This document shows, piece after piece, positions 1-64,000 of a stretch of DNA of 64,000 nucleotides. A program made the position numbers and the translations under genes. The number at the start of each line of letters is the position of its first letter. Positions within the stretch are counted from its first letter, which is position 1. The notes beneath the pieces are model-generated. The model was not told the origin of the DNA, ran no database searches, and saw only the letters and a program-made list of their open reading frames with translations. The DNA is from Antedon mediterranea (taxonomy: Eukaryota; Echinodermata; Crinoidea; Comatulida; Antedonidae). Location: assembly GCF_964355755.1 (NCBI RefSeq), contig NC_092676.1, positions 14,058,288-14,122,287 on the forward strand, in the 5' to 3' direction.

Positions 1-686
1 TCCAGTATTGCCTAATTGCATGTGGTGTCTCTTCTTTTGTGTCTGGCCATCCTTTGAGGATCATGCTGTGCAGTTCGTTTAGTTCTTTGTCTGTACAACT
101 TTGAAATTCAGCATACCTGACTGGTGATACTGCTATGTATAGTCTGTCATGTTAATTGTGATCGGTTTGATATCTGGTTCTGTGTCTGGTAAGTTAGCAC
201 GGCTTAGTGTGTCACTGATCGCAATTTCTTTGCCTGGTCTGTATGTTACATTAAGGTCATACGGTTGTAGTCTTACCAGCATGTTTTGAAGTCTCATTGG
301 GGCGGAGAGTATTGGTTTTGAATATATAGCTTGCAGTGGCTTGTGGTCACTTTCTATTGTTACTTGGTTTCCAAACACATAGTGATGAAACTTCTTGCAA
401 CTCTGCACTATATTGCCAGCATTTCTTTTTCTATTTGTGCATATCTGCACTCTGTTGGAGTTAGTGCTCTTGAAGTGTACGCAACTGGATGTCCTTGCAA
501 TGGCACACCACCCAGCGCATAGCTGCTTGCATCACATTGTATGGTCACTTCTTTTCGCTGATCGAAGTAAGCTAGTACAGGTGTAGTGCTGTACATTTGT
601 AGTAACTTGTCAAAACTTTGTTGTTGTGGCTTGTCCCAGTAGAAGTCTGTATCTTTGCTGGTAACTTTTCTGAGTGGTGCATCCAC
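1..686 (-). pseudogene. Ty3/Gypsy polyprotein fragment: RT end, RNase H and pre-integrase linker
   Basis: On the minus strand, 686 to about 408 encodes the end of a Gypsy reverse transcriptase and the start of RNase H (motif IQCDASSYALGG, then ALTPTECRYAQIEKEMLAI). A second frame, about 420 to 133, continues RNase H with HHYVFGNQVTIESDHKPL and ends DTLSRANLPDTEPD. A third stretch, 130 to 1, reads as the linker that normally precedes integrase (CTDKELNELHSMILKGWP). One frame change lies at 408-450 and a stop follows DYT near 133, so the copy is dead as shown. The upstream protease and most of RT are missing at about 690; the integrase would lie beyond the left edge. Family assignment rests on the RNase H motifs and their order. 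Confidence 0.85.
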
Positions 687-847
687 TTCACTAAGATTAG
701 GTATAATTTTTTTTTAAAGAACTTTAAAAAATAACAAAAAGACTAAAGGCACATAAATACGGCAAATTTGTTCTACTTTTTAAAATGATGCAACGTAAAA
801 ATGGTAAACAATAATGTTAATAAACGAAATGAAATAATATAACTTTT

Positions 848-1136
848 TCTTTAATTAGCAATTTGAGTACAAAAGGTTTGAGGTGTGGAGTATGTAGATA
901 TGGCCTATGGGACCCCGAAATGGCAATTCTTAAGTGACGGGTCCTGTTCAATTTTAGGGGGGAGCCACCCAAATTATCCCTAAAATTGAATTTAATTAGC
1001 ATATCGAGTACATCGATCAAACCAATTCTAAAATGTTCTTTTAACTATCAGGAATCAAGATCCATATTTATAATTCTTAAGTGACCAATCCTGTGCTAAA
1101 TTAACTTAAGAACGCACTTAATTAGTGCTAATTAGA
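848..1136 (+). repeat. Left long terminal inverted repeat
   Basis: Pairs with 13262-13552 in reverse complement over about 290 bp with scattered mismatches. Shared words include CTTAAGAACGCACTTAATTA, the run of G/C around AATTTTAGGGGGGAGCC, and GTACTCAAATTGCTAATTA at the outer edge. The ORF at 817-1020 is only a shadow of this repeat. Confidence 0.8.
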
Positions 1137-1496
1137 CTTTTATTGCCGTTACGCAATAAATTTGGTAGTAGTTGCTGTTTCTAAAACGCAGTAGACAAAC
1201 AACAATTCCACAGTACGAACATCAGGTATATTCGTTTTATTTTAGCTGGCTTAACACAATACCACTGCTTACCGGCAAGCTGGCTTAACAATACCACTGC
1301 TTGCATCGGTTATAACCTTCAATCTACGTTAACACTGTTTTATACACTGTAACACTTGTCCAACTGGTAAACAGTAACTTACTAACATAGATTCTGCATC
1401 TCCGTTGCCTTTTATAAGCGGACACATTTGTTATGCAAATTAACAACTTTACGGCTGACTATAGCCAACAACACCGCATGGTGTATAACAATATAG
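1137..1496. other. Spacer with two short direct repeats and one minisatellite unit
   Basis: No coding potential seen. The words AGCTGGCTTAACA and ATACCACTGCTT occur twice at about 1245-1300. A single 46-bp unit (1446-1491) matches the array at 6985-7490. Confidence 0.6.
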
Positions 1497-2095
1497 TCTG
1501 AGAAATGGATCAATATAGTGCACATATTTTACCATTGGTCTTAATATGATTTTTGTGTGTGACATACTTTGGTACATCTGAAAACCCGATTCTTAAGTGT
1601 TGTGAGTGCTGGGTCTTGGGGTCAGAGGTCAATGACCTACTTTTTGACCCACATTTTACCAATATTTTTAGTTTATGGCACAGGACATGTTAACGTACAT
1701 TAATTTCTTTGAAATTAGGCTCAAATTAAAGCTGATGAATTATACTAAACATTGATTTTCATTAAAAGTCATTTCAGTCATTATTTTACAAAATATTTGT
1801 AAAATAAACCATTTTTTTTTAATATCAATAGGTAAATAATATATTCTTCAATATTTTTCGAGCAACTTTTAAAAACTGCTCCTGTCATATAGGAGTGGAT
1901 GTAAAAAAAAAAATTTTAATTTGTGTTACATTGTGACCGTGTATACGTAAAATAACAATTTTCACTCATTTTTTAATAAAAATTGCAAAAAAATGCTATC
2001 TCGTGAACTACTTGTCGTACAACGATAAAAAGCCAATGGTGATATTTATATTCATTGTAATAGAAACTTTTATCATTAACCAACTATAAATGACT
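1497..2095 (+). repeat. Left arm of a long imperfect inverted repeat
   Basis: Reverse complement of 5250-5700 joined to 6778-6962. The first 190 bp (from GGATCAATATAGTGCAC to CACAGGACATG) pair with 6778-6962 and the rest with 5250-5700; the right arm is split by the nested element at 5701-6777. The arm ends about 85 bp short of the stop codon of the PIN-like gene. Confidence 0.85.
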
Positions 2096-2180
2096 AAAAA
2101 ATAAAAAAATGTATATCATTTTTAATATTAAATTCAAAATTTTGCTTTCAGAATTATGCACATACGGTTGATTTTATTTT

Positions 2181-4172
2181 CTAGTCTTCCATCTCATCCT
2201 CACTGTGCAAATCATCTTCATCCAATACCATTTCAGGGCACCTACGTCCTTTATACCATTCAATTTCAAATATCTTCCCATCACCACTTAGTTTCCAACC
2301 TCTGTTATTTGGTTCAATCTCCATTGGATTTGTCATTATGGCATTCCTCCATATTAGTGCGACATAATTTGTCCTCTCAATTTTTTGGCAAAGCACTGAC
2401 TTGCAAGGTGGTAGGCATGTTGGATCAGATGTCTTGATCGTCTCAAGCGGATTCTCTCCATCCTGTGGTGCATATATTTTATCGAATATTTCTAATCTTG
2501 CCTTGTTTACTTTCTTCAATTTTGGTCTACTGTACATAGCACATACAAATTCTTCTAAAATATCTGAAGTGCTATCTCTAACATTTTCGGACAATCCAAG
2601 TTGATTAAATGCCTCAGTATATCGTCTTGATTGAACCATTAAATCATAGGGACGTAGCTTTCCTTTCCGCAAAAATGCAGCAGTGTAGTCGCATCCAGTA
2701 AATGCGTGATACGCAGGTAAAGCAGAACAAACCGTTGGTCCTATGCTTGTTGCTATTTTGCTAACGTTAATGACTCTTCGTGAGTTTTTCGAAGATAGTC
2801 CAACATCCATTAAGATGGATACTTTTAGTGTGGAAGCAAAATACAAGAGCAATATGAAAACATCTGTGTCACTTGCTCGAACAACACAAGTTGATGGTCT
2901 TGGAATTTGCTCAGATACATATCTGGCATGAAACATGATGCGGGTATCTGCCTCTAAATGATCACAGGCAAGCTCCTGTACAAAATTTCGATGCATTTTT
3001 CCGTCAAAAACTTGATATCTGTAGCAATTCTTTCCAATAGCAAAGTAGAATATGTGATTATTCAGTACTTTAGCATAGCTGTCATGTTGCCATTCATCTT
3101 TTAGAAATTCCACTAAAGCATTCTTGAAATTGGATGACAGTAGAGAGTTCATGAAGTCAGTGGGTCGCTTTTGTTCGCCACCTTTAATGATAAATGCTCC
3201 TTCATTATCCCCACGTGAGGCCCTTTCCAGATCTTTAATACTTGGACTGATATCATATCGATCGCATATCAGATGTATTAAAGGACATTTGAATGTACAT
3301 GCTTTTTCCATAATCACTCTAGCTATTCCAGCGAATGAGAAAGGCAATGTTGGAAGTGTTCTAAAGAAGAACATGGCATCAATAAGGTATACATCAGCGC
3401 TCACCTGACCAATATATGGTTCAGATATTTTCTCCAATTTATCCATTAAAGCTGATTTCTTGGTTTTGTTCATTTTACCATCATAATGACACAGTGAAAT
3501 TGGAACTGCTAGTAATGGATATTCAAGGAGAATTTGAAGATCAATATTTTGCTTTGTTGGCAAAAACAACAACCGTCCAAACAGATCTCTTGTACATCGT
3601 ACTTCCTTAACTTTCAGATCTTTTGTTTTAACTTTCATTTTAACACTGTCATAAGCAAAGTTCTTGACTTTGTTTCGTTTGATAGGTTTCTGAAACCTTT
3701 CAGGACTTGTCTTACATTCACTGATGAAACTGTCACTCCGTTCATTGCCTATTTTGTAAAATTTCAACATATCATTTGCTGCAGTCGACGATGACGCTCT
3801 TCCAGTTTCAACACTGTACAGATTGTTGTTGTTGCAACTCGGATCAAACGGATTTAAGGTTACTTTAAAGCATTCTACAATCTTGTTTAGATCCGAATTG
3901 TCCCTTTTAATACGGTTAGTATTCAATTCTTGTGATACTTCATCTCTGTTTTTTAAACCAGCATACTCCATCAGACTACCAACTATGTTGGCACGAATAG
4001 GTCTTGTTAACATCCATCTTCGTCGTGTTGCCTCATTATTTGTAAAAGCTGCAATTCCAGTATGTCTGGAAGCAGCATCTTTGTTGACTGTTTGCTCTAG
4101 TGTTAAGTCAACTGGACTTCTGGAAAAGTGTTTTGAAGTTCGTCTAATAGAAATCGCCCCATTTTCCAGCAT
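2181..4172 (-). CDS. PIN/FEN-like nuclease-family protein of a DNA transposon
   Basis: An intact 663-codon minus-strand gene, the only full-length native gene left in the transposon. The last 400 residues carry the features of an uncharacterised PIN/FEN-like family: VYLIDAMFFF (residues 261-270), CDHLEADTRIMFHARY (403-418), a SDTDVFILLL strand (434-443) and GCDYTAAFLRKGK (493-505). Spaced acidic residues of this kind (LID, EAD, DTD, GCD) are typical of metal-dependent PIN/FEN nucleases, so a nuclease role is likely but not shown. The first 180 residues are basic and unrecognised; the C-terminus is acidic (DEDDLHSEDEMED). The start at 4172 lies 6 bp from a large palindrome (4178-4753) that must hold its 5' region. 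Related decayed fragments lie at 31953-32350 and 58335-58700. Confidence 0.7.
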   Translation of the reverse strand: MLENGAISIRRTSKHFSRSPVDLTLEQTVNKDAASRHTGIAAFTNNEATRRRWMLTRPIRANIVGSLMEYAGLKNRDEVSQELNTNRIKRDNSDLNKIVECFKVTLNPFDPSCNNNNLYSVETGRASSSTAANDMLKFYKIGNERSDSFISECKTSPERFQKPIKRNKVKNFAYDSVKMKVKTKDLKVKEVRCTRDLFGRLLFLPTKQNIDLQILLEYPLLAVPISLCHYDGKMNKTKKSALMDKLEKISEPYIGQVSADVYLIDAMFFFRTLPTLPFSFAGIARVIMEKACTFKCPLIHLICDRYDISPSIKDLERASRGDNEGAFIIKGGEQKRPTDFMNSLLSSNFKNALVEFLKDEWQHDSYAKVLNNHIFYFAIGKNCYRYQVFDGKMHRNFVQELACDHLEADTRIMFHARYVSEQIPRPSTCVVRASDTDVFILLLYFASTLKVSILMDVGLSSKNSRRVINVSKIATSIGPTVCSALPAYHAFTGCDYTAAFLRKGKLRPYDLMVQSRRYTEAFNQLGLSENVRDSTSDILEEFVCAMYSRPKLKKVNKARLEIFDKIYAPQDGENPLETIKTSDPTCLPPCKSVLCQKIERTNYVALIWRNAIMTNPMEIEPNNRGWKLSGDGKIFEIEWYKGRRCPEMVLDEDDLHSEDEMED

Positions 4173-4177
4173 CGCTC

Positions 4178-4753
4178 ACGCTATTTTGTATGGATCGAGC
4201 GGGATGCATGCTAGAGCGGATATACATTTTTTGTTTATATATATTTTTAATTGATATTTTTTAGGAACTAGATTATTTATGTGGATATTTTTTATTTGGT
4301 TAATAAATATTTATTGTCAATCATTAAATTAATTTTTTTTTTTATTTCACAGGTCTCGGAGAAGGACTGTGTCTGTTCAAAATGGCCATTTCTAAACACG
4401 TTTAAATATTATATTAGGCATAATATTATATAAGGCATAATATAATAATTTACTTCTACAGTACATATAAATAGAGGTAAATTATTATATGCCTAATTTA
4501 ACATTATGCCTAATATAATATTTAAAAGTGTTTAGAAATGGCCATTTAGAACAGACACAGTCCTTCTCCGAGACCTGTGAAATACAAAAAAAAATTAATT
4601 TAGGCCTAATGATTGATAATAAATATTTATTAACCAAGTAAAAAATATCCACATAAATAATCTAGTTCCTAAAAAATATCAATTAAATCTATATAAACGA
4701 AAAATGTTTATCCCGCTCTAGCATGCATCCCGCTCGATCCATACAAAATAGCG
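4178..4753. repeat. 576-bp palindrome beside the PIN-like gene start
   Basis: Arms of about 275-285 bp (4178-4455 and 4467-4753) are near-perfect reverse complements around a short AT-rich centre near 4460. Matching landmarks are the GATGCATGC-containing outer ends, AGGAACTAGATTATTTATGTGG, and AGGTCTCGGAGAAGGACTGTG near the centre. It begins 6 bp upstream of the PIN-like start codon, so one arm is presumably the 5' UTR and promoter. The mirrored promoter on the right drives nothing recognisable now. Confidence 0.85.
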
Positions 4754-5249
4754 CGACCGATTTCATCAAAAGTATAGCTCTAGCGGCGCGCCATACAAAA
4801 TACCGGAAGTTGATTTTATCGCGACCAATTTCAAGCGCGACCGATTTCAGACGCGACCGATTTCATCGTAAACCAGGCGGTTTTGGATGTTTTATTCTCA
4901 CTCCTTTTATATCTACACATGTGCTCGGTCTTATTTATCTTCCTTCTCTGCCGCCCTCTATCGGACGTTATGTCTTGTATATTTGGAGGGTTACAATAAT
5001 ATTAAAGGTATTCTAAAATTGCATGGTAAGTATCTATGGATAAAGTATGATATAATGAATATATAAAGCAAACAAAATGTAAACTTACACTTCAATTCAA
5101 TTTACAGAAGTTTAATGAACTACAAATACATGACATGGATGACAGAATAAAAACTTTCAACCAGTAAAAAAACTTACAAGGTCAAAGGGTTATTCCATTA
5201 TTTTGTAATAGTATAGATCAATATTTACATTTCTATTAATTTTTAAACC
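4754..5249. other. Unpaired spacer with GCGACCGATTTCA short repeats
   Basis: The word GCGACC(A/G)ATTTCA appears four times within 4752-4865. The rest is AT-rich and holds no recognisable gene. Confidence 0.5.
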
Positions 5250-6962
5250 TTATAGTAGATTAATGATAAAAGTTTCTATTACAATAAATATAAATATCAC
5301 CATTGGCTTTCAATTAATGCAAACTTTATCGTTGTACGACAAGTAGTTCACGAGATAGCATTTTTTTGCAATTTTTATTAAAAAATGAGTGAAAATTGTT
5401 ATTTTACGTACACACGGTCACAATGTAACACAAATTAAAATTTTTTTTTTACATCCACTCCTATATGACTGGAGCAGTTTTTAAAAGTTGCTCGAAAAAT
5501 ATTGAAGAATATATTATTTACCTATTGATATTTAAAAAAAATAAAAATATCAAATTTACCCAAAAAATGAAAAAAATGGTTTATTTTACAAATATTTTGT
5601 AAAATAATGACTGAAATGACTTTTAATGAAAATCAATGTTTAGTATAATTCATCAGCTTTAATTTGAGCCTAATTTCAAAGAAATTGATGTACGTTAACA
5701 CCTCCTGTGGGTGTCACGAAACCTAAGACCACGAAAGCTAAGACCCCCTAAGACCTAAGATCACGAAAGCTAAGACCCAAGACCTAAGATTACAAATATT
5801 TATCTTTCGCACCTGCCTTGTATTTTAACTCCCAACATTTATTCTGAATACCACACCTTAGAATTGGCACTTTCATGAAAAAGAATCACATAAAAAGTAA
5901 CAAATACATTTTTAAATTGATGGTTTTACAGACGTTTTTCTCGCACACAAAATGACTAGCCTAGAAGTAGGCCTACCCCATGTTCAATGTTTTTGTTTCT
6001 ATGGAACGTCAAAAGAGCAAAAATTATATAGAGGGCTGAAAACTCTGTGGAGTCCATCTACAGTGTGGATGGAATGTAAAATTGAAATTGTAATGATAAT
6101 AGTATAACCATGCAAGTACGAAGAAATAAATACTGGCAAATAAATTTTAACTTAAAAATTATGATAAGTTTTTTTGTTTCGTTTTCTTTCTGTTTTTATA
6201 CTTGTACTATTATTGTTGCTCTTTTGGCGCTCCATAGAAACAAAAACATTGAGCATGGGGAGCTCGAGGAGTTACATTACAGTATACAAAGAAACACGTC
6301 TGTAAAATCATCAATTTAAAGGATTTATTTATTTGTTATTATGTGTTTCTCCTTCTGAAAGTACTTATAAGTCCTAATTTTAATGTGTGGTATTCAGGAT
6401 AAAGTTAGTCAACAAATTTGGAGTCAAAATACAAGAAAGGCAGGTGCGTAAGAAAAACATTCTCTGAACCAACACATTGGAGTAAATATATACCAACAAA
6501 CAACCCGTCAAGTTTGTTTGTTATAAAGAAAAAATATACATTTACTCAACGGGCGAAAATAATGTGAGTTTATCCATGTTTTTGCGGTGGTATTAAATTA
6601 TATTTATGGTAATAAATGAAACCTACTGTGTTTAAAATTATGTATGGATAAACAAGTATTGTTTTTAAGCTGTAGTATATCTTAGAATTTGTAATCTTAG
6701 GTCTTGGGTCTTAGCTTTCGTGATCTTAGGTCTTAGAGTGTCTTAGCTTTCGTGGTCTTAGGTTTCGTGACACCCCATGTCCTGTGCCATAAAATAAAAA
6801 TATTAGTAAAATGTGGGTCAAAAAGTAGGTCATTGACCTCTGACCCCAAGACCCAGCACTCAAAACACTTAAGAATCGGGTTTTCAGATGTACCAAAGTA
6901 TGACACACAAAAATCATATTAAGACCAATGGTAAAATATGTGCACTATATTGATCGGAACCT
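5250..6962 (-). repeat. Right arm of the long inverted repeat, interrupted
   Basis: 5250-5700 and 6778-6962 together are the reverse complement of 1497-2095. The uninterrupted left copy reads straight through CACAGGACATG into TTAACGTACA, which fixes where the 5701-6777 element entered. Confidence 0.85.
5701..6777. mobile_element. Nested non-autonomous element with terminal inverted repeats
   Basis: The ends are mirror images: GGTGTCACGAAACCTAAGAC followed by repeats of CACGAAAGCTAAGAC at 5709-5790, and their reverse complement at 6690-6771. A second inverted pair lies inside (the GTTTCTATGGAACGTCAAAAG block near 5995 against the CTTTTGGCGCTCCATAGAAAC block near 6220). No coding region is present; the 69-codon ORF at 6110 is chance. 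The inner pair also occurs in the element at 26411-27233. Confidence 0.8.
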
Positions 6963-6984
6963 ATTGATCCATCTCTCAGACTAA

Positions 6985-7490
6985 TACTTTACGGCTGACT
7001 AAGCCAACAACACCGTATGGTGTATAACAATACTTTACGGCTGACTAAGCCAACAACACCGCATGGTGTATAACAATACTTTACGGCTGACTAAGCCAAC
7101 AACACCGCATGGTGTATAACAATACTTTACGGCTGACTAAGCCAACAACACCGTATGGTGTATAACAATACTTTACGGCTGACTAAGCCAACAACACCGT
7201 ATGGTGTATAACAATACTTTACGGCTGACTAAGCCAACAACACCGCATGGTGTATAACAATACTTTACGGCTGACTAAGCCAACAACACCGCATGGTGTA
7301 TAACAATACTTTACGGCTGACTAAGCCAACAACACCGCATGGTGTATAACAACACTTTACGGCTGACTAAGCCAACAACACCGTATGGTGTATAACAATA
7401 CTTTACGGCTGACTAAGCCAACAACACCGCATGGTGTATAACAATGCTTTACGGCTGACTAAGCAAACAACACCGCATGGTGTATAACAA
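6985..7490. repeat. 46-bp minisatellite, 11 units
   Basis: Eleven head-to-tail copies of a 46-bp unit (506 bp in all) that includes CTTTACGGCTGACTAAGC and CACCGCATGGTGTATAAC. Units differ mainly at one C/T site (CACCGCATGG or CACCGTATGG). The matching position outside the left inverted-repeat arm has a single unit (1446-1491), so the expansion is on one side only. Confidence 0.95.
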
Positions 7491-7691
7491 TACGGTACTA
7501 ACTTTACTGTAGCAACATGGCTCCCTTGTCAGGATGACTTTTATACTAAATCCTGGCATAAACATACAATCTAAACTTTTAAAGAATAATAATAAAATAT
7601 AATAAATAATAAACGTTTTATGGTGAAATTATTAGTATATGTTTTTTAGTCATTACACAAAATTATAAGGCTCCCTGACGGGGATGGACCT

Positions 7692-8660
7692 CTATTTATT
7701 AGATTCATCCAAATCGTTGTTAGCTAAGAGTAGCAGTAGCTTGTGAATTGGCCGCTCCAAGTAACCTCTTTGGTGATGCAACTTAACTTTCCTAACGAGA
7801 CCATCATGGTCGGTGAAGACGTTTACAACCAACCCAAGTTTCCAACTGTTTCTTGGTGCATTGTCATCTTTGATGAGGACCACGTCACCCACATGCATAT
7901 TACGTCTGGTACAATTCCAAGTTTTTCGAGGTTGTAACGTTGACAAGTATTCGTTCCTCCATCGGCTCCAGAATTGGTTGGCCATGTATTGCACTCTTCT
8001 CCATCTTCGTCTACAATATAGATCTGCAGATTGAAATACCCCAGGTGAAGATGGATCAACAATATTGTCTATAGACAAAGGTCTGGCGTTTACGATGTTC
8101 TGGACTTCACTTTGAACATCCACCTTCCAAGCATGCCATCTTGATGTCAGCTCCGGATTCAACATGTCATCCCAATCAAGGTTCTCTTTACATAGAGTTT
8201 GAAGAATTATCTTCCCAACTATCAGGACAGGAGCTGCAAACCCAAATTGATCGTAATTAGAGCTGATGGTTTTCAAAACATTTCGTCTTGTTGTAGGAAG
8301 GTCGTTGAGCTGCACTCTAAACTTGAAATTGTCGCTTTCGACACACCAGGATACACCAAGTACTCTTTCCATCGGTAATGAATCAGATTTTATATTTAAA
8401 TCAAGCAAGGACTTTCCACGTTCAGATTTTGGTATTACGTCCAGTACGTCTCGACTGTTAGAGGTCCATTTATGAAGCCTCAAACCTGCATCGGCACCCA
8501 AACCAGTACTACTTTTCATGAGAGCGATGGCGTCTTTGGGAGAGCTTACTGACTTGATACCATCAAGTGGTGTTTCTTGGATAAGCAGTATATCTGTGTT
8601 TTGATCATTGCACCTTGAAGATTTGTCTTTGCTTGGTTGGGTTACGTAGACCTCTGACAT
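7692..8660 (-). pseudogene. BEL/Pao retrotransposon polyprotein, internally deleted
   Basis: The 322-codon open frame joins two distant parts of a BEL/Pao Pol. Residues 40-185 match the peptidase-A17/RT-connection region (GLRLHKWTSNSRDVLDVIP; then VLGVSWCVESDNFKFRV and NYDQFGFAAPVLIVGKIILQ). From about residue 190 the frame jumps to the C-terminal DUF5641 region after integrase (NQFWSRWRNEYLSTLQPR; MHVGDVVLIKDDNAPRNSWK). RNase H and the integrase core are gone, but the deletion preserved the frame. The remainder of the element, including LTRs, was not identified. It lies within the larger composite transposon, on the same strand as that transposon's genes. Confidence 0.85.
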
Positions 8661-8886
8661 TTAGCGAAACACAATGCAAAGTATTGCTTGCCATATTATT
8701 TGAAAGTTATTTGCTGTTAAGATAACGTTATGTATACTGGTATAGATGATATAAAAAAAGCGGAAAAAAAAACTTCCAATGCTAAAAAAGGATCCAACAA
8801 GATAACTCTTGCATAAAACAACCCGCTATTTTTTTTTCTTTCTAAGATTTCTTTTAGGTGTTGCTTGATTTCCTTCCGATGTCATG

Positions 8887-9430
8887 TTTTGATTTTGGTC
8901 TTGGTCAACATTCTTGGCTTTTTTTAACCTTTGTATTTTTATCACTTTTACTGGTAGAAGCATCAAAGTAATCGGTTACTTTTTTTTGTTCCTGCTCTTC
9001 ATTACTTTCTTTGGTATTTTTTGTGATCAAACCATCATTAATGGTACTATCTTCCTTTTCATTTGGCAGACTTTTATTTCCATTCTGCACACAATCAAAT
9101 GTTTCCTCGTCACTTTTCTCCACACTGCTTGAATCGCTCACGCTAAATACACTTTTATTGATTTTTCCTTCTTCTATCTCGCGTAAGTTTGCACTGTCTT
9201 CTCTCTGTTCTTAAGGTCTAGATACCTCGTCAGCTTTATTGCCAACAAATGATTCCCACATTTGATTGATGTAAGATCCTGGTGATCCGACAGAATTTGA
9301 TTTGTTTTAATTTGGACATTTATTTTTCATATGCCCTTCCTGGTTGCATTTGAGACAGATAGCATCTGCTCCTTCTTCTTCTTCTTCCTCCAATTTAGTG
9401 CAAACTTCAGACTTGAAGACTATAGCACTT
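8887..9430 (-). pseudogene. Gag/ORF1-like fragment with a CCHC zinc knuckle
   Basis: Reading the minus strand from 9430, an acidic run (EEEEEE) leads into one zinc knuckle, CLKCNQEGHMKNKC (about 9314-9357), then a stop. The same frame continues with SVGSPGSYINQMWESFVGNK, another stop, and a long acidic/lysine-rich tail (9141-8905, rich in E, D, S and K). A single CCHC knuckle with acidic flanks suits a retroelement Gag or LINE ORF1. Two in-frame stops make it a pseudogene. Which neighbouring element it belonged to is unclear. Confidence 0.55.
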
Positions 9431-10270
9431 TGGTGGGATGTGGTACGAGTGAGTTAGTTTTCGTAAAGAACCCCCTTAAATGATTTAAAAGTTGGTGCCT
9501 TTACAGTTGATTCTGCTAGGATGTTCCAATCTCTTGACGTTCTGGGAAAGGACATCCGATGATAGTCCCGACTTTTGAGCGTGGAATACTATATGCTTGG
9601 CTGTTTTCTGTGCGAGAAGGGGCAGTGAGGTTTTTGGAGCTTAAGAATTTGTCCATATCAATTGCAACAAGGTTGTTGTGTATCTTGTAGAACATTGATA
9701 GTCTTTAGAGTTGACGTCTTTCAGCCAGGGTTTTCCAAGATAGTTCGTGGAGCATGGCACTGACACTGGCTGTACGTTCATATCTACCGAGAGTGAATCT
9801 TGCAGCACGGCGTTGAATTTTCTCTACTTTTTTCTTTAGAACATCTGTGTGGGGGTCCCAGACTACACTTCCATATTCCAGGATTGGTCGTACAAGTGAT
9901 TTGTAGGCTTGTTCTTTTACTTTGGGGTTTTTGATATTTATGTTACGTCTGAGGAAATTCAGTGTGTTATTTGCTTTAGCAGCGACGTTTTCCAAGTGTT
10001 TATTCCATCTGAGGTCATTGGAAATTGTTATTCCTAGATACTTTGCGTGGTCTACATGTGCAAGTCGGTGACCATGGAGGGTGTATGGGTACTTTATGAT
10101 GTTTTTCTTTCGTGTGATGGTTATGATTTGGCATTTTTCGGGGTGGAATTCCATCATCCATTTTTTTTCCCAGTGTGATAAGGTATCCAAATCCTTTTGC
10201 AACAACTTCGCATCTGCTTCGTATGTATGAGATCGAGTTGGAATTTTGTTAACCATCGTGCATAGTTGAT
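9425..10270 (-). pseudogene. LINE reverse transcriptase C-terminal fragment
   Basis: The minus strand encodes the thumb and C-terminal part of a CR1/L2/Jockey-group RT: WMMEFHPEKCQIITITRKK, HAKYLGITISNDLRWNKHL, then AYKSLVRPILEYGSVVWDPH and VEKIQRRAARFTLGRY. Beyond the first stop (9705) the frame resumes with SMFYKIHNNLVAIDMDKF and ends near 9430. The 5' portion is missing, as is usual for LINE insertions. It interrupts the transposon partner gene and is fused to it in frame at about 10265. Confidence 0.85.
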
Positions 10271-12730
10271 GTGATTTGTGGCAAAAAAACAGACCAATAA
10301 TGGGAGTAAGAGAGTATATGTAAAGACTGATGTTATTGGTTCGGATTGACCTCTCTAGGTTATGATAGCTATGGATGTAGTCAATGTACATAAGCCAAAA
10401 TTGAGCAGTGAATCCGTGTGGTCCCAAACGTGTCAAATCTGCAAACTGTTTGTATGCTGTACATGCATGAATAAATGTAGCGGAGTTGATGGCTTTTTCA
10501 TGACTTGGTTCATTGGTTAATTCCGTTAGCTGTTCTCTGTTGCTATACTCTTTCATGAATTCCCGAAAATGTAGAATTTCAAAAGCAAGAGCCAATATGG
10601 TGGTGTAAACGTTTACATCTATTGAAATATTTTCCACTTAGAAAACCGTTAAGTGACCCGGGAGCAAGCAAATCAGTAGTGGTAAGCATATCAGGACCTC
10701 CTGAATTAGAAAGAAGCTTTCCAACAACTTTAAAAAAGGCCATTTCCACATGGAAAGCACCTAACATGATAAATATGTCATCAAACTTGGGTTTTTCTGT
10801 TGCTTGTATTTGCATAGCTGGCTTTGCTGCATTTAAATCGTAAGTCACGATTCCGAATTTCTGCTCGCATTCATTAGTGCATCTTTGGGTTATCAAGAGT
10901 CTCTTGTATGACATCTAACCTAGTGATTGGTTGTTGCAAATTTGGCATATATCGAACTGCCTGTTTTGGCAAATTGTCTTGATATGATGCAGCATTGTAA
11001 CCGACCCACATTGGAATGTTATTCTCTTTCAAAGCATGTTTAACACCCAAAGGAAGTCCATATTCCATGCTACTGCACTGACATCAGGGAGACTAGAAAT
11101 ATCTGTAACATTGTAGTTAAATACGGTCATTTTTGGTTTCTTACGATATGGCTCTAGAGCAGACATCTGTGGCGCTAGTGATCGCTTTCTACCTTTCTGT
11201 TGTTTGTTAGTTACACAGGAATGGCCTTCTGTGACATTTGTTTCATTAGTTTCTTGCTCGTCTGATATATTCTGGTAAAGTATTTCCATTGTGTCGTGAA
11301 GTGTGAGTCATTTCATCAAAATTATCAAATGCAAGTCTCATTGGTATGTGTTTAACTGTTCCAATGGGGCATGCCAGCATCCTCTCTTGTATTTTCTTAG
11401 CCGTATTTGTTTCAAGTTCTTCAAGGCAGTTGTAATTGAGGCTATGTCCAAACCTATTTAGAACCTGTACTAACTTTTTGCTACCTGTAACAGTCTTTAC
11501 AGCCATACCCAATGCCACTTGCTTTGCTGGTTTCACTTTACCTCTTTTGACAATGAAAAGTGCATCATCACAAGATTATTTAACACGTCGCTTCACCTGC
11601 TCAAAACACTTAGTTTGTTCTGCTCCGCTGTACAATGCAGTGAAAAATGTGGATAACAACTTGGGGGGGGGGGGGGCAAAGCATCCCCTTCCTTTAAATC
11701 AGGATTAGGATTTTCAGGAAGGTAGGATTTTCAGGAAGGTCTTTCTTTTGAATGCCAAGTATGTTTTTACGAAGTAGAAAAGCTGCCTTGGTAACAATGT
11801 GTTCATCATCCGATGCATAGTCATATGCAACACGTACAGATTTATCGGCAGTGTTATTGTAAATAATAATTCTTGGTAAACGTAGTTTCTTACCAAATTT
11901 GTCTGTGCACTATTTATGGGTGTTGTTTCAGAAAGTGTACACATATCAGTATATCTGGCAAACACTGATGTCAAAAGCTCAGGTCTTTTGTTACAGATGA
12001 TTGCTTTTTCTACATAGTTATGGATATTTTGTATCATGGTTAGTTTGGATGACTCATTTGAATCCAATTCACTCTGACTTGAAACCCTTTTGGCCGACAT
12101 CAAATATGCACTTTTACAAGAGTGGTGATTTTGATTCTTTGTCAAGTCAATACCACTTATTTCGGATAACAGTTTGGAATCATTTAAAGCTGAAGCTGCC
12201 TCATGGATGCTCTGACCAGCTTCAATTGTCTCACAACTACCAGCTACTTCATACTGACCTTTCTTGCGTTTTCTTGCTTTCCCACAAAATATACATTGAG
12301 GAGGGAAAATACCAGATGTTGATGACAGCGACCTATCGCTTTCGGGTGTAGCTTAACGTAAATGTGGACTCTCAGCAGTGCTTTCTAACTTGTGTGTATG
12401 AGGTGCCTTATCCGTGGATGCAGTTTCTGACGGTATAGCAGTAAAATTCTTGTAACACATCACATGATAACCTTCATTTTCGTCAGGAGATGATGGTAAT
12501 TTTTGCACAATGTTGTGATATACAGATTCCACAAAATTACGCTTTTTACGTCTACTTTCTGCTGCTAGTAAAACCGCTTTCCAATGTTTATCATTGAACG
12601 AGAGGATATTTCCCCACTTTGATTTTTGTTTGGGCTTTTCAATGTGGAGAATGCAAACGTTCTGGGACGATTTCATCTGAGTTTCAGCACTACTTTCAGG
12701 AGTCTGACCTGGGTCCGTAAAGCTTTCCAT
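10271..12730 (-). pseudogene. Transposon partner gene (zinc-binding and GAFHVEM-type protein), broken
   Basis: Pieces in order on the minus strand form one decayed protein. 12730-12353 is the N-terminus. About 12350-11940 has a C..C plus H..C zinc-like unit (QCIFCGKARKRKKGQYE; HHSCKSAYLMSAKR). 11680-11240 includes LVQVLNRFGHSLNYNCLEEL. 11289-10579 includes KFGIVTYDLNAAKPAMQIQ, DDIFIMLGAFHVEMAFFK and GSLNGFLSGKYFNRCKRLH. 10570-10271 includes FTAQFWLMYIDYIHSYHNLE. Several frameshifts, an early stop and a G run (11663-11677) disable it, and a LINE replaces its 3' end. I recognise the family as widespread and uncharacterised in invertebrates; its function is unknown. Its partner is the intact gene at 2181-4172. 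Confidence 0.6.
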
Positions 12731-12987
12731 TACAATTAGATGTCTTCACGCACAACATAAACATATAGCAATTATAATACTGAGAAAAGATGATCCTGTT
12801 GTGTTAACTCTACTAATCTATACTATAGAATAAAATTAGCAAATGATTTTGAAATAATGGAATAGCACATGGGGATGGGAATCCTGCTGGACACCAAAGC
12901 CTTGATAGATGTATCCATGGAGACATCAATCTCTATTTGGCCTGGCTGACTGCAGGGAGAGGAGTGTTCTTTTTTGTCTCTTTCTTG

Positions 12988-13552
12988 CATTAATTAAGTG
13001 CATTCTTAAGTTAATTTAGCACAGGAATGGTCATTTAAGAATTATGGTCTTATGGAGTTAATAAGAGAAAATTTTAGAATTGGTTTGGTCGATGTACTCG
13101 ATATGCTAATTAAATTTGAATTTTAATTATTTTAACCTTTGACCCATTCTTAAGTGGATTTGGCCCCGGATTTCAAACTTAAGAATGATGAATCCTTAAT
13201 CAGTATGTTCATAAGTATATGTCATGTGAATTTCGTTGATGTACTCAAAATGCTAAATAAATGTCTAATTAGCACTAATTAAGTGCGTTCTTAAGTTAAT
13301 TTAGCATAGGAATGGTCACTTAAGAATTATGGATCTTGATTCCTGATAGTTAAGAGAACATTTTAGAATTGGTTTGATCGATGTACTCGATATGCTAATT
13401 AAATTCAATTTTAGGGGTGATTTGTGTGGCTCCCCCCTAAAATTGAACAGGACCCGTCACTTAAAAATTTCCATTTCTGGGTCCCATAGACCATATCTAC
13501 ACACTCCACACCTCAAACCTTTTGTACTCAAATTGCTAATTAAAATCTTCTG
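12988..13552 (-). repeat. Right long terminal inverted repeat with an internal tandem copy
   Basis: Positions 13262-13552 are the reverse complement of 848-1136. The inner half of the repeat occurs again just inside, at 12988-13115, as a direct diverged copy (both contain AGTGC.TTCTTAAGTTAATTTAGCA and GATGTACTCGATATGCTAAT). The right end therefore carries one and a half TIR copies. Confidence 0.75.
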
Positions 13553-14109
13553 GGCTCCCAGAGTAATTTCTTTATAATATATTTAGACAAGACTAGTGTT
13601 AAACACCTTATAAAATGTTGACCGGAAAAGTGAACTAAATAAGCAAATCGACCTTTAAAAAGACAGTAAAGTAATTAGAAGTTAATAAGAGCTAAATATG
13701 TATGAAATTGTATAAGTTATAAATGTTTAAATAAGAGAATAATATTAAAGTGAGGTATAACAAATGTAGTTACACACTGGGATATTATAAGCGAAAACAT
13801 CTTTTACTGACTCGAATAAATATATCGACCACTATTATCAGTAAAGTGAAGTTTATTGAATACTCTATTACATCAACATAACATAACATGACGACGTTTC
13901 AACCCAACCTGCGACAACACACCACGCTGTCCAAAAACCAGGTAAGTATGGTACGCCAATCGCGTACAACATCAATAGTAATTAAAAATATCAATCTCAT
14001 CAAGACATTTTGCGAAATAAATAGTAGTAGTTTTTAATGAATATAAATTACAACGGAATACTTACAATAATATATAATTACAAAGGATAATATAATTACA
14101 AAGGAATAC
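13553..14109. other. AT-rich spacer without recognised content
   Basis: No gene seen. Short repeats of AATTACAAAGGA occur at 14048-14110. GACGACGTTTC near 13890 could be the 5' edge of the Penelope-like element, but I cannot support that. Confidence 0.5.
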
Positions 14110-14819
14110 ATTAAAACTGCTATAAAGAAAGCAAAAAATATTCCTCGATTTCAGACACTGACGTACAAACCACGTCAACCAAATTTGACCAGAGTGCCAT
14201 TGGTCACAACCCATCACCCTAGGTTGCCTTCATTACGGGCTATTATTGAGAAACATAGTACACAGAACGTCTCAGGACTGTTTTTCCGGAACCATCCATT
14301 ATTGCATTTCGTAGACCTCCCAACCTTCGTGATATATTAGTAAGATCCAAATTTAAGAGTAAAATTAACTCTCATGACAGCCAAAATTTGGGCAGTCACC
14401 TTTGCGGCAAATCTTGCAAAACTTTTTCATTGGTTGACTCTACTGAAAAACATTTTAACAGTAACCAAACTGACCGCATTTTTCGGATAAGACAATCAAT
14501 TAATTGTCTAGCCAAAAACGTCATTTATCTCATATACTGTAATATTTGTGGTAATCAGTACGTCGGGGAAACAAAAAACACTCTCCGTATGAAAATGACA
14601 CAACACAGATCAGCTATCAAAACATTAAAGCTTGATCAACCTGTAGCCGAACATTTTAATTCAGCAGGTCACTCGATTGAAAATTTCAGAGTTATTGCAA
14701 TAGACCACAAGACCAAAACCACTAGGAATTACTACTTAAAACCACAAAACCTTTTGGACTTAACATTAGGAACATACTCCCAGATCGGTAAAATTACTCC
14801 ATTGACTACCCAAATTTAA
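14110..14819 (+). pseudogene. Penelope-like element: RT tail and GIY-YIG endonuclease
   Basis: The open frame 14388-14819 encodes a GIY-YIG endonuclease of the Penelope type: a Cys-containing entry (HLCGKSCKTF), then VIYLIYCNICGNQYVGETKN (the GIY/YIG strands), LRMKMTQHRSAI, and HFNSAGHSIENFRVIAI. Upstream in other frames, 14160-14385 reads as the segment between RT and endonuclease (VPLVTTHHPRLPSLRAIIEK; PPNLRDILVRSKF), broken by at least one frameshift. RT itself is absent. The 3' region that follows (to about 15110) has a close copy at 43020-43240. Confidence 0.85.
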
Positions 14820-15120
14820 GTTTCAATATTAACCACCATTTAAGCTAAGCTGTTTTTTTATTTTCTACCCATACTATCTCCACCCTCCATTCACCAGCCT
14901 GTGCCTCTTTTGTTTTATTTCTTTTATTCCTATTCACTCGGGCAGCATTTGTCTGTTATAGGCCTATCTATCTATCTATCAAAGTATCTTCACTTGCACT
15001 GGTGAAGGGATAGTGTTGCCCAAAAGCTCTGCTAACTTTTCTGGCTGTTTTACTTTATCGTGATTAATTTAGCTTTTCACTTTTTTTTTTGTATCTCCAT
15101 TGAGATCCAGCCACGGATAC
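14820..15120 (+). mobile_element. 3' region of the Penelope-like element with a degenerate hammerhead core
   Basis: Shares its sequence with 43028-43240. It contains a hammerhead-like unit at 14996-15032, but the conserved core is mutated: CTGATGA has become CTGGTGA and the GAAA box reads AAAA. It should therefore not self-cleave. A TCTA microsatellite sits at 14966-14980. Confidence 0.6.
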
Positions 15121-15143
15121 CCACAGCATTGTCATTTTTCATT

Positions 15144-15280
15144 GGGGCGACTTTTTCTTATTCTCACAGATTTCCTCATCTTTATCGTTTCAAATTAATT
15201 AATTAAATTTCAGTATATCACTGGGCGGTTTAGAATTAATGTTCTTTGCCTGATTTGTTTATATATATATATATATATAT
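15144..15280 (+). mobile_element. tRNA-derived SINE, head truncated
   Basis: Starts at the last bases of a tRNA head (GGGGC) and continues through the same body seen on the minus strand at 43302-43410: GACTTTTTCTTATTCTCACA, the AATTAATTAATTAAATTTCA tract, then TTCTTTGCCTG and an (AT)n tail. The tRNA part itself is lost. Confidence 0.75.
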
Positions 15281-15282
15281 AT

Positions 15283-16080
15283 TAGTCTAGGACAAAAATC
15301 TGAAAAGATGCTTAGAAATCAATTTAGGGGGAGTGGAATGTTAGAGGCTGTCAACATAGCCAGATATCCTAATTAATCCCTTCTGATCACTCTAGGCCCT
15401 GTTGACACTTCATTTTTTGCCTCGTCTTGAAATGGCGGCCATTTTTCAAAATGGCCGCTATTTCAATACGAGGCAAAATCTGAAGTGTCAACAAGGCCTA
15501 ATGGATTCCGTGTCTGAAGTACATGTGTTTAGACACCAAGATTGTGTATCTACCTTATTTAGATCTGATTTTATCCACATTTTATATAAAAATGGCGGCC
15601 ATTTTGAAAAATGGCTGCCATTTTAATACGAGGCAAAAACTAAAGTGTCAACAAGGCCTAATGGATTCCATGTCTGAAGTACATGTGTTTAGACACCAAG
15701 ATTGTGTATCTACCTTATTTAGATCTGATTTTATCCACATTTTATATAAAAATGGCGGCCATTTTGAAAAATGGCTGCCATTTTAATAAAAGGCAAAAAC
15801 TGAAGTGTCAACAAGGCCTAATGGATTCCGTGTCTGAAGTACATGTGTTTAGACACCAAGATTGTGTATCTACCTTATTTAGATCTGATTTTATCCACAT
15901 TTTATACAAAAATGGCGGCCATTTTCAAAAATGGCCGCCATTTCAAGACGAGGCAAAAAATTAAGTGTCAACAGGGCTTAGAGTGATCAGAAGGGTTTAA
16001 TTAGGATATCTGGCTATGTTGACAGCCTCTAACATTCCACTCCCCCTAACTCATTTTTTTCACATTTTTTGCCTAGACTA
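15283..16080. mobile_element. Foldback element with 160-bp internal tandem repeats
   Basis: The ends (15283-15445 and 15920-16080) are reverse complements: TAGTCTAGG at the tip, then AGGGGGAGTGGAATGTTAGAG and the TGATCA-containing stretch. Between them a 160-bp unit is repeated about three times (GTGTCAACAAGGCCTAATGG at about 15486, 15646 and 15806, with a partial at 15966). Each unit junction is an imperfect palindrome built on AATGGCGGCCATTTT. The three ORFs at 15402-15964 are the repeat read in frame, not genes. Confidence 0.9.
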
Positions 16081-16246
16081 TATATCATATAAATCCAAAG
16101 GCAAAAAAATAAGCGAAAAGCTAAATCAAAAAATATATTATTATATACGGTATATATACAAGCCCACTAATTTCTACACGTTATGTAACTTATAATTAGT
16201 CCACGCTCTTTTTACTGTTGCTAACATCGACAAGATTTACACTCTC

Positions 16247-16399
16247 TTTATTTTACAATGTTGCTTCTCGTGGTTCTTTCAGTTTTGCTATAAGCGATTT
16301 CAGTTGGTCATTGTCGGAGTCTTGTAGTTTATGTACATCACTTGGATTGTCTAGATTCTTTTCCGTGTTTAATATTAAATAGGCTCGGCGAGGTGTCCC
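16247..16399 (-). CDS. Receptor last exon, stop codon and poly(A) signal
   Basis: Phase 0 in. Encodes [17 protein letters not shown] and a charged end ([14 protein letters not shown]), then TAA at 16255-16253. AATAAA (16252-16247) follows the stop without any spacer, so the 3' UTR is very short unless a later signal is used. No DFG motif is present where a kinase fold would have it. Confidence 0.8.
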
Positions 16400-19300
16400 C
16401 TAAAATGATAATAGCGCAATTTTATACAAGAATTTATAGTACATAGTAGGCCTATATGTATAAGCGGCTACAGTAGATAAACATTGATTATTGCAAAAAC
16501 TGTCATGACTCAAGTAATTAAATGGATAACTTTGTTAACATATTTCAGAGTTGCATGTGTTTATACAATTAGCATTATGTATGCAAGATTGCTACCTACC
16601 GCCTGCACTAAAATATAATGTTCGTTGACCAAACCATGCGACAGCCCATTTTTATGTACGAATGATACAGCCTTAGTAAGATCATCCTCAAATGCGTTTA
16701 TATCATCTTCGGTTAGATGTTTTTCGGAACTATTCAGGTATTGAGACAGTAGAAATGGTCTTTTTGAGATAATACTGATCATTGGGAGAACATGGTATCT
16801 GTCTATCTCTCGAAGCACCATTTTTGTAAATCGATCTTGCTTATCTATTTTTTTTTTTAAAAGAGGTAACCTTTTAAAATATTTATTAATTAATTTTAAG
16901 AATTTTAGTTTATCTTTTTAAACTAAATATTTACATAATTTTACTAGGGTTGGACAAACTGAATAAAAAGTGGAGATCAAAAAAAAAAACTAGTGAGAAA
17001 ATTAAAAGATTGAAACGGACCTTTAACGTAATGTCGAAGATTGGGGAAATAATATAGGCCTAATATTTAGAGGCGTTTTGTTAGCAGAATTTAAGAAGTA
17101 GACCACAGGATATTAAAATATTGTAGGCCTATTATATAAAATGGATAAAATGCACGATTACAATTTACCTTCATTAGAATACAATGTAACAATTAAAACA
17201 GTTTAATTATAAAAATGAAATAATTAATTTTAATTTTACTGGAAAATATTAACGAGCATGCAAGTTTATAAAATTAAGTTCATCGGACTTTGTGGTGATG
17301 GCAATGAATGGCCCAGAACATCGGTAGACTCATGCAAATTTCTGGAGACGAGAAGTTGATATTTTAATTTTTATTTATTATTTATTATAGAATTATTGGT
17401 AATAAATAGATAGCAACAGGACATCATCGCCAACCAATTTATATGTATTTACAAAGGTAAATAAGACCTCATTTTTATACATATTATTTAAAATAAATCC
17501 TGTTTATATATTTCACATTATTTGAGCGCTCTCATTAAATAAACTAAATGGATCAATAATCATGATTTAAAAAAATACCATTGTTAGATGTCATTTTTAG
17601 AGATTCCCCTTCATTGATTATTTGTCTGACAGTATTTCCTAATTTCAAAAATAAAATATATATTTGGTTAAATATTGAATTTATTTATATATAATGTATA
17701 TAATGTATAAAATACGTAAATATGGTATTTTACTACAGTAGTGCAAACACGAGCAATGCATAACCGTTATCTCTCTAGCCTTCTCGTGTATTTCAGTATT
17801 TTATTGGTAGGCCTACTCACTTTAGAATCAGTGGCACACACCTTTCGGTGGTGCGTCCATACAAATATAAACAACAACATATAAAAGGTAAATGATGATA
17901 AAACTTACATAATTTACTTACATTGAAACCAAAAAAAACAAAAAAAAAACAAAAAAAATAAAAAAACAAATGTACAGTAGTAATTGTACACTTGAACATC
18001 GTGTACATTTGTACTTTTATACAAAATTACTTACGTGATATTTCGGAACAGGAATTTCTTGATTTTCTATTCCGGAACTTAATGGTAGATAACGTATATA
18101 TGTAAGGATTTAACGAAGAATTTAACGGCAAGACAAAAACAGCAGTCCACGCATACACAGTTCCCGGAATGCTGACAGTACCAGATAGTGCCAGTATGCC
18201 CATTGTGACTATTGGTACCCAGCAGAAGAAGTCTGTAGATATGATTAACGCCATCTTGACTGCAAGTTTCTTTTCAGCCGATACGGCTTTGGTCGTTTTT
18301 GAAGCTACTGTTTTTGCAGATTGTTTAAATTTGAAATAAATCATTGTGTAGCAGAATAGTATAGCTAAGAAGCAAAACAGATTCAGTACAATAAAAATAA
18401 ACACTGAATAGAGCCATCCATCGGGCTTGTCGCTTGTTAGTGGTATTGCTAAGCACACACTTGATCGACCATAGAAGTCCGAGGCAAATGTTGAAGCCAC
18501 TAACGGATATCCAGCCAATGTTAACAGGAATATCCATTGCGAAAGAATGATAACTTTTACCGAAAATGGTCCTAGATGAAATTTACTAAAAGGATATTGT
18601 ATACAGATAAATCGATCCATACTTATTGTTGTGAGTGTCAAGACGGATAACTCACTTGAAACAACCGAAAGAAATCCTGCCAGATGACAAATAAAACTGT
18701 CTTTCCATTCTTTAGCATGTAGCACGTACACATCACGATAATACATGTCGGCACTGGCTATAATTATCATGTACGTCCCGATTAAAAGGTCAGAAATTGC
18801 TAGATTCAATATCAAACTACCCTGGACCTTGTTACGTTCTTTCTGATGGCACCGCCAGGCTATTACAAACACGTTTCCTACTAAAGCCCCGATACCCAGA
18901 AGCCACATAAAAACGCGTAACACATGGTTTCGCATTAAATCGTCACATGATGAAAATTCGTCTTCTTCTGGCTCACATCTGGATATTTCGCCAATAAGAC
19001 AACAGAACAAGAAGTCATCTGATATTCTACAAAATTGATAAAATTGTACAACCATAGTAGTTAAGTGTGCATAATCAAATTACCTTATGCCTTAAAATTT
19101 GTAATATCGTAGTCATATTCATGGACCATCGTAGGTCGCAGTATTGTCTCGTCGTGACTTCTTATTCACTCGTTATTATTCGCGGTGGAAATTCAACATG
19201 ACTCTTCCAAGACGAAGATATTATCAAAGAAATGTAATCATTACATGTAATTTATTATGATTAGGCCACTCAGCCTAGTTAGGACTCGGCTGGACTCAAG

Positions 19301-22300
19301 CTAGGCTTAAGAAAGATGATTCAAGCGAGCTATAGAGAGCAGAACAATTATTTGGGTATTAATGATAAGTGTCGCATACCAGATCCTCAAATAACAAAAA
19401 TATAACTTCACAGATGATCAAACGATTGACATCGGGAAAAATTGTAATAATGCGTAATGACTTCGTAGTACAGTCTTAAAAATTTGTAAAAATTCGTAAC
19501 AATATTGTATCTCCATCGTGCGACCGTCGTAGTTTTTAGTACGAATGAATACGATTTTTGTAAATTCGTGTTCATTCGTAGACAAACTCGTGAATGTGGG
19601 AAAGGGGAATTTACTAAATATAAGTATCTATGTTGAATTTAATATAATTAATTATAATCTTTAACAATTCATTTATTTAGGTCTACTTACAAAGTTTCCA
19701 AACCATCCAGTCCTTGAAATACGTCTTCCCCAAACTTACTTAAGTTTTCATTCTCAGATATGTCCCTATAAGAAGAAGCAATACTTTTACAATACTCTGA
19801 TTGTTACATTGAGAAAAATACCATGATGGCCTATATATCGTGAAACCTTTCACTATATTTTTAGTCGCGTGGAAGCGACTCTATAGTTCACTATGTCGGT
19901 CGGTTGGTCGGTCTGTCTGTCGGTTTGTCTGTCTGTCGGTCCGGTATCACTATGCGTTTTATCGCTTTCTGACCTTATCTTGATATCAGTTTAATCTAGC
20001 TAGGTCAATTTTTCACAGTATATTCCTTATGGCCAGGAATCAATGTGGTTATGTTTTCACGGTGCGCAATAAAAAATTACGTGGTCTACGCACGATTTAA
20101 CGAAATCACGTTTGTAATCATATCTTCACAACCATGAATCACAATTAAATAAAATTTGGTACTCATAAATTTCAGGGCATAAATCATCATAATATGGCAA
20201 TACAATTACGTGCGTAGCGCATGTAACGCATGCGTACGCGCGCTTAAAATTTTCAAAATTTATTTTCGATGAAATAAGAGTACATTTCAGGCAATTTTAA
20301 GCGTTTACAAAATTGCCATGAGTGCGCATTTTTTCGCGCGTTAAATGTTATTGCGCACTCTTTTTGCCCGATTTCTGTTTTCTTGACTTTTCAACTCGAA
20401 ATTACGTTATACGAGCACGTCGAAAGTGACAGGCTACGCACGTGTAAATTAAAAAAATGTAAATGTTTTTAAACATTTCAACATTTTTAAACATGTTCAG
20501 TAATTTCGGTCAGTATAGTTCACTATGTCGGTCTGTCTGTTGGTCTGTCTGTCGGTCTATCGGTCTGTCTGTCGGTCCGGTATCACTATGCATTGTAGCA
20601 CGCGACTTAATGGCTGTTGGCCTTGTTTCTTGTAAAAGTAATTGGAATTCTTGGTAATTATCCGCTAAATAGTAATTGTGTACATCATGGTATATTTTGA
20701 AAGCATTTATCATAGTATAGTAAGACATTTTTAAAACTACATGCATTGGATTACTTATATCTTATAGTATCAGAAAGTGACCTCGGGGGTTAGATCTATA
20801 ATGATAAACCTAATTTTATTTGGAAATATATGTCACAACTTTAAAGTTTTATACCGTATGATGGGGGGGGGGGTGTCATATATAAAGTGTGTGCGGGGGC
20901 GACGCGAGGTGAAAACAAGGAGTAAGCAGTAAGCTGAGTGTGGCGCTACTTGATTGGGTGTGGACAACTGTGTTGGTGTATTGATAAGATGCCAAGCGGA
21001 AAAATAACGGGAAAATGTAATTAACTCCCTAACTTATAGGGTTTTCTTAATTGAGTTGTTCAGGATTGAAGAACAGTTTGACTAATGAAATAACCAAAAA
21101 CACTTGTGAAACCAGAACATTTGTGAGTACAAAACAGCATGTGAAGTGATAGATAGCTAATAAATTATATTTCAATTGAATGGGACTTCACTATTGTAAA
21201 GTATAACGATGATGCAAATACAGTGTGGGGGAATTAGGGTAGAGTGTATTTGGGATAGAAGGGAGTCTGGTGGAGTAATTATTTATCTATTGTTGTATTC
21301 ATTTATTTGTTTATTGTTGTATTTAATTGAAGTTTTGATTATTATGGGATATGTAAGATAATTGAAGGTCATGATAAATTCAATCTCTTGAACTTGTAAT
21401 ATATTTTTATTTATTCGTTTACAGTTATTTATTTACTAGATAGTATTGGATGCTTAAATGGGAAACTTTGTTGGAATGCACGAGTTATAAATGTTTTAAA
21501 CAAAAGAAACATTTTTATTAAAAAACGATAGAATTTTTAATTATTTTTCTGTACGATTAAATTAAATTGGCGAGGTTTTGTGACAAAGTACCTAAGTGAG
21601 AGATATTAAGGCGGAAGTGTTATGAAGTAACCGATCTAATGTTGGTAATTGAAACTTGAATTTGAGCACAATGTCTATTTTTAAATCAAACCACACACTA
21701 TTAACAATAAAGATAGTATAGTAGGATAGTAACGTAGGATAAGTTGCAAAAGGGAAATAATTATGAGGGCGCAATACTAATGAGACAACTGAAAGCAAAG
21801 ATAGTGTAGTAGGAAGATGTTACACTTCCTATTCGTTCAATGCAAATAAAAGCGAGACAACATGGAGCTAAATTACGTCGAGTAGCTAAACTACGTCGAG
21901 TAGGGATACGGAAAGTTATTGTATAGGAAATAGGCTATTATAACAGTAGAATAATATGATTGTAAAATTAAGATTTAATACGAATTAACATATAAAATGT
22001 AATGTTATCTTTATAGAAAGTGCAAATGAATCATATTTATATGTTTTGGAATACAAATTTGTGTTTCAATTACCTGGAATTGTTTAGGTACCTGGAATTT
22101 ATCTACCCGTATTTTATTTCTTTTATTTTAATGTTTTTATTTGCAAATCAATTGAACTTTTTTAAATTATTTACATTTAATTGTTTATCATTGGACATAG
22201 ATAGAAAATTTAATACCTAGCTTTAGAAACACTTCTTCATCAGAGTGAATATTAGGAGCCTAGTGGTAAATAGGCCTACAATTTGGCATGTAATCAATAA

Positions 22301-25300
22301 TCAATCAATCAATCAATATTTATTATAATCAATAATATTATACAAATAGTTGATCTGCATACACTGAATACGGTACAGTAGGCTTGAACATTATAGGAAT
22401 TTAGGACTACGAGTATGTTTTTTTACTGAAAAAAAAACAACAATTATTGTTAATTATCTATTAATTTTAATAATTTAATAATACTGTAACTAATTATTAT
22501 ATTATGCTTTTAACACTCCGAACTTTCGTGCATTCATCGTAATTGTATATGCCCTGATTATGTAACGCCTAACATTATTGATAATATTAATTATAAGCCA
22601 ATGAGTTCATTATTGGTAAGGTTATATCAAGGAAAATATATCCGTGGGGAAGCCTACTTTACCCCCTTTCATTATACTACCATTACAAAAAATGTTCTAT
22701 CTATAGAAGTTTTACAATTCTATGTTAATCTATAGAAACAGATAATTTCTATAGAAATGAATTTACAGATTCTACCCCTAGAGTTTTATAGAAATTGCAG
22801 AAGAATTGTTATCATTTATTCATAAATCATATATTGTTTGTCAACAACAATACTGTATACTGTAAAATTAGCATTATGACTTCAGACTTAACTGGGGTTT
22901 ACCAAGATTAGGTAAGAGTTTTTATGGGTACGGGTTGGTTTGGGTACGGGTTGGTTTGGGTACGAGATGACCAGCATCCATTCATGAATGCGTCTACAGG
23001 CGCGCGTAAGCCTCCTCCTGATCCTAGCTCAGTGTTTACAGTCATGTCATGACAAAACTCACTCCAAATAAATGTATTAACAATTAAAAAGATCCAAAAA
23101 CAGTATGAAAACATCATATTAATTTTTAACTTTGTATAATAAAGACAAAAAAGAAGTTTTTGTTTGTTTTTTGTGGCTTATTTTTACAATTTATTGCCGA
23201 AAACAACATTTTCATTGGGCTTTGCCATTGCGCTCCTCATGTTTCAGATTCGTCTATCCCTACTCGTCGTGAGAGGCGCCCTATCTCGAGCGGTTCTCTA
23301 ATTTTTGAGCGAAGTGTAAATCTTCCTACTACACTATCTTTGCTGAAAGTGACTAGTTGAGGAGTTTGAGTAAAACACATGAAAAGATGTAGTGCTAATA
23401 TGAGACAGATATGGAAGAATGCCGCTGTACCGTGACTCAATACACGTTCCGAAAAGTATCTGAGACAGCTATGGAAATAACCGAGACAGAATTGTTTTCA
23501 TAAGTTTTTGCATTTTGTTTGTCTAGATCAAAATTATGCATATGCCTACTTTATTATATAGATATAGTTACTATTAAACAACTTACAATTCAGTGGTTTG
23601 GTTCAAACTATTGAATGTCCCGGATGCAATTGTCTCCAAACTACTGTTTCTCAATGACCTTAAAATACAAAGCACATGTTCGTGAAAACTATCTTGAAAG
23701 ATTAATGGTTTAATAAAAAGTGTTATATAATAGTAAGAATAGGCCAATATATCACACGAATTGAGAATTTTCTTCGTTACGTGTTTAGAAGAGAATCAAT
23801 ATAACAGGGACTTTACGAAACATGACGGTTACAGGCCCGTAACCAGGGGGGGGGGGGGGGATCGGGGGGATCGTACGATTTCGGTCGTACGATCGCTGAA
23901 CAGCGAGTTCCGCTTGGCCTCCCACTTTTGTTTTGCTGGGCATACTAACACAACACGACGATTGTTCACTACAGGCCTAGTCAAGCCTTAATAAATTTAA
24001 TTAATATATATATATATATATTTTAACTAAAATATAAAAACCTAACACTAAAATTTACAAGATAAGTTCTATTTGATAACTGCTGAACATCGTGGTTCTG
24101 GAGCTAGCGAGCTGTACACAGAGCATAGTTGTTGTTTGGTTGACATAACAGGGTATTCCCCTACACAGGTCTCCGCGTGCGTGTGTGACGTGCCCAGCCA
24201 GCTGCTTGATAGAGAAAGCATGCAGCTCACACGGACGCAAGTGCAAGATGCAATGGTTGAGTGAATTCAGGGATCATCTTAATTCCATGGTTTTTTACCT
24301 AAACACCACATGATGGTGAATATGCCTGTTAAAGTCTCAATGATACGATCCCTAATGTACCATGTTGTTGCTAGGAGGCTTGAAAGGAAGAGGGATCTAG
24401 CCTAATTTCGGTCGGCAAGAGAATGCCGTCCTCTGACAATATAAGGTCGGCAATATTAAGGTCGGCAATTGAAATTTGTGGGCTGGAAATTACACCAACA
24501 ATATAGTTCATAAACAAAAGAGAATAGCCGGAAATGCGATTTGCGGCCATAGGCCTATAGAGAAAAAAAATTCGAGGGTATGGTTCCAGTGGCGGATCTA
24601 GCGGGGGCGTATTTTTTTTTTTAATTAAATAGATTTTAAAAACACGTATCGTTTCGACGGTCATCAATCACCGATGGTTTGCACATTTTCATAGTGAAAA
24701 TAGTACGTCGGAGCACATCGTCAGCTTGATCGCATTCCACCAAGCATGTACGTCGACATCCTTTGTGTACTATCAATCTCTAGCGTTACCAACGATCATT
24801 CACAGTTAAGTGTAAAAGGAGCAAGTTGATAAAAGCCACGTGGTGAGCTTGGTCGCGTTCCACTAAGCAGGCGGCATTCTTTGTGATCGTCACTCCCGTA
24901 TTGTAGAGTAGCGGTACCTCAGACGATCAATAGAGTTGATGAAGCCACATGGTCAGTGCTACTATACTACGCGCCCATTTATTAAGTACAATAAAAACAA
25001 AGGCTAGGACTGTATGCCTATGAAAATTATCCCGTTAGGGCTAAATTTGATTAAAACGTATTACTATTAAAATATTAACAATGCTGCAGCATTTCATGAC
25101 CCTTGTTGTTTTATTTGCTTTCCCGTCGATGATTCTCATAAACACATCGCGATGACATCATGACAAAAGACGTGTTTTGTTTTTTTCAAATCACTAAATA
25201 TAATGTAATCGAGCCGGACCGCTAATTTTTAAACGATCGTTTAAACCAGGTCGTTGAATATGCCGTAATTTTAATTGTCAAAAACATGACCGTCAGTCGA

Positions 25301-28300
25301 TGGCTCGGAGTTTCGATAAATCTCGCGTCGCATGTGTTGCGTGGTGAAAACACTCTCAGCAAGTTTGCTTCATTAATATGCATGAGACTCTGTGACGACC
25401 CGCTTTAACGTGACGTCATTTTACTTTAGCTGCATGCGAAGTATAGTGACCGCGATCGACCCGGCGGCGATTATTTTTTTTCGTACATAAGTTGGGGACC
25501 CCCTCATGAAACGTCACAAAATAAACATGAATAATTCATCAGTTAAATTTTCTTGTTCCGTGTGCACCCAAGCGTATAGCAACAAGAAGTGATTACACAA
25601 GTGCGGTACGATTCTAGGCCTATCTCCGCTGTTGTTGCGGCGTGCGATTTCATAGAAGAATAGCGGCATTTTGTGTGGATTGTCGAAATAATCAGCCTTT
25701 AGTTTATGGTGTTTTTAATATAATTTATTACTAAAGAATTACGTGTTAAAATTATAGTTTCTATTAATACTATTATGTATTAATACTATTATGCCTAATT
25801 ATTAGTCTCTAAACCCATGTCTATTCTAGTAGTAGCTGTGGGTGTGTGTGACGTGTGTGTTAGGTATGACCAAAGATAGTTATCTTTGGTATGACACAAT
25901 CCGAGTAATAAGTCAGCAAAATTAAACAATAAATTACACAAAAATACATTTTTTATTCTCGTGGGTCAAATCTTCCCATCTCATGTGTTCATATACGCGC
26001 ATTTTTAAAGTTCCTTTGAGTACATGCATATTGTTTGATAATAAAATAGCAGAATTAAAAAAATACAGTACACAAATTATACATATTCTTTATTCTTGTG
26101 GGTCTAAGCTTTCTTTGGGCTATGTCCAATGAATTACTACTTAGTTTAATGTCTTGCCTAGCTGTCGATTAGCCTCGACTCGACACATTTTGTGTGAAGA
26201 AGAGTGCGCGAAGGCAATCACGTGAATTGACTTATTCTAGGCCTACTGTAGAAAGTATCGTATCGCAGTTGTGTAATCACTTCTTGTTGCTATACGCTTG
26301 GGTGCACACGGAACAACAAATTTAACTGATGAATTATTCATGTTTATTTTGTGACGTTTCATGAGGGGTCCCCAACTTATGTACGAAAAAAAAAATCGCG
26401 GCCCGCTAGGCTAGTTTCCCTTTGCACCTGCCTTGTATTTTAACCAACTTTATCCTGAATACCACAGCTTAGAATTAGTAGGCCTACTTTAATGAAGAAA
26501 AATCACATAAAAGTAACAATAAATCCATTAAATTGGTGATTTTACAGACGTTGTTTTTCTCGCATTTCGCACACTCAATGTTCAATATTTTGGTTTCTAT
26601 GGAACGCCAAAAGAGCAAAATTAATTAGAGGCTAAAAACTCTGTGGAATCCATTTATATTTAACGCATTATTTGGTGAAAATCAAGTACAATTTCAATAG
26701 ATTTTGTCACTGTCAGTAAGGAAAAATGTTACTGTTGATAATGTACACGGTTTCGTTAACCTTTTAAAGAATAAAATAGAAAAATTCATCATAATATCCT
26801 TAGTAGGATGTCCTAGGTCTAGACTAGGTAGTAATGTTGATTTAGGATCGATTATTATTCGTTGAAAACAGAACAGTATCAGCAGTAACATATTACAACA
26901 TTTTTATTGACAAATTAACAAATATATTGAAATGAAACGTGTTTTTCACCAATAAATGCATGAGAAATTGACGCATTCCACTGAGTTTTAGTCCTCTATT
27001 ATCGTTGCTCTTTTGGCGCTCCATAGAAACAAAAATATTGAACATTGAATAAGTGAAATTCGCGAACAGTGTGCGAGAAACACGCCTGTAAAATCATTAA
27101 TTTAAGGATTTATTTGTTACTTTTTATGTGATTCTTTCATTAAAGTACTCATGAGGTATACTTCTAAGGTGTGGTATTCACACGATAAAGTTAGTTATCA
27201 AATTTGGAGTAAAAATACAAGCGAAGGAAACTAGCGCCAGGTTTATTAGTACGTAATATACCTAGCTTACTAAAACAGGAATAGTGTATCATTATTAAAT
27301 ATTACACCAATTATTATTATATCAAAATTGATTAAATTATTTTCTACATAGGCCTCTTATCTAGGTTAGGGCTAAGCATATTAGCTAAAGTTTAATTTTA
27401 GGCCTAGTATTACAATTGTCGGACGTAAGTCTTTTTTCACACGCGCTCCAGAATTCTGTCGCAATTTTTTTCTTTGCGGCATGTTATTGGATCGGCATAT
27501 CAGTTACCTTTTATTCACCGCCAGTTATTGAACTTGTCCTGGCAATCGCTGTTCACCTTATTTGCGAGAGAGGTACACGTGTTGTTCCTAGAGAATGGAA
27601 TGTCAAAAATGTCTTTGGCACGCCGCTCAGAGAGAAGTCTGTGCGTTGCTGCTGAAACCACGTGCTATAGGAGGGGAATGCACCACAATCCTCTGAGCTG
27701 AGGGCTGAATCATTCCGCTACCTGCTAAATAGTAAAGAGGGATTTTCCATCTCTCGGGTCTACCGGATCTAGGCGCAGGGGTGTGACAAAATATTATTTT
27801 CACTCTGCTATGTTCGAGAGACATGTGAGTGAACACGCTCGAAATGCCAACAAACATTGCAGTCATTTGATGAGTGTGTCGCTATAACAATTATTGTTTA
27901 TCGAAAGTTGAAGACTGTCGTTCAGATTTTTGAACCGTAGTTTGGGCACTTTTGTAAAAGTAAAATTTGACACGATATGACTTGAATGAAAAAACAATCG
28001 TTACATAAAAATAAACAACATGATGAGTGTATACACGAATCTATTTAGATACGCTTGTATCGATTGATTATTAGGCCTATAATATAGCATAATAGCACGT
28101 TAAGCTATGCCTCGCACCTTTTTGAAATTGTAAACTATATGCCTCGCATGCCTCGCACTTTTGGAAATGATAAAATGATGCCTCGCACAAATATTTGGCA
28201 TGCCACGCTTGCCTCGCGTGCCTCGCTGCCTCGCACTTTGTCAACACTCCTTTCTTTGGGCTATGTCCAATGAATTACTACTTAGTTTAATGTCTTGCCT

Positions 28301-31300
28301 AGCTGTCGATTAGCCTCGACTCGACACATTTTGTGTGAAGAAGAGTGCGCGAAGGCAATCACGTGAATTGACTTGGAATCCTAGGCCTAATGTATAGAAA
28401 GTATCGTATCGCAGTTGTGTAATCACTTCTTGTTGCTATACGCTTGGGTGCACACGGAACAACAAATTTAACTGATGAATTATTCATGTTTATTTTGTGA
28501 CGTTTCATGAGGGGTCCCCAACTTATGTACGAAAAAAAAAATCGCGACCCGGCGCGCGTGTAAAAAAATAATACCGGCCTAGACTAGGGCAAGTTTATAA
28601 TATAAAGGTGAAAAACATCGTCGCGTTGTAAAAATTTAGATGTAAAGCACAGGCAAGTTGTTAGCTTGCTTTTGGTACCCTAGGTAAGTATCAGCTGCAT
28701 ATTCCACATGTCGTAATTTGCGAGCTTTAGAGTGTTTGGTAAATGACATTATGAGATGTTTGTAAATCGTTTTAAACGACTTACAATGCGCTAGAACGCC
28801 AAAATTTCCAGGGGCCGTCGGCCCCTGGATCCCGACCGGGGGCCCTTGGCGGCCCCCTGGCCCCCAGCCAATGTTTGCTCGCTTCGCTCGCAAAGCTACG
28901 CCACCTCTATTTCAATATCCTGGATCCGCCCCTGGGTTCCACTAAACAACTTAACGATCCACCCCGCCGTCAAACCTGGTTACGGCCCTGGGTTAGTGGG
29001 GGAGGACGACGAATATCCGGTGTTTTCTAGAGCGTATAATCATAACAGTTGTTACAACCGTTAATGTAGAACAATCCACCGCATATGTAGTAAAGCCTCC
29101 AGCTTATGTAGAAACACCAACAGCTTATGTAGTAAATAACAAGAATATTTCTTACAAAAAACGCTGCTCGCTTATTGTTATTGCTAAGGTCAAGTCTGGG
29201 GGTCACTTCATCTCGCCTAGATACTTCAAGTATCCTATTACAAACAAAAACTTCAATGGACTGTTTTGATAATAATTCAATGATTATAAAGTAGAGCAGT
29301 TAATGACATGAGCTGTGCATTTTATTACCAAAGCATGAAACTTGGCACAAAGTTTCTATAATGTATATAGATTCAAAATATCGGGGGGTGCCAAGTGTCC
29401 AACGTCCGGTATGGCGGCCATCTTGATTTCAAAATGGCCACCATAAAAACAAAAAATGTTCATATCTTGGCAACTATACACATTAGAGACTTAATTCTGG
29501 TCTCAAATTGTTCACAAACTATATATTTCTATTTACTCTAATGAAAATTTTCGTCCAAAAATGACCGGAAATGACGTTTCTTTCAGTTTGACCTTTGACC
29601 TCGTATTTGTATATCTCTGTAACTACTGGTCATTTTCAATCGATTTTGGTGTCATTTTGTTCAGAATAAATACATTTATATTTGTAGTAATGAAACATTT
29701 TCACATAAAATAACCGGAAATACAATTTATGACCTTTGACATTTAATTATTGATTTTTAATTATGTGAATATACTGTATGTGGTTTTTTGTGGTCTTAAA
29801 TGCACCTAATTTTGAACTTTGACCTGATAGGCGTAATTATATTAAATGATTAATGTACTTAAATTGTATATTGTACATAAAATTGGTAAATATTGTGCTT
29901 GGTGGTACCATTAGTAGTTCAACGATGTTGGCACCTTCTGATTCGCTAAAAGTTTTAATAGTTTGACAGAGGAAATAACATACATGTTATGGAATACCGT
30001 CAAACCTCGAAAAGGTGATAGTATGAGCTTCTTTTCGAGATAGACTGTATTTGAATGTCAAATGAATAGTATGATGATCGTGTTTATATCAATATATTAT
30101 TAATGACCTTACAAAGAACCCTTTATATTTCAACAATCAAGCCTCAGTTATTCTACAATTTATTGTTTTCCAAGTGGCTGGTAGGCCTATTTTGATTGCA
30201 TCTTCTTTTTGTAGGCCTATGCTTCCTCGGTAATATGGTCCTACCCCTCCTTCTTTGTCTGTAGATGGTCTTATACCCCATTCTTTGTCTGTGGATGGTC
30301 TTATACCCCCCTTCCTTGTCTGTGGATAGTCTTATACCCGCTTCTTTGTCTGTGGATGGTCTTATACCCGCTTCTTTGTCTGTGGATGGTCTTATACCCC
30401 CCTTCTTTGTCTGTGGATGGTCTTATACCCGCTTCTTTGTCTGTGGATGATCTTACACCCCTTTCTTTGTATGTAGATGGTCTTACACCCCTTCTTTGTC
30501 TGTGGATGGTCCTACACTCCCTTCTTTGTATGTGGATGGTCCTACACCCCCTTCTTTGTCTGTGGATAGTCCTACACCCCCTTCGTTGTCTATGGATGGT
30601 CTTATACCCCCTTCTTTGTCTGTGGATGGTCGTGAACCCCTTTCTTTGTCTGTGGACGGTCTTATACCCCCTTTTTTTGTCTGTTGATGGTATTAAACCC
30701 CTTTCTTTGTCTGTTGATGGTATTACACCCCTTTCTTTGTTTGTGGATGGTCTTACACCCCTTCTTTGTCTGTGGATGGTCTTACACTGTACACCTCCTT
30801 CTTTCTCTGTGGATGGTCTTATACCCCCTTCTTTGTCTGTGGATGGTCTTATACCCCCTTCTTTGTCTGTAGATGGTCTTATAATCCCTTTTTTGTGTGT
30901 GGATGGTCTTACACCCCCTTCTTTGTCTGTGGGTGGTCTTACATCCCCTTCTTTGTCTGTGGATTGTCCGACACCCCCTTCTTTGTCTGTGAATGGTCCT
31001 ACATCACCTTCTTTGTCTGTGGATGGTCTTATACCCCCTTCTTTGTCTGTAAGTGGTCCTATACCCTTTCTTTGTCAGTGGGTGGTCTTACACCCCCTTC
31101 TTTGTCTGTGGACGGTCCTACACCCCCTTCTTTGTCTGTGGACGGTCTTACACCGCTTTCTTTGTCTGTGGACGGTCTTACACCCCTTCTGTGCCTGTGG
31201 ACGGTCTTATATCCCCTTCCTTGTCTGTTGATGGTATTACACCCCTTTCTTTGTCTGTTGATGGTATTACACCCCTTTTTTTGTGTGTGGATGGTCTTAC

Positions 31301-34300
31301 ACCCCTTCTTTGTCTGTGGATGGTCTTACACCCCTTCTTTGTCTGTGGATGGTCTTACACCCCTTCTTTCTCTGTGGATGGCCTTACACCCCTTTCTTTG
31401 TCTGTGGACGGTCCTACACCCCTTTCTTCTTTGTCTGTGAATGGTCTTACACCCCCTTCTTTGTCTGTGGATGGTCCTACACCCCCTTCTTTGTCTGTAG
31501 ATGGCCTTACACCCCTTTCTTTGTGTATGGATGGTCTTATACCCCCTTCTTTGTCTGTGGATGGTCTTACACCCCCTTCTTTGTCTGTGGATGGTCTTAC
31601 ACCCCTTCTTTGTCTGTGGATAGTCTTATACCCCCTTCTTTGTCTGTGGATGGTCTTGTACCCCCTTCTTTGTCTGTGATGGTCTTATACCCCCTTCTTT
31701 GTCTGTGGATGGTCTTACATCCCCTTCTTTGTCTGGACCCACTACTTTGATTGATTGATTAAATCAGACATTGTTTCTTGTATGATTAGGAGACCAAGAC
31801 CTTCAAAGTGAAAGTCCACAAGTGGATGCCTAAAAAGGTCTTGTACAGAACAGTATATTGTAGGTCCATGTCACTAATTTGAGAATTACTTGAATAATTA
31901 TATTGAGATGTCTTTTACGAATTGATTTGGTTCGGATTTTGCTAAAAAATCAATGAGTAGAGAAAATCGAGGAAAAGGATACAGATGGTTTACAGCAAAG
32001 GCCCATTACCATAAAAATGGAGTACATTTTTTTAGATGCAACGAAAATGAACAAGAATTATTTGAGTTTCTGACTAATGAAAGTAGGTCTACTGCACAAA
32101 TGCAGGATAAGTTTGTAGTAAGTTTGAAAGACGGTATTCTCTTAACTCATGAAAATGAAAACTTTCCGAACTTGTCTCGTATGCAACATCAAAGAGGCCA
32201 ACGAAAGAATGCTACTTTACATCAAAAATATTTCCAAATGGCATCTAACAATTCAATTCAACTTTTATTTCAGACAATTGTCCATATGGTATAATACATT
32301 GCAAAAAAAAAAGATGATGGAGAGAGGACCAAAACTTTTATCTAACGATTGACACATCACAGTTTAGCAAACAAGTCGGCATAGATGAGCTCAGTGATTG
32401 CTGTTTCTCAGTGATCTGTCATACTTTACGCCTATCCTATCACATCAAAAGTCAAAAATTCAGAATAATAATTCCTGCTCATTTTTGCAGTGTCATTTAT
32501 TTCGTTAAAAAAATTAGGTGCATTTATACCAGTCGAGCAGCAAAGTGCTCATTTAACCGTTAAAACGCTGTTTTTTAACTGCGCAGGTCACTGAGCATCG
32601 CCAAGTTATAGTGACTTCCGGTTCGCTTTTCACTTCGCGGCAAGCATTTTGCATGGGAATACCCTTACAAATCTGCTGCAATTTCCACCATCCGGGTTAA
32701 ATTATATCTTTCTATATTTGGAAATTGTTACTCCTAATATGGAAGATTATTCCCGCCACAAAATTTTGGTATAAATAGCCCAGGAAATGACGACAGAGCT
32801 TATTGAAGAAAAAAGTGCAGATGGAGGTGTTCGTTGAGGTAGGCTACATGATTTATTTGTTTGGTTTCGTAGGGAATCCGGCACTTTTCTCATCAGCACG
32901 GAACCTTTATAAAAACTTAGTGGTTGGTTATTAGGTTATTAATCTATCTTTTCTGAAAGTTTAAGCTTGGTTCAGCTTGTGGGACGGATTCAATATCCGT
33001 TCAAAGCTGGGGATATATTCTAAGCAGACTCCATCTAGGATTCGTATGTTTAGTACAGGCCGTGTGGTTGAGTAATTTCAATCCTTCAAAATCACTATGT
33101 GCAATCCGTTTTTAAACCAGTTAATATACCAAAATATGTTATTAGTAGCTTTATTATTTTGGATTTGGTGCTAGTTTGGTAAATATTGCAATATAATTGT
33201 AGATTATTTGGTTGTAAAAAAATGTACCCAACTTGTAGTATTATCTAGGCCTAGGCTAGGCCTAGCCCATTTGACGGAAACCCAGTGCTATTTGTAGGCG
33301 GATAGAGAGCGCCGCAGGCTAGTTTTTAGTGGCATATCGCCGACTTATTATAATCAATGTGAAGCCATATTATTATTATGTTTAAAATGTTGAATCTATA
33401 TCCACTGGATTATGGATATATATCGTCGGATATTTAAAGAAAGGCCTAGGCCTAGACCTTTTGATTTATTTAATTAATTTAGGACTATATTACGGGAAAT
33501 TCTTTGCCAAAGAAAAGAAAATACGTTGTGGCTGTTGGAGGTTTGTAAATATATGACAATAATGTAGCCTAGGCTAGGAAGGACTGTAGGTAGGATGAGG
33601 TAATTTGGATGGTCGTACATATGATATTTATATATACAGTATTGTGTATAGTAGTGATCATGGCGACAAAATTTAGGATGACTAAATTTGACATTAAAAT
33701 TATTTAACTATGAATAGCTCATTATTGGTGTTTTTTTTTTCTTTCAGGTTTCTAAGAATAAACTATCCGACTTGTGATTCATCTTGTGCTGCAAAAACAA
33801 TCCTATTTTGATATTTGTAAATTGATGTACGTAACAGATGTCTTTTAAAAATAAAAAAAAAATAAAAATTTTTATTATCGCGATGATTTAACTCAAATAT
33901 TGACATATTATACAGATATTGACTGCTTAGAGGTTAAATATAAGATTTGACATCCCCGAGGGAATGATATTAAGTTCGAGGGAATATATATTTCCCGAAG
34001 CGCCAGCTGAGGGAAATATATATTCCCCCGAGAACTTAATATCATTCCCGAGGGGATGTCAAATCTTATATTTAACCGATATAAAAGGCAATATCTGTTA
34101 TATTATATAGCCAAGAACAAGTCTGCTGGGTTGGGTGAAGCTAGGCTAGGCCTCCTAGGCTAGCCTATAGTATTTGTATTGTATTTAAAACAAGCCTGCC
34201 TAGACACCTTACCTTGTGAAGAATAATATACAGATAATTACTAATTAATGATTCCTTGGCAATAAAATATTCACTTAGGCCTAGGTCGTTTAAATTAACA

Positions 34301-37300
34301 GAAGAATTTCCATCAATAAGCCTATTAATAATAATATTATAATCAGGTAGGCCGAATAAACAATTCGTCTTCTCTCGATCTTCGAGGAGCCGAATCACCG
34401 GATGTTCAGCGCGTACTAGTTACTAGGTTACTACCGTGAGTATTGACCAATCACAAACGGTGTTTCATCACATTTAGGGTGGACTTATAACAAATGAGGG
34501 CGCTATGTATGCATAGCTTAAATAGTTTAGAAGATTAATTTCTTCAAGCAAATTCCGTGGCCCAGCGGATGAAACGTTGTCTTGCGATGGAGTGACAATT
34601 CCACCCGAGTTCAAGATCGAGTAGATGACTTTTGTTTATTTATCGGCAAACTCGAGTGTTGCACACGAAAATTACACAGTCAATATCATCGTACTCGAGA
34701 ATTTATATGATTAATGACAGGGGACACGATTATTACGCGAAAATTACACAGTCAATATCATCGTTCTCGAGGATATATACGATTTACGATCCTCGCAGCG
34801 GTAGTCATGTGATGCAGTTTCAACCAATCACGTTCGCGTATTTACATAGGCTATGTAATATAACTTGATATTTGAGCCTGAGCAAGATAGTTTGATAGGC
34901 ATATTTTACTTCGATGTAAATAAGATATTACATGTTATACTGTATGTAAAATACTTTTTTGTAAATAAAAATATTTAATGGTGGTTAATTTATTAACTTG
35001 TTAATTTGTTTGTTAGTTATGATGTTATACTATTAATTATTTAGTTATTTATTAACCAAAGTGGAGTGGATTCGTGGCAATTGCAACTTGACTGTAATAT
35101 GCAAATATATAATAATATTTACTTCTTCTTGGATAAAGTTAAACCAAAATAAGCAATAATAAAAATTAAATATTTATTTTGCCATAAAGAAAGCAAAAAC
35201 TAAACATACAGTACTATATGTACAGTAATACCATGGACCTATAGGTCCATGGTAATACATACTGTAGTATTGAGCACCAGTAGCAGAGACGTCTGGACAA
35301 TCGAATATAATCGTTATCAGCTGTCTGGGTACCCAAGGCTAGTGCTAGAAAATGGCGAAAATTCGTGTATTCATTCGCCGTCAGCGAAATGAATCCGACA
35401 CTTTTCTCATCAGAAGCAAATCAACAAATCCTTTTATCAGTTTGTTTTGATATATAATCTGGATAATATATATTAAAATGGCCTTGGTTCAAGCATGTTT
35501 AACAGGTAAAATCAGATTTTTTCCTACCTAGGCCCCTTAGCACTGCGGTACCCTACGCCGTGTGGGGGAACCGATCTCGGCAGTATTTCTTAAGTAGCCT
35601 ATCTTTCGTAAAATCCTTAGTTGAATTTTATTAATATAAATTTAATTGTATGAATATGCTATTTAAATGTTATTGAAATTTTTTTTTGCTGCATTTTGTA
35701 ATTCCGCACTACTTGCTTTATCGCGATTCCAAGATGGCGGCAATTCAAATTTTGATTTGGTAATAATTCGCGAGGTCAACCACTTTGCTGCCCGACTGTA
35801 TACCAATGTAAACCACATACAGTATGTTCACATATTATATATGTCAAAGGTTATAAATTGTATTTCCAGTCATTTTATGTGAAAATGTTTCATTACTACA
35901 AATATAAATGTCTCTATTCTGAAAAAAATGACACCAAAATCGATTGAAAATGATCAGTAGTTACTGAGATATACAGATAAGAGGTCAAAGGTCAAACTGG
36001 GAGAAACGTCATTTCCGGTCATTTTTTGACGAAACTTTTCATTAGAGCAAATAGAAATATGTGGTTTGTGAACAATTTAACACCAGAATCAAGTCTCTAC
36101 TGTTTATAGTTGCCAAGATATGAAGACTTTTTGTTTTTATGGTGGCCATTTTGAAATCAAGATGGCCGCCATACCGGACGTTGGACACTTGGCACCCCCC
36201 GATATTTTTAATCTATATACATCAAAGAAACTTTGTGGCAAGTTTCATGCTTTGGTAATAAAGTGCACAACTTGGCTATTTTTATGGCACTAACTGCTCT
36301 ACTATTATCTGACAGCGAATTATAGTAATATCATGGGACTCATAAATACCAGAATGCTTTGGGATTTGTCGTTAGACTCTTTTCCCAGCCGTTTTTGGAT
36401 TGGTGGTACCAATAAATTATAGTGGAGTTTCCATTTTAACAAAAATGTCAAAGTGTAGTACTATAAAGCTGCTTGATTTCATCTAATGAATGAGTCATCT
36501 CGTGTGACGTAGCGGGCTAGAGCAGCAGCGTGAAAATCAACACCAGCTAATGTAGAAACAGTCAACAGCTTATGTAGTAACGAAAATTGTCTCCCAGCTT
36601 ATGTAGTTACTATCGCCAGCTAATGTAGAAAATGTTATATATTTTACAAAAATGTCTAAATCATTGGAGGTGTGGTCGTTAAGAGAGGTGGTCGCTTATG
36701 AGAAGCGGTCCCTTATGAGAGGAGGTGATCCCATACAAGAGGTGGTCGATTAAGAGAAGCGGTCCCTTAACAGAGATGGTAGCTACGATGCGTGGTCGTT
36801 TTAGAAAGTTGGTTGCTTACGAGAGGTGGAAAGACTGATAGGTAAGTAAAGATCGATGCATTTAACACCAAATTGCATCGTGGTTATTCACTGTTATTTA
36901 TAAAACACTTGATATACTCACAAATATGTTAACCTCGTCATACCGACAAATGTGTTTTGTGGTAACTCTTTCAAGAACATATCTTCTAAGAATCTGTCAA
37001 AATATTAACCTAATTTAAAATATCACAAATGCTATTGAATCGATACAGCGATATGGTTTATATATATTATAACAAACCAAGATCTATCTGTTCATTTATT
37101 TGGCGACTATTCCAAAAACCTTGTGGATATTTCATGTAACAGCCTTGTGAAATCCTCGTTAGCCACCAGAGGTCGCAGCCAGAGTTCATAATATCCAAAA
37201 CCACAACAAATATGTACAAGGGTATGTTTTTTTCATACACCATCCGTCTTTGGAACAAACTACCACAAGACGCTATGGAGTCAACATCACTAGAGGGATT

Positions 37301-40300
37301 CAAAATTTATATCTCTTATGTTGACATAAATTTGAAATTGTTGTTTAAAAAAAATTGTTTTACTCTTAATTTCATTATGGACTTGAACTATTCTTTAAAG
37401 CTCATAAATTATATATTTTAAGAGTCAAACAAATTATTTTTAGGCTGTGGGAATTCATATTGTCTAATTTGCCTAAATAGTTCAATATTTGATTTATATA
37501 CTCACAGATATGTAATGCTATGCAAACCCACAAATGTACCACTTTCGATTGTGTGTATTGGATTACCACTAATGTCTCTGTTAAAGAAATATTTAAAACA
37601 TTAGGCCTATACCATACTCACTATATGTTGGTTTTACAACCTTTATAACACACATTACTTTAAATGTTGACCCAAGTTTCCTATTTTCTTTCTTTTTAAG
37701 GAAAACAAGACCCCGTCTCATTCTTTAACAAAAAAGAAAAACAATTTGATCCACGTCATCTCTTTTGATCTTCTATTATTGATACAATCGCGTTGTAGAC
37801 CTATTTCTAATAAAATTATAGGCCTATTTTAGATTACAGAAAAAAATTACTTGCAAATTTGTAGAACGTCAAAAGTGATCGTTTTTACATTTAACCGCGT
37901 GATGTTTGCATTAGTGAATTACGAATTTACAGATTTGCACATTTTTTTTGCAAAACTGTGGTTGTTTGCACATTTGAGGGCAAAATGTTTGCTCAAATGT
38001 GGTTGTTTGCACAAATCTTTTTGCACATTTCACGGCTCAAAGGGCGTAATAATTTTATCTGTATTTATCATGCAAACAGAACACTACGTATTTGGGTCTA
38101 TTGTACTTACATGTTGATAAGTTGATTGAGACCAATGAACGACCCATTACGTAAATGTGTAATTCTATTTCCAGACAGACGTCTTTAGATAAAATATACA
38201 TACATTTTAAATAATAATGAAAATAATATAATAATAATACTACTAATGCAAAATTAAACATGGTTTTGCTATATTTGAAATTATATTTTAATATAGCCCT
38301 ATACTGGTGCATGTTGTATTATCTCAAGTTAAATTTATAACACATTGTATAAATAAACACATTACATAATAGTACATTGAAACGTGCCTTGTAAGTATGA
38401 TAATGTAGTCACTGAATAGAAGAAATATTTTGTGCATATCTTAAATTAAACATGTTAATTTAAATTACAAATTATACTTACAGTGTACGAAGATTATTTA
38501 ATTGAGAGAACATTCCTGGGTTTATAATTTCCAAACCTACATTTGATAAATCACTTTGGAAAAAAAAGAATGAAATAAATACAAAGTTTTCCAGAAACTA
38601 CACGGCTGTTTATTGTCTCTAGATATAGTACGCAAACTGGTGATTATGCACACATTTAGATTATTTAACAAACTAAAATTTACTAACAGGTGTAATAGTA
38701 ATTTGAACTTATTAATATCTGTCAATATGACATCATTGAGTGTTGCTCCATTGATGTGGTCTGTGTTTCTACGTTTCCTTTCATTTTGTTCTATATCACT
38801 AAGATTCCTAAAAGATTTAATTAGATTAATAATTAATGAAAACTACTATTTTCGTAATGTCAATATTAGCAAAATAACTTCCATGCATTTTTCTCTCAGC
38901 AACCTCTACACATACACATTTTCAAAATCTCGTTTAATACAAAATGTTGGGGTTTAATTACGAAAAAATATCAACAAGTCAATTAAACTCTGAATGTCAA
39001 ACTTACAAAGCCCTTGACTTCTCTGGTAGTTTAGAAGCTATATTGGAATTCCAGTATGCTCCTGCACACGAAACGGAATATCCAACACAGTTGCACTCAT
39101 CGGGACAGTCAACATCTGTATAAACAAACATATCAATATTATAAGGCATGCTTAGGCCTATACAAGGCTATAACGAACGACGATAGATGTATAAAGAATT
39201 AGAAAAGTTTAATACAAGAACTGTATAGAATAACCATTTATATGCCCACGGTCTGTGATGAAAACAACATTTTCAAACATTTTATTAAATGACGCCATGA
39301 TTAATAAGAATAATGGTTACGATACAACGATGTTGTTCTTACTGATCATGATGTAATTTGTTCGACTTTTCATCAAAGACAGTATCAATGGTTATTATTT
39401 AGTTGTAGGATGAAAACATTTGTAAATTGTTTTTTCTTTAGGGAGTATGTGAATTTATCTATTCATTGTCGTCGATATAAATGTCGTTGATATAAATGAG
39501 CCTTTAAGGTACTCATGGATATGGGTTTGGAAAAAATAAGTAATGATAAAGGCCTATTTGTCTAAAAATAAGTTATTCAAAGAGTACATGTTCTATTCGG
39601 TGTCATTCACGATATCTTTTTTTTTTATTCACTAACAATAACAATGATTGTGGGCCCTAATTAAAAAACTTTTAAACAAGCTTTCAATATTACTAGATAC
39701 GGCTCGACTTAATCCTATTAAACTCGGATGTATAATAAATAGCTCATTAACAATTAAATAAAGTATATTTACCACAATATAACTCATCGTCTCCTTGTGG
39801 ACAGTGGTTAATGTTGTCGCACACATGATCTTGAGAAATACAAACACTACCTGAGCATCTGTAACTTCCTGGACATGTAAACAAATCTAAGAAATAAGAT
39901 TTAACATTATATTAAGCTCTTTGATTTTGACAATCAGAATGATCGTTCATAGTTAATTATGGTTGGCAACAACAAATACTGTATGCCACCTTCTATTATT
40001 ATTAAAATTAAGCCTATAGTTTAATTTAAACAATTTAAGTGACATGTGAGGGTAATAAGTAGCATTCAAGTTACCACAGTAATCTTCATCGCTTCCATCT
40101 GGACAGTCTTTTTTACCATTACATCGTAGCAGCTGAGGTATGCAATATGATTCTGGACATTTGAATGCCATTTCTGAACATTCAAAATAATCTGTATACG
40201 TTACAAAAAAAATGTTGAAACAAATTATATAATATTAAAAGAGATTGATTTTCATTGTGAGATGAGCATTTTTTTCTAGAGATATTCGACATGAACATTT

Positions 40301-43300
40301 TAATATGAAACCCCGATATCCGAGTTGTTGAGTAAGCTGGCAGGTCTGTATAACTGCGCGCTATTGTGTCTCAACTAGGCCTATGGTATTTATTTGAATA
40401 AACGCACAACGTCCCACACTTCCCCCCAATAAAACAATTGGAATAATGATCACTATTATGGATTTTCACTGTAAAGCATTAATTATTATTACGTGTTTAT
40501 TGATATGTGGCATTGGCGGAGGCTTGCGCTCTCTGAGTGCTCTTTTAGTTTTTGTAGTTCAGTGGTCATGAATACAATACATTAATTCCCTGTCAATACA
40601 TAGCACATAGCCCACAGCATGTATTTTACTTTTTTATGCACACAAATAAAATCTTAAAATGATCAGTCACAGAATATGAAATAGATGTTTAAAATAGTAG
40701 TGTTTGTAGGCCTAACTGGGATTACAGCAGGGAGTTACAATTTCCTGAAAGCTGCAATGTGCAAGTGATTGCTGCGAGCAGAGAATAACGTACATATTGA
40801 TATGTACTAGACGTTGCAAAGTGTAAGCAGATTTATAGCATTATGTAGTGCACTGTCGGAAAGTTCCCTTATGTTATATGGAACAACATACTAAAAGTCC
40901 CTATATTAGATCATATCTTGGTAACCGATGGGTGTAAATAAACAGTTGTGGTGTCAAAATACTCAGAAGACCCATATTTAAAGAAATGACCCGAAATTTG
41001 GATTGTCTCAATATCTTTGACTGACCGTTGGAACAAAAATCGTCACAAATTATTCAGGAAGATTTTTTGTAGACAATGAACTTTCGAATCGGACAATTCA
41101 AATTGCTGTTGCTGAATATAAATAGCACCCATTGTTTTTATTCTAAATAAGGTAACGTAACACCTATTTCATTAAAAAGAAGCCAAATGGCAAAAATTGA
41201 TTTTTCTTCATACTTTGGTAATTAATCACACTTTAGGCAGGGAGTTGTTATCTTTAGGTAAATATAACAAAACTTAAATATATTTTTTTTAAATAATGGT
41301 TGCCATGGTAACAGGTGTGTGTGTGTCCTTTGTAGTATCCGATTAGATCATAGTTTAAGAATTTAGATTTTCACTTCGATAAAGTACATGGTAACTGAGT
41401 TGTTCCATCCAACCAAATATATTTATAGAAAATACAACTTCAAAAAAAATGTCACCTAGAAGGGACACAGACCAAGACTATCAGGGTTTTTTTTTTTTTT
41501 TTTATAGCCTTGCACACTAGACTAATGGAAGTGGTCTATTCTGTTGGCTAGAAGAAAGATTAACAAAATCAGGAGACACCTCAACATCTTGTTATTAAGT
41601 TCTTGACATGGCCACAAGTTTGAGCAATGAAGTAGTGAAGGGAAAAACAGGTTTTAAGCAACAAAATACAGTACTGTACATGGGATTGGAGAGGTCTACA
41701 CTACGTACATTGTTTGGTATCTTTATGTATGCCTACCTATATCCGGTGAACACAAAAATTTTTATTTTGATATAAGTTTATTGTAATTAGATAATTAATG
41801 ACGTCACATAAAGACATAATGTTATGTATATTTAAAGATGTATTGTCCCCCAAAAACATGAAAAATGAAGATTAATTACATCAGACTTTGTAGGTTTAAT
41901 CAAGTTAATCAATTGCGTAGAAAAAAACGAAGACGAAATTATGTTTTCACTAAAATGACAAAATAAATGGTTAAATTCAACCAAAAATCCATTGGCTGCC
42001 AGCCAATTTGACTTGTTTGCTTTAAATTACAGTTTTTTTTTCAGGTAAATAATTTTGTTTAGATCCAAGTGTTGGCTATTATATGATATTAAAATGGCAT
42101 AATCAACAAAAAAATATTTTTTTAAGGGGGACAATATATCTTTAAATAATGAACATTTCCGTATCTAAAACCTAAAATATTATTTTAAAGATATGACTAA
42201 TATATCTAAAATTCTCATATATATATATATATATATATAATATATGATAGGCCTATACACTGATTCATTTAAGCATCGTTATGCACATGTTTATAGCTAT
42301 GAATATGTACGTACACAACAAAACACTGAGTTCTAGATTATTAAACAATTTTGGGTAGGGTTTGATAAAAAATAGCCATAAGTACAGTTTTTCTTGTTTT
42401 AATATTTGATTTAATTTGAATTCAGTTCAAATTTTATGCCATTACTTTACAAATAACATATCCTGAAATCAGAAAAAATACCAACTTTTGTAACAACATC
42501 AATATAACAAAAATGTATTCCCCAAAATTTTTTGCCTCTTATCCATTCACACGCAAATCAAGTGTTACCATAGACGTTGTGAAGCTCCAAACCTTGACCA
42601 AAATTTGATTTTTTACCACAAGTAAAAACACCCCTATTGACAATAAATGGTACGGTCCATTTCCATCCCCGCGATCAACAATTTTTTGCTTTCAGTTTGT
42701 TTATAAGTCTTTCATCATCTTGTATTAAAAATTAAATTTCAACAATCCGAATTATTGAAATAAACGTTTACCCTATTTGACAGTGAAATAATAGGAAAAA
42801 TTACAAGAAAATGCTGTAATTTTTTAAGTGGCCGTTACTATGGCAACAAGATACAGATACCAACAATAATTTTATCTGTGCATGTTTCAACCAAACATCT
42901 TTTATTGTGCAAATTTTAAAGAAAATCTATTTTTTAACTTGGGCCACCTAAAGGTCGATATTTATAGACAACTGCCCTTAGAAAAGTAACAACATATATT
43001 TATATATAATATACAGGTATATCTTATTCAGACTCCACCCTGTCTCCTTTTGTTGTATTTCTTTTATTCTTGTCCACCCAGGCAGCACTTGCCAGCTTTA
43101 TACTCTGACGTTATCCAAATTCCTTCACTTGCACTGATGAAGGGCTAGTGTTGCCCGAAAGCTCTGCTAACTTTTCTGTCTGTTTTACTTTATCGTTTTG
43201 ATTTAGCTTTTCGCTTTTTTTTATAGATCCAGCCAATGATATCCACAGAATTATCATTTTTTCAGTAATTTGCATTTGGATGTATATAGTATATATATAA

Positions 43301-46300
43301 ACACAACAGGCAAAGAACATTAATTCTAAACCGCCCGGTGATATACTGAAATTTAATTAATTAATTTGAAACGATAAAGATGAGGAAATCTGTGAGAATG
43401 AGAAAAAGTCGCCCCAACCGAGACTCGAACTCGGACCGCCTGCTTGATATGCAGATGTCCTAACCATTAGACCACTGGGGCTTTCATGGTATTGTTCGAA
43501 CTCGATTGGATAACGACTCTTTAACATTCTCGGCGTGGTACGGCGGAACAGCACTAGTCCTCAGTTGTACGCACGCGCAACAGAGATCAAATTGATACGC
43601 CCTCATCTTTCAGTATTTTTATTCACGAGACGGGATCTCCGAAGAGATACTTTTATATATATAAACACAATAGGCAAAGAACATTAATTCTAAACCGCCC
43701 GGTGATATACTGAAATTTAATTAATTAATTTGAAACGATAAAGATGAGGAAATCTGTGAGAATGAGAAAAAGTCGCCCCAACCGAGACTCGAACTCGGAC
43801 CGCCTGCTTGATATTGATACCACTCCTAGTAATAAAATAGGCATTAAAGTGTTATGAAATACTTTTAGTAAGAATACAAGATTGATGGAAATACCATACC
43901 ACAGTATCTGAGATGGGTTGAATCTCTACAACCTTTCTGAAAACCATCAACAGTCAACTCGTATATACATCTTGTATCATTTTGCATACACGCCCCGTTA
44001 TTACACTGTATATCATCATCTTGACATTTAAATAGATGGTTGTGGTATTCTAAAAAAATGAAGTTTGTGTATGAGTAGGATGTGAATACGTTATTCATGT
44101 TTCAGTTTAAATTCGATGTTAAGTATATACATTTCGATAGATTATAGATACATTTGCTGTACACACACTTCAAGAAAATAGAAGAGCTTTTTTTGAAAAG
44201 TTTTAACTTAAAAGTAGTGATTTATTAAATATGTCATGACTATCGAGAATAAGGAACTAATTTGATGTTTGCGTAAAAATTAAACATTATTTTTTAATCA
44301 TCTTATAATAAATTTTGCAAACAAAGCTATAAATCAGTATAGATTATTAATTAAAATGTATTAGATGTATTATACCACAGTTTTGTTCATCTTCCCAATA
44401 TTGACCACTGCAGCTTTTGTAGCCATCGCAAACGGCACTCATTGGTTGACAAGTCCCATCGTAGCACTGAAAACTGTTGTTACATATATCTTAAAACATA
44501 ACACAGAAGTACTATTTATGTAATTTATATGACATTTTTTCGTCTTTTTTTTAACTTGTACGTTAAATCGTCGTAATAAATGATGTCTATCATTTGAAAC
44601 TCAAAGAGCCATCACTTGATTAGCTGATGCTCATACTTAGCATATCGTTCACAGTTTGGGCGTAGTAGGCCTAACACTTTTAAATGAGTATCCAATTACT
44701 ACTTGTATGCACAATGCTGTGCACAAACTGGATTTCTACTTTACTGATCGTTAGTTTCACCAGTATTATAGTGCCAGAAATAAGGTCGATCTTTCGTGAG
44801 ATCTTTTGACTATACCAGCCTACATGGCTGTTGGACTATATCTTCGTTATAACAATTTACAATCTGCTGAACCACTTTGAAAATCAAGAAAGAATAAATA
44901 ATAATAATTTGACTAATTAAATTACATTTTTTTGGCTATTATTATTATTTTTTAGTTTCTTTTCGTTAGTTTGTACGTCATGAGCCTTCCCCTTTGTATG
45001 CATTTTACCGAATATAATAATAATTGTATTTTAAAGAAATATATTGTAATCAATTCTTACCGCAACTGAATTCATCAGAACTGTCAGTACAGTCTTCAAA
45101 GAGGTTACACCTGTACGATTCTGGAACACATTCTCCATTATGGCATCGGAACTCGCCGCCTTCACATTCCGAATGTACTTAATAAAATATTTATTGAAAT
45201 TATTCACATAATACACTTTTAATAGTCTAGTTATTATTAATAGGTCATGCATAATACATAATAGGCAAATGTAATTCTGATATATAATGACGTTTTGAAT
45301 AAAAATAGTATTTGTTTCTTCAAGATATTCCTTGCAATCGCCATTGTAATCATGTGTGGGAAATGTCGTTTTCGTGTCCCAAGGTTGGCCAACATGACTT
45401 CATGTATGATACAGTCCTCCAGAACAGGTGTAATATCGACATTGGCTGTACAAAAACAATGGACATAACCTCTACTCTACCAAAAGATGTAGTGGGTTCT
45501 TTACACACGTGCGAGATGTGTCCCTGAACATCCGTTTTAACGAGAATGAACGAGAACGCTTTCACCGAACTGTAAAGAGAGCTAGCCGTTGATTGTATGG
45601 TTAAACGCGTCTAATGCGTCATAAGTATGTACGTTTAAGCTTACATAAAATAATAATCTTTGATAATTCTTACCGCATCCTTCCTCGTCTGAACCATCTA
45701 TACAATCAACGATGAAATCACACACGAGGCTGACCGAAATATTTTCCAAGCTACTTTTACATTTGAAATATTTGAAAATGTCAACACTTTGTGAATCATT
45801 GAAACCACAATAGAGTTCATCACTGTCGTCAATACAGTCTGAATGTTCATCGCAGACATATGTCTGTAAGATGCATTCACCATTGTCGCACCTAAAATGA
45901 TTTCTTCCACAGGAATTGTCATAACCTAAAAATGATTATACGATTTGTTAGATTAGATTTAGATTTTTTTGTGAGATTATAATTTTTATTTCATTTTCAC
46001 GAAATAAGGCCATTTATAATGTGGGACTTGAAGTGGTTAATTTTACTTACTTCATAATTTTATTTATTCAGATTGCGTGTAAATTTTACATTATAAAAAC
46101 ACACAAATAGACACAAAAAGAAAAATAATCAGACAGTAATATAGTTGCGTGAGTGAGATTTTAATTTGGAATCGTTAGGACTATTAGAATTTATTGCAAC
46201 TGATGGCCAATTTTTAGCAACATCATTTAATCGTGGAAAGCAAATGGTAGTACAAACAGAATTACTGTAGGCCTATTTTTAAAAGTATATTGGATGTGCC

Positions 46301-49300
46301 CAACCGGGTATTCCTAAACACCACAAGCCTCCAAAACAACATAGCAAATCACATCGAACAAACATTCAATTGATGCTTTACAGTTTCACAACCAACTATT
46401 TTTTATGTAAAATAGCTATTTTTTTTTTCAAAATAAAAAATAATGGCTTATGTCAAATAAAACTGCTTTTACAATGTATTTTGGGTACATGATTAAATTA
46501 TATTTATTTGATGATTTGTTTTTGTTGGTGTCATCATCAAATATCATTATCATTAACTATTAATAATATTACTAATACTAATATTACTATTATCACTACT
46601 ACTAATACTACTATTATTATTATTTTTATAATTAAAGGCTAGGCAATCTATCTAAAAACAGCCTAAAGTAAAACAAATTGCAAACAGAGAATTTTCTTTT
46701 TTAAATGGTCACATATGATGAGGAGATCAGAAGCACATCACACTCACCGACAGCATCATTAATCCTCTGTTCGTTAGTTGCATTATCTTAAAAATACTAT
46801 CCTGAATTATATTATTCTGAATTATATATAAACCTCTACACATTTTATTACATGGTGGTAGACCCGATTTTTTATAAGGAACAGAGTGAGCAAACCAGAA
46901 TTAACAAGAAAACAAGAAGCAGAAAATAAAAGCAAGAAATAATTTCTTGAAATAGAAGAGACGAAGACAAAGACAACCAGATATTTGTTTGATAGGAGAA
47001 AACCAGAAATGTATTACTGTGTAAGGTACATTCATATCATTCATATTATTAAAAACTCAAGAGCCAGATATAAAACCATAGATCATCATCTTTTTCGTAA
47101 AGATATATTGTCCCCATGAAAAAAAAATTCTTAAATATTTTTTGTTGAATATTCTATTTTAATGTAACATAATAGTTATCCACTTTGACCAAAAGTGGAT
47201 CAAAAAAAATGTATTTACCTGAACAAAATGTAATTTAAGGCAAAAAATGGTCAAATTGGCTGCCAGCCAATGGATTTTTCTGATTTAATTACTCTTCATT
47301 TTCATGTGTTTTGGGGGACAATACATCTTTAACAATTACCAAACTGAATACCGACGCCAGAAACGAAGGAGTATTGTATCTATGTTTCTAAGCTCAGAAA
47401 AACAAATTTCATGTATGTAATATTATGTGACAATAGATTGAATCTTGAATGAATAAAACATACATTATACGTAAGCATTTTAACCGACCAATCACAAAAG
47501 GGTTGACATCTTTTCTTGAACTTTGAACTTTGGGTGACATTTCAGAGCATCCCAATGCTTCCGAAGACGTTGCTTCCGAAGACATGCTGAAGATGACGTT
47601 CTTTGTGACGTCACAGGTTATTTAAATAAACTCATAAAATTCACATTTTGGCTCAGATTTCGTATGTTTTCAGCGTTTTCAACCCTCTTGAAACCATTCT
47701 AATGCGTTCTATGCAATACAATGTCAAAATGTTGGCTACAACAACATACATATCTGGGGCATTTTAGGTCATTACCTGATTTCTCCCTACGAAAGTATTG
47801 AACGTGTTCCGTAAAAGCTTTAGTCGTGTACAAAAGTTCCGGGAACATTGCGTCAAGAATGAATGATTTGGCCAAACTGTGCTATTTTATACCCTTAACC
47901 CAACAAATTAATTCAAATAAACGGGTTTTGAAATGCGTTAAAAACCTCCCTCGGGAATTAGCATATTTAATGTTAACATTAATTTTTCAGTTTTCATCAG
48001 ATATATAGGTATATAAAAACACCAACAATGTAAGGATCTTCCGTACTGGTAACAGATATCAGAAGAATGGACAGTTTTGTATTTTTCCGTTTCACCAGAA
48101 AAGAGTGAAATTCATATCTTCCCTGGGATGACAGATTACAGACATCTAAAGTATTTTAAATATAATGCGACAGGCTCAACGTTACAGGGATTCAATAGCC
48201 CTAAGCAATTATGTGTCTGAATGATTTTCACTGAGAGTAGCAGTATATAGTTAATTAATTAATTAATTGTAAGTACGACATTCAATGTGTACGTTGTAAC
48301 ATAAGTTTGTTTTCATAGGTATAATGTAAAATTAGAAATGATACTTGCCATATTCGATTACTGTTGGTTCCTTAGGTGCCCGTATGTTCGTATTAAATAC
48401 ACCTGATTGAAACATAATATTGGTCAAAATCATCTTACTGGAAAGGATTATGCAGTTGTTCAACGTGGCATTTGTTACCGGTATGGTATGTGATTTTATC
48501 TAATGAGATTCGTCAGATTGTATTTATTTTAAATATAACTTACCATTAACGAACTTCTTGCAGATATAACGTTTGGTATGTTCTCTAGCGCACGGTACGT
48601 CGTGCCAGTGATTAGTTGAATGTATATTTTTAATAACGATTAGTCCACAATTCTCTGACGTGAACCCATCTGGTTGACTATTTTTCCAATCCGACCTAAA
48701 TAACATAAGTTTGAACATAAATAAAAATGGTGTGTTTTTAATTCTTCTTAAAGATGTATTGTCCCCCAAAAATATGAAAAATGAAGATTAATTAAATCAG
48801 ACTTTGAATATTTTATTTTGTAGTTTTTAACAAAGTTAATCACTTCCATAGAAAAAAAATAATGTTTTCACTTGTAAAATGACAAACTAAATAGTTAAAT
48901 CCAACCAAAAATCCATTGGCTGGCAGCCAATTTGAAAATTTTTTGCTATGTTTACGATCCAATTTTTGTTCAAAGTGGATAACTATTATGTTACATTAAA
49001 ATGGAATATTCAACAAAAAAATTTTAAAGAATTATTATTTCAGGGGGGAAATATATCTTTAATACATTTGATATTATTGACTTGCTGTTGACACTAATGA
49101 TATACTGCTTTTATTGTAATGATAACCAGGCCTTTCGATGGAACCATATGCCTGGGATTAATTATTGTTGCTCAACTTGTACAGTACAATCCAATCCGAC
49201 CTAAATAACATAAGTTTGAACATAAATAAAAATGGTGTGTTTTTAATTCTTCTTAAAGATGTATTGTCCCCCAAAAATATGAAAAATGAAGATTAATTAA

Positions 49301-52300
49301 ATCAGACTTTGAATATTTTATTTTGTAGTTTTTAACAAAGTTAATCACTTCCATAGAAAAAAAATAATGTTTTCACTTGTAAAATGACAAACTAAATAGT
49401 TAAATCCAACCAAAAATCCATTGGCTGGCAGCCAATTTGAAAATTTTTTGCTAATTACATTTTTTCAGGTAAATACATTTTTTTTTCGATGCAATTTTTG
49501 TTCAAAGTGGATAACTATTATGTTACATTAAAATGGAATATTCAACAAAAAAATTTTAAAGAATTATTATTTCAGGGGGAAAATATATCTTTAATACATT
49601 TGATATTATTGACTTGCTGTTGACACTAATGATATACTGCTTTTTATTGTAATGATAACCAGGACTTTCGATGGAACCATATGCCTGGGATTAATTATTG
49701 TTGCTCAACTTGTACAGTACTGTATCTTACAAAACTGTAGCCTACATTTAATTGAATGAGTATGAAGTAAGTGTTTACTAACCCATACTGTCTTGCCCAG
49801 TCTGTATACGATAGAGGATTTCCGTCTGTCCACAGAAAACGTCCTTCATCAACCTCATCCGTCAAACCTGTAAATATGAGATGGAAAGGAATAGAACTAT
49901 GCTCTTACTGCTCTGACAAAATGTTTAGCGTAATTTACTCGTACTAATCAATTTGGTTGATTGAATCCCAAGTGAAATTTTGGTTTCAAATATTTCGTAC
50001 TTTACATTGTTTGTACAAAAAACAAGAAATAACAAAAATAGAGGTAGACTAAACAAATATTTCTTTCAAATTTTGCACATGTTTTGAGAGAAATCAATTT
50101 TTTTTTATTTCACACGAATGTTTCGATGGCAACAGGCAAATTTATGTGTGACAATTTTGTCTTTAGAGGTTATTAAAAATGAATATTGGTAGTATTTTAA
50201 TACTATTAATACTTGTGTATGTATAAGAAAGCATTGTGTACCTATTTCATATTTATTACCGTATGAGATTAAACATTGTTTCATGAAGGCGAGCGAATAC
50301 AAAATATTTCCCTTAAACAAAAAAGTTTAATTAATAAAGATGGGAGCTTAGCAACAAGCCCAACTGATATTTTAAAAGAACAAGTACAGCATTTCGTTTA
50401 CACGCAAACAATGCCATAAAAAAATACAAACTTTTGTGACAACATCAGTGTGACAAAAGTTTGTTTAATTAACATATGCTGCAACTATTACTGATGTTCC
50501 AAAATATTTTGTAATTTTTTTGTATTTGTATTTTGTATTAATATTTGTCCTCAGTGAGGAAATTCGGATTAGGCCCTCCATGGACCCACGGCAGCCAGCA
50601 GTGCAGCGCCTACCAGATTAGGCAATGAGAGTAAAGCATCTTGCCTAAGGATGCAATTAGTATGGTACAGATAACCTCGAACCCATGCCTATCACATGCT
50701 AGTCCGATATTACCATTACACCATCAATCTCCAGTATATACAGCACCCGCCACGATTTCTAGACGGTCTCCCATCCAGAACGCAACCGGGCCCAACGTTG
50801 CTTAACTTCGGTGATCTGACGAGAACCGGTGTTTCAACGCAGTATGTATATGCATAGGTTAAAAAAATAATATAAATTTAATATGGAATAATTGGTGATG
50901 ATGAGATGAGAGGCATTAAAATGCCTGATTTTACTCTTCATGTAAGCGCACTAATGTGTGGCTCGTTAAAAATATTATGAATGTTGATGGTGCTAATTGA
51001 AAAAGCATTCTAATGTATTATATTATACATTCATAAGTTCATTTTCATAAATTCATAATTTATATACAAGATTCTTGTTGACTGTTGACTGCGCGCACAA
51101 GTTGATGTTTGAAAGCGATCGCGTGGTATCAATTCTCAAATTGTTTACAAGACATTGAACGTGCATTAGCATACAAAAAAACACGCTGTAGTTTTAATTA
51201 TGTCAAAAAACGACCATTAAATTCTAGGCGTACCTAGGCGCATAGGCCTGGCCCAATACTATGAGGCCTAGCTAGGTTAGAAAGGGAGCGATACCATTAC
51301 GAAACTTCGACAGGCAACTGAAACTCATCTTATCTAGGCAAATTCTGTTTTTTCCAACGATTCCACGTCTTGTAGAGAAGTTTTCATTCATTAATTAATT
51401 TAATTAATTAATTGTTGGTTAGGTTTGGAAATAACTTGAATTAATTAATTAAGTAATTAATCAAAATCATACAAACGATCGAAAGGTAATTTAAATGTTT
51501 TTTTTTGGTGTAAGTTAGTACATATATAAAGCGCGGTAATTATCAGCATTAAATAATTTTTTCGTTAGGTATGGCTAATTCCAAATTACAACGTGCGTAA
51601 TTAACAAATAAAATTGCAAGAATACAATCAGGCTTGTTTTAATATGACGTTTACCTTGTAGTAGAACTAAACGAAATTAATCAATCAGATGCGTAATACA
51701 AAACATTACTTACCGATGTATATACCATCATATGTATTTGAAAAGTTAGCAGTCCATGAAATAGTTATCATTTTATGAAGAAATATCATTTCTTGTGCTG
51801 TCTGTATACTAACTAAGAATGCATTCGTGGCAGTACACGAAGCATTCGCCTTAAACCATGTTATATATGTGTTTTCTTCAAACATACGATAACATTGTTT
51901 GTCAAAGATATCCCAGCCATCTGGACAGTATGCATCTTTAAAAAAAAATTATAACTCGTTCACTAATTTTTGTAAGCCATTTTTATCAATTAAAATAAAG
52001 TGATACAAAATACATTGTTTAATTACATACGCATTTAAAAGCATTTGAAAACCACAGTATAACCATAACCCGTCCGTTGTGACGTGCCGGTTAAGGGAAA
52101 AGGAGGAGAGGAGATACGTATTTTAACACTACGAGGGTTTTGTTCCGAAGGTCCTTAAAATACTGTATTTAAAGATAGAAAAAAATATCTTTTAATTAAA
52201 AAATACGTTAATGATTCGTAGGCCTATACCTGTTTCATTCTGACTTGTCTGAGGTATATGTGCATTGAATGCATAAGAATGATATTCCATTAAAAATCCA

Positions 52301-54430
52301 TCGCCAGTTGAGCCAAGGTTCGATGAAAATTCAAGTAAAACTTGGTTAAAACTGCTGAGGCTTTTGTTTCTTGGCGGATGTTCGTTACAAAGTGTAAAAA
52401 GTAAAGTACTTTCAATTGAATCTCCATCGAATATTTTGACATAATCCGTCGAACAGGTACCATCACCTTTGACGTCGAATGTAATAAATGTTAGCTGGAT
52501 GTATGTTCCAGGAGGAGTAGTTATTAACCAAGAACACCTCGTTCCATCTGGATAACCATGGGGATAATTTGGTGTTGAGATGTAAGCGGCTGGTGTGTCA
52601 CATTTACTTTGATGACATGTGCCAGAAAATCCGCATCCAGGAATATCTGTAATAATAACTTGTTCATACCAGTAAAGAGGATATAGTATAATCCAACATT
52701 AGATAATTACTTTTAACACTTGTCAGACAAGATTGTATTGATACATACACATTATTCTTAGTTGACTACTTTCTTGACAGCCTAAAATACACGTACGGTA
52801 TTATTTCTAGGAATATGAAGTTATGACTGGGCATGTTACATTCAGCAGACAAGCTGTTTATTGTCGGTATAGACATGATACCGTATGTGCATCAGCCACC
52901 TTAATTTTCTTAAAACCACACCTCTACATCCACTGCTAAAATAAAAGTTAAATTACCTATGCTATCTTTACTTCTATCGTTATATATAAGTCATTACACA
53001 TTAGTCATATATAACAAAACAACAATAAACAACATTTGGGTTCTTACCTACTTCATGGTACGAGGCAGAAAAGCCATAACTCTTAAAGATTAATCCAGTT
53101 GAGTAGAATATTGCAATACATGAAGTCCTTGATATTAGAAGAGGTGGCTGCACACCACAAAATTTGCCCAATAATTCTCCATTACCGTCACATTCCAGTA
53201 CCGATAAAAAATCATTGCACTGCAAATCATAACTATTCGATGATGAAATCTGAATATCAATAAATTGTAGAGATATCGACTTTTCCGGGCTTACAGTGAT
53301 ATAATAGACACTAAAGCTGAATGGCTCAAGAAGGCTAGGAAAATTTGGTGACATCACTGTTCCAGATACGTCTGTATAGTAATGGTGTAAGTCTGTACAT
53401 TTCTCTCTATTGCAGTCTCTTGATGAACCATCTAATACAAGCAAAATATTGTGTTTTCATCAAAGTTCTTAAATATTTCTTGTCATTATTTTTATAAACA
53501 TTGTTAAATATGAGATCGAACTTACCAATTTCCTCGTAGGCCATTACAAAACTAATACTAGTAGGCATGTCTGGTTTAAGTTCATCTATTTCAACTCTAA
53601 GATCAATTTGATTGGATAAAGACATAGCAGTCAAATCTTCAAATCCGCCACATACAATACCTCTTTGAAGTACGCCAAGGAGTGAATGCCGTTCAGTTAT
53701 CACTACTTTGTCGATACACTGCAATGTTTCAGGATTTTGTCGAAGACTTGACCAAAGAAATGTAAATCTAGTAATGATACACAAATATGCAAAATGTGAA
53801 TACTGTATTGCATTTGTTTGTTCTATCTTTGCACTATCTCTATACAGGGTAAGCAGTAAACAGTAAAACTAACGTTTGTATCCAAATTAAATTCATACTA
53901 ACTTTATATAATGGCCTTTAATGCATGTGATACGAAATTTACAGGATGCACCAGCGTTAAAAAATGGAGGATAACCGAAGAAGCTAAATGTCCCGGAAGA
54001 AGTGTTCGATTCATAAAATAGCGTTTCCTCCCACGATAAGTCCTGACACCTTACATCTGAAATGTCTGTAATCGAAAAAAAAACAGTAAATGTATAATTT
54101 TATATAATGATTATTAACATAATAAACTCCCGAAAATGGTATCAGATGGAAATGTTTATGAACAACAGTAATCGTTTTTAATCGAAATTGACATTAAAAT
54201 TAAGGCATATTGTCACTTAGCCGTAGCCTACTGTATACATATAAAACATCCTTCATGATAAACACGACAATTGTTCAACATAAGTGCTAACCTTGCTTAC
54301 ACAGTACTGGATACTCATCTAAGCAGCTGACATTAGCCACCATTGACGTGTTTAATTCCGTCGTCAGAACTGAGCAGTATTCATTATTCGTATCAACCCA
54401 CGCACTTCCGATGCCAAACTGAACCAAAGC
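16253..54430 (-). CDS. Mosaic LRR G-protein-coupled receptor, GRL101/LGR type-C-like, with kinase-like tail (5' incomplete)
   Basis: Twenty-five exons on the minus strand, found by eye from splice sites and protein motifs, sum to 4617 nt in one frame (1538 residues plus stop), if the first exon starts in phase 0. Order with approximate residues: C-type lectin tail 1-46; CUB 47-181, 182-309, 310-448; C-type lectin 449-601; linkers 602-632; seven LDLa 633-920; LRR N-cap 921-957; five LRRs 958-1078; LRR C-cap and 7TM 1079-1408; cytoplasmic tail 1409-1538. LDLa, LRR and 7TM in this order define LGR type C receptors (vertebrate RXFP1/2; snail GRL101). The extra CUB and lectin modules fit a GRL101-like receptor. 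It should sit in the plasma membrane and couple to G proteins; no ligand can be predicted. Exon phases are uniform by module (phase 1 for CUB, most lectin and LDLa exons; phase 2 for LRRs), which supports the model. Signal peptide and the first lectin half were not found. Confidence 0.88.
16600..16844 (-). CDS. Receptor exon: kinase-like cytoplasmic tail
   Basis: Phase 1 in, phase 0 out, so it joins the 7TM exon directly without an intervening exon. Encodes [50 protein letters not shown] and NEHYILV. This follows helix C, hinge, helix E and catalytic loop of a protein kinase. The catalytic loop HRDxKxxN is replaced (HGLVNEHY), and glycine-loop and VAIK strands are absent, so it cannot be an active kinase. 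Homology is by eye and needs a profile search. Confidence 0.75.
16845..18034. other. Receptor intron between the 7TM exon and the tail
   Basis: AT-rich with A/T runs (for example 17925-17975). No repeats of note. The ORF at 17817-18008 does not fit the splice phase. Confidence 0.6.
18035..19026 (-). CDS. Receptor exon: LRR C-cap plus seven-transmembrane domain
   Basis: A 992-nt exon, phase 2 in and phase 1 out. It opens with the cysteine cap [12 protein letters not shown] ... [16 protein letters not shown], characteristic of LGR/RXFP receptors. The 7TM follows: TM1 [14 protein letters not shown]2 [13 protein letters not shown]3 ending [11 protein letters not shown] (DRF in place of DRY), TM6 [16 protein letters not shown] and TM7 [16 protein letters not shown] (NPYIY). 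These residues are as expected for a working rhodopsin-class receptor. The open frame runs 8 codons past the donor, or starts earlier at the ATG at 19055, but splice phases support the bounds given here. Confidence 0.95.
19691..19765 (-). CDS. Receptor exon: LRR 5
   Basis: A 75-nt phase 2-2 exon: [20 protein letters not shown] then GLETL. One residue longer than the other LRRs. Confidence 0.92.
19766..23586. other. Receptor intron with GTCTGTCG microsatellites
   Basis: Two related blocks, about 19888-19950 and 20512-20590, each read TATAGTTCACTATGTCGGTC, then a GTCTGTCGGT repeat, then CCGGTATCACTATGC. They look like copies of one dispersed repeat containing a microsatellite. An ATCA repeat lies at 22290-22320. 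No gene was found in 20.6-23.5 kb. Confidence 0.65.
23587..23658 (-). CDS. Receptor exon: LRR 4
   Basis: A 72-nt phase 2-2 exon: [20 protein letters not shown] then TTEL. Isolated by the 13.3-kb intron on one side and a 3.8-kb intron on the other; length, phase and motif all match its neighbours. Confidence 0.9.
25465..26400. repeat. Inverted pair containing CATAAGTTGGGGACCCC
   Basis: 25480-25600 (from CATAAGTTGGGGACCCCC through TGCACCCAAGCGTATAGC) returns in reverse complement at 26270-26395. The intervening 650 bp includes an AAAGATAGTTATCTTTGGT short palindrome near 25870. Confidence 0.8.
26411..27233. mobile_element. Foldback/MITE-like element
   Basis: The tips CTAGTTTCCCTTTGCAC (26411) and GCGAAGGAAACTAG (to 27233) are inverted. 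Internal arms match each other and the core of the element at 5701-6777 (GTTTCTATGGAACGCCAAAAG against CTTTTGGCGCTCCATAGAAAC). No coding capacity. Confidence 0.75.
28252..28547 (+). repeat. Direct duplicate of 26107-26400
   Basis: About 295 bp nearly identical to 26107-26400, from TTTGGGCTATGTCCAATGAA to CCCAACTTATGTACG. Just before it, 28105-28245 is a run of GCCTCGCA-type words. Confidence 0.9.
29056..29150 (+). repeat. Short repeats of the type AGCTTATGTAGTAA, left of the 7-kb element
   Basis: Four loose copies of a 12-25 bp phrase around CTTATGTAG. The same phrase in the same orientation lies at 36541-36635, on the other side of the 29291-36302 element. Confidence 0.65.
30241..31735 (+). 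repeat. 30-bp minisatellite, about 50 units
   Basis: Tandem units of ATGGTCTTACACCCC then CTTCTTTGTCTGTGG, mostly 30 bp with 29-bp variants. Because 30 is a multiple of three and the unit lacks stops in several frames, long ORFs (up to 291 codons) appear; they are not genes. A CTGTACAC insertion interrupts it near 30785. Confidence 0.95.
31953..32350 (+). pseudogene. Decayed PIN/FEN-like transposon protein fragment
   Basis: The open frame 31953-32294 contains [15 protein letters not shown] and [15 protein letters not shown]. In another frame from about 32180 it continues [19 protein letters not shown], which aligns with CDHLEADTRIMFHARYVSE of the 2181-4172 protein. At least one frameshift lies near 32180. 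The D residues of the active-site motif are partly lost (EAD has become EAN). Confidence 0.65.
33925..34095. repeat. Palindromic MITE-like repeat
   Basis: Arms of about 70 bp (33935-34003 and 34010-34078) pair almost perfectly: ATATAAGATTTGACATCCCC on the left is mirrored on the right, as is TTCGAGGGAATATATATTTC. Loop of about 10 bp. Confidence 0.85.
34556..34626 (+). mobile_element. tRNA-like SINE head (tentative)
   Basis: GTGGCCCAGCGG resembles an A box and GAGTTCAAGATC a B box, about 45 bp apart as in a tRNA promoter. A full cloverleaf was not obtained. Two imperfect tandem units of about 70 bp (GAAAATTACACAGTCAATAT) follow at 34667-34790. Confidence 0.4.
36541..36835 (+). repeat. CTTATGTAG repeats, then a GAGGTGGTCGCTTA-type degenerate minisatellite
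   Basis: 36541-36635 carries copies of AGCTAATGTAG/AGCTTATGTAG. 36668-36835 is a degenerate tandem array of about 25-30 bp units based on AGAGGTGGTCG.TTA.GAGAAGCGGTCCCTTA. Confidence 0.7.
36922..36993 (-). CDS. Receptor exon: LRR 3
   Basis: A 72-nt phase 2-2 exon: [20 protein letters not shown] then LTYL. Followed by a 13.3-kb intron filled with transposons. Confidence 0.92.
37506..37577 (-). CDS. Receptor exon: LRR 2
   Basis: A 72-nt phase 2-2 exon: [20 protein letters not shown] then ITYL. A typical LRR, between an AACAG acceptor and a GTGAGT donor. Confidence 0.92.
38482..38553 (-). CDS. Receptor exon: LRR 1
   Basis: A 72-nt phase 2-2 exon encoding one repeat: [20 protein letters not shown] then LRTL. 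Confidence 0.85.
39007..39115 (-). CDS. Receptor exon: LRR N-terminal cap
   Basis: Phase 1 in, phase 2 out: [17 protein letters not shown] then LPEKSRAL. The C-x3-C-x-C-x6-C pattern is the classic cysteine cap before LRRs. The switch to phase 2 matches every LRR exon that follows. Confidence 0.93.
39773..39886 (-). CDS. Receptor exon: LDLa repeat 7
   Basis: Phase 1-1, 38 codons: [20 protein letters not shown] then [11 protein letters not shown]. Six cysteines and the acidic motif (GDDE for GSDE) are present. This is the repeat nearest the LRRs. Confidence 0.93.
40075..40191 (-). CDS. Receptor exon: LDLa repeat 6
   Basis: Phase 1-1, 39 codons: [20 protein letters not shown] then [12 protein letters not shown]. 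Canonical, with the calcium site intact. Confidence 0.95.
41832..42145 (+). mobile_element. TTAA-flanked MITE, copy 1
   Basis: Begins TTAAAGATGTATTGTCCCCC and ends GGGGGACAATATATCTTTAA, so the termini are inverted and flanked by TTAA, the target used by piggyBac and Kolobok elements. The middle contains the 17-bp palindrome ATTGGCTGCCAGCCAAT. Confidence 0.85.
43028..43240 (+). mobile_element. Penelope-like 3' region
   Basis: Matches 14880-15110, the region after the GIY-YIG gene: CTTTTGTTGTATTTCTTTTA, GCACTTGC, CTCTGCTAACTTTTCTGTC and TGTTTTACTTTATCGT. No coding part is attached, so it is a solo 3' end. Confidence 0.7.
43131..43167 (+). ncRNA. Hammerhead-ribozyme-like motif
   Basis: Conserved core boxes are in order: CTGATGA (43134-43140), stem II AGGGC/GCCC with loop TAGTGTT (43141-43156), GAAA (43157-43160). 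Stem III would be very short (the AGCT at 43160-43163 is self-complementary, which suits a dimer), with cleavage after C43164. Stem I pairs GCA (43131-43133) with TGC (43165-43167). One extra A sits at the start of stem II. Penelope-like elements are known to carry such minimal hammerheads. Confidence 0.6.
43302..43481 (-). mobile_element. tRNA-derived SINE with a complete tRNA head
   Basis: On the minus strand: tRNA head (43481-43411), then the GACTTTTTCTCATTCTCACA body, AATTAATTAATTAAATTTCA, and a tail ending TTCTTTGCCTGTTGTGT plus (AT)n. A second minus copy lies at 43665-43815 and a plus copy at 15144-15280. Confidence 0.8.
43411..43481 (-). tRNA. tRNA-like sequence (SINE head), anticodon ATC
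   Basis: A 71-nt cloverleaf folds by eye: acceptor GCCCCAG/TTGGGGC, D stem GTCT/GGAC with loop AATGGTTA, anticodon stem TCTGC/GCAGG with loop ATATCAA, T stem CCGAG/CTCGG with loop TTCGAGT. A box TGGTCTAATGG and B box AGTTCGAGTCT are intact. The anticodon ATC would read Asp codons, whereas eukaryotic tRNA-Asp uses GTC, so this is better read as a SINE promoter than as a working tRNA. Confidence 0.6.
43665..43815 (-). mobile_element. tRNA-derived SINE, head truncated
   Basis: Same body and tail as 43302-43481. The tRNA head stops in the anticodon arm (CCGCCTGCTTGATAT), 184 bp from the next exon (LDLa 5). Confidence 0.75.
43900..44049 (-). CDS. Receptor exon: LDLa repeat 5 (divergent)
   Basis: Phase 1-1, 50 codons: [20 protein letters not shown] then [11 protein letters not shown]. 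The loop is longer than usual and the SDE motif has become STH, so the calcium site looks lost. Confidence 0.85.
44376..44489 (-). CDS. Receptor exon: LDLa repeat 4 (divergent)
   Basis: Phase 1-1, 38 codons: [20 protein letters not shown] then [13 protein letters not shown]. Six cysteines are kept, but the DGSDE calcium motif is replaced by GQYWEDE, so calcium binding is doubtful. The donor is the weaker GTATAA. Confidence 0.85.
45061..45177 (-). CDS. Receptor exon: LDLa repeat 3
   Basis: Phase 1-1, 39 codons: [20 protein letters not shown] then [12 protein letters not shown] canonical six-cysteine LDLa with an intact calcium site. Confidence 0.93.
45674..45925 (-). CDS. Receptor exon: LDLa repeats 1 and 2
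   Basis: Phase 1-1, 84 codons. Repeat 1 is canonical ([14 protein letters not shown] ... [11 protein letters not shown]). Repeat 2 is divergent: FKYFKCKSS leads to [11 protein letters not shown], with the early cysteines reduced. Both keep the acidic calcium-site residues DxSDE. Confidence 0.93.
45926..46747. other. Receptor intron with a dispersed repeat
   Basis: 46630-46745 (CTAGGCAATCTATCTAAAAA and onward) is the reverse complement of 61060-61175. An ATT/ATC-rich tract lies at 46540-46630. Confidence 0.7.
46748..46786 (-). CDS. Receptor exon: 13-codon linker (tentative)
   Basis: A 39-nt phase 1-1 exon ([13 protein letters not shown]) between a TTTTTAAG acceptor and a strong GTGAGT donor. 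It keeps the frame but has no domain evidence. A dispersed repeat (46630-46745, also at 61060-61175) abuts its donor, so the exon could come from the repeat's edge or be spurious. Confidence 0.4.
47097..47332 (-). mobile_element. TTAA MITE, copy 2 (inverted)
   Basis: Same family as 41832-42145 in the opposite orientation and shortened. The ends are AAAGATATATTGTCCCC and GGGGGACAATACATCTTTAA; the 17-bp central palindrome is retained. Confidence 0.8.
48349..48402 (-). CDS. Receptor exon: short linker with a GC donor
   Basis: A 54-nt phase 1-1 exon encoding [17 protein letters not shown]. The acceptor is TCAATCAG; the donor reads GCAAGT instead of GTAAGT, the known GC-AG minor donor type. It has no domain homology, so support is splice sites and frame only. 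Confidence 0.5.
48544..48695 (-). CDS. Receptor exon: C-type lectin domain, part 3 (QPD motif)
   Basis: Encodes [20 protein letters not shown] and [23 protein letters not shown] at the sugar-specificity site is the galactose-type signature in this family. The usual WND motif reads WHD, so calcium or sugar binding may be altered. A copy of this exon's acceptor lies 505 bp upstream in the intron. Confidence 0.93.
48748..49062 (+). mobile_element. TTAA MITE, copy 3
   Basis: Same termini and core as copy 1. It lies inside the 505-bp tandem duplication, so it was copied together with copy 4. Confidence 0.85.
49253..49594 (+). mobile_element. TTAA MITE, copy 4
   Basis: Duplicate of copy 3 made by the segmental duplication. 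It keeps about 30 bp (ATTACATTTTTTCAGGTAAA and neighbours) that copy 3 has lost. Confidence 0.85.
49783..49867 (-). CDS. Receptor exon: C-type lectin domain, part 2
   Basis: Phase 1 in, phase 2 out. Encodes [20 protein letters not shown] then YTDWARQYG, matching the W.DG..L.Y..W core of C-type lectins. Confidence 0.9.
50515..50846 (-). mobile_element. Deu-domain SINE with 5S rRNA plus tRNA head
   Basis: Minus strand, three parts in order. 50846-50738 is a 5S rRNA sequence (GATCACCGAAGTTAAGCAAC, then GGGCCCGG and TGGATGGGAGACC). About 50726-50664 is tRNA-like with A box TGGTGTAATGG and B box GGTTCGAGGTT. About 50655-50595 matches the Deu core (CCTTAGGCAAGATGCTTTAC, CATTGCC). An AATACAAA tail follows. 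The 5S plus tRNA chimera resembles the AmnSINE1 type of DeuSINE. Confidence 0.8.
50847..51713. other. Receptor intron without recognised elements
   Basis: AT-rich. AATTAATT repeats occur at 51395-51470; TAGGCCTA-type words near 51245-51275. Nothing else was seen. Confidence 0.55.
51714..51935 (-). CDS. Receptor exon: C-type lectin domain, part 1
   Basis: Phase 1-1 exon with [39 protein letters not shown] and NTYDGIYI. These are the first three cysteines and the opening strands of a long-form C-type lectin domain. Confidence 0.93.
52230..52646 (-). CDS. Receptor exon: CUB domain 3
   Basis: The most typical CUB of the three, in one phase 1-1 exon: a Cys-rich lead ([13 protein letters not shown]), then [40 protein letters not shown] and [18 protein letters not shown]. 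The D..Y..IFDG acidic residues suit a calcium-binding CUB. Confidence 0.95.
53048..53431 (-). CDS. Receptor exon: CUB domain 2
   Basis: A whole CUB domain in one phase 1-1 exon: [55 protein letters not shown] and [10 protein letters not shown]. All four canonical positions are recognisable. A short cysteine-containing linker ([10 protein letters not shown]) precedes it. Confidence 0.93.
53526..53767 (-). CDS. Receptor exon: CUB domain 1, second half
   Basis: Acceptor TACTAG, donor GTAAGT; phase 2 in, phase 1 out. Encodes [37 protein letters not shown] and [10 protein letters not shown], the late CUB strands ending in the usual F.A.Y-like motif. Confidence 0.85.
53903..54065 (-). CDS. Receptor exon: CUB domain 1, first half
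   Basis: Phase 1 in, phase 2 out (donor GTTAGT). Encodes [17 protein letters not shown], then [18 protein letters not shown], a divergent CUB start with the YPxxxNxxxxC pattern. Confidence 0.8.
54292..54430 (-). CDS. Receptor exon 1 (first seen): C-terminal half of a C-type lectin domain
   Basis: Acceptor ACAG and donor GTTAGC bound the exon. It encodes [12 protein letters not shown] ... [13 protein letters not shown], the closing strands and last three cysteines of a C-type lectin domain. The start is phase 0 and the end phase 1. The preceding half of the domain is not visible upstream, where LINE and Gypsy debris begins at 54.9 kb. Confidence 0.8.
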
Positions 54431-54465
54431 CTGTACAAAAAGTACAGTGTTTAATATAGTATTAG

Positions 54466-54560
54466 TTGTTCAACATTAGTACTAACCTTGCTTACACAGT
54501 ACCGTACCGGATAAAACTGACATTAACTACCATTGTCGTGTTTATTTCCGTTGTCGTGTT
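54466..54560 (-). pseudogene. Degenerate partial copy of the first lectin exon end
   Basis: GTTCAACATTAGTACTAACC, then TTGCTTACACAGTAC, CTGACATTA and CCATTG.CGTGTTTA repeat the donor side of the 54292-54430 exon with its intron edge, with gaps. The reading frame is lost. It lies just upstream of the true exon in gene direction. Confidence 0.65.
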
Positions 54561-54894
54561 TTTATTAATAACTTTGTCAACTTTCAGATTAAAATTTATT
54601 CTTATTATTTTTTGTAACTATTTATTTTTCTTATTCTTTATTGCCAATCAACAACAACAACAAATAACTACAACGTAAGTGGCAGGAAACACAAAAGGGA
54701 ACTAAACCAGTAGCTAAAAGATAAAATATAGATTTTCAATAAATATATCAGAAAATATCCACACAAGAAATATAAAAAAAACATTCATAAAAATACTAAA
54801 ACAACCAGAAAAAGTAAAACACAGAGAAATTCATTTTAAGTTTAAACAAAAATGTCCATTAAAAATGAGTCCTTGACTTCATCTTAGATTCCTT

Positions 54895-55345
54895 CCCACA
54901 ATCGCGGGAATATGTGAATTACTGATCGATGCAGGCAGTTAGTCCGTGCATACAAGTGTCTGAAACTTAAGGTTTTTAGACGACGTGTATTGACGCAAAT
55001 ATTTTAACGGATACTTTCCATGTCTATGTACCCCATTAGCGTTTTACAGACAAATGCTCTACGGCTGGATAGCCGAGGCAAATTCAGTTGTGCTAATCTA
55101 AAATCATAATCACCCCGTCTCTTTTTCAATGCTAGTCTAGTGGCTCTACGTTGAACAGATTCAATCTTATCTATCAATTAACTGTTTGAAGAAGCTATGC
55201 AGAGATTCCATACTCAATTATAGGAATAGTAAGTGCACGGTATAATGAAAATATAGCTGGTACCTCCATCAATAATATAACCAATCATCATATTTGCCCT
55301 TGCTGTAACATTAGGAACATGGTTGTTAGTCCAGTCAATCTAATG
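54895..55345 (-). pseudogene. LINE reverse transcriptase C-terminal fragment
   Basis: The minus strand reads LYRALTIPIIEYGIS, a stop after TVN, then DKIESVQRRATRLALKKRRG and DYDFRLAQLNL. These are the final RT motifs of CR1/L2/Jockey-type LINEs (compare VEKIQRRAARF at 9.8 kb). Stops break the frame. Confidence 0.75.
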
Positions 55346-56199
55346 ATATACCCACGCAATAGTAACAAAACAAGTATTTTTGAATTCCATATAAAGTGTA
55401 GAATGACATTCTAAAAGTCACCGAAAATCCAAGCATTGGATAAATGGGTCAGAGGTCAAATTAATATGAACCATTAATTACATATATTTAACCATTTGAA
55501 ATACATTATACAAGTGTGATTTATGTCTTCCGAAAGATTATTAAATTTCCTATTCATTGATATCAAACTTATTGTTATAACATTTTAAGTAGAATGTCAT
55601 TTTTGCGGAATAATGTGTCAATTTTAGATAAAAATGTTGTTTTCGCTGTAAATAACAATGGTAAATACACAGTGATACCCCTGGGGTGAACATATCAGTC
55701 CAAAGTGATACACATGACTAGCTCAAGATGCAGTATGAGTGACATCTCCGTTCCTGTTGCTTCTGGATGATCTACATTCCATTTTTCCAGATGGAATTTG
55801 TGTTGCTATGGTTACAGAATTTATAATGGGACGTATAAGTATAATATTTTAACGATTTTGTGAATTTTAACCAGTAGACTTCATACCATTTACACGGGCG
55901 TTACTGCAGATGACTCGGTTAATATTGACAATGTGGTATTAAGCATTGAATATTTTAGACGGATGTTAGGCCAGTGGGTCTTGCAATGTATTCACTGCGT
56001 GAAAATAAAGTCATATACAGTCATACATCCCATAAGGGAAAATATGTGTGCATCGATCCTACAGTATTAAATTACTTTCTGAAATATTATCATCAAGCAA
56101 TTGGTCTAACAAATCCTCCAGATTACCGGTCTCGGTTTCTGAAACATCAGTCATTCTAGATCTGATTTGATTTGTATGCCTTTTTCATGTGTATGATCC
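55346..56199. other. Unassigned region with a small open frame
   Basis: The frame to 56159 on the plus strand (GLAMYSLRENKVIYSHTSHK ... NPPDYRSRFLKHQSF) is not recognised. It could be a remnant of a transposon protein or chance. No splice signals or start context support it as a gene. Confidence 0.3.
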
Positions 56200-58031
56200 C
56201 ACTTTAACAATATATTTTAATGGACTTTTCTCCTCAACTATGATTCATGGAGCCCATTTAATTTTGTGACTCCCTTCCTTCCTAAAATCTCTTACATAAT
56301 ATAATTGATCATTCACAACAAAACTTCTCAATTTCTTATTAGATTTTTCCATCTCTTTATGTAGGTGATCTGTAATTGTTATACAGTATTAACATTAGGT
56401 CTAAGTAAATCTAATCTTGTTCTTAGCTGTCTCTTTACAAACAAATTGAGCAGGTGATTGTTTGTTACACTGTGTTCAGCGTTTCTGTATATATGCTAAC
56501 AGAAATTTACTTAATCTTGTTTGAATCGAATATTTATCATCAATCGCGGCTTTCAACCCTTTTTTCATTGTTTGAACGAATATCTCGGCCTGACCATTAA
56601 TAGCCGGATGACCTGAATATGAATACTTATAAATTATGCCATTTGCTTTCATAAAATCCTTAAATTCTGAAGCCGTAAACTGACTTCCATTATCCAAAAC
56701 TACAATTTGTGGAAGACCCCATTGACTAAACATTTGTCGAAGTGCTTCAATTGTGTTTGTGGTTATGGTCGAATTCATTATTTTTACTTCTGGCCATTTA
56801 CTAAATGCATTAACTACAATAAGGAACATTTTTCCTTGAGATGGACCTGCGAAATCAATATGAATTCTTTCCCAACGTTCCCTAGCAGGTACCCAGTGAT
56901 GCATCGGCACTGTGGCTGGTCTATTTTGAATACGTTTGCAAGGATCACATGCCTTAGCCAACTGTTCAATTTCAGAATCAATATTCGGAAACCAAATATA
57001 AGAGCGAGCAATGCTCTTCATTTTAACAACTCCAAGATGACCACAGTGTAGATCATCCATGACCCTGCTACGGAGCCTTGGAGGAAGTACTACTCTCTCT
57101 CCCCACAAAATACAACCTTTTTCAATCGATAATTCATTACGTCTTAAATAATATGGCTCTATGGTTTTATCATCATTTGACACCCAACCATTCATTATTA
57201 AGCGTTTCACTTTACTTGGCTGTTTATCTCTACTAGTCATTTTACTTTTTTCGTCAGCTGTTATAGGTAATGCATTTATCATGTCCATAAAGTTAACATT
57301 TAGATTTATGTTTATGTTTTCCGCTTTATCAAATGGTGACCTGGAGAAACAATCTACGTTAGCATTTGCCTTATAATACTTGCCACTACCACTACTGCTG
57401 TCATTCTATGCACCTCTTTGATTTGTACGATGATGAACTACATGTACATTTCTTGTTCTACTACCCGTTGCCATAGTATCAGACTGTTTCTGCAAGAGCT
57501 CAAAGGAATTTGCCATGTTGACTGCCTTTGGTAGAGTCAAGTAGTTACCTTTTCTTAGCTTTTCTGACGTACATCCATCAATCAGTTGATCTCTGATGTT
57601 GTTATCTATTTCTGTGCCAAAATCACACAAACATCAGCCTTTTGTTACCGATTCTGCTTCCAATTGGCTTAATTTCCTAAATTTACGTCTCTCAAACGGT
57701 GAGTTCACTTGAGCTTCAAAATAAGCATCAAGCTTCTTTATGGCGATTTCATAAGCATTAGTTCTCGCCTCTCCGTCTTCAACAACTATTTCGGGCAATG
57801 TAAAATACATTTCTTGCAGGTGTATGCCTCCCGCATGCAATAAAATTGCCTCTCTCTCTGTGATGAGAATATGCACGGCCTTTTTAATTGCCGCCATCTC
57901 GCTGCTAAATTAGTTGTATCGTTTCCTACCTCAAATGGTTGAATATTTTCCAATGTGTCTTGCCTAATCATTGTCAGTAACTTGTATAACTCACGTAATA
58001 CGCCTATATACATTTTATACCAATTTGACAC
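56200..58031 (-). pseudogene. Ty3/Gypsy element: Gag remnant, RNase H end and integrase, RT deleted
   Basis: In minus order: Gag-like frames 58031-57786, 57897-57634 and 57630-57406 (AYEIAIKKLDAYFEAQVNSP; FRKLSQLEAESV; DQLIDGCTSEKLRKGNYLTL) separated by frameshifts. Then the last residues of RNase H (KANVDCFSRSPFDKAE, about 57373-57325). Then integrase, 57288-56476, with an HHCC-type region (HCGHLGVVKMKSIARSYIWF; CDPCKRIQNRPA) and DDE core (IHIDFAGPSQGKMFLIVVNA; VLDNGSQFTASEFKDF). Further C-terminal integrase motifs (LFVKRQLRTRLDLLRPN) reach about 56200 past stops. Protease and RT are missing at about 57375-57405, so an internal deletion fused Gag to the RNase H tail. Confidence 0.85.
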
Positions 58032-58334
58032 GTTTTGAGACTTTAGAATATCATATAATTCAAGTCATATAGGCCTACGCTCGTTCGGGTTCGTGGCCAA
58101 AGAGGCCGTTTATTCAGTTCCGTGTCAAAGGTCATATGTCATTACAATATTATAATCAAGTTTAAATACTTGTCATGGTGACAACAAGGGAGTTTTTGAA
58201 CATGAACTTTTTTATCCACCAGCACTTTTTAAAACTTACAATACTTGCAGCTAATAAACCAACATGATGCCATGTAGAAACAACTTCTTTCTGAATAGCC
58301 TAACACACTGAATGATGTCCACTAGGCCTACATC
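58032..58334. other. Spacer before the PIN-like fragment
   Basis: No gene recognised. One TAGGCCTA-type word occurs near 58072. Confidence 0.5.
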
Positions 58335-58700
58335 CTAGATGGTGGTGCTCTAGCCTACTGCACAGAATTACATGGAATAGTGTAGAGACTTATGATGCGA
58401 TCTGCACAAAAATATGACGCTGCTGATGCAGATGTTCTTTCGGTTAGTACAAAAAACTATTGAATCAGCAAACCGGAAAACATCTGTCATTATCCAATGA
58501 CACGGATCTCCTAGTGCTCCTCTGCAGTCAAACATTTAAAACATCTTGTGATATTCTTTAGACTGGAACTGAGATCTGGACTATCAAACTGGTTAAAACA
58601 TTACTTTTAAGAGAAATATGTGATAAACTTCTGTTTGCTCATTCTATACTGATGTGACACGACATCCAGAGTTTTTGGAATTGGAAAATTCTTCCAAAAT
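58335..58700 (+). pseudogene. Second decayed PIN/FEN-like transposon protein fragment
   Basis: Pieces in all three plus frames: LDGGALAYCTELHGIV, DADVL, KTIESANRKTSVII, NDTDLLVLLCSQTF, ICDKLLFAHSI and CDTTSRVFGIGK. DTDLLVLL and CDTTS..FGIGK are the equivalents of SDTDVFILLL and GCDYTAAFLRKGK in the intact protein at 2181-4172. Three or more frameshifts and several stops make it dead. Confidence 0.7.
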
Positions 58701-59549
58701 ATAATAATATAATATATATAAGCATAATTTAGTTTTAAGTTATTTTAAGAAAAATTGAGTTTTTGTAAAAGGTCAATGACCTCAGGGAAGAGTTAATGAC
58801 CTGAGAGTAAGAAATATTTATTATACACATTTGAAGTTATTTAGATGTAATTGGCAGGTATAAATGTTACCTACTACTAAACTACCTGTTGTTGATATCA
58901 ATTTATCATTATTATAGGATTATTAAAGTAAAGAAGTACATAACTAATTCAAAATACTTCTAAAATTATTTAGATATGATTATAAGGCCCCAGAATTGTT
59001 TACGTTACATTTGATCAAGAATCAATTTCAATAAGAATAGTACACCATTATTTTAAAATTCTTCTAGTTAACATCATGTTTTCTATTTTATGTATTGATA
59101 TATATTATAGGTTATAGAAAAACACATGTTTGATTAAATACATCCACGATTATGGCATACGACATTATAAGTTAATCTTTTTAAAGGAAAAAATGAGTTT
59201 TGTAGAAGGTCAATAACCTTTTGACCTCTAGTTTTATAAATAAGTGTTGTTTTATTTTTTATTTATTTTTTTTTTTGGCATATTGCAAAAATATATATAT
59301 TCTACACATTTATATCAAGATGATTGAGATTGGATTATAAAACCACAAGTTATGGGCATAAATGTTACCCCCTACCCAAACAATATTTATGGAATAAAAA
59401 CATTATATAGTTGTTAAGATTACGTTTTAAAAAATGTGATTTTTAATATGTCATTTTAAACTATATTTGGAATGAAAAAGTCAATGCTTCGTTACTATTG
59501 TAATTTTTGGTGGGTTTACCTCTAAATATCACTAGATTGACTAGACTAT
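58701..59549. other. AT-rich spacer
   Basis: AT-rich, with loosely repeated blocks of the form GGTCAATGACCT near 58773 and GGTCAATAACCT near 59207. No gene recognised. Confidence 0.5.
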
Positions 59550-61650
59550 ATCCTAAGTCAGATTATGATTGATAATTACACCAAGATGAGAATGATTAAG
59601 AACAGATTGAATTGGGGAATTATTAAGATAATATATCGGACGGTACATCCTTTTAGATCTAGTGATATGTAGAATACAGGTTTTATTTGAATTTAATTCC
59701 ATTTTGTTTAAGGTACACCATGTGTAGAGCGTGTTTAGGTCATTTTGAACTAAGAGTTCATCATTTTTCACTATGTATATTCATAAAAATAATGGTATCA
59801 TCGGCGAAAAAAGCACAGGACGGCAAGCATGAAGAGCAGAGGACGGCAAGCATGAAGACAGATCGTTGATGAATGAATTAAAAATAAGAAGGGACCCTAA
59901 ACACTACCCTGGGTACTCCAGATGTCACGTGGGCCACTGATAGATCCTTGGAATAAAACCTTTTGAATTCTATCGGATAGAAAAGATCGAATCCATTTCA
60001 ATATTTGGCCTCTAATGTTAAATTGTGAAGCGACCTTGTTGAGGACAATTTGATGGAGTAATTTATTAAAGGTTTAAGAGTAATCCAAAAAGATAACATC
60101 AATTCTAGGTGGACGAGGTTTTTCTAATGACGATGTCCAATTATGAAGGAGGTTAGTTAGCTGCGTAACAAAACAAAAGAGAGCGAGAAGGAAAAAAACC
60201 TACACTGAACATCAATGATAAGCCCATTGGAGGTGACATGTTCAAATATTGCAGATTAAATAAACTTCTCAAGTATTTTACAACATATTGGTGTAAGTGA
60301 CGCGGATCTGTAATTTGATATTGAAGTTTTGTTTACTGATTTGAAAATGGGAGTTATATGCGATATCTTCCAGGACATTATCTTTCTAACCTTTAAGGAC
60401 AATTTGAACATACTAGATGGTACGCTCGTACGTAAATTTATATAATAGATTATGAAGAGGAGGAGCAAGCCTATCTGCTGCCATTTTAAGTATATATGGT
60501 TGTACCGTATCAGGACCAGGGGATTTATTGATATCGAGCTATTTAAGCTGTTCTTAATATTACCTAAATCAAAATCTACTAGTGAAAGTTCGGGAAGCGG
60601 AAAGTTAGCATTAGTAGATTTCGATATATAGGACAACTGTAATTTACCCCCCCCCCCCTCCCCTTATTTGCATATTTTATTTAACTTGTACTACTAATTT
60701 GCATACTTTAGAGGTGTGTGACAAAGGCGTGATTTGGGGAATTACAAAGTGGTCCTATACTGGTTATTAGGAACCTATATCTGGGTCAGTTGACGGCAAA
60801 ATAAAGTCTTTACAGACATTTTAGTCACATTGTGTATGCCCCAAGAAATGGGGTTGAGGGTCAAATGTTGTACTTTCGGTCATTTTTTCGTAAAATGTTT
60901 CATTAGAGTAAATATAGCCTAAATATATACATTTTGAATAAATCAGTGAAATAATCAAATCTCTCGGACTAATAGTTTTTGATATGATAACCCTGTAATT
61001 TTACCCTACCTTGCATAGTTAAGCTAATTTGCATATCACCGGGATCAGTGACAGAGGTGTGATGTTCAAATTTTGATCTCCTCATCATATGGTGACCATT
61101 TAAAAAAGAAAAATATCTTTTGGCAACTTGTTTCACTTTAGGCTGTTTTTTTAGATAGATTACCTAGCCTAATAATCAAAATAAGATTTTTGGCACCACA
61201 GTTTGACATCCTTTCGGACCACCCTGTACGCCTCCCATGCAATTGTGGTACCTCGGATTTTGGGTTTCTTAAATAATCTGCGTTTCTTAGCTATCGCTTT
61301 CTTAATATCATCGTTAACCCAGGGGTGACCTTTTTTCCTCTTCTTTACGACGAAGAACACAATAACGCAATACAGCATCATAAATATCAAGAAATCCTTC
61401 CCCTGCATCATCTACATTATTGTCGATGAATATTCCCCATGGGGCAAGATAAAAAAAAAGCTGTAAGAGGTGATTAACGTCAGTTTTACGATAAGCTAGA
61501 CAATTATTAATCAAGTTTTTAGAATAAATTTTAGATTTACAAATGTTTAAAAAAAATGGCATGATGGCCACTTTCAACATGTTTCTGACGTTGACCACCT
61601 CTTAAATGTATCTACTTATAGCAAATAATTATACTGGAGAGATTGGAATG
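59550..61650 (-). pseudogene. LINE remnant (RT), interrupted
   Basis: Minus-strand LINE debris. 61411-61169 holds the region between endonuclease and RT (KGHPWVNDDIKKAIAKKRRL). 60636-60256 includes RT motif 1 (ISHITPIFKSVNKTSISNYR, SASLTPICCKILEKFI). 59771-59553 is the later thumb (LNTLYTWCTLNKMELNSNKT). Frame breaks are numerous. An unrelated insert, about 60640-61175 with a poly-C run at its edge, splits it; its last 115 bp recur at 46630-46745. Confidence 0.75.
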
Positions 61651-61738
61651 TTCCATTCTTTGCCAAGCAATACGTTTGTATAAACGTATATTAAATCAAA
61701 ATAGTATTGTTTAAGAAAATCGGCTTGTATTCAACATT

Positions 61739-64000
61739 ATGATTCTGTTAACCAATTTTCAGCTATTAAAAACAATTAGTTTATTCTATTGTAATATAAG
61801 AAGTGTGAAAAACAAATTATTAGATTTCAATGTTAGATTTTCTTCTTCGTCTCATGACGTCATTGCTATATCAGAGACATGGCTCGATAGCACAGTATAT
61901 GATAGTCAGCTTTTAAACAATGATTATACCATTTTTAGAAAGGATAGAAATTCTCATGGAGGGGGGGTTTTAACTGCTTGTAAAACATGTTTAAATCCAT
62001 CTTTATGCACAGATCTCAATGTTGATACACTTGAACTGATTGGATAGAATGTCATAGTAATATAGGTAAAATTTTATTAGGAGTGTTTTATAGGCCGCCT
62101 TCTTCAAATGTTCAATATTTAAATTCCTTTAATGATAATCTAGATAAAGTTCAAGCAAAAGTTGTTGATTACAAACAGGTATTACTCATAGGCGACTTTA
62201 ATATTCATGTTGATTGGAATTGTTTGAATGTGAACAATGGTTTATCCGCCCAAGCAGGAAGCTTGGTAGAAGGAACAATGGCAACTGGACTAGTGCAAAT
62301 AATAGATCAGCCTTCTTATGTAACACGAAATGGGGATGGGCACTTTTTGGACTTGGCTTTTGTTAGTAATCCACTTTTAATTGATAAATGTCAAATTATT
62401 AACAATTTTGACTCATGTGATCATGAGGCAATTGAGATATGTCTAAGGATATCAAAACAACGTGACAAAGTTATAACAAAAACTGTATATGCACTAAAAA
62501 ATGCAGATTTTGAAAAGATGAAAAGCATATTAATTAATTTTAATTGGGAAAATTGTTTTATGTTTGAAAATATTAATAATATTTGGGATAGTATAATGAA
62601 CAATATAAACAAGGCTATTTCTGAATCTGTGGCTATTAAGAAAAGAAATAAGACTAAATCATTTCCATGGATTAATACAGAAATTAAGAAACTTTGTACA
62701 AAGAAAAGAAAATTATATAGGAAGGCTAAGATTTTAAAAACAAATGAAGCTACAGATAGATTTAAGTGTTGTAGTAAGGAACTGAAAAAAGCCATATATT
62801 GTAGTCACAGAAATTATGTTCTAGACATCTCAAATAAGGCTACTTCAAATATAAATCAATTTTGGGCATATATTAGGGCAATTAGACAAGATTCACAAGT
62901 TATAAGTTTTAAGATTAATGATGCTATAGTAACAGATGCTAGAGAGATAGCAAATTTGTTTAATGATCAATTTTCTAGTAATTTCAGTAATAATGATGAT
63001 GGTGGTAATGATGACTTGCTCTGCAACTCTGATATTATCCCTCAGCATTATATGGAACTTGAGAAATTTAATGTGATGGAAGTTTATCAGGCATTAAACT
63101 ATTTAATTATTTCAAAATCTCCAGGACCTGATAATTTACTTCCCATATTTCTAAAGGTTTGTAGGGTAGGACTAGCACGATTGTTGTGCGACTTTTTTAA
63201 CTTATCTTTAGAAAAAGGCATTTTACCAAAACAGTGGAAAACTGCTAATGTTGTACCTGTTTTCAAAAAGCATGGAAAACCTAAAGGTGATTTTAAGAGT
63301 TACAGACCTGTGTCTTTAACACCAATTGTTTGTAAAATTATGGAGAAACTTGTGTGTACCCGAATCAATAATTTCTTAGAGGCTAATAGTATATTATCAG
63401 ATAATCAGTTTGGTTTTAGATATGCTTATAGTACTGAATTGTTACTCACTAAGGCGTTTCATTCATGGGCTCAAAGTTTAGATGCAAAAAATTGTAAGCA
63501 AGTAGATGTAATTTTCTTAGATTTTTCATCTGCTTTTGATAAAGTACCCCATAATCGTCTGATTAAGAAACTTAACAATATTGGCTTAAACAAAGGTTTA
63601 AATAAATGGATCCAGGATTTTCTTTTAAATAGAAAACAAAGAGTTATCTATAGAGGTGAAATATCGCATTGGAAGAATGTAATATCAGGGGTACCCCAGG
63701 GGTCAGTTCTTGGCCCTCTTTTGTTTCTATTGTATGTGAGTGATCTTGAATATGGTATAGAATCTTCAATTTTTCAATTTGCAGATGACAATACCATTTC
63801 AAGACCTATTCATGAATTAGAAGACTGTATAAAGTTACAGAGTGATTTAAATAAGATTTATGAATGGTCAGTTTTAAATAAACTACCATTAAATGCATCA
63901 AAATGTGCAGCAATGAGTTTATCCAGGTGTAAAGATCCCATCATATTTGCTTACGATATCAATTCCGATTCAACGGAAAGAGTCCATGAATTCAAACTAC
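61739..64000 (+). CDS. CR1/L2-like LINE ORF2: endonuclease and reverse transcriptase (runs off the edge)
   Basis: 61739-62047 encodes the APE-type endonuclease start: FYCNIRSVKNKLLDFN, IAISETWLDS, FRKDRNSHGGGVLT. One frame slip at about 62045 separates it from a second frame, 62047 to the window end, free of stops over 1954 nt. That frame gives the endonuclease remainder (VLLIGDFNIHVDWN; DGHFLDLAFVSN), linker, then RT: KSPGPDNLLP, WKTANVVPVFKKHGK, SYRPVSLTPIVCKIMEKLV, VIFLDFSSAFDKVPHNRL, ISGVPQGSVLGPLLF and the catalytic FADD (about 63780). It is the youngest-looking element here. It lies head to head with the minus-strand LINE ending at 61650. Confidence 0.88.

Follow-up and report, generated by a model that had tools for sequence, protein, structure and literature searches.

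In the crinoid Antedon mediterranea, a gene for a GRL101-like (LGR) receptor ends in two kinase-like exons. We consider it rather probable that its product, which belongs to the GRL101/relaxin-receptor (LGR) group and probably has LDLa-LRR-7TM architecture, carries a truncated and catalytically dead kinase tail acting as a tethered module, which we call an 'LGR-pseudokinase'. The gene lies on the minus strand of a 64-kb window, the whole stretch of 64,000 nt that was analyzed (NC_092676.1, 14,058,288-14,122,287, assembly GCF_964355755.1), and all positions below are based on this window. NCBI's model, P0001, is named 'G-protein coupled receptor GRL101-like [Antedon mediterranea]' and has 549 aa; it was the sole protein returned by a protein search with the Antedon tail, at 100% identity. 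The elements of the gene, in the direction of transcription, are as follows.

39771..45929, minus strand: LDLa (LDL-receptor class A) repeats in several exons, located by tblastn of P0002, P0025, P0017 and P0036, in the order seen in Amphiura P0002 and urchin P0025; absent from P0001
36921..39107, minus strand: LRR N-cap-like stretch and weak leucine-rich repeats (tblastn)
36980-36921, minus strand: first exon of NCBI's P0001 (exact P0001 match)
23586..23657, minus strand: LRR exon (exact P0001 match)
19690..19764, minus strand: LRR exon (exact P0001 match)
18035..19026, minus strand: 7TM exon, rhodopsin class, LGR type (PF00001, 1.2e-31); ends in phase 1 with donor GTAAGT
17579..17638, minus strand: 60-nt linker exon of NCBI model P0001, phase 1 on both sides
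16600..16844, minus strand: tail exon 1, kinase-like from helix C to the catalytic loop (profile and AlphaFold evidence); AG acceptor, GT donor
16253..16399, minus strand: tail exon 2, encoding RRAYLIL, a strand like beta8, and a helix that we place at helix F; AG acceptor, TAA stop

The LRR N-cap-like stretch at 39107-39006 was matched by tblastn with an E-value of 0.001, and the LRR matches near 38552, 38178 and 37576 were weak (E 0.23-1.5). LRR family PF13855 is present in P0001. Judging from order and strand, the LDLa exons probably form the N-terminal ectodomain of the same gene. As they lie upstream in the order of P0002 and P0025, the full gene probably reads LDLa-LRR-7TM-tail over about 30 kb, with NCBI's model beginning later. 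The gene would then combine the LRR ectodomain and LDLa repeats of LGR or GRL101-like receptors. Its 7TM region is of the rhodopsin class, nearest to the glycoprotein-hormone/relaxin receptors, with TSHR, FSHR and RXFP1 as the best structures. The whole receptor model matched TSHR, LHCGR, FSHR, RXFP1 and LGR4 (Foldseek, VIA-align) in a comparison that mainly tests the LRR-7TM part; the RXFP1 alignment covered 275 residues with an rmsd of 2.7 and 35% identity. GRL101, arthropod LGR5 and RXFP-type LGRs resemble the Antedon gene in having a 7TM of the same group, LRR exons and upstream LDLa exons. The tails of other GRL101-like proteins are unlike that of Antedon: those of four arthropod rows, Ruditapes P0018 and Bradybaena P0019 are not kinase-like.

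When joined, the 7TM, 60-nt and two tail exons reproduce P0001 residues 70-549 exactly, and tail exons 16844-16600 and 16399-16253 join in phase. A first-pass annotation had recognized the 7TM exon and a final exon with a stop and AATAAA, and both were borne out, the AATAAA lying directly 3' of the TAA stop of exon 16399-16253. It had also described a direct in-phase splice from the 7TM exon to the tail. The direct join of 18035 to 16844 is indeed in phase, since the 60-nt exon is flanked by phase-1 introns, but P0001 inserts exon 17638-17579, which rules out the direct splice as NCBI's model; it could be an alternative isoform. In the AlphaFold model, the linker (P0001 residues 391-418) has a pLDDT below 50. 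Amphiura P0012 and P0005 have a common linker and then diverge, P0005 leading to a pseudokinase-like tail and P0012, judged from the proteins, seeming to read on into an intron whose position resembles that in Antedon. This parting hints at alternative tails or at errors in the models.

Other elements lie nearby in the window. Just downstream of the receptor gene, an inverted-repeat element at 15303-16070, with 161-nt arms that are 91% complementary, encloses three direct-repeat copies at 160-bp spacing; by eye it looks like a non-autonomous DNA transposon. By eye, the translated ORF at 14259-14819 on the plus strand resembles a Penelope-like retroelement at its GIY-YIG endonuclease end. Two copies of a stretch with GTGATACCGGACCGACAGACAGAC, probably a dispersed repeat, lie at 19880-20610 on the minus strand, upstream of the 7TM exon.

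The kinase homology of the tail, previously judged by eye, was recovered in database searches. The Antedon tail alone, in its direct-splice form, matched no Pfam tail family at E≤10. In a phmmer search of PDB sequences it gave 81 matches at E≤10, the best being CK2 (0.0013); the best 60 of the 81 were 59 CK2 and one FliE. A profile of seven echinoderm sequences gave 502 matches at E≤1 among PDB sequences, the best 60 of which were all protein kinases, with MK3 at the top (1.9e-6) and kinase alignments extending to the catalytic loop. Similarly, the best 60 of 253 PDB matches to a five-sequence mollusc profile were all protein kinases, headed by STK33 (4.2e-5). It is thus the family profile, and not the single Antedon sequence, that matches kinases as far as the catalytic loop. 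A Pfam scan covered 20 of the 27 retained tail-bearing proteins (defined below), 11 of which matched a kinase family at E≤1. Three corals exceeded the curated PF07714 cut-off (P0065, 2.8e-9; P0075, 3.3e-8; P0070, 6.8e-7); the best echinoderm values were below cut-off (P0014, 2.1e-4, PF00069; P0002, 3.5e-4, PF07714; P0024, 4.4e-4, PF00069). The other nine of the 20, including all five molluscs, had no Pfam kinase match at E≤1. The Porites tail region, used as a query, retrieved nine proteins including its own, with Porites and Acropora among the sources, each with precomputed 7TM and kinase families. In P0121 of Porites evermanni, the receptor with its kinase-like tail continues into PF01082, PF03712 and PF03351; this is probably a fused gene model.

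As a control, a profile of four Amphiura and two near-identical Holothuria tails, with Antedon excluded, was run against 115 tails of at least 20 residues. The Antedon tail scored 76.7 bits (E 1.3e-23). Scores with this profile were 31.9 bits for Nematostella P0064, 30.9 for urchin P0025, 9.0-13.9 for ten coral-type rows, 13.0 for Patella, 7.7 for Haliotis (E 0.018), 7.3 and 2.2 for urchins P0073 and P0051, and 2.9 for Ruditapes P0068 (E 0.54); Exaiptasia P0086 and both Mercenaria tails were not among the matches listed, which extend to near E 1. As P0012 scored 24.9 with a linker-only tail, the profile must also contain sequence that is not kinase-like. By hhalign, seven echinoderm against six cnidarian tails gave 95.6% with a score of 62, where 40 column shuffles reached at most 16. 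The corresponding values were 93.7% and 50 for echinoderms against molluscs (shuffles at most 17) and 93.5% and 53 for molluscs against cnidarians (shuffles at most 19.6). Ten further echinoderm tails gave 75.6% against the cnidarians and 97.9% against the seven echinoderm tails, and four arthropod and two mollusc tails of other GRL101-like proteins gave at most 0.2%. Chance resemblance is ruled out by the shuffles, by reversal and by these six tails. At the level of sequence comparison, the results establish kinase ancestry for the tail family and conservation of the tail from the crinoid to brittle star and sea cucumber, and show that it is longer in anthozoans and short in some molluscan receptors.

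The AlphaFold model of the Antedon tail has the expected order of elements, and in our reading the last helix, in tail exon 2, stands where a kinase has helix F. Support from fold searches was mixed, and no kinase was among the matches that Foldseek listed for the 81-residue exon model. The first-pass annotation's reading of the catalytic loop was correct as quoted, with the HRD aspartate, lysine and asparagine lost in Antedon, as was its statement that the VAIK Lys and DFG are missing: the N-lobe is absent, the C-lobe is mostly absent, and other residues stand at the DFG place. Neither the full HRD Asp/Lys/Asn set nor DFG occurred in any of 34 aligned tails. An active kinase is ruled out by these losses, and the tail is, as far as its residues predict, non-catalytic. 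All 12 anthozoan rows retain the beta3 lysine and the helix-C glutamate and none has the HRD aspartate; in urchins the HRD histidine is missing as well. The family thus has a kinase-derived domain without catalytic residues, that is, a pseudokinase, near-complete only in the cnidarian relatives. Given the near-complete anthozoan domain and the lack of a full catalytic set in the 34 rows, the Antedon tail is best read as an N-lobe-less, C-lobe-truncated pseudokinase. A pseudokinase-derived tail on an LGR-type receptor, as first proposed, agrees with both the family profiles and the kinase matches of the relatives.

The distribution of the tail was surveyed in 120 listed of 204 related proteins. 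The region after the 7TM was cut in 113 of the 120, and 45 tails had at least 70 residues. By eye, aided by alignment, 28 of these 45 were called kinase-like (18 echinoderm-type, 5 molluscan and 5 cnidarian) and the other 17 were not. The 18 came from Antedon, Amphiura, Holothuria, urchins and P0013; the tail that was to be sought in echinoderm GRL101-like proteins is therefore found in brittle stars, sea cucumbers and urchins. Urchin tail P0037, from a truncated model, was dropped from all groups, leaving 27. Many relatives among the 120 lack a kinase-like tail. Because the tail sits in separate exons, part of these rows, P0012 for example, may on the evidence of the proteins be truncated or incomplete models.

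In a 7TM tree of 46 rows (29 tail-bearing and 17 picked tail-less), the tail label was clustered, with 5 changes versus 13.9 when shuffled. A second tree of 44 rows, without P0072 (long branch) and P0040 (9-residue tail), gave 4 versus 12.6, and none of 500 shuffles was as low as observed. A single 7TM clade of all tail-bearing rows was rejected (AU p 7.7e-7, 44-row tree). The kinase-like tails in corals, molluscs and echinoderms, together with the 7TM clustering, suggest one old fusion with several losses. Repeated fusion is a possible alternative, since our comparisons do not place the LGR tails closer to one another than to kinases generally. Nematostella P0064 scored 31.9 bits with the brittle-star/sea-cucumber profile and the best ordinary kinase 31.0 with the seven-sequence profile, values from different profiles and databases, so a sister relation of the tails would be indicated by common receptor type and position, not by these scores. 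With longer and shorter versions in brittle stars, sea cucumbers, molluscs and corals, LGRs with kinase-like tails look like an old, apparently undescribed family and not a single-gene quirk.

How might such a tail work? The ancestral receptor would have had a whole kinase-fold tail, still almost complete in anthozoans, from which the echinoderm line would have shed the N-lobe, which binds ATP, and the greater part of the C-lobe, retaining helix C to helix F. Positioned beneath the 7TM bundle and presumably devoid of phosphorylation activity, the tail may be a tethered docking or allosteric/regulatory module whose binding partner would be a true kinase, a G protein, an arrestin or another receptor. 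Access to this module would change when the ligand moves the 7TM bundle or when receptors pair, and how far the module reaches from the membrane could be adjusted by the in-phase linker exon.

A somewhat unlikely alternative is that the tail is a decaying relic of an ancestral kinase-fold domain that no longer works as a folded module; it would be tolerated since the tails of class A receptors can vary freely. Such decay would fit the shorter and more diverged tails of molluscs and echinoderms compared with anthozoans, the urchins without even the HRD histidine, and the many tail-less relatives, some of them perhaps incomplete models. It would not lead one to expect that the shortened piece is conserved among crinoid, brittle star and sea cucumber, with the 76.7 bits noted above and eight invariant columns among seven aligned rows of echinoderm tails. 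We also think it unlikely that the tail, although of real kinase ancestry, now serves only trafficking, desensitisation or arrestin/GRK handling like ordinary GPCR tails. Such a role has no obvious need for the conserved core features, namely the HG motif, the RA in the beta8-like strand and the Asp ahead of the last helix, even if the place behind the 7TM with a disordered linker in between and the common tail-less paralogues suit it. Finally, a helical C-terminal domain resembling kinase helix E and the HRD strand by accident would explain why the Antedon piece alone has no Pfam or Foldseek kinase match, but is highly improbable given that the echinoderm and mollusc profiles match kinases separately, that related receptors form a graded series whose upper end is the coral kinase matches above cut-off, and that the shuffles score so low.

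The tethered pseudokinase that we favor has counterparts in JAK JH2, HER3, KSR, VRK3 and STK40, pseudokinases with regulatory or docking roles and no full catalytic set; JAK JH2, KSR and HER3 control partners. Those domains are complete and not on a GPCR, whereas that of Antedon has no N-lobe and little of the C-lobe. A 7TM followed by a C-terminal kinase-fold domain, as here, is described for choanoflagellate GPCR-TKL/K and GPCR-TK, sponge GPCR-TK and oomycete/amoebozoan GPCR-kinases. According to the accessible parts of PMC12716839, published GPCR-kinase fusions come from oomycetes, amoebozoans, choanoflagellates and sponges, sponges are the one metazoan lineage with GPCR-tyrosine kinases, and to its authors' knowledge none of the GPCR-kinase fusions has been functionally characterised. 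By the descriptions given there, the LGR-type 7TM and the lack of catalytic residues set Antedon apart; the words LGR and pseudokinase are absent from the main text of that paper. Literature searches, judged by title or abstract start over a scope with few subscription journals and preprints, listed no LGR pseudokinase or kinase-like LGR tail, nor a paper on GRL101 together with a pseudokinase. The link between a GPCR and a kinase fold, first put forward as new, thus has precedents among other GPCRs but none for LGRs in the literature searched.

In the portions of PMC8286064 at hand, GRL101 of ambulacrarians is proposed as a second IGF receptor and a kinase-like tail is not named; the word kinase is absent from the main text of PMC9545775. 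Since IGF also drives a receptor tyrosine kinase (PMC8286064, same portions), the tail could be a meeting point of GPCR and kinase pathways. We put forward only tentatively that LGR-pseudokinases are an ancient animal family that arose before cnidarians and bilaterians split and that joins a hormone-type GPCR covalently to a kinase-fold effector or scaffold; the anthozoan pseudokinase, with its Lys-Glu pair intact, could bind nucleotide, and echinoderms may have reduced theirs to a minimal 'half kinase', from helix C to helix F, with signaling retained. A pseudokinase as part of hormone-type LGRs in corals, molluscs and echinoderms would place a kinase-fold fusion in cnidarians and bilaterians, including the experimentally open Nematostella and Strongylocentrotus, and would provide a natural test of the kinase fold as a GPCR scaffold and of the minimal kinase fold that is sufficient.
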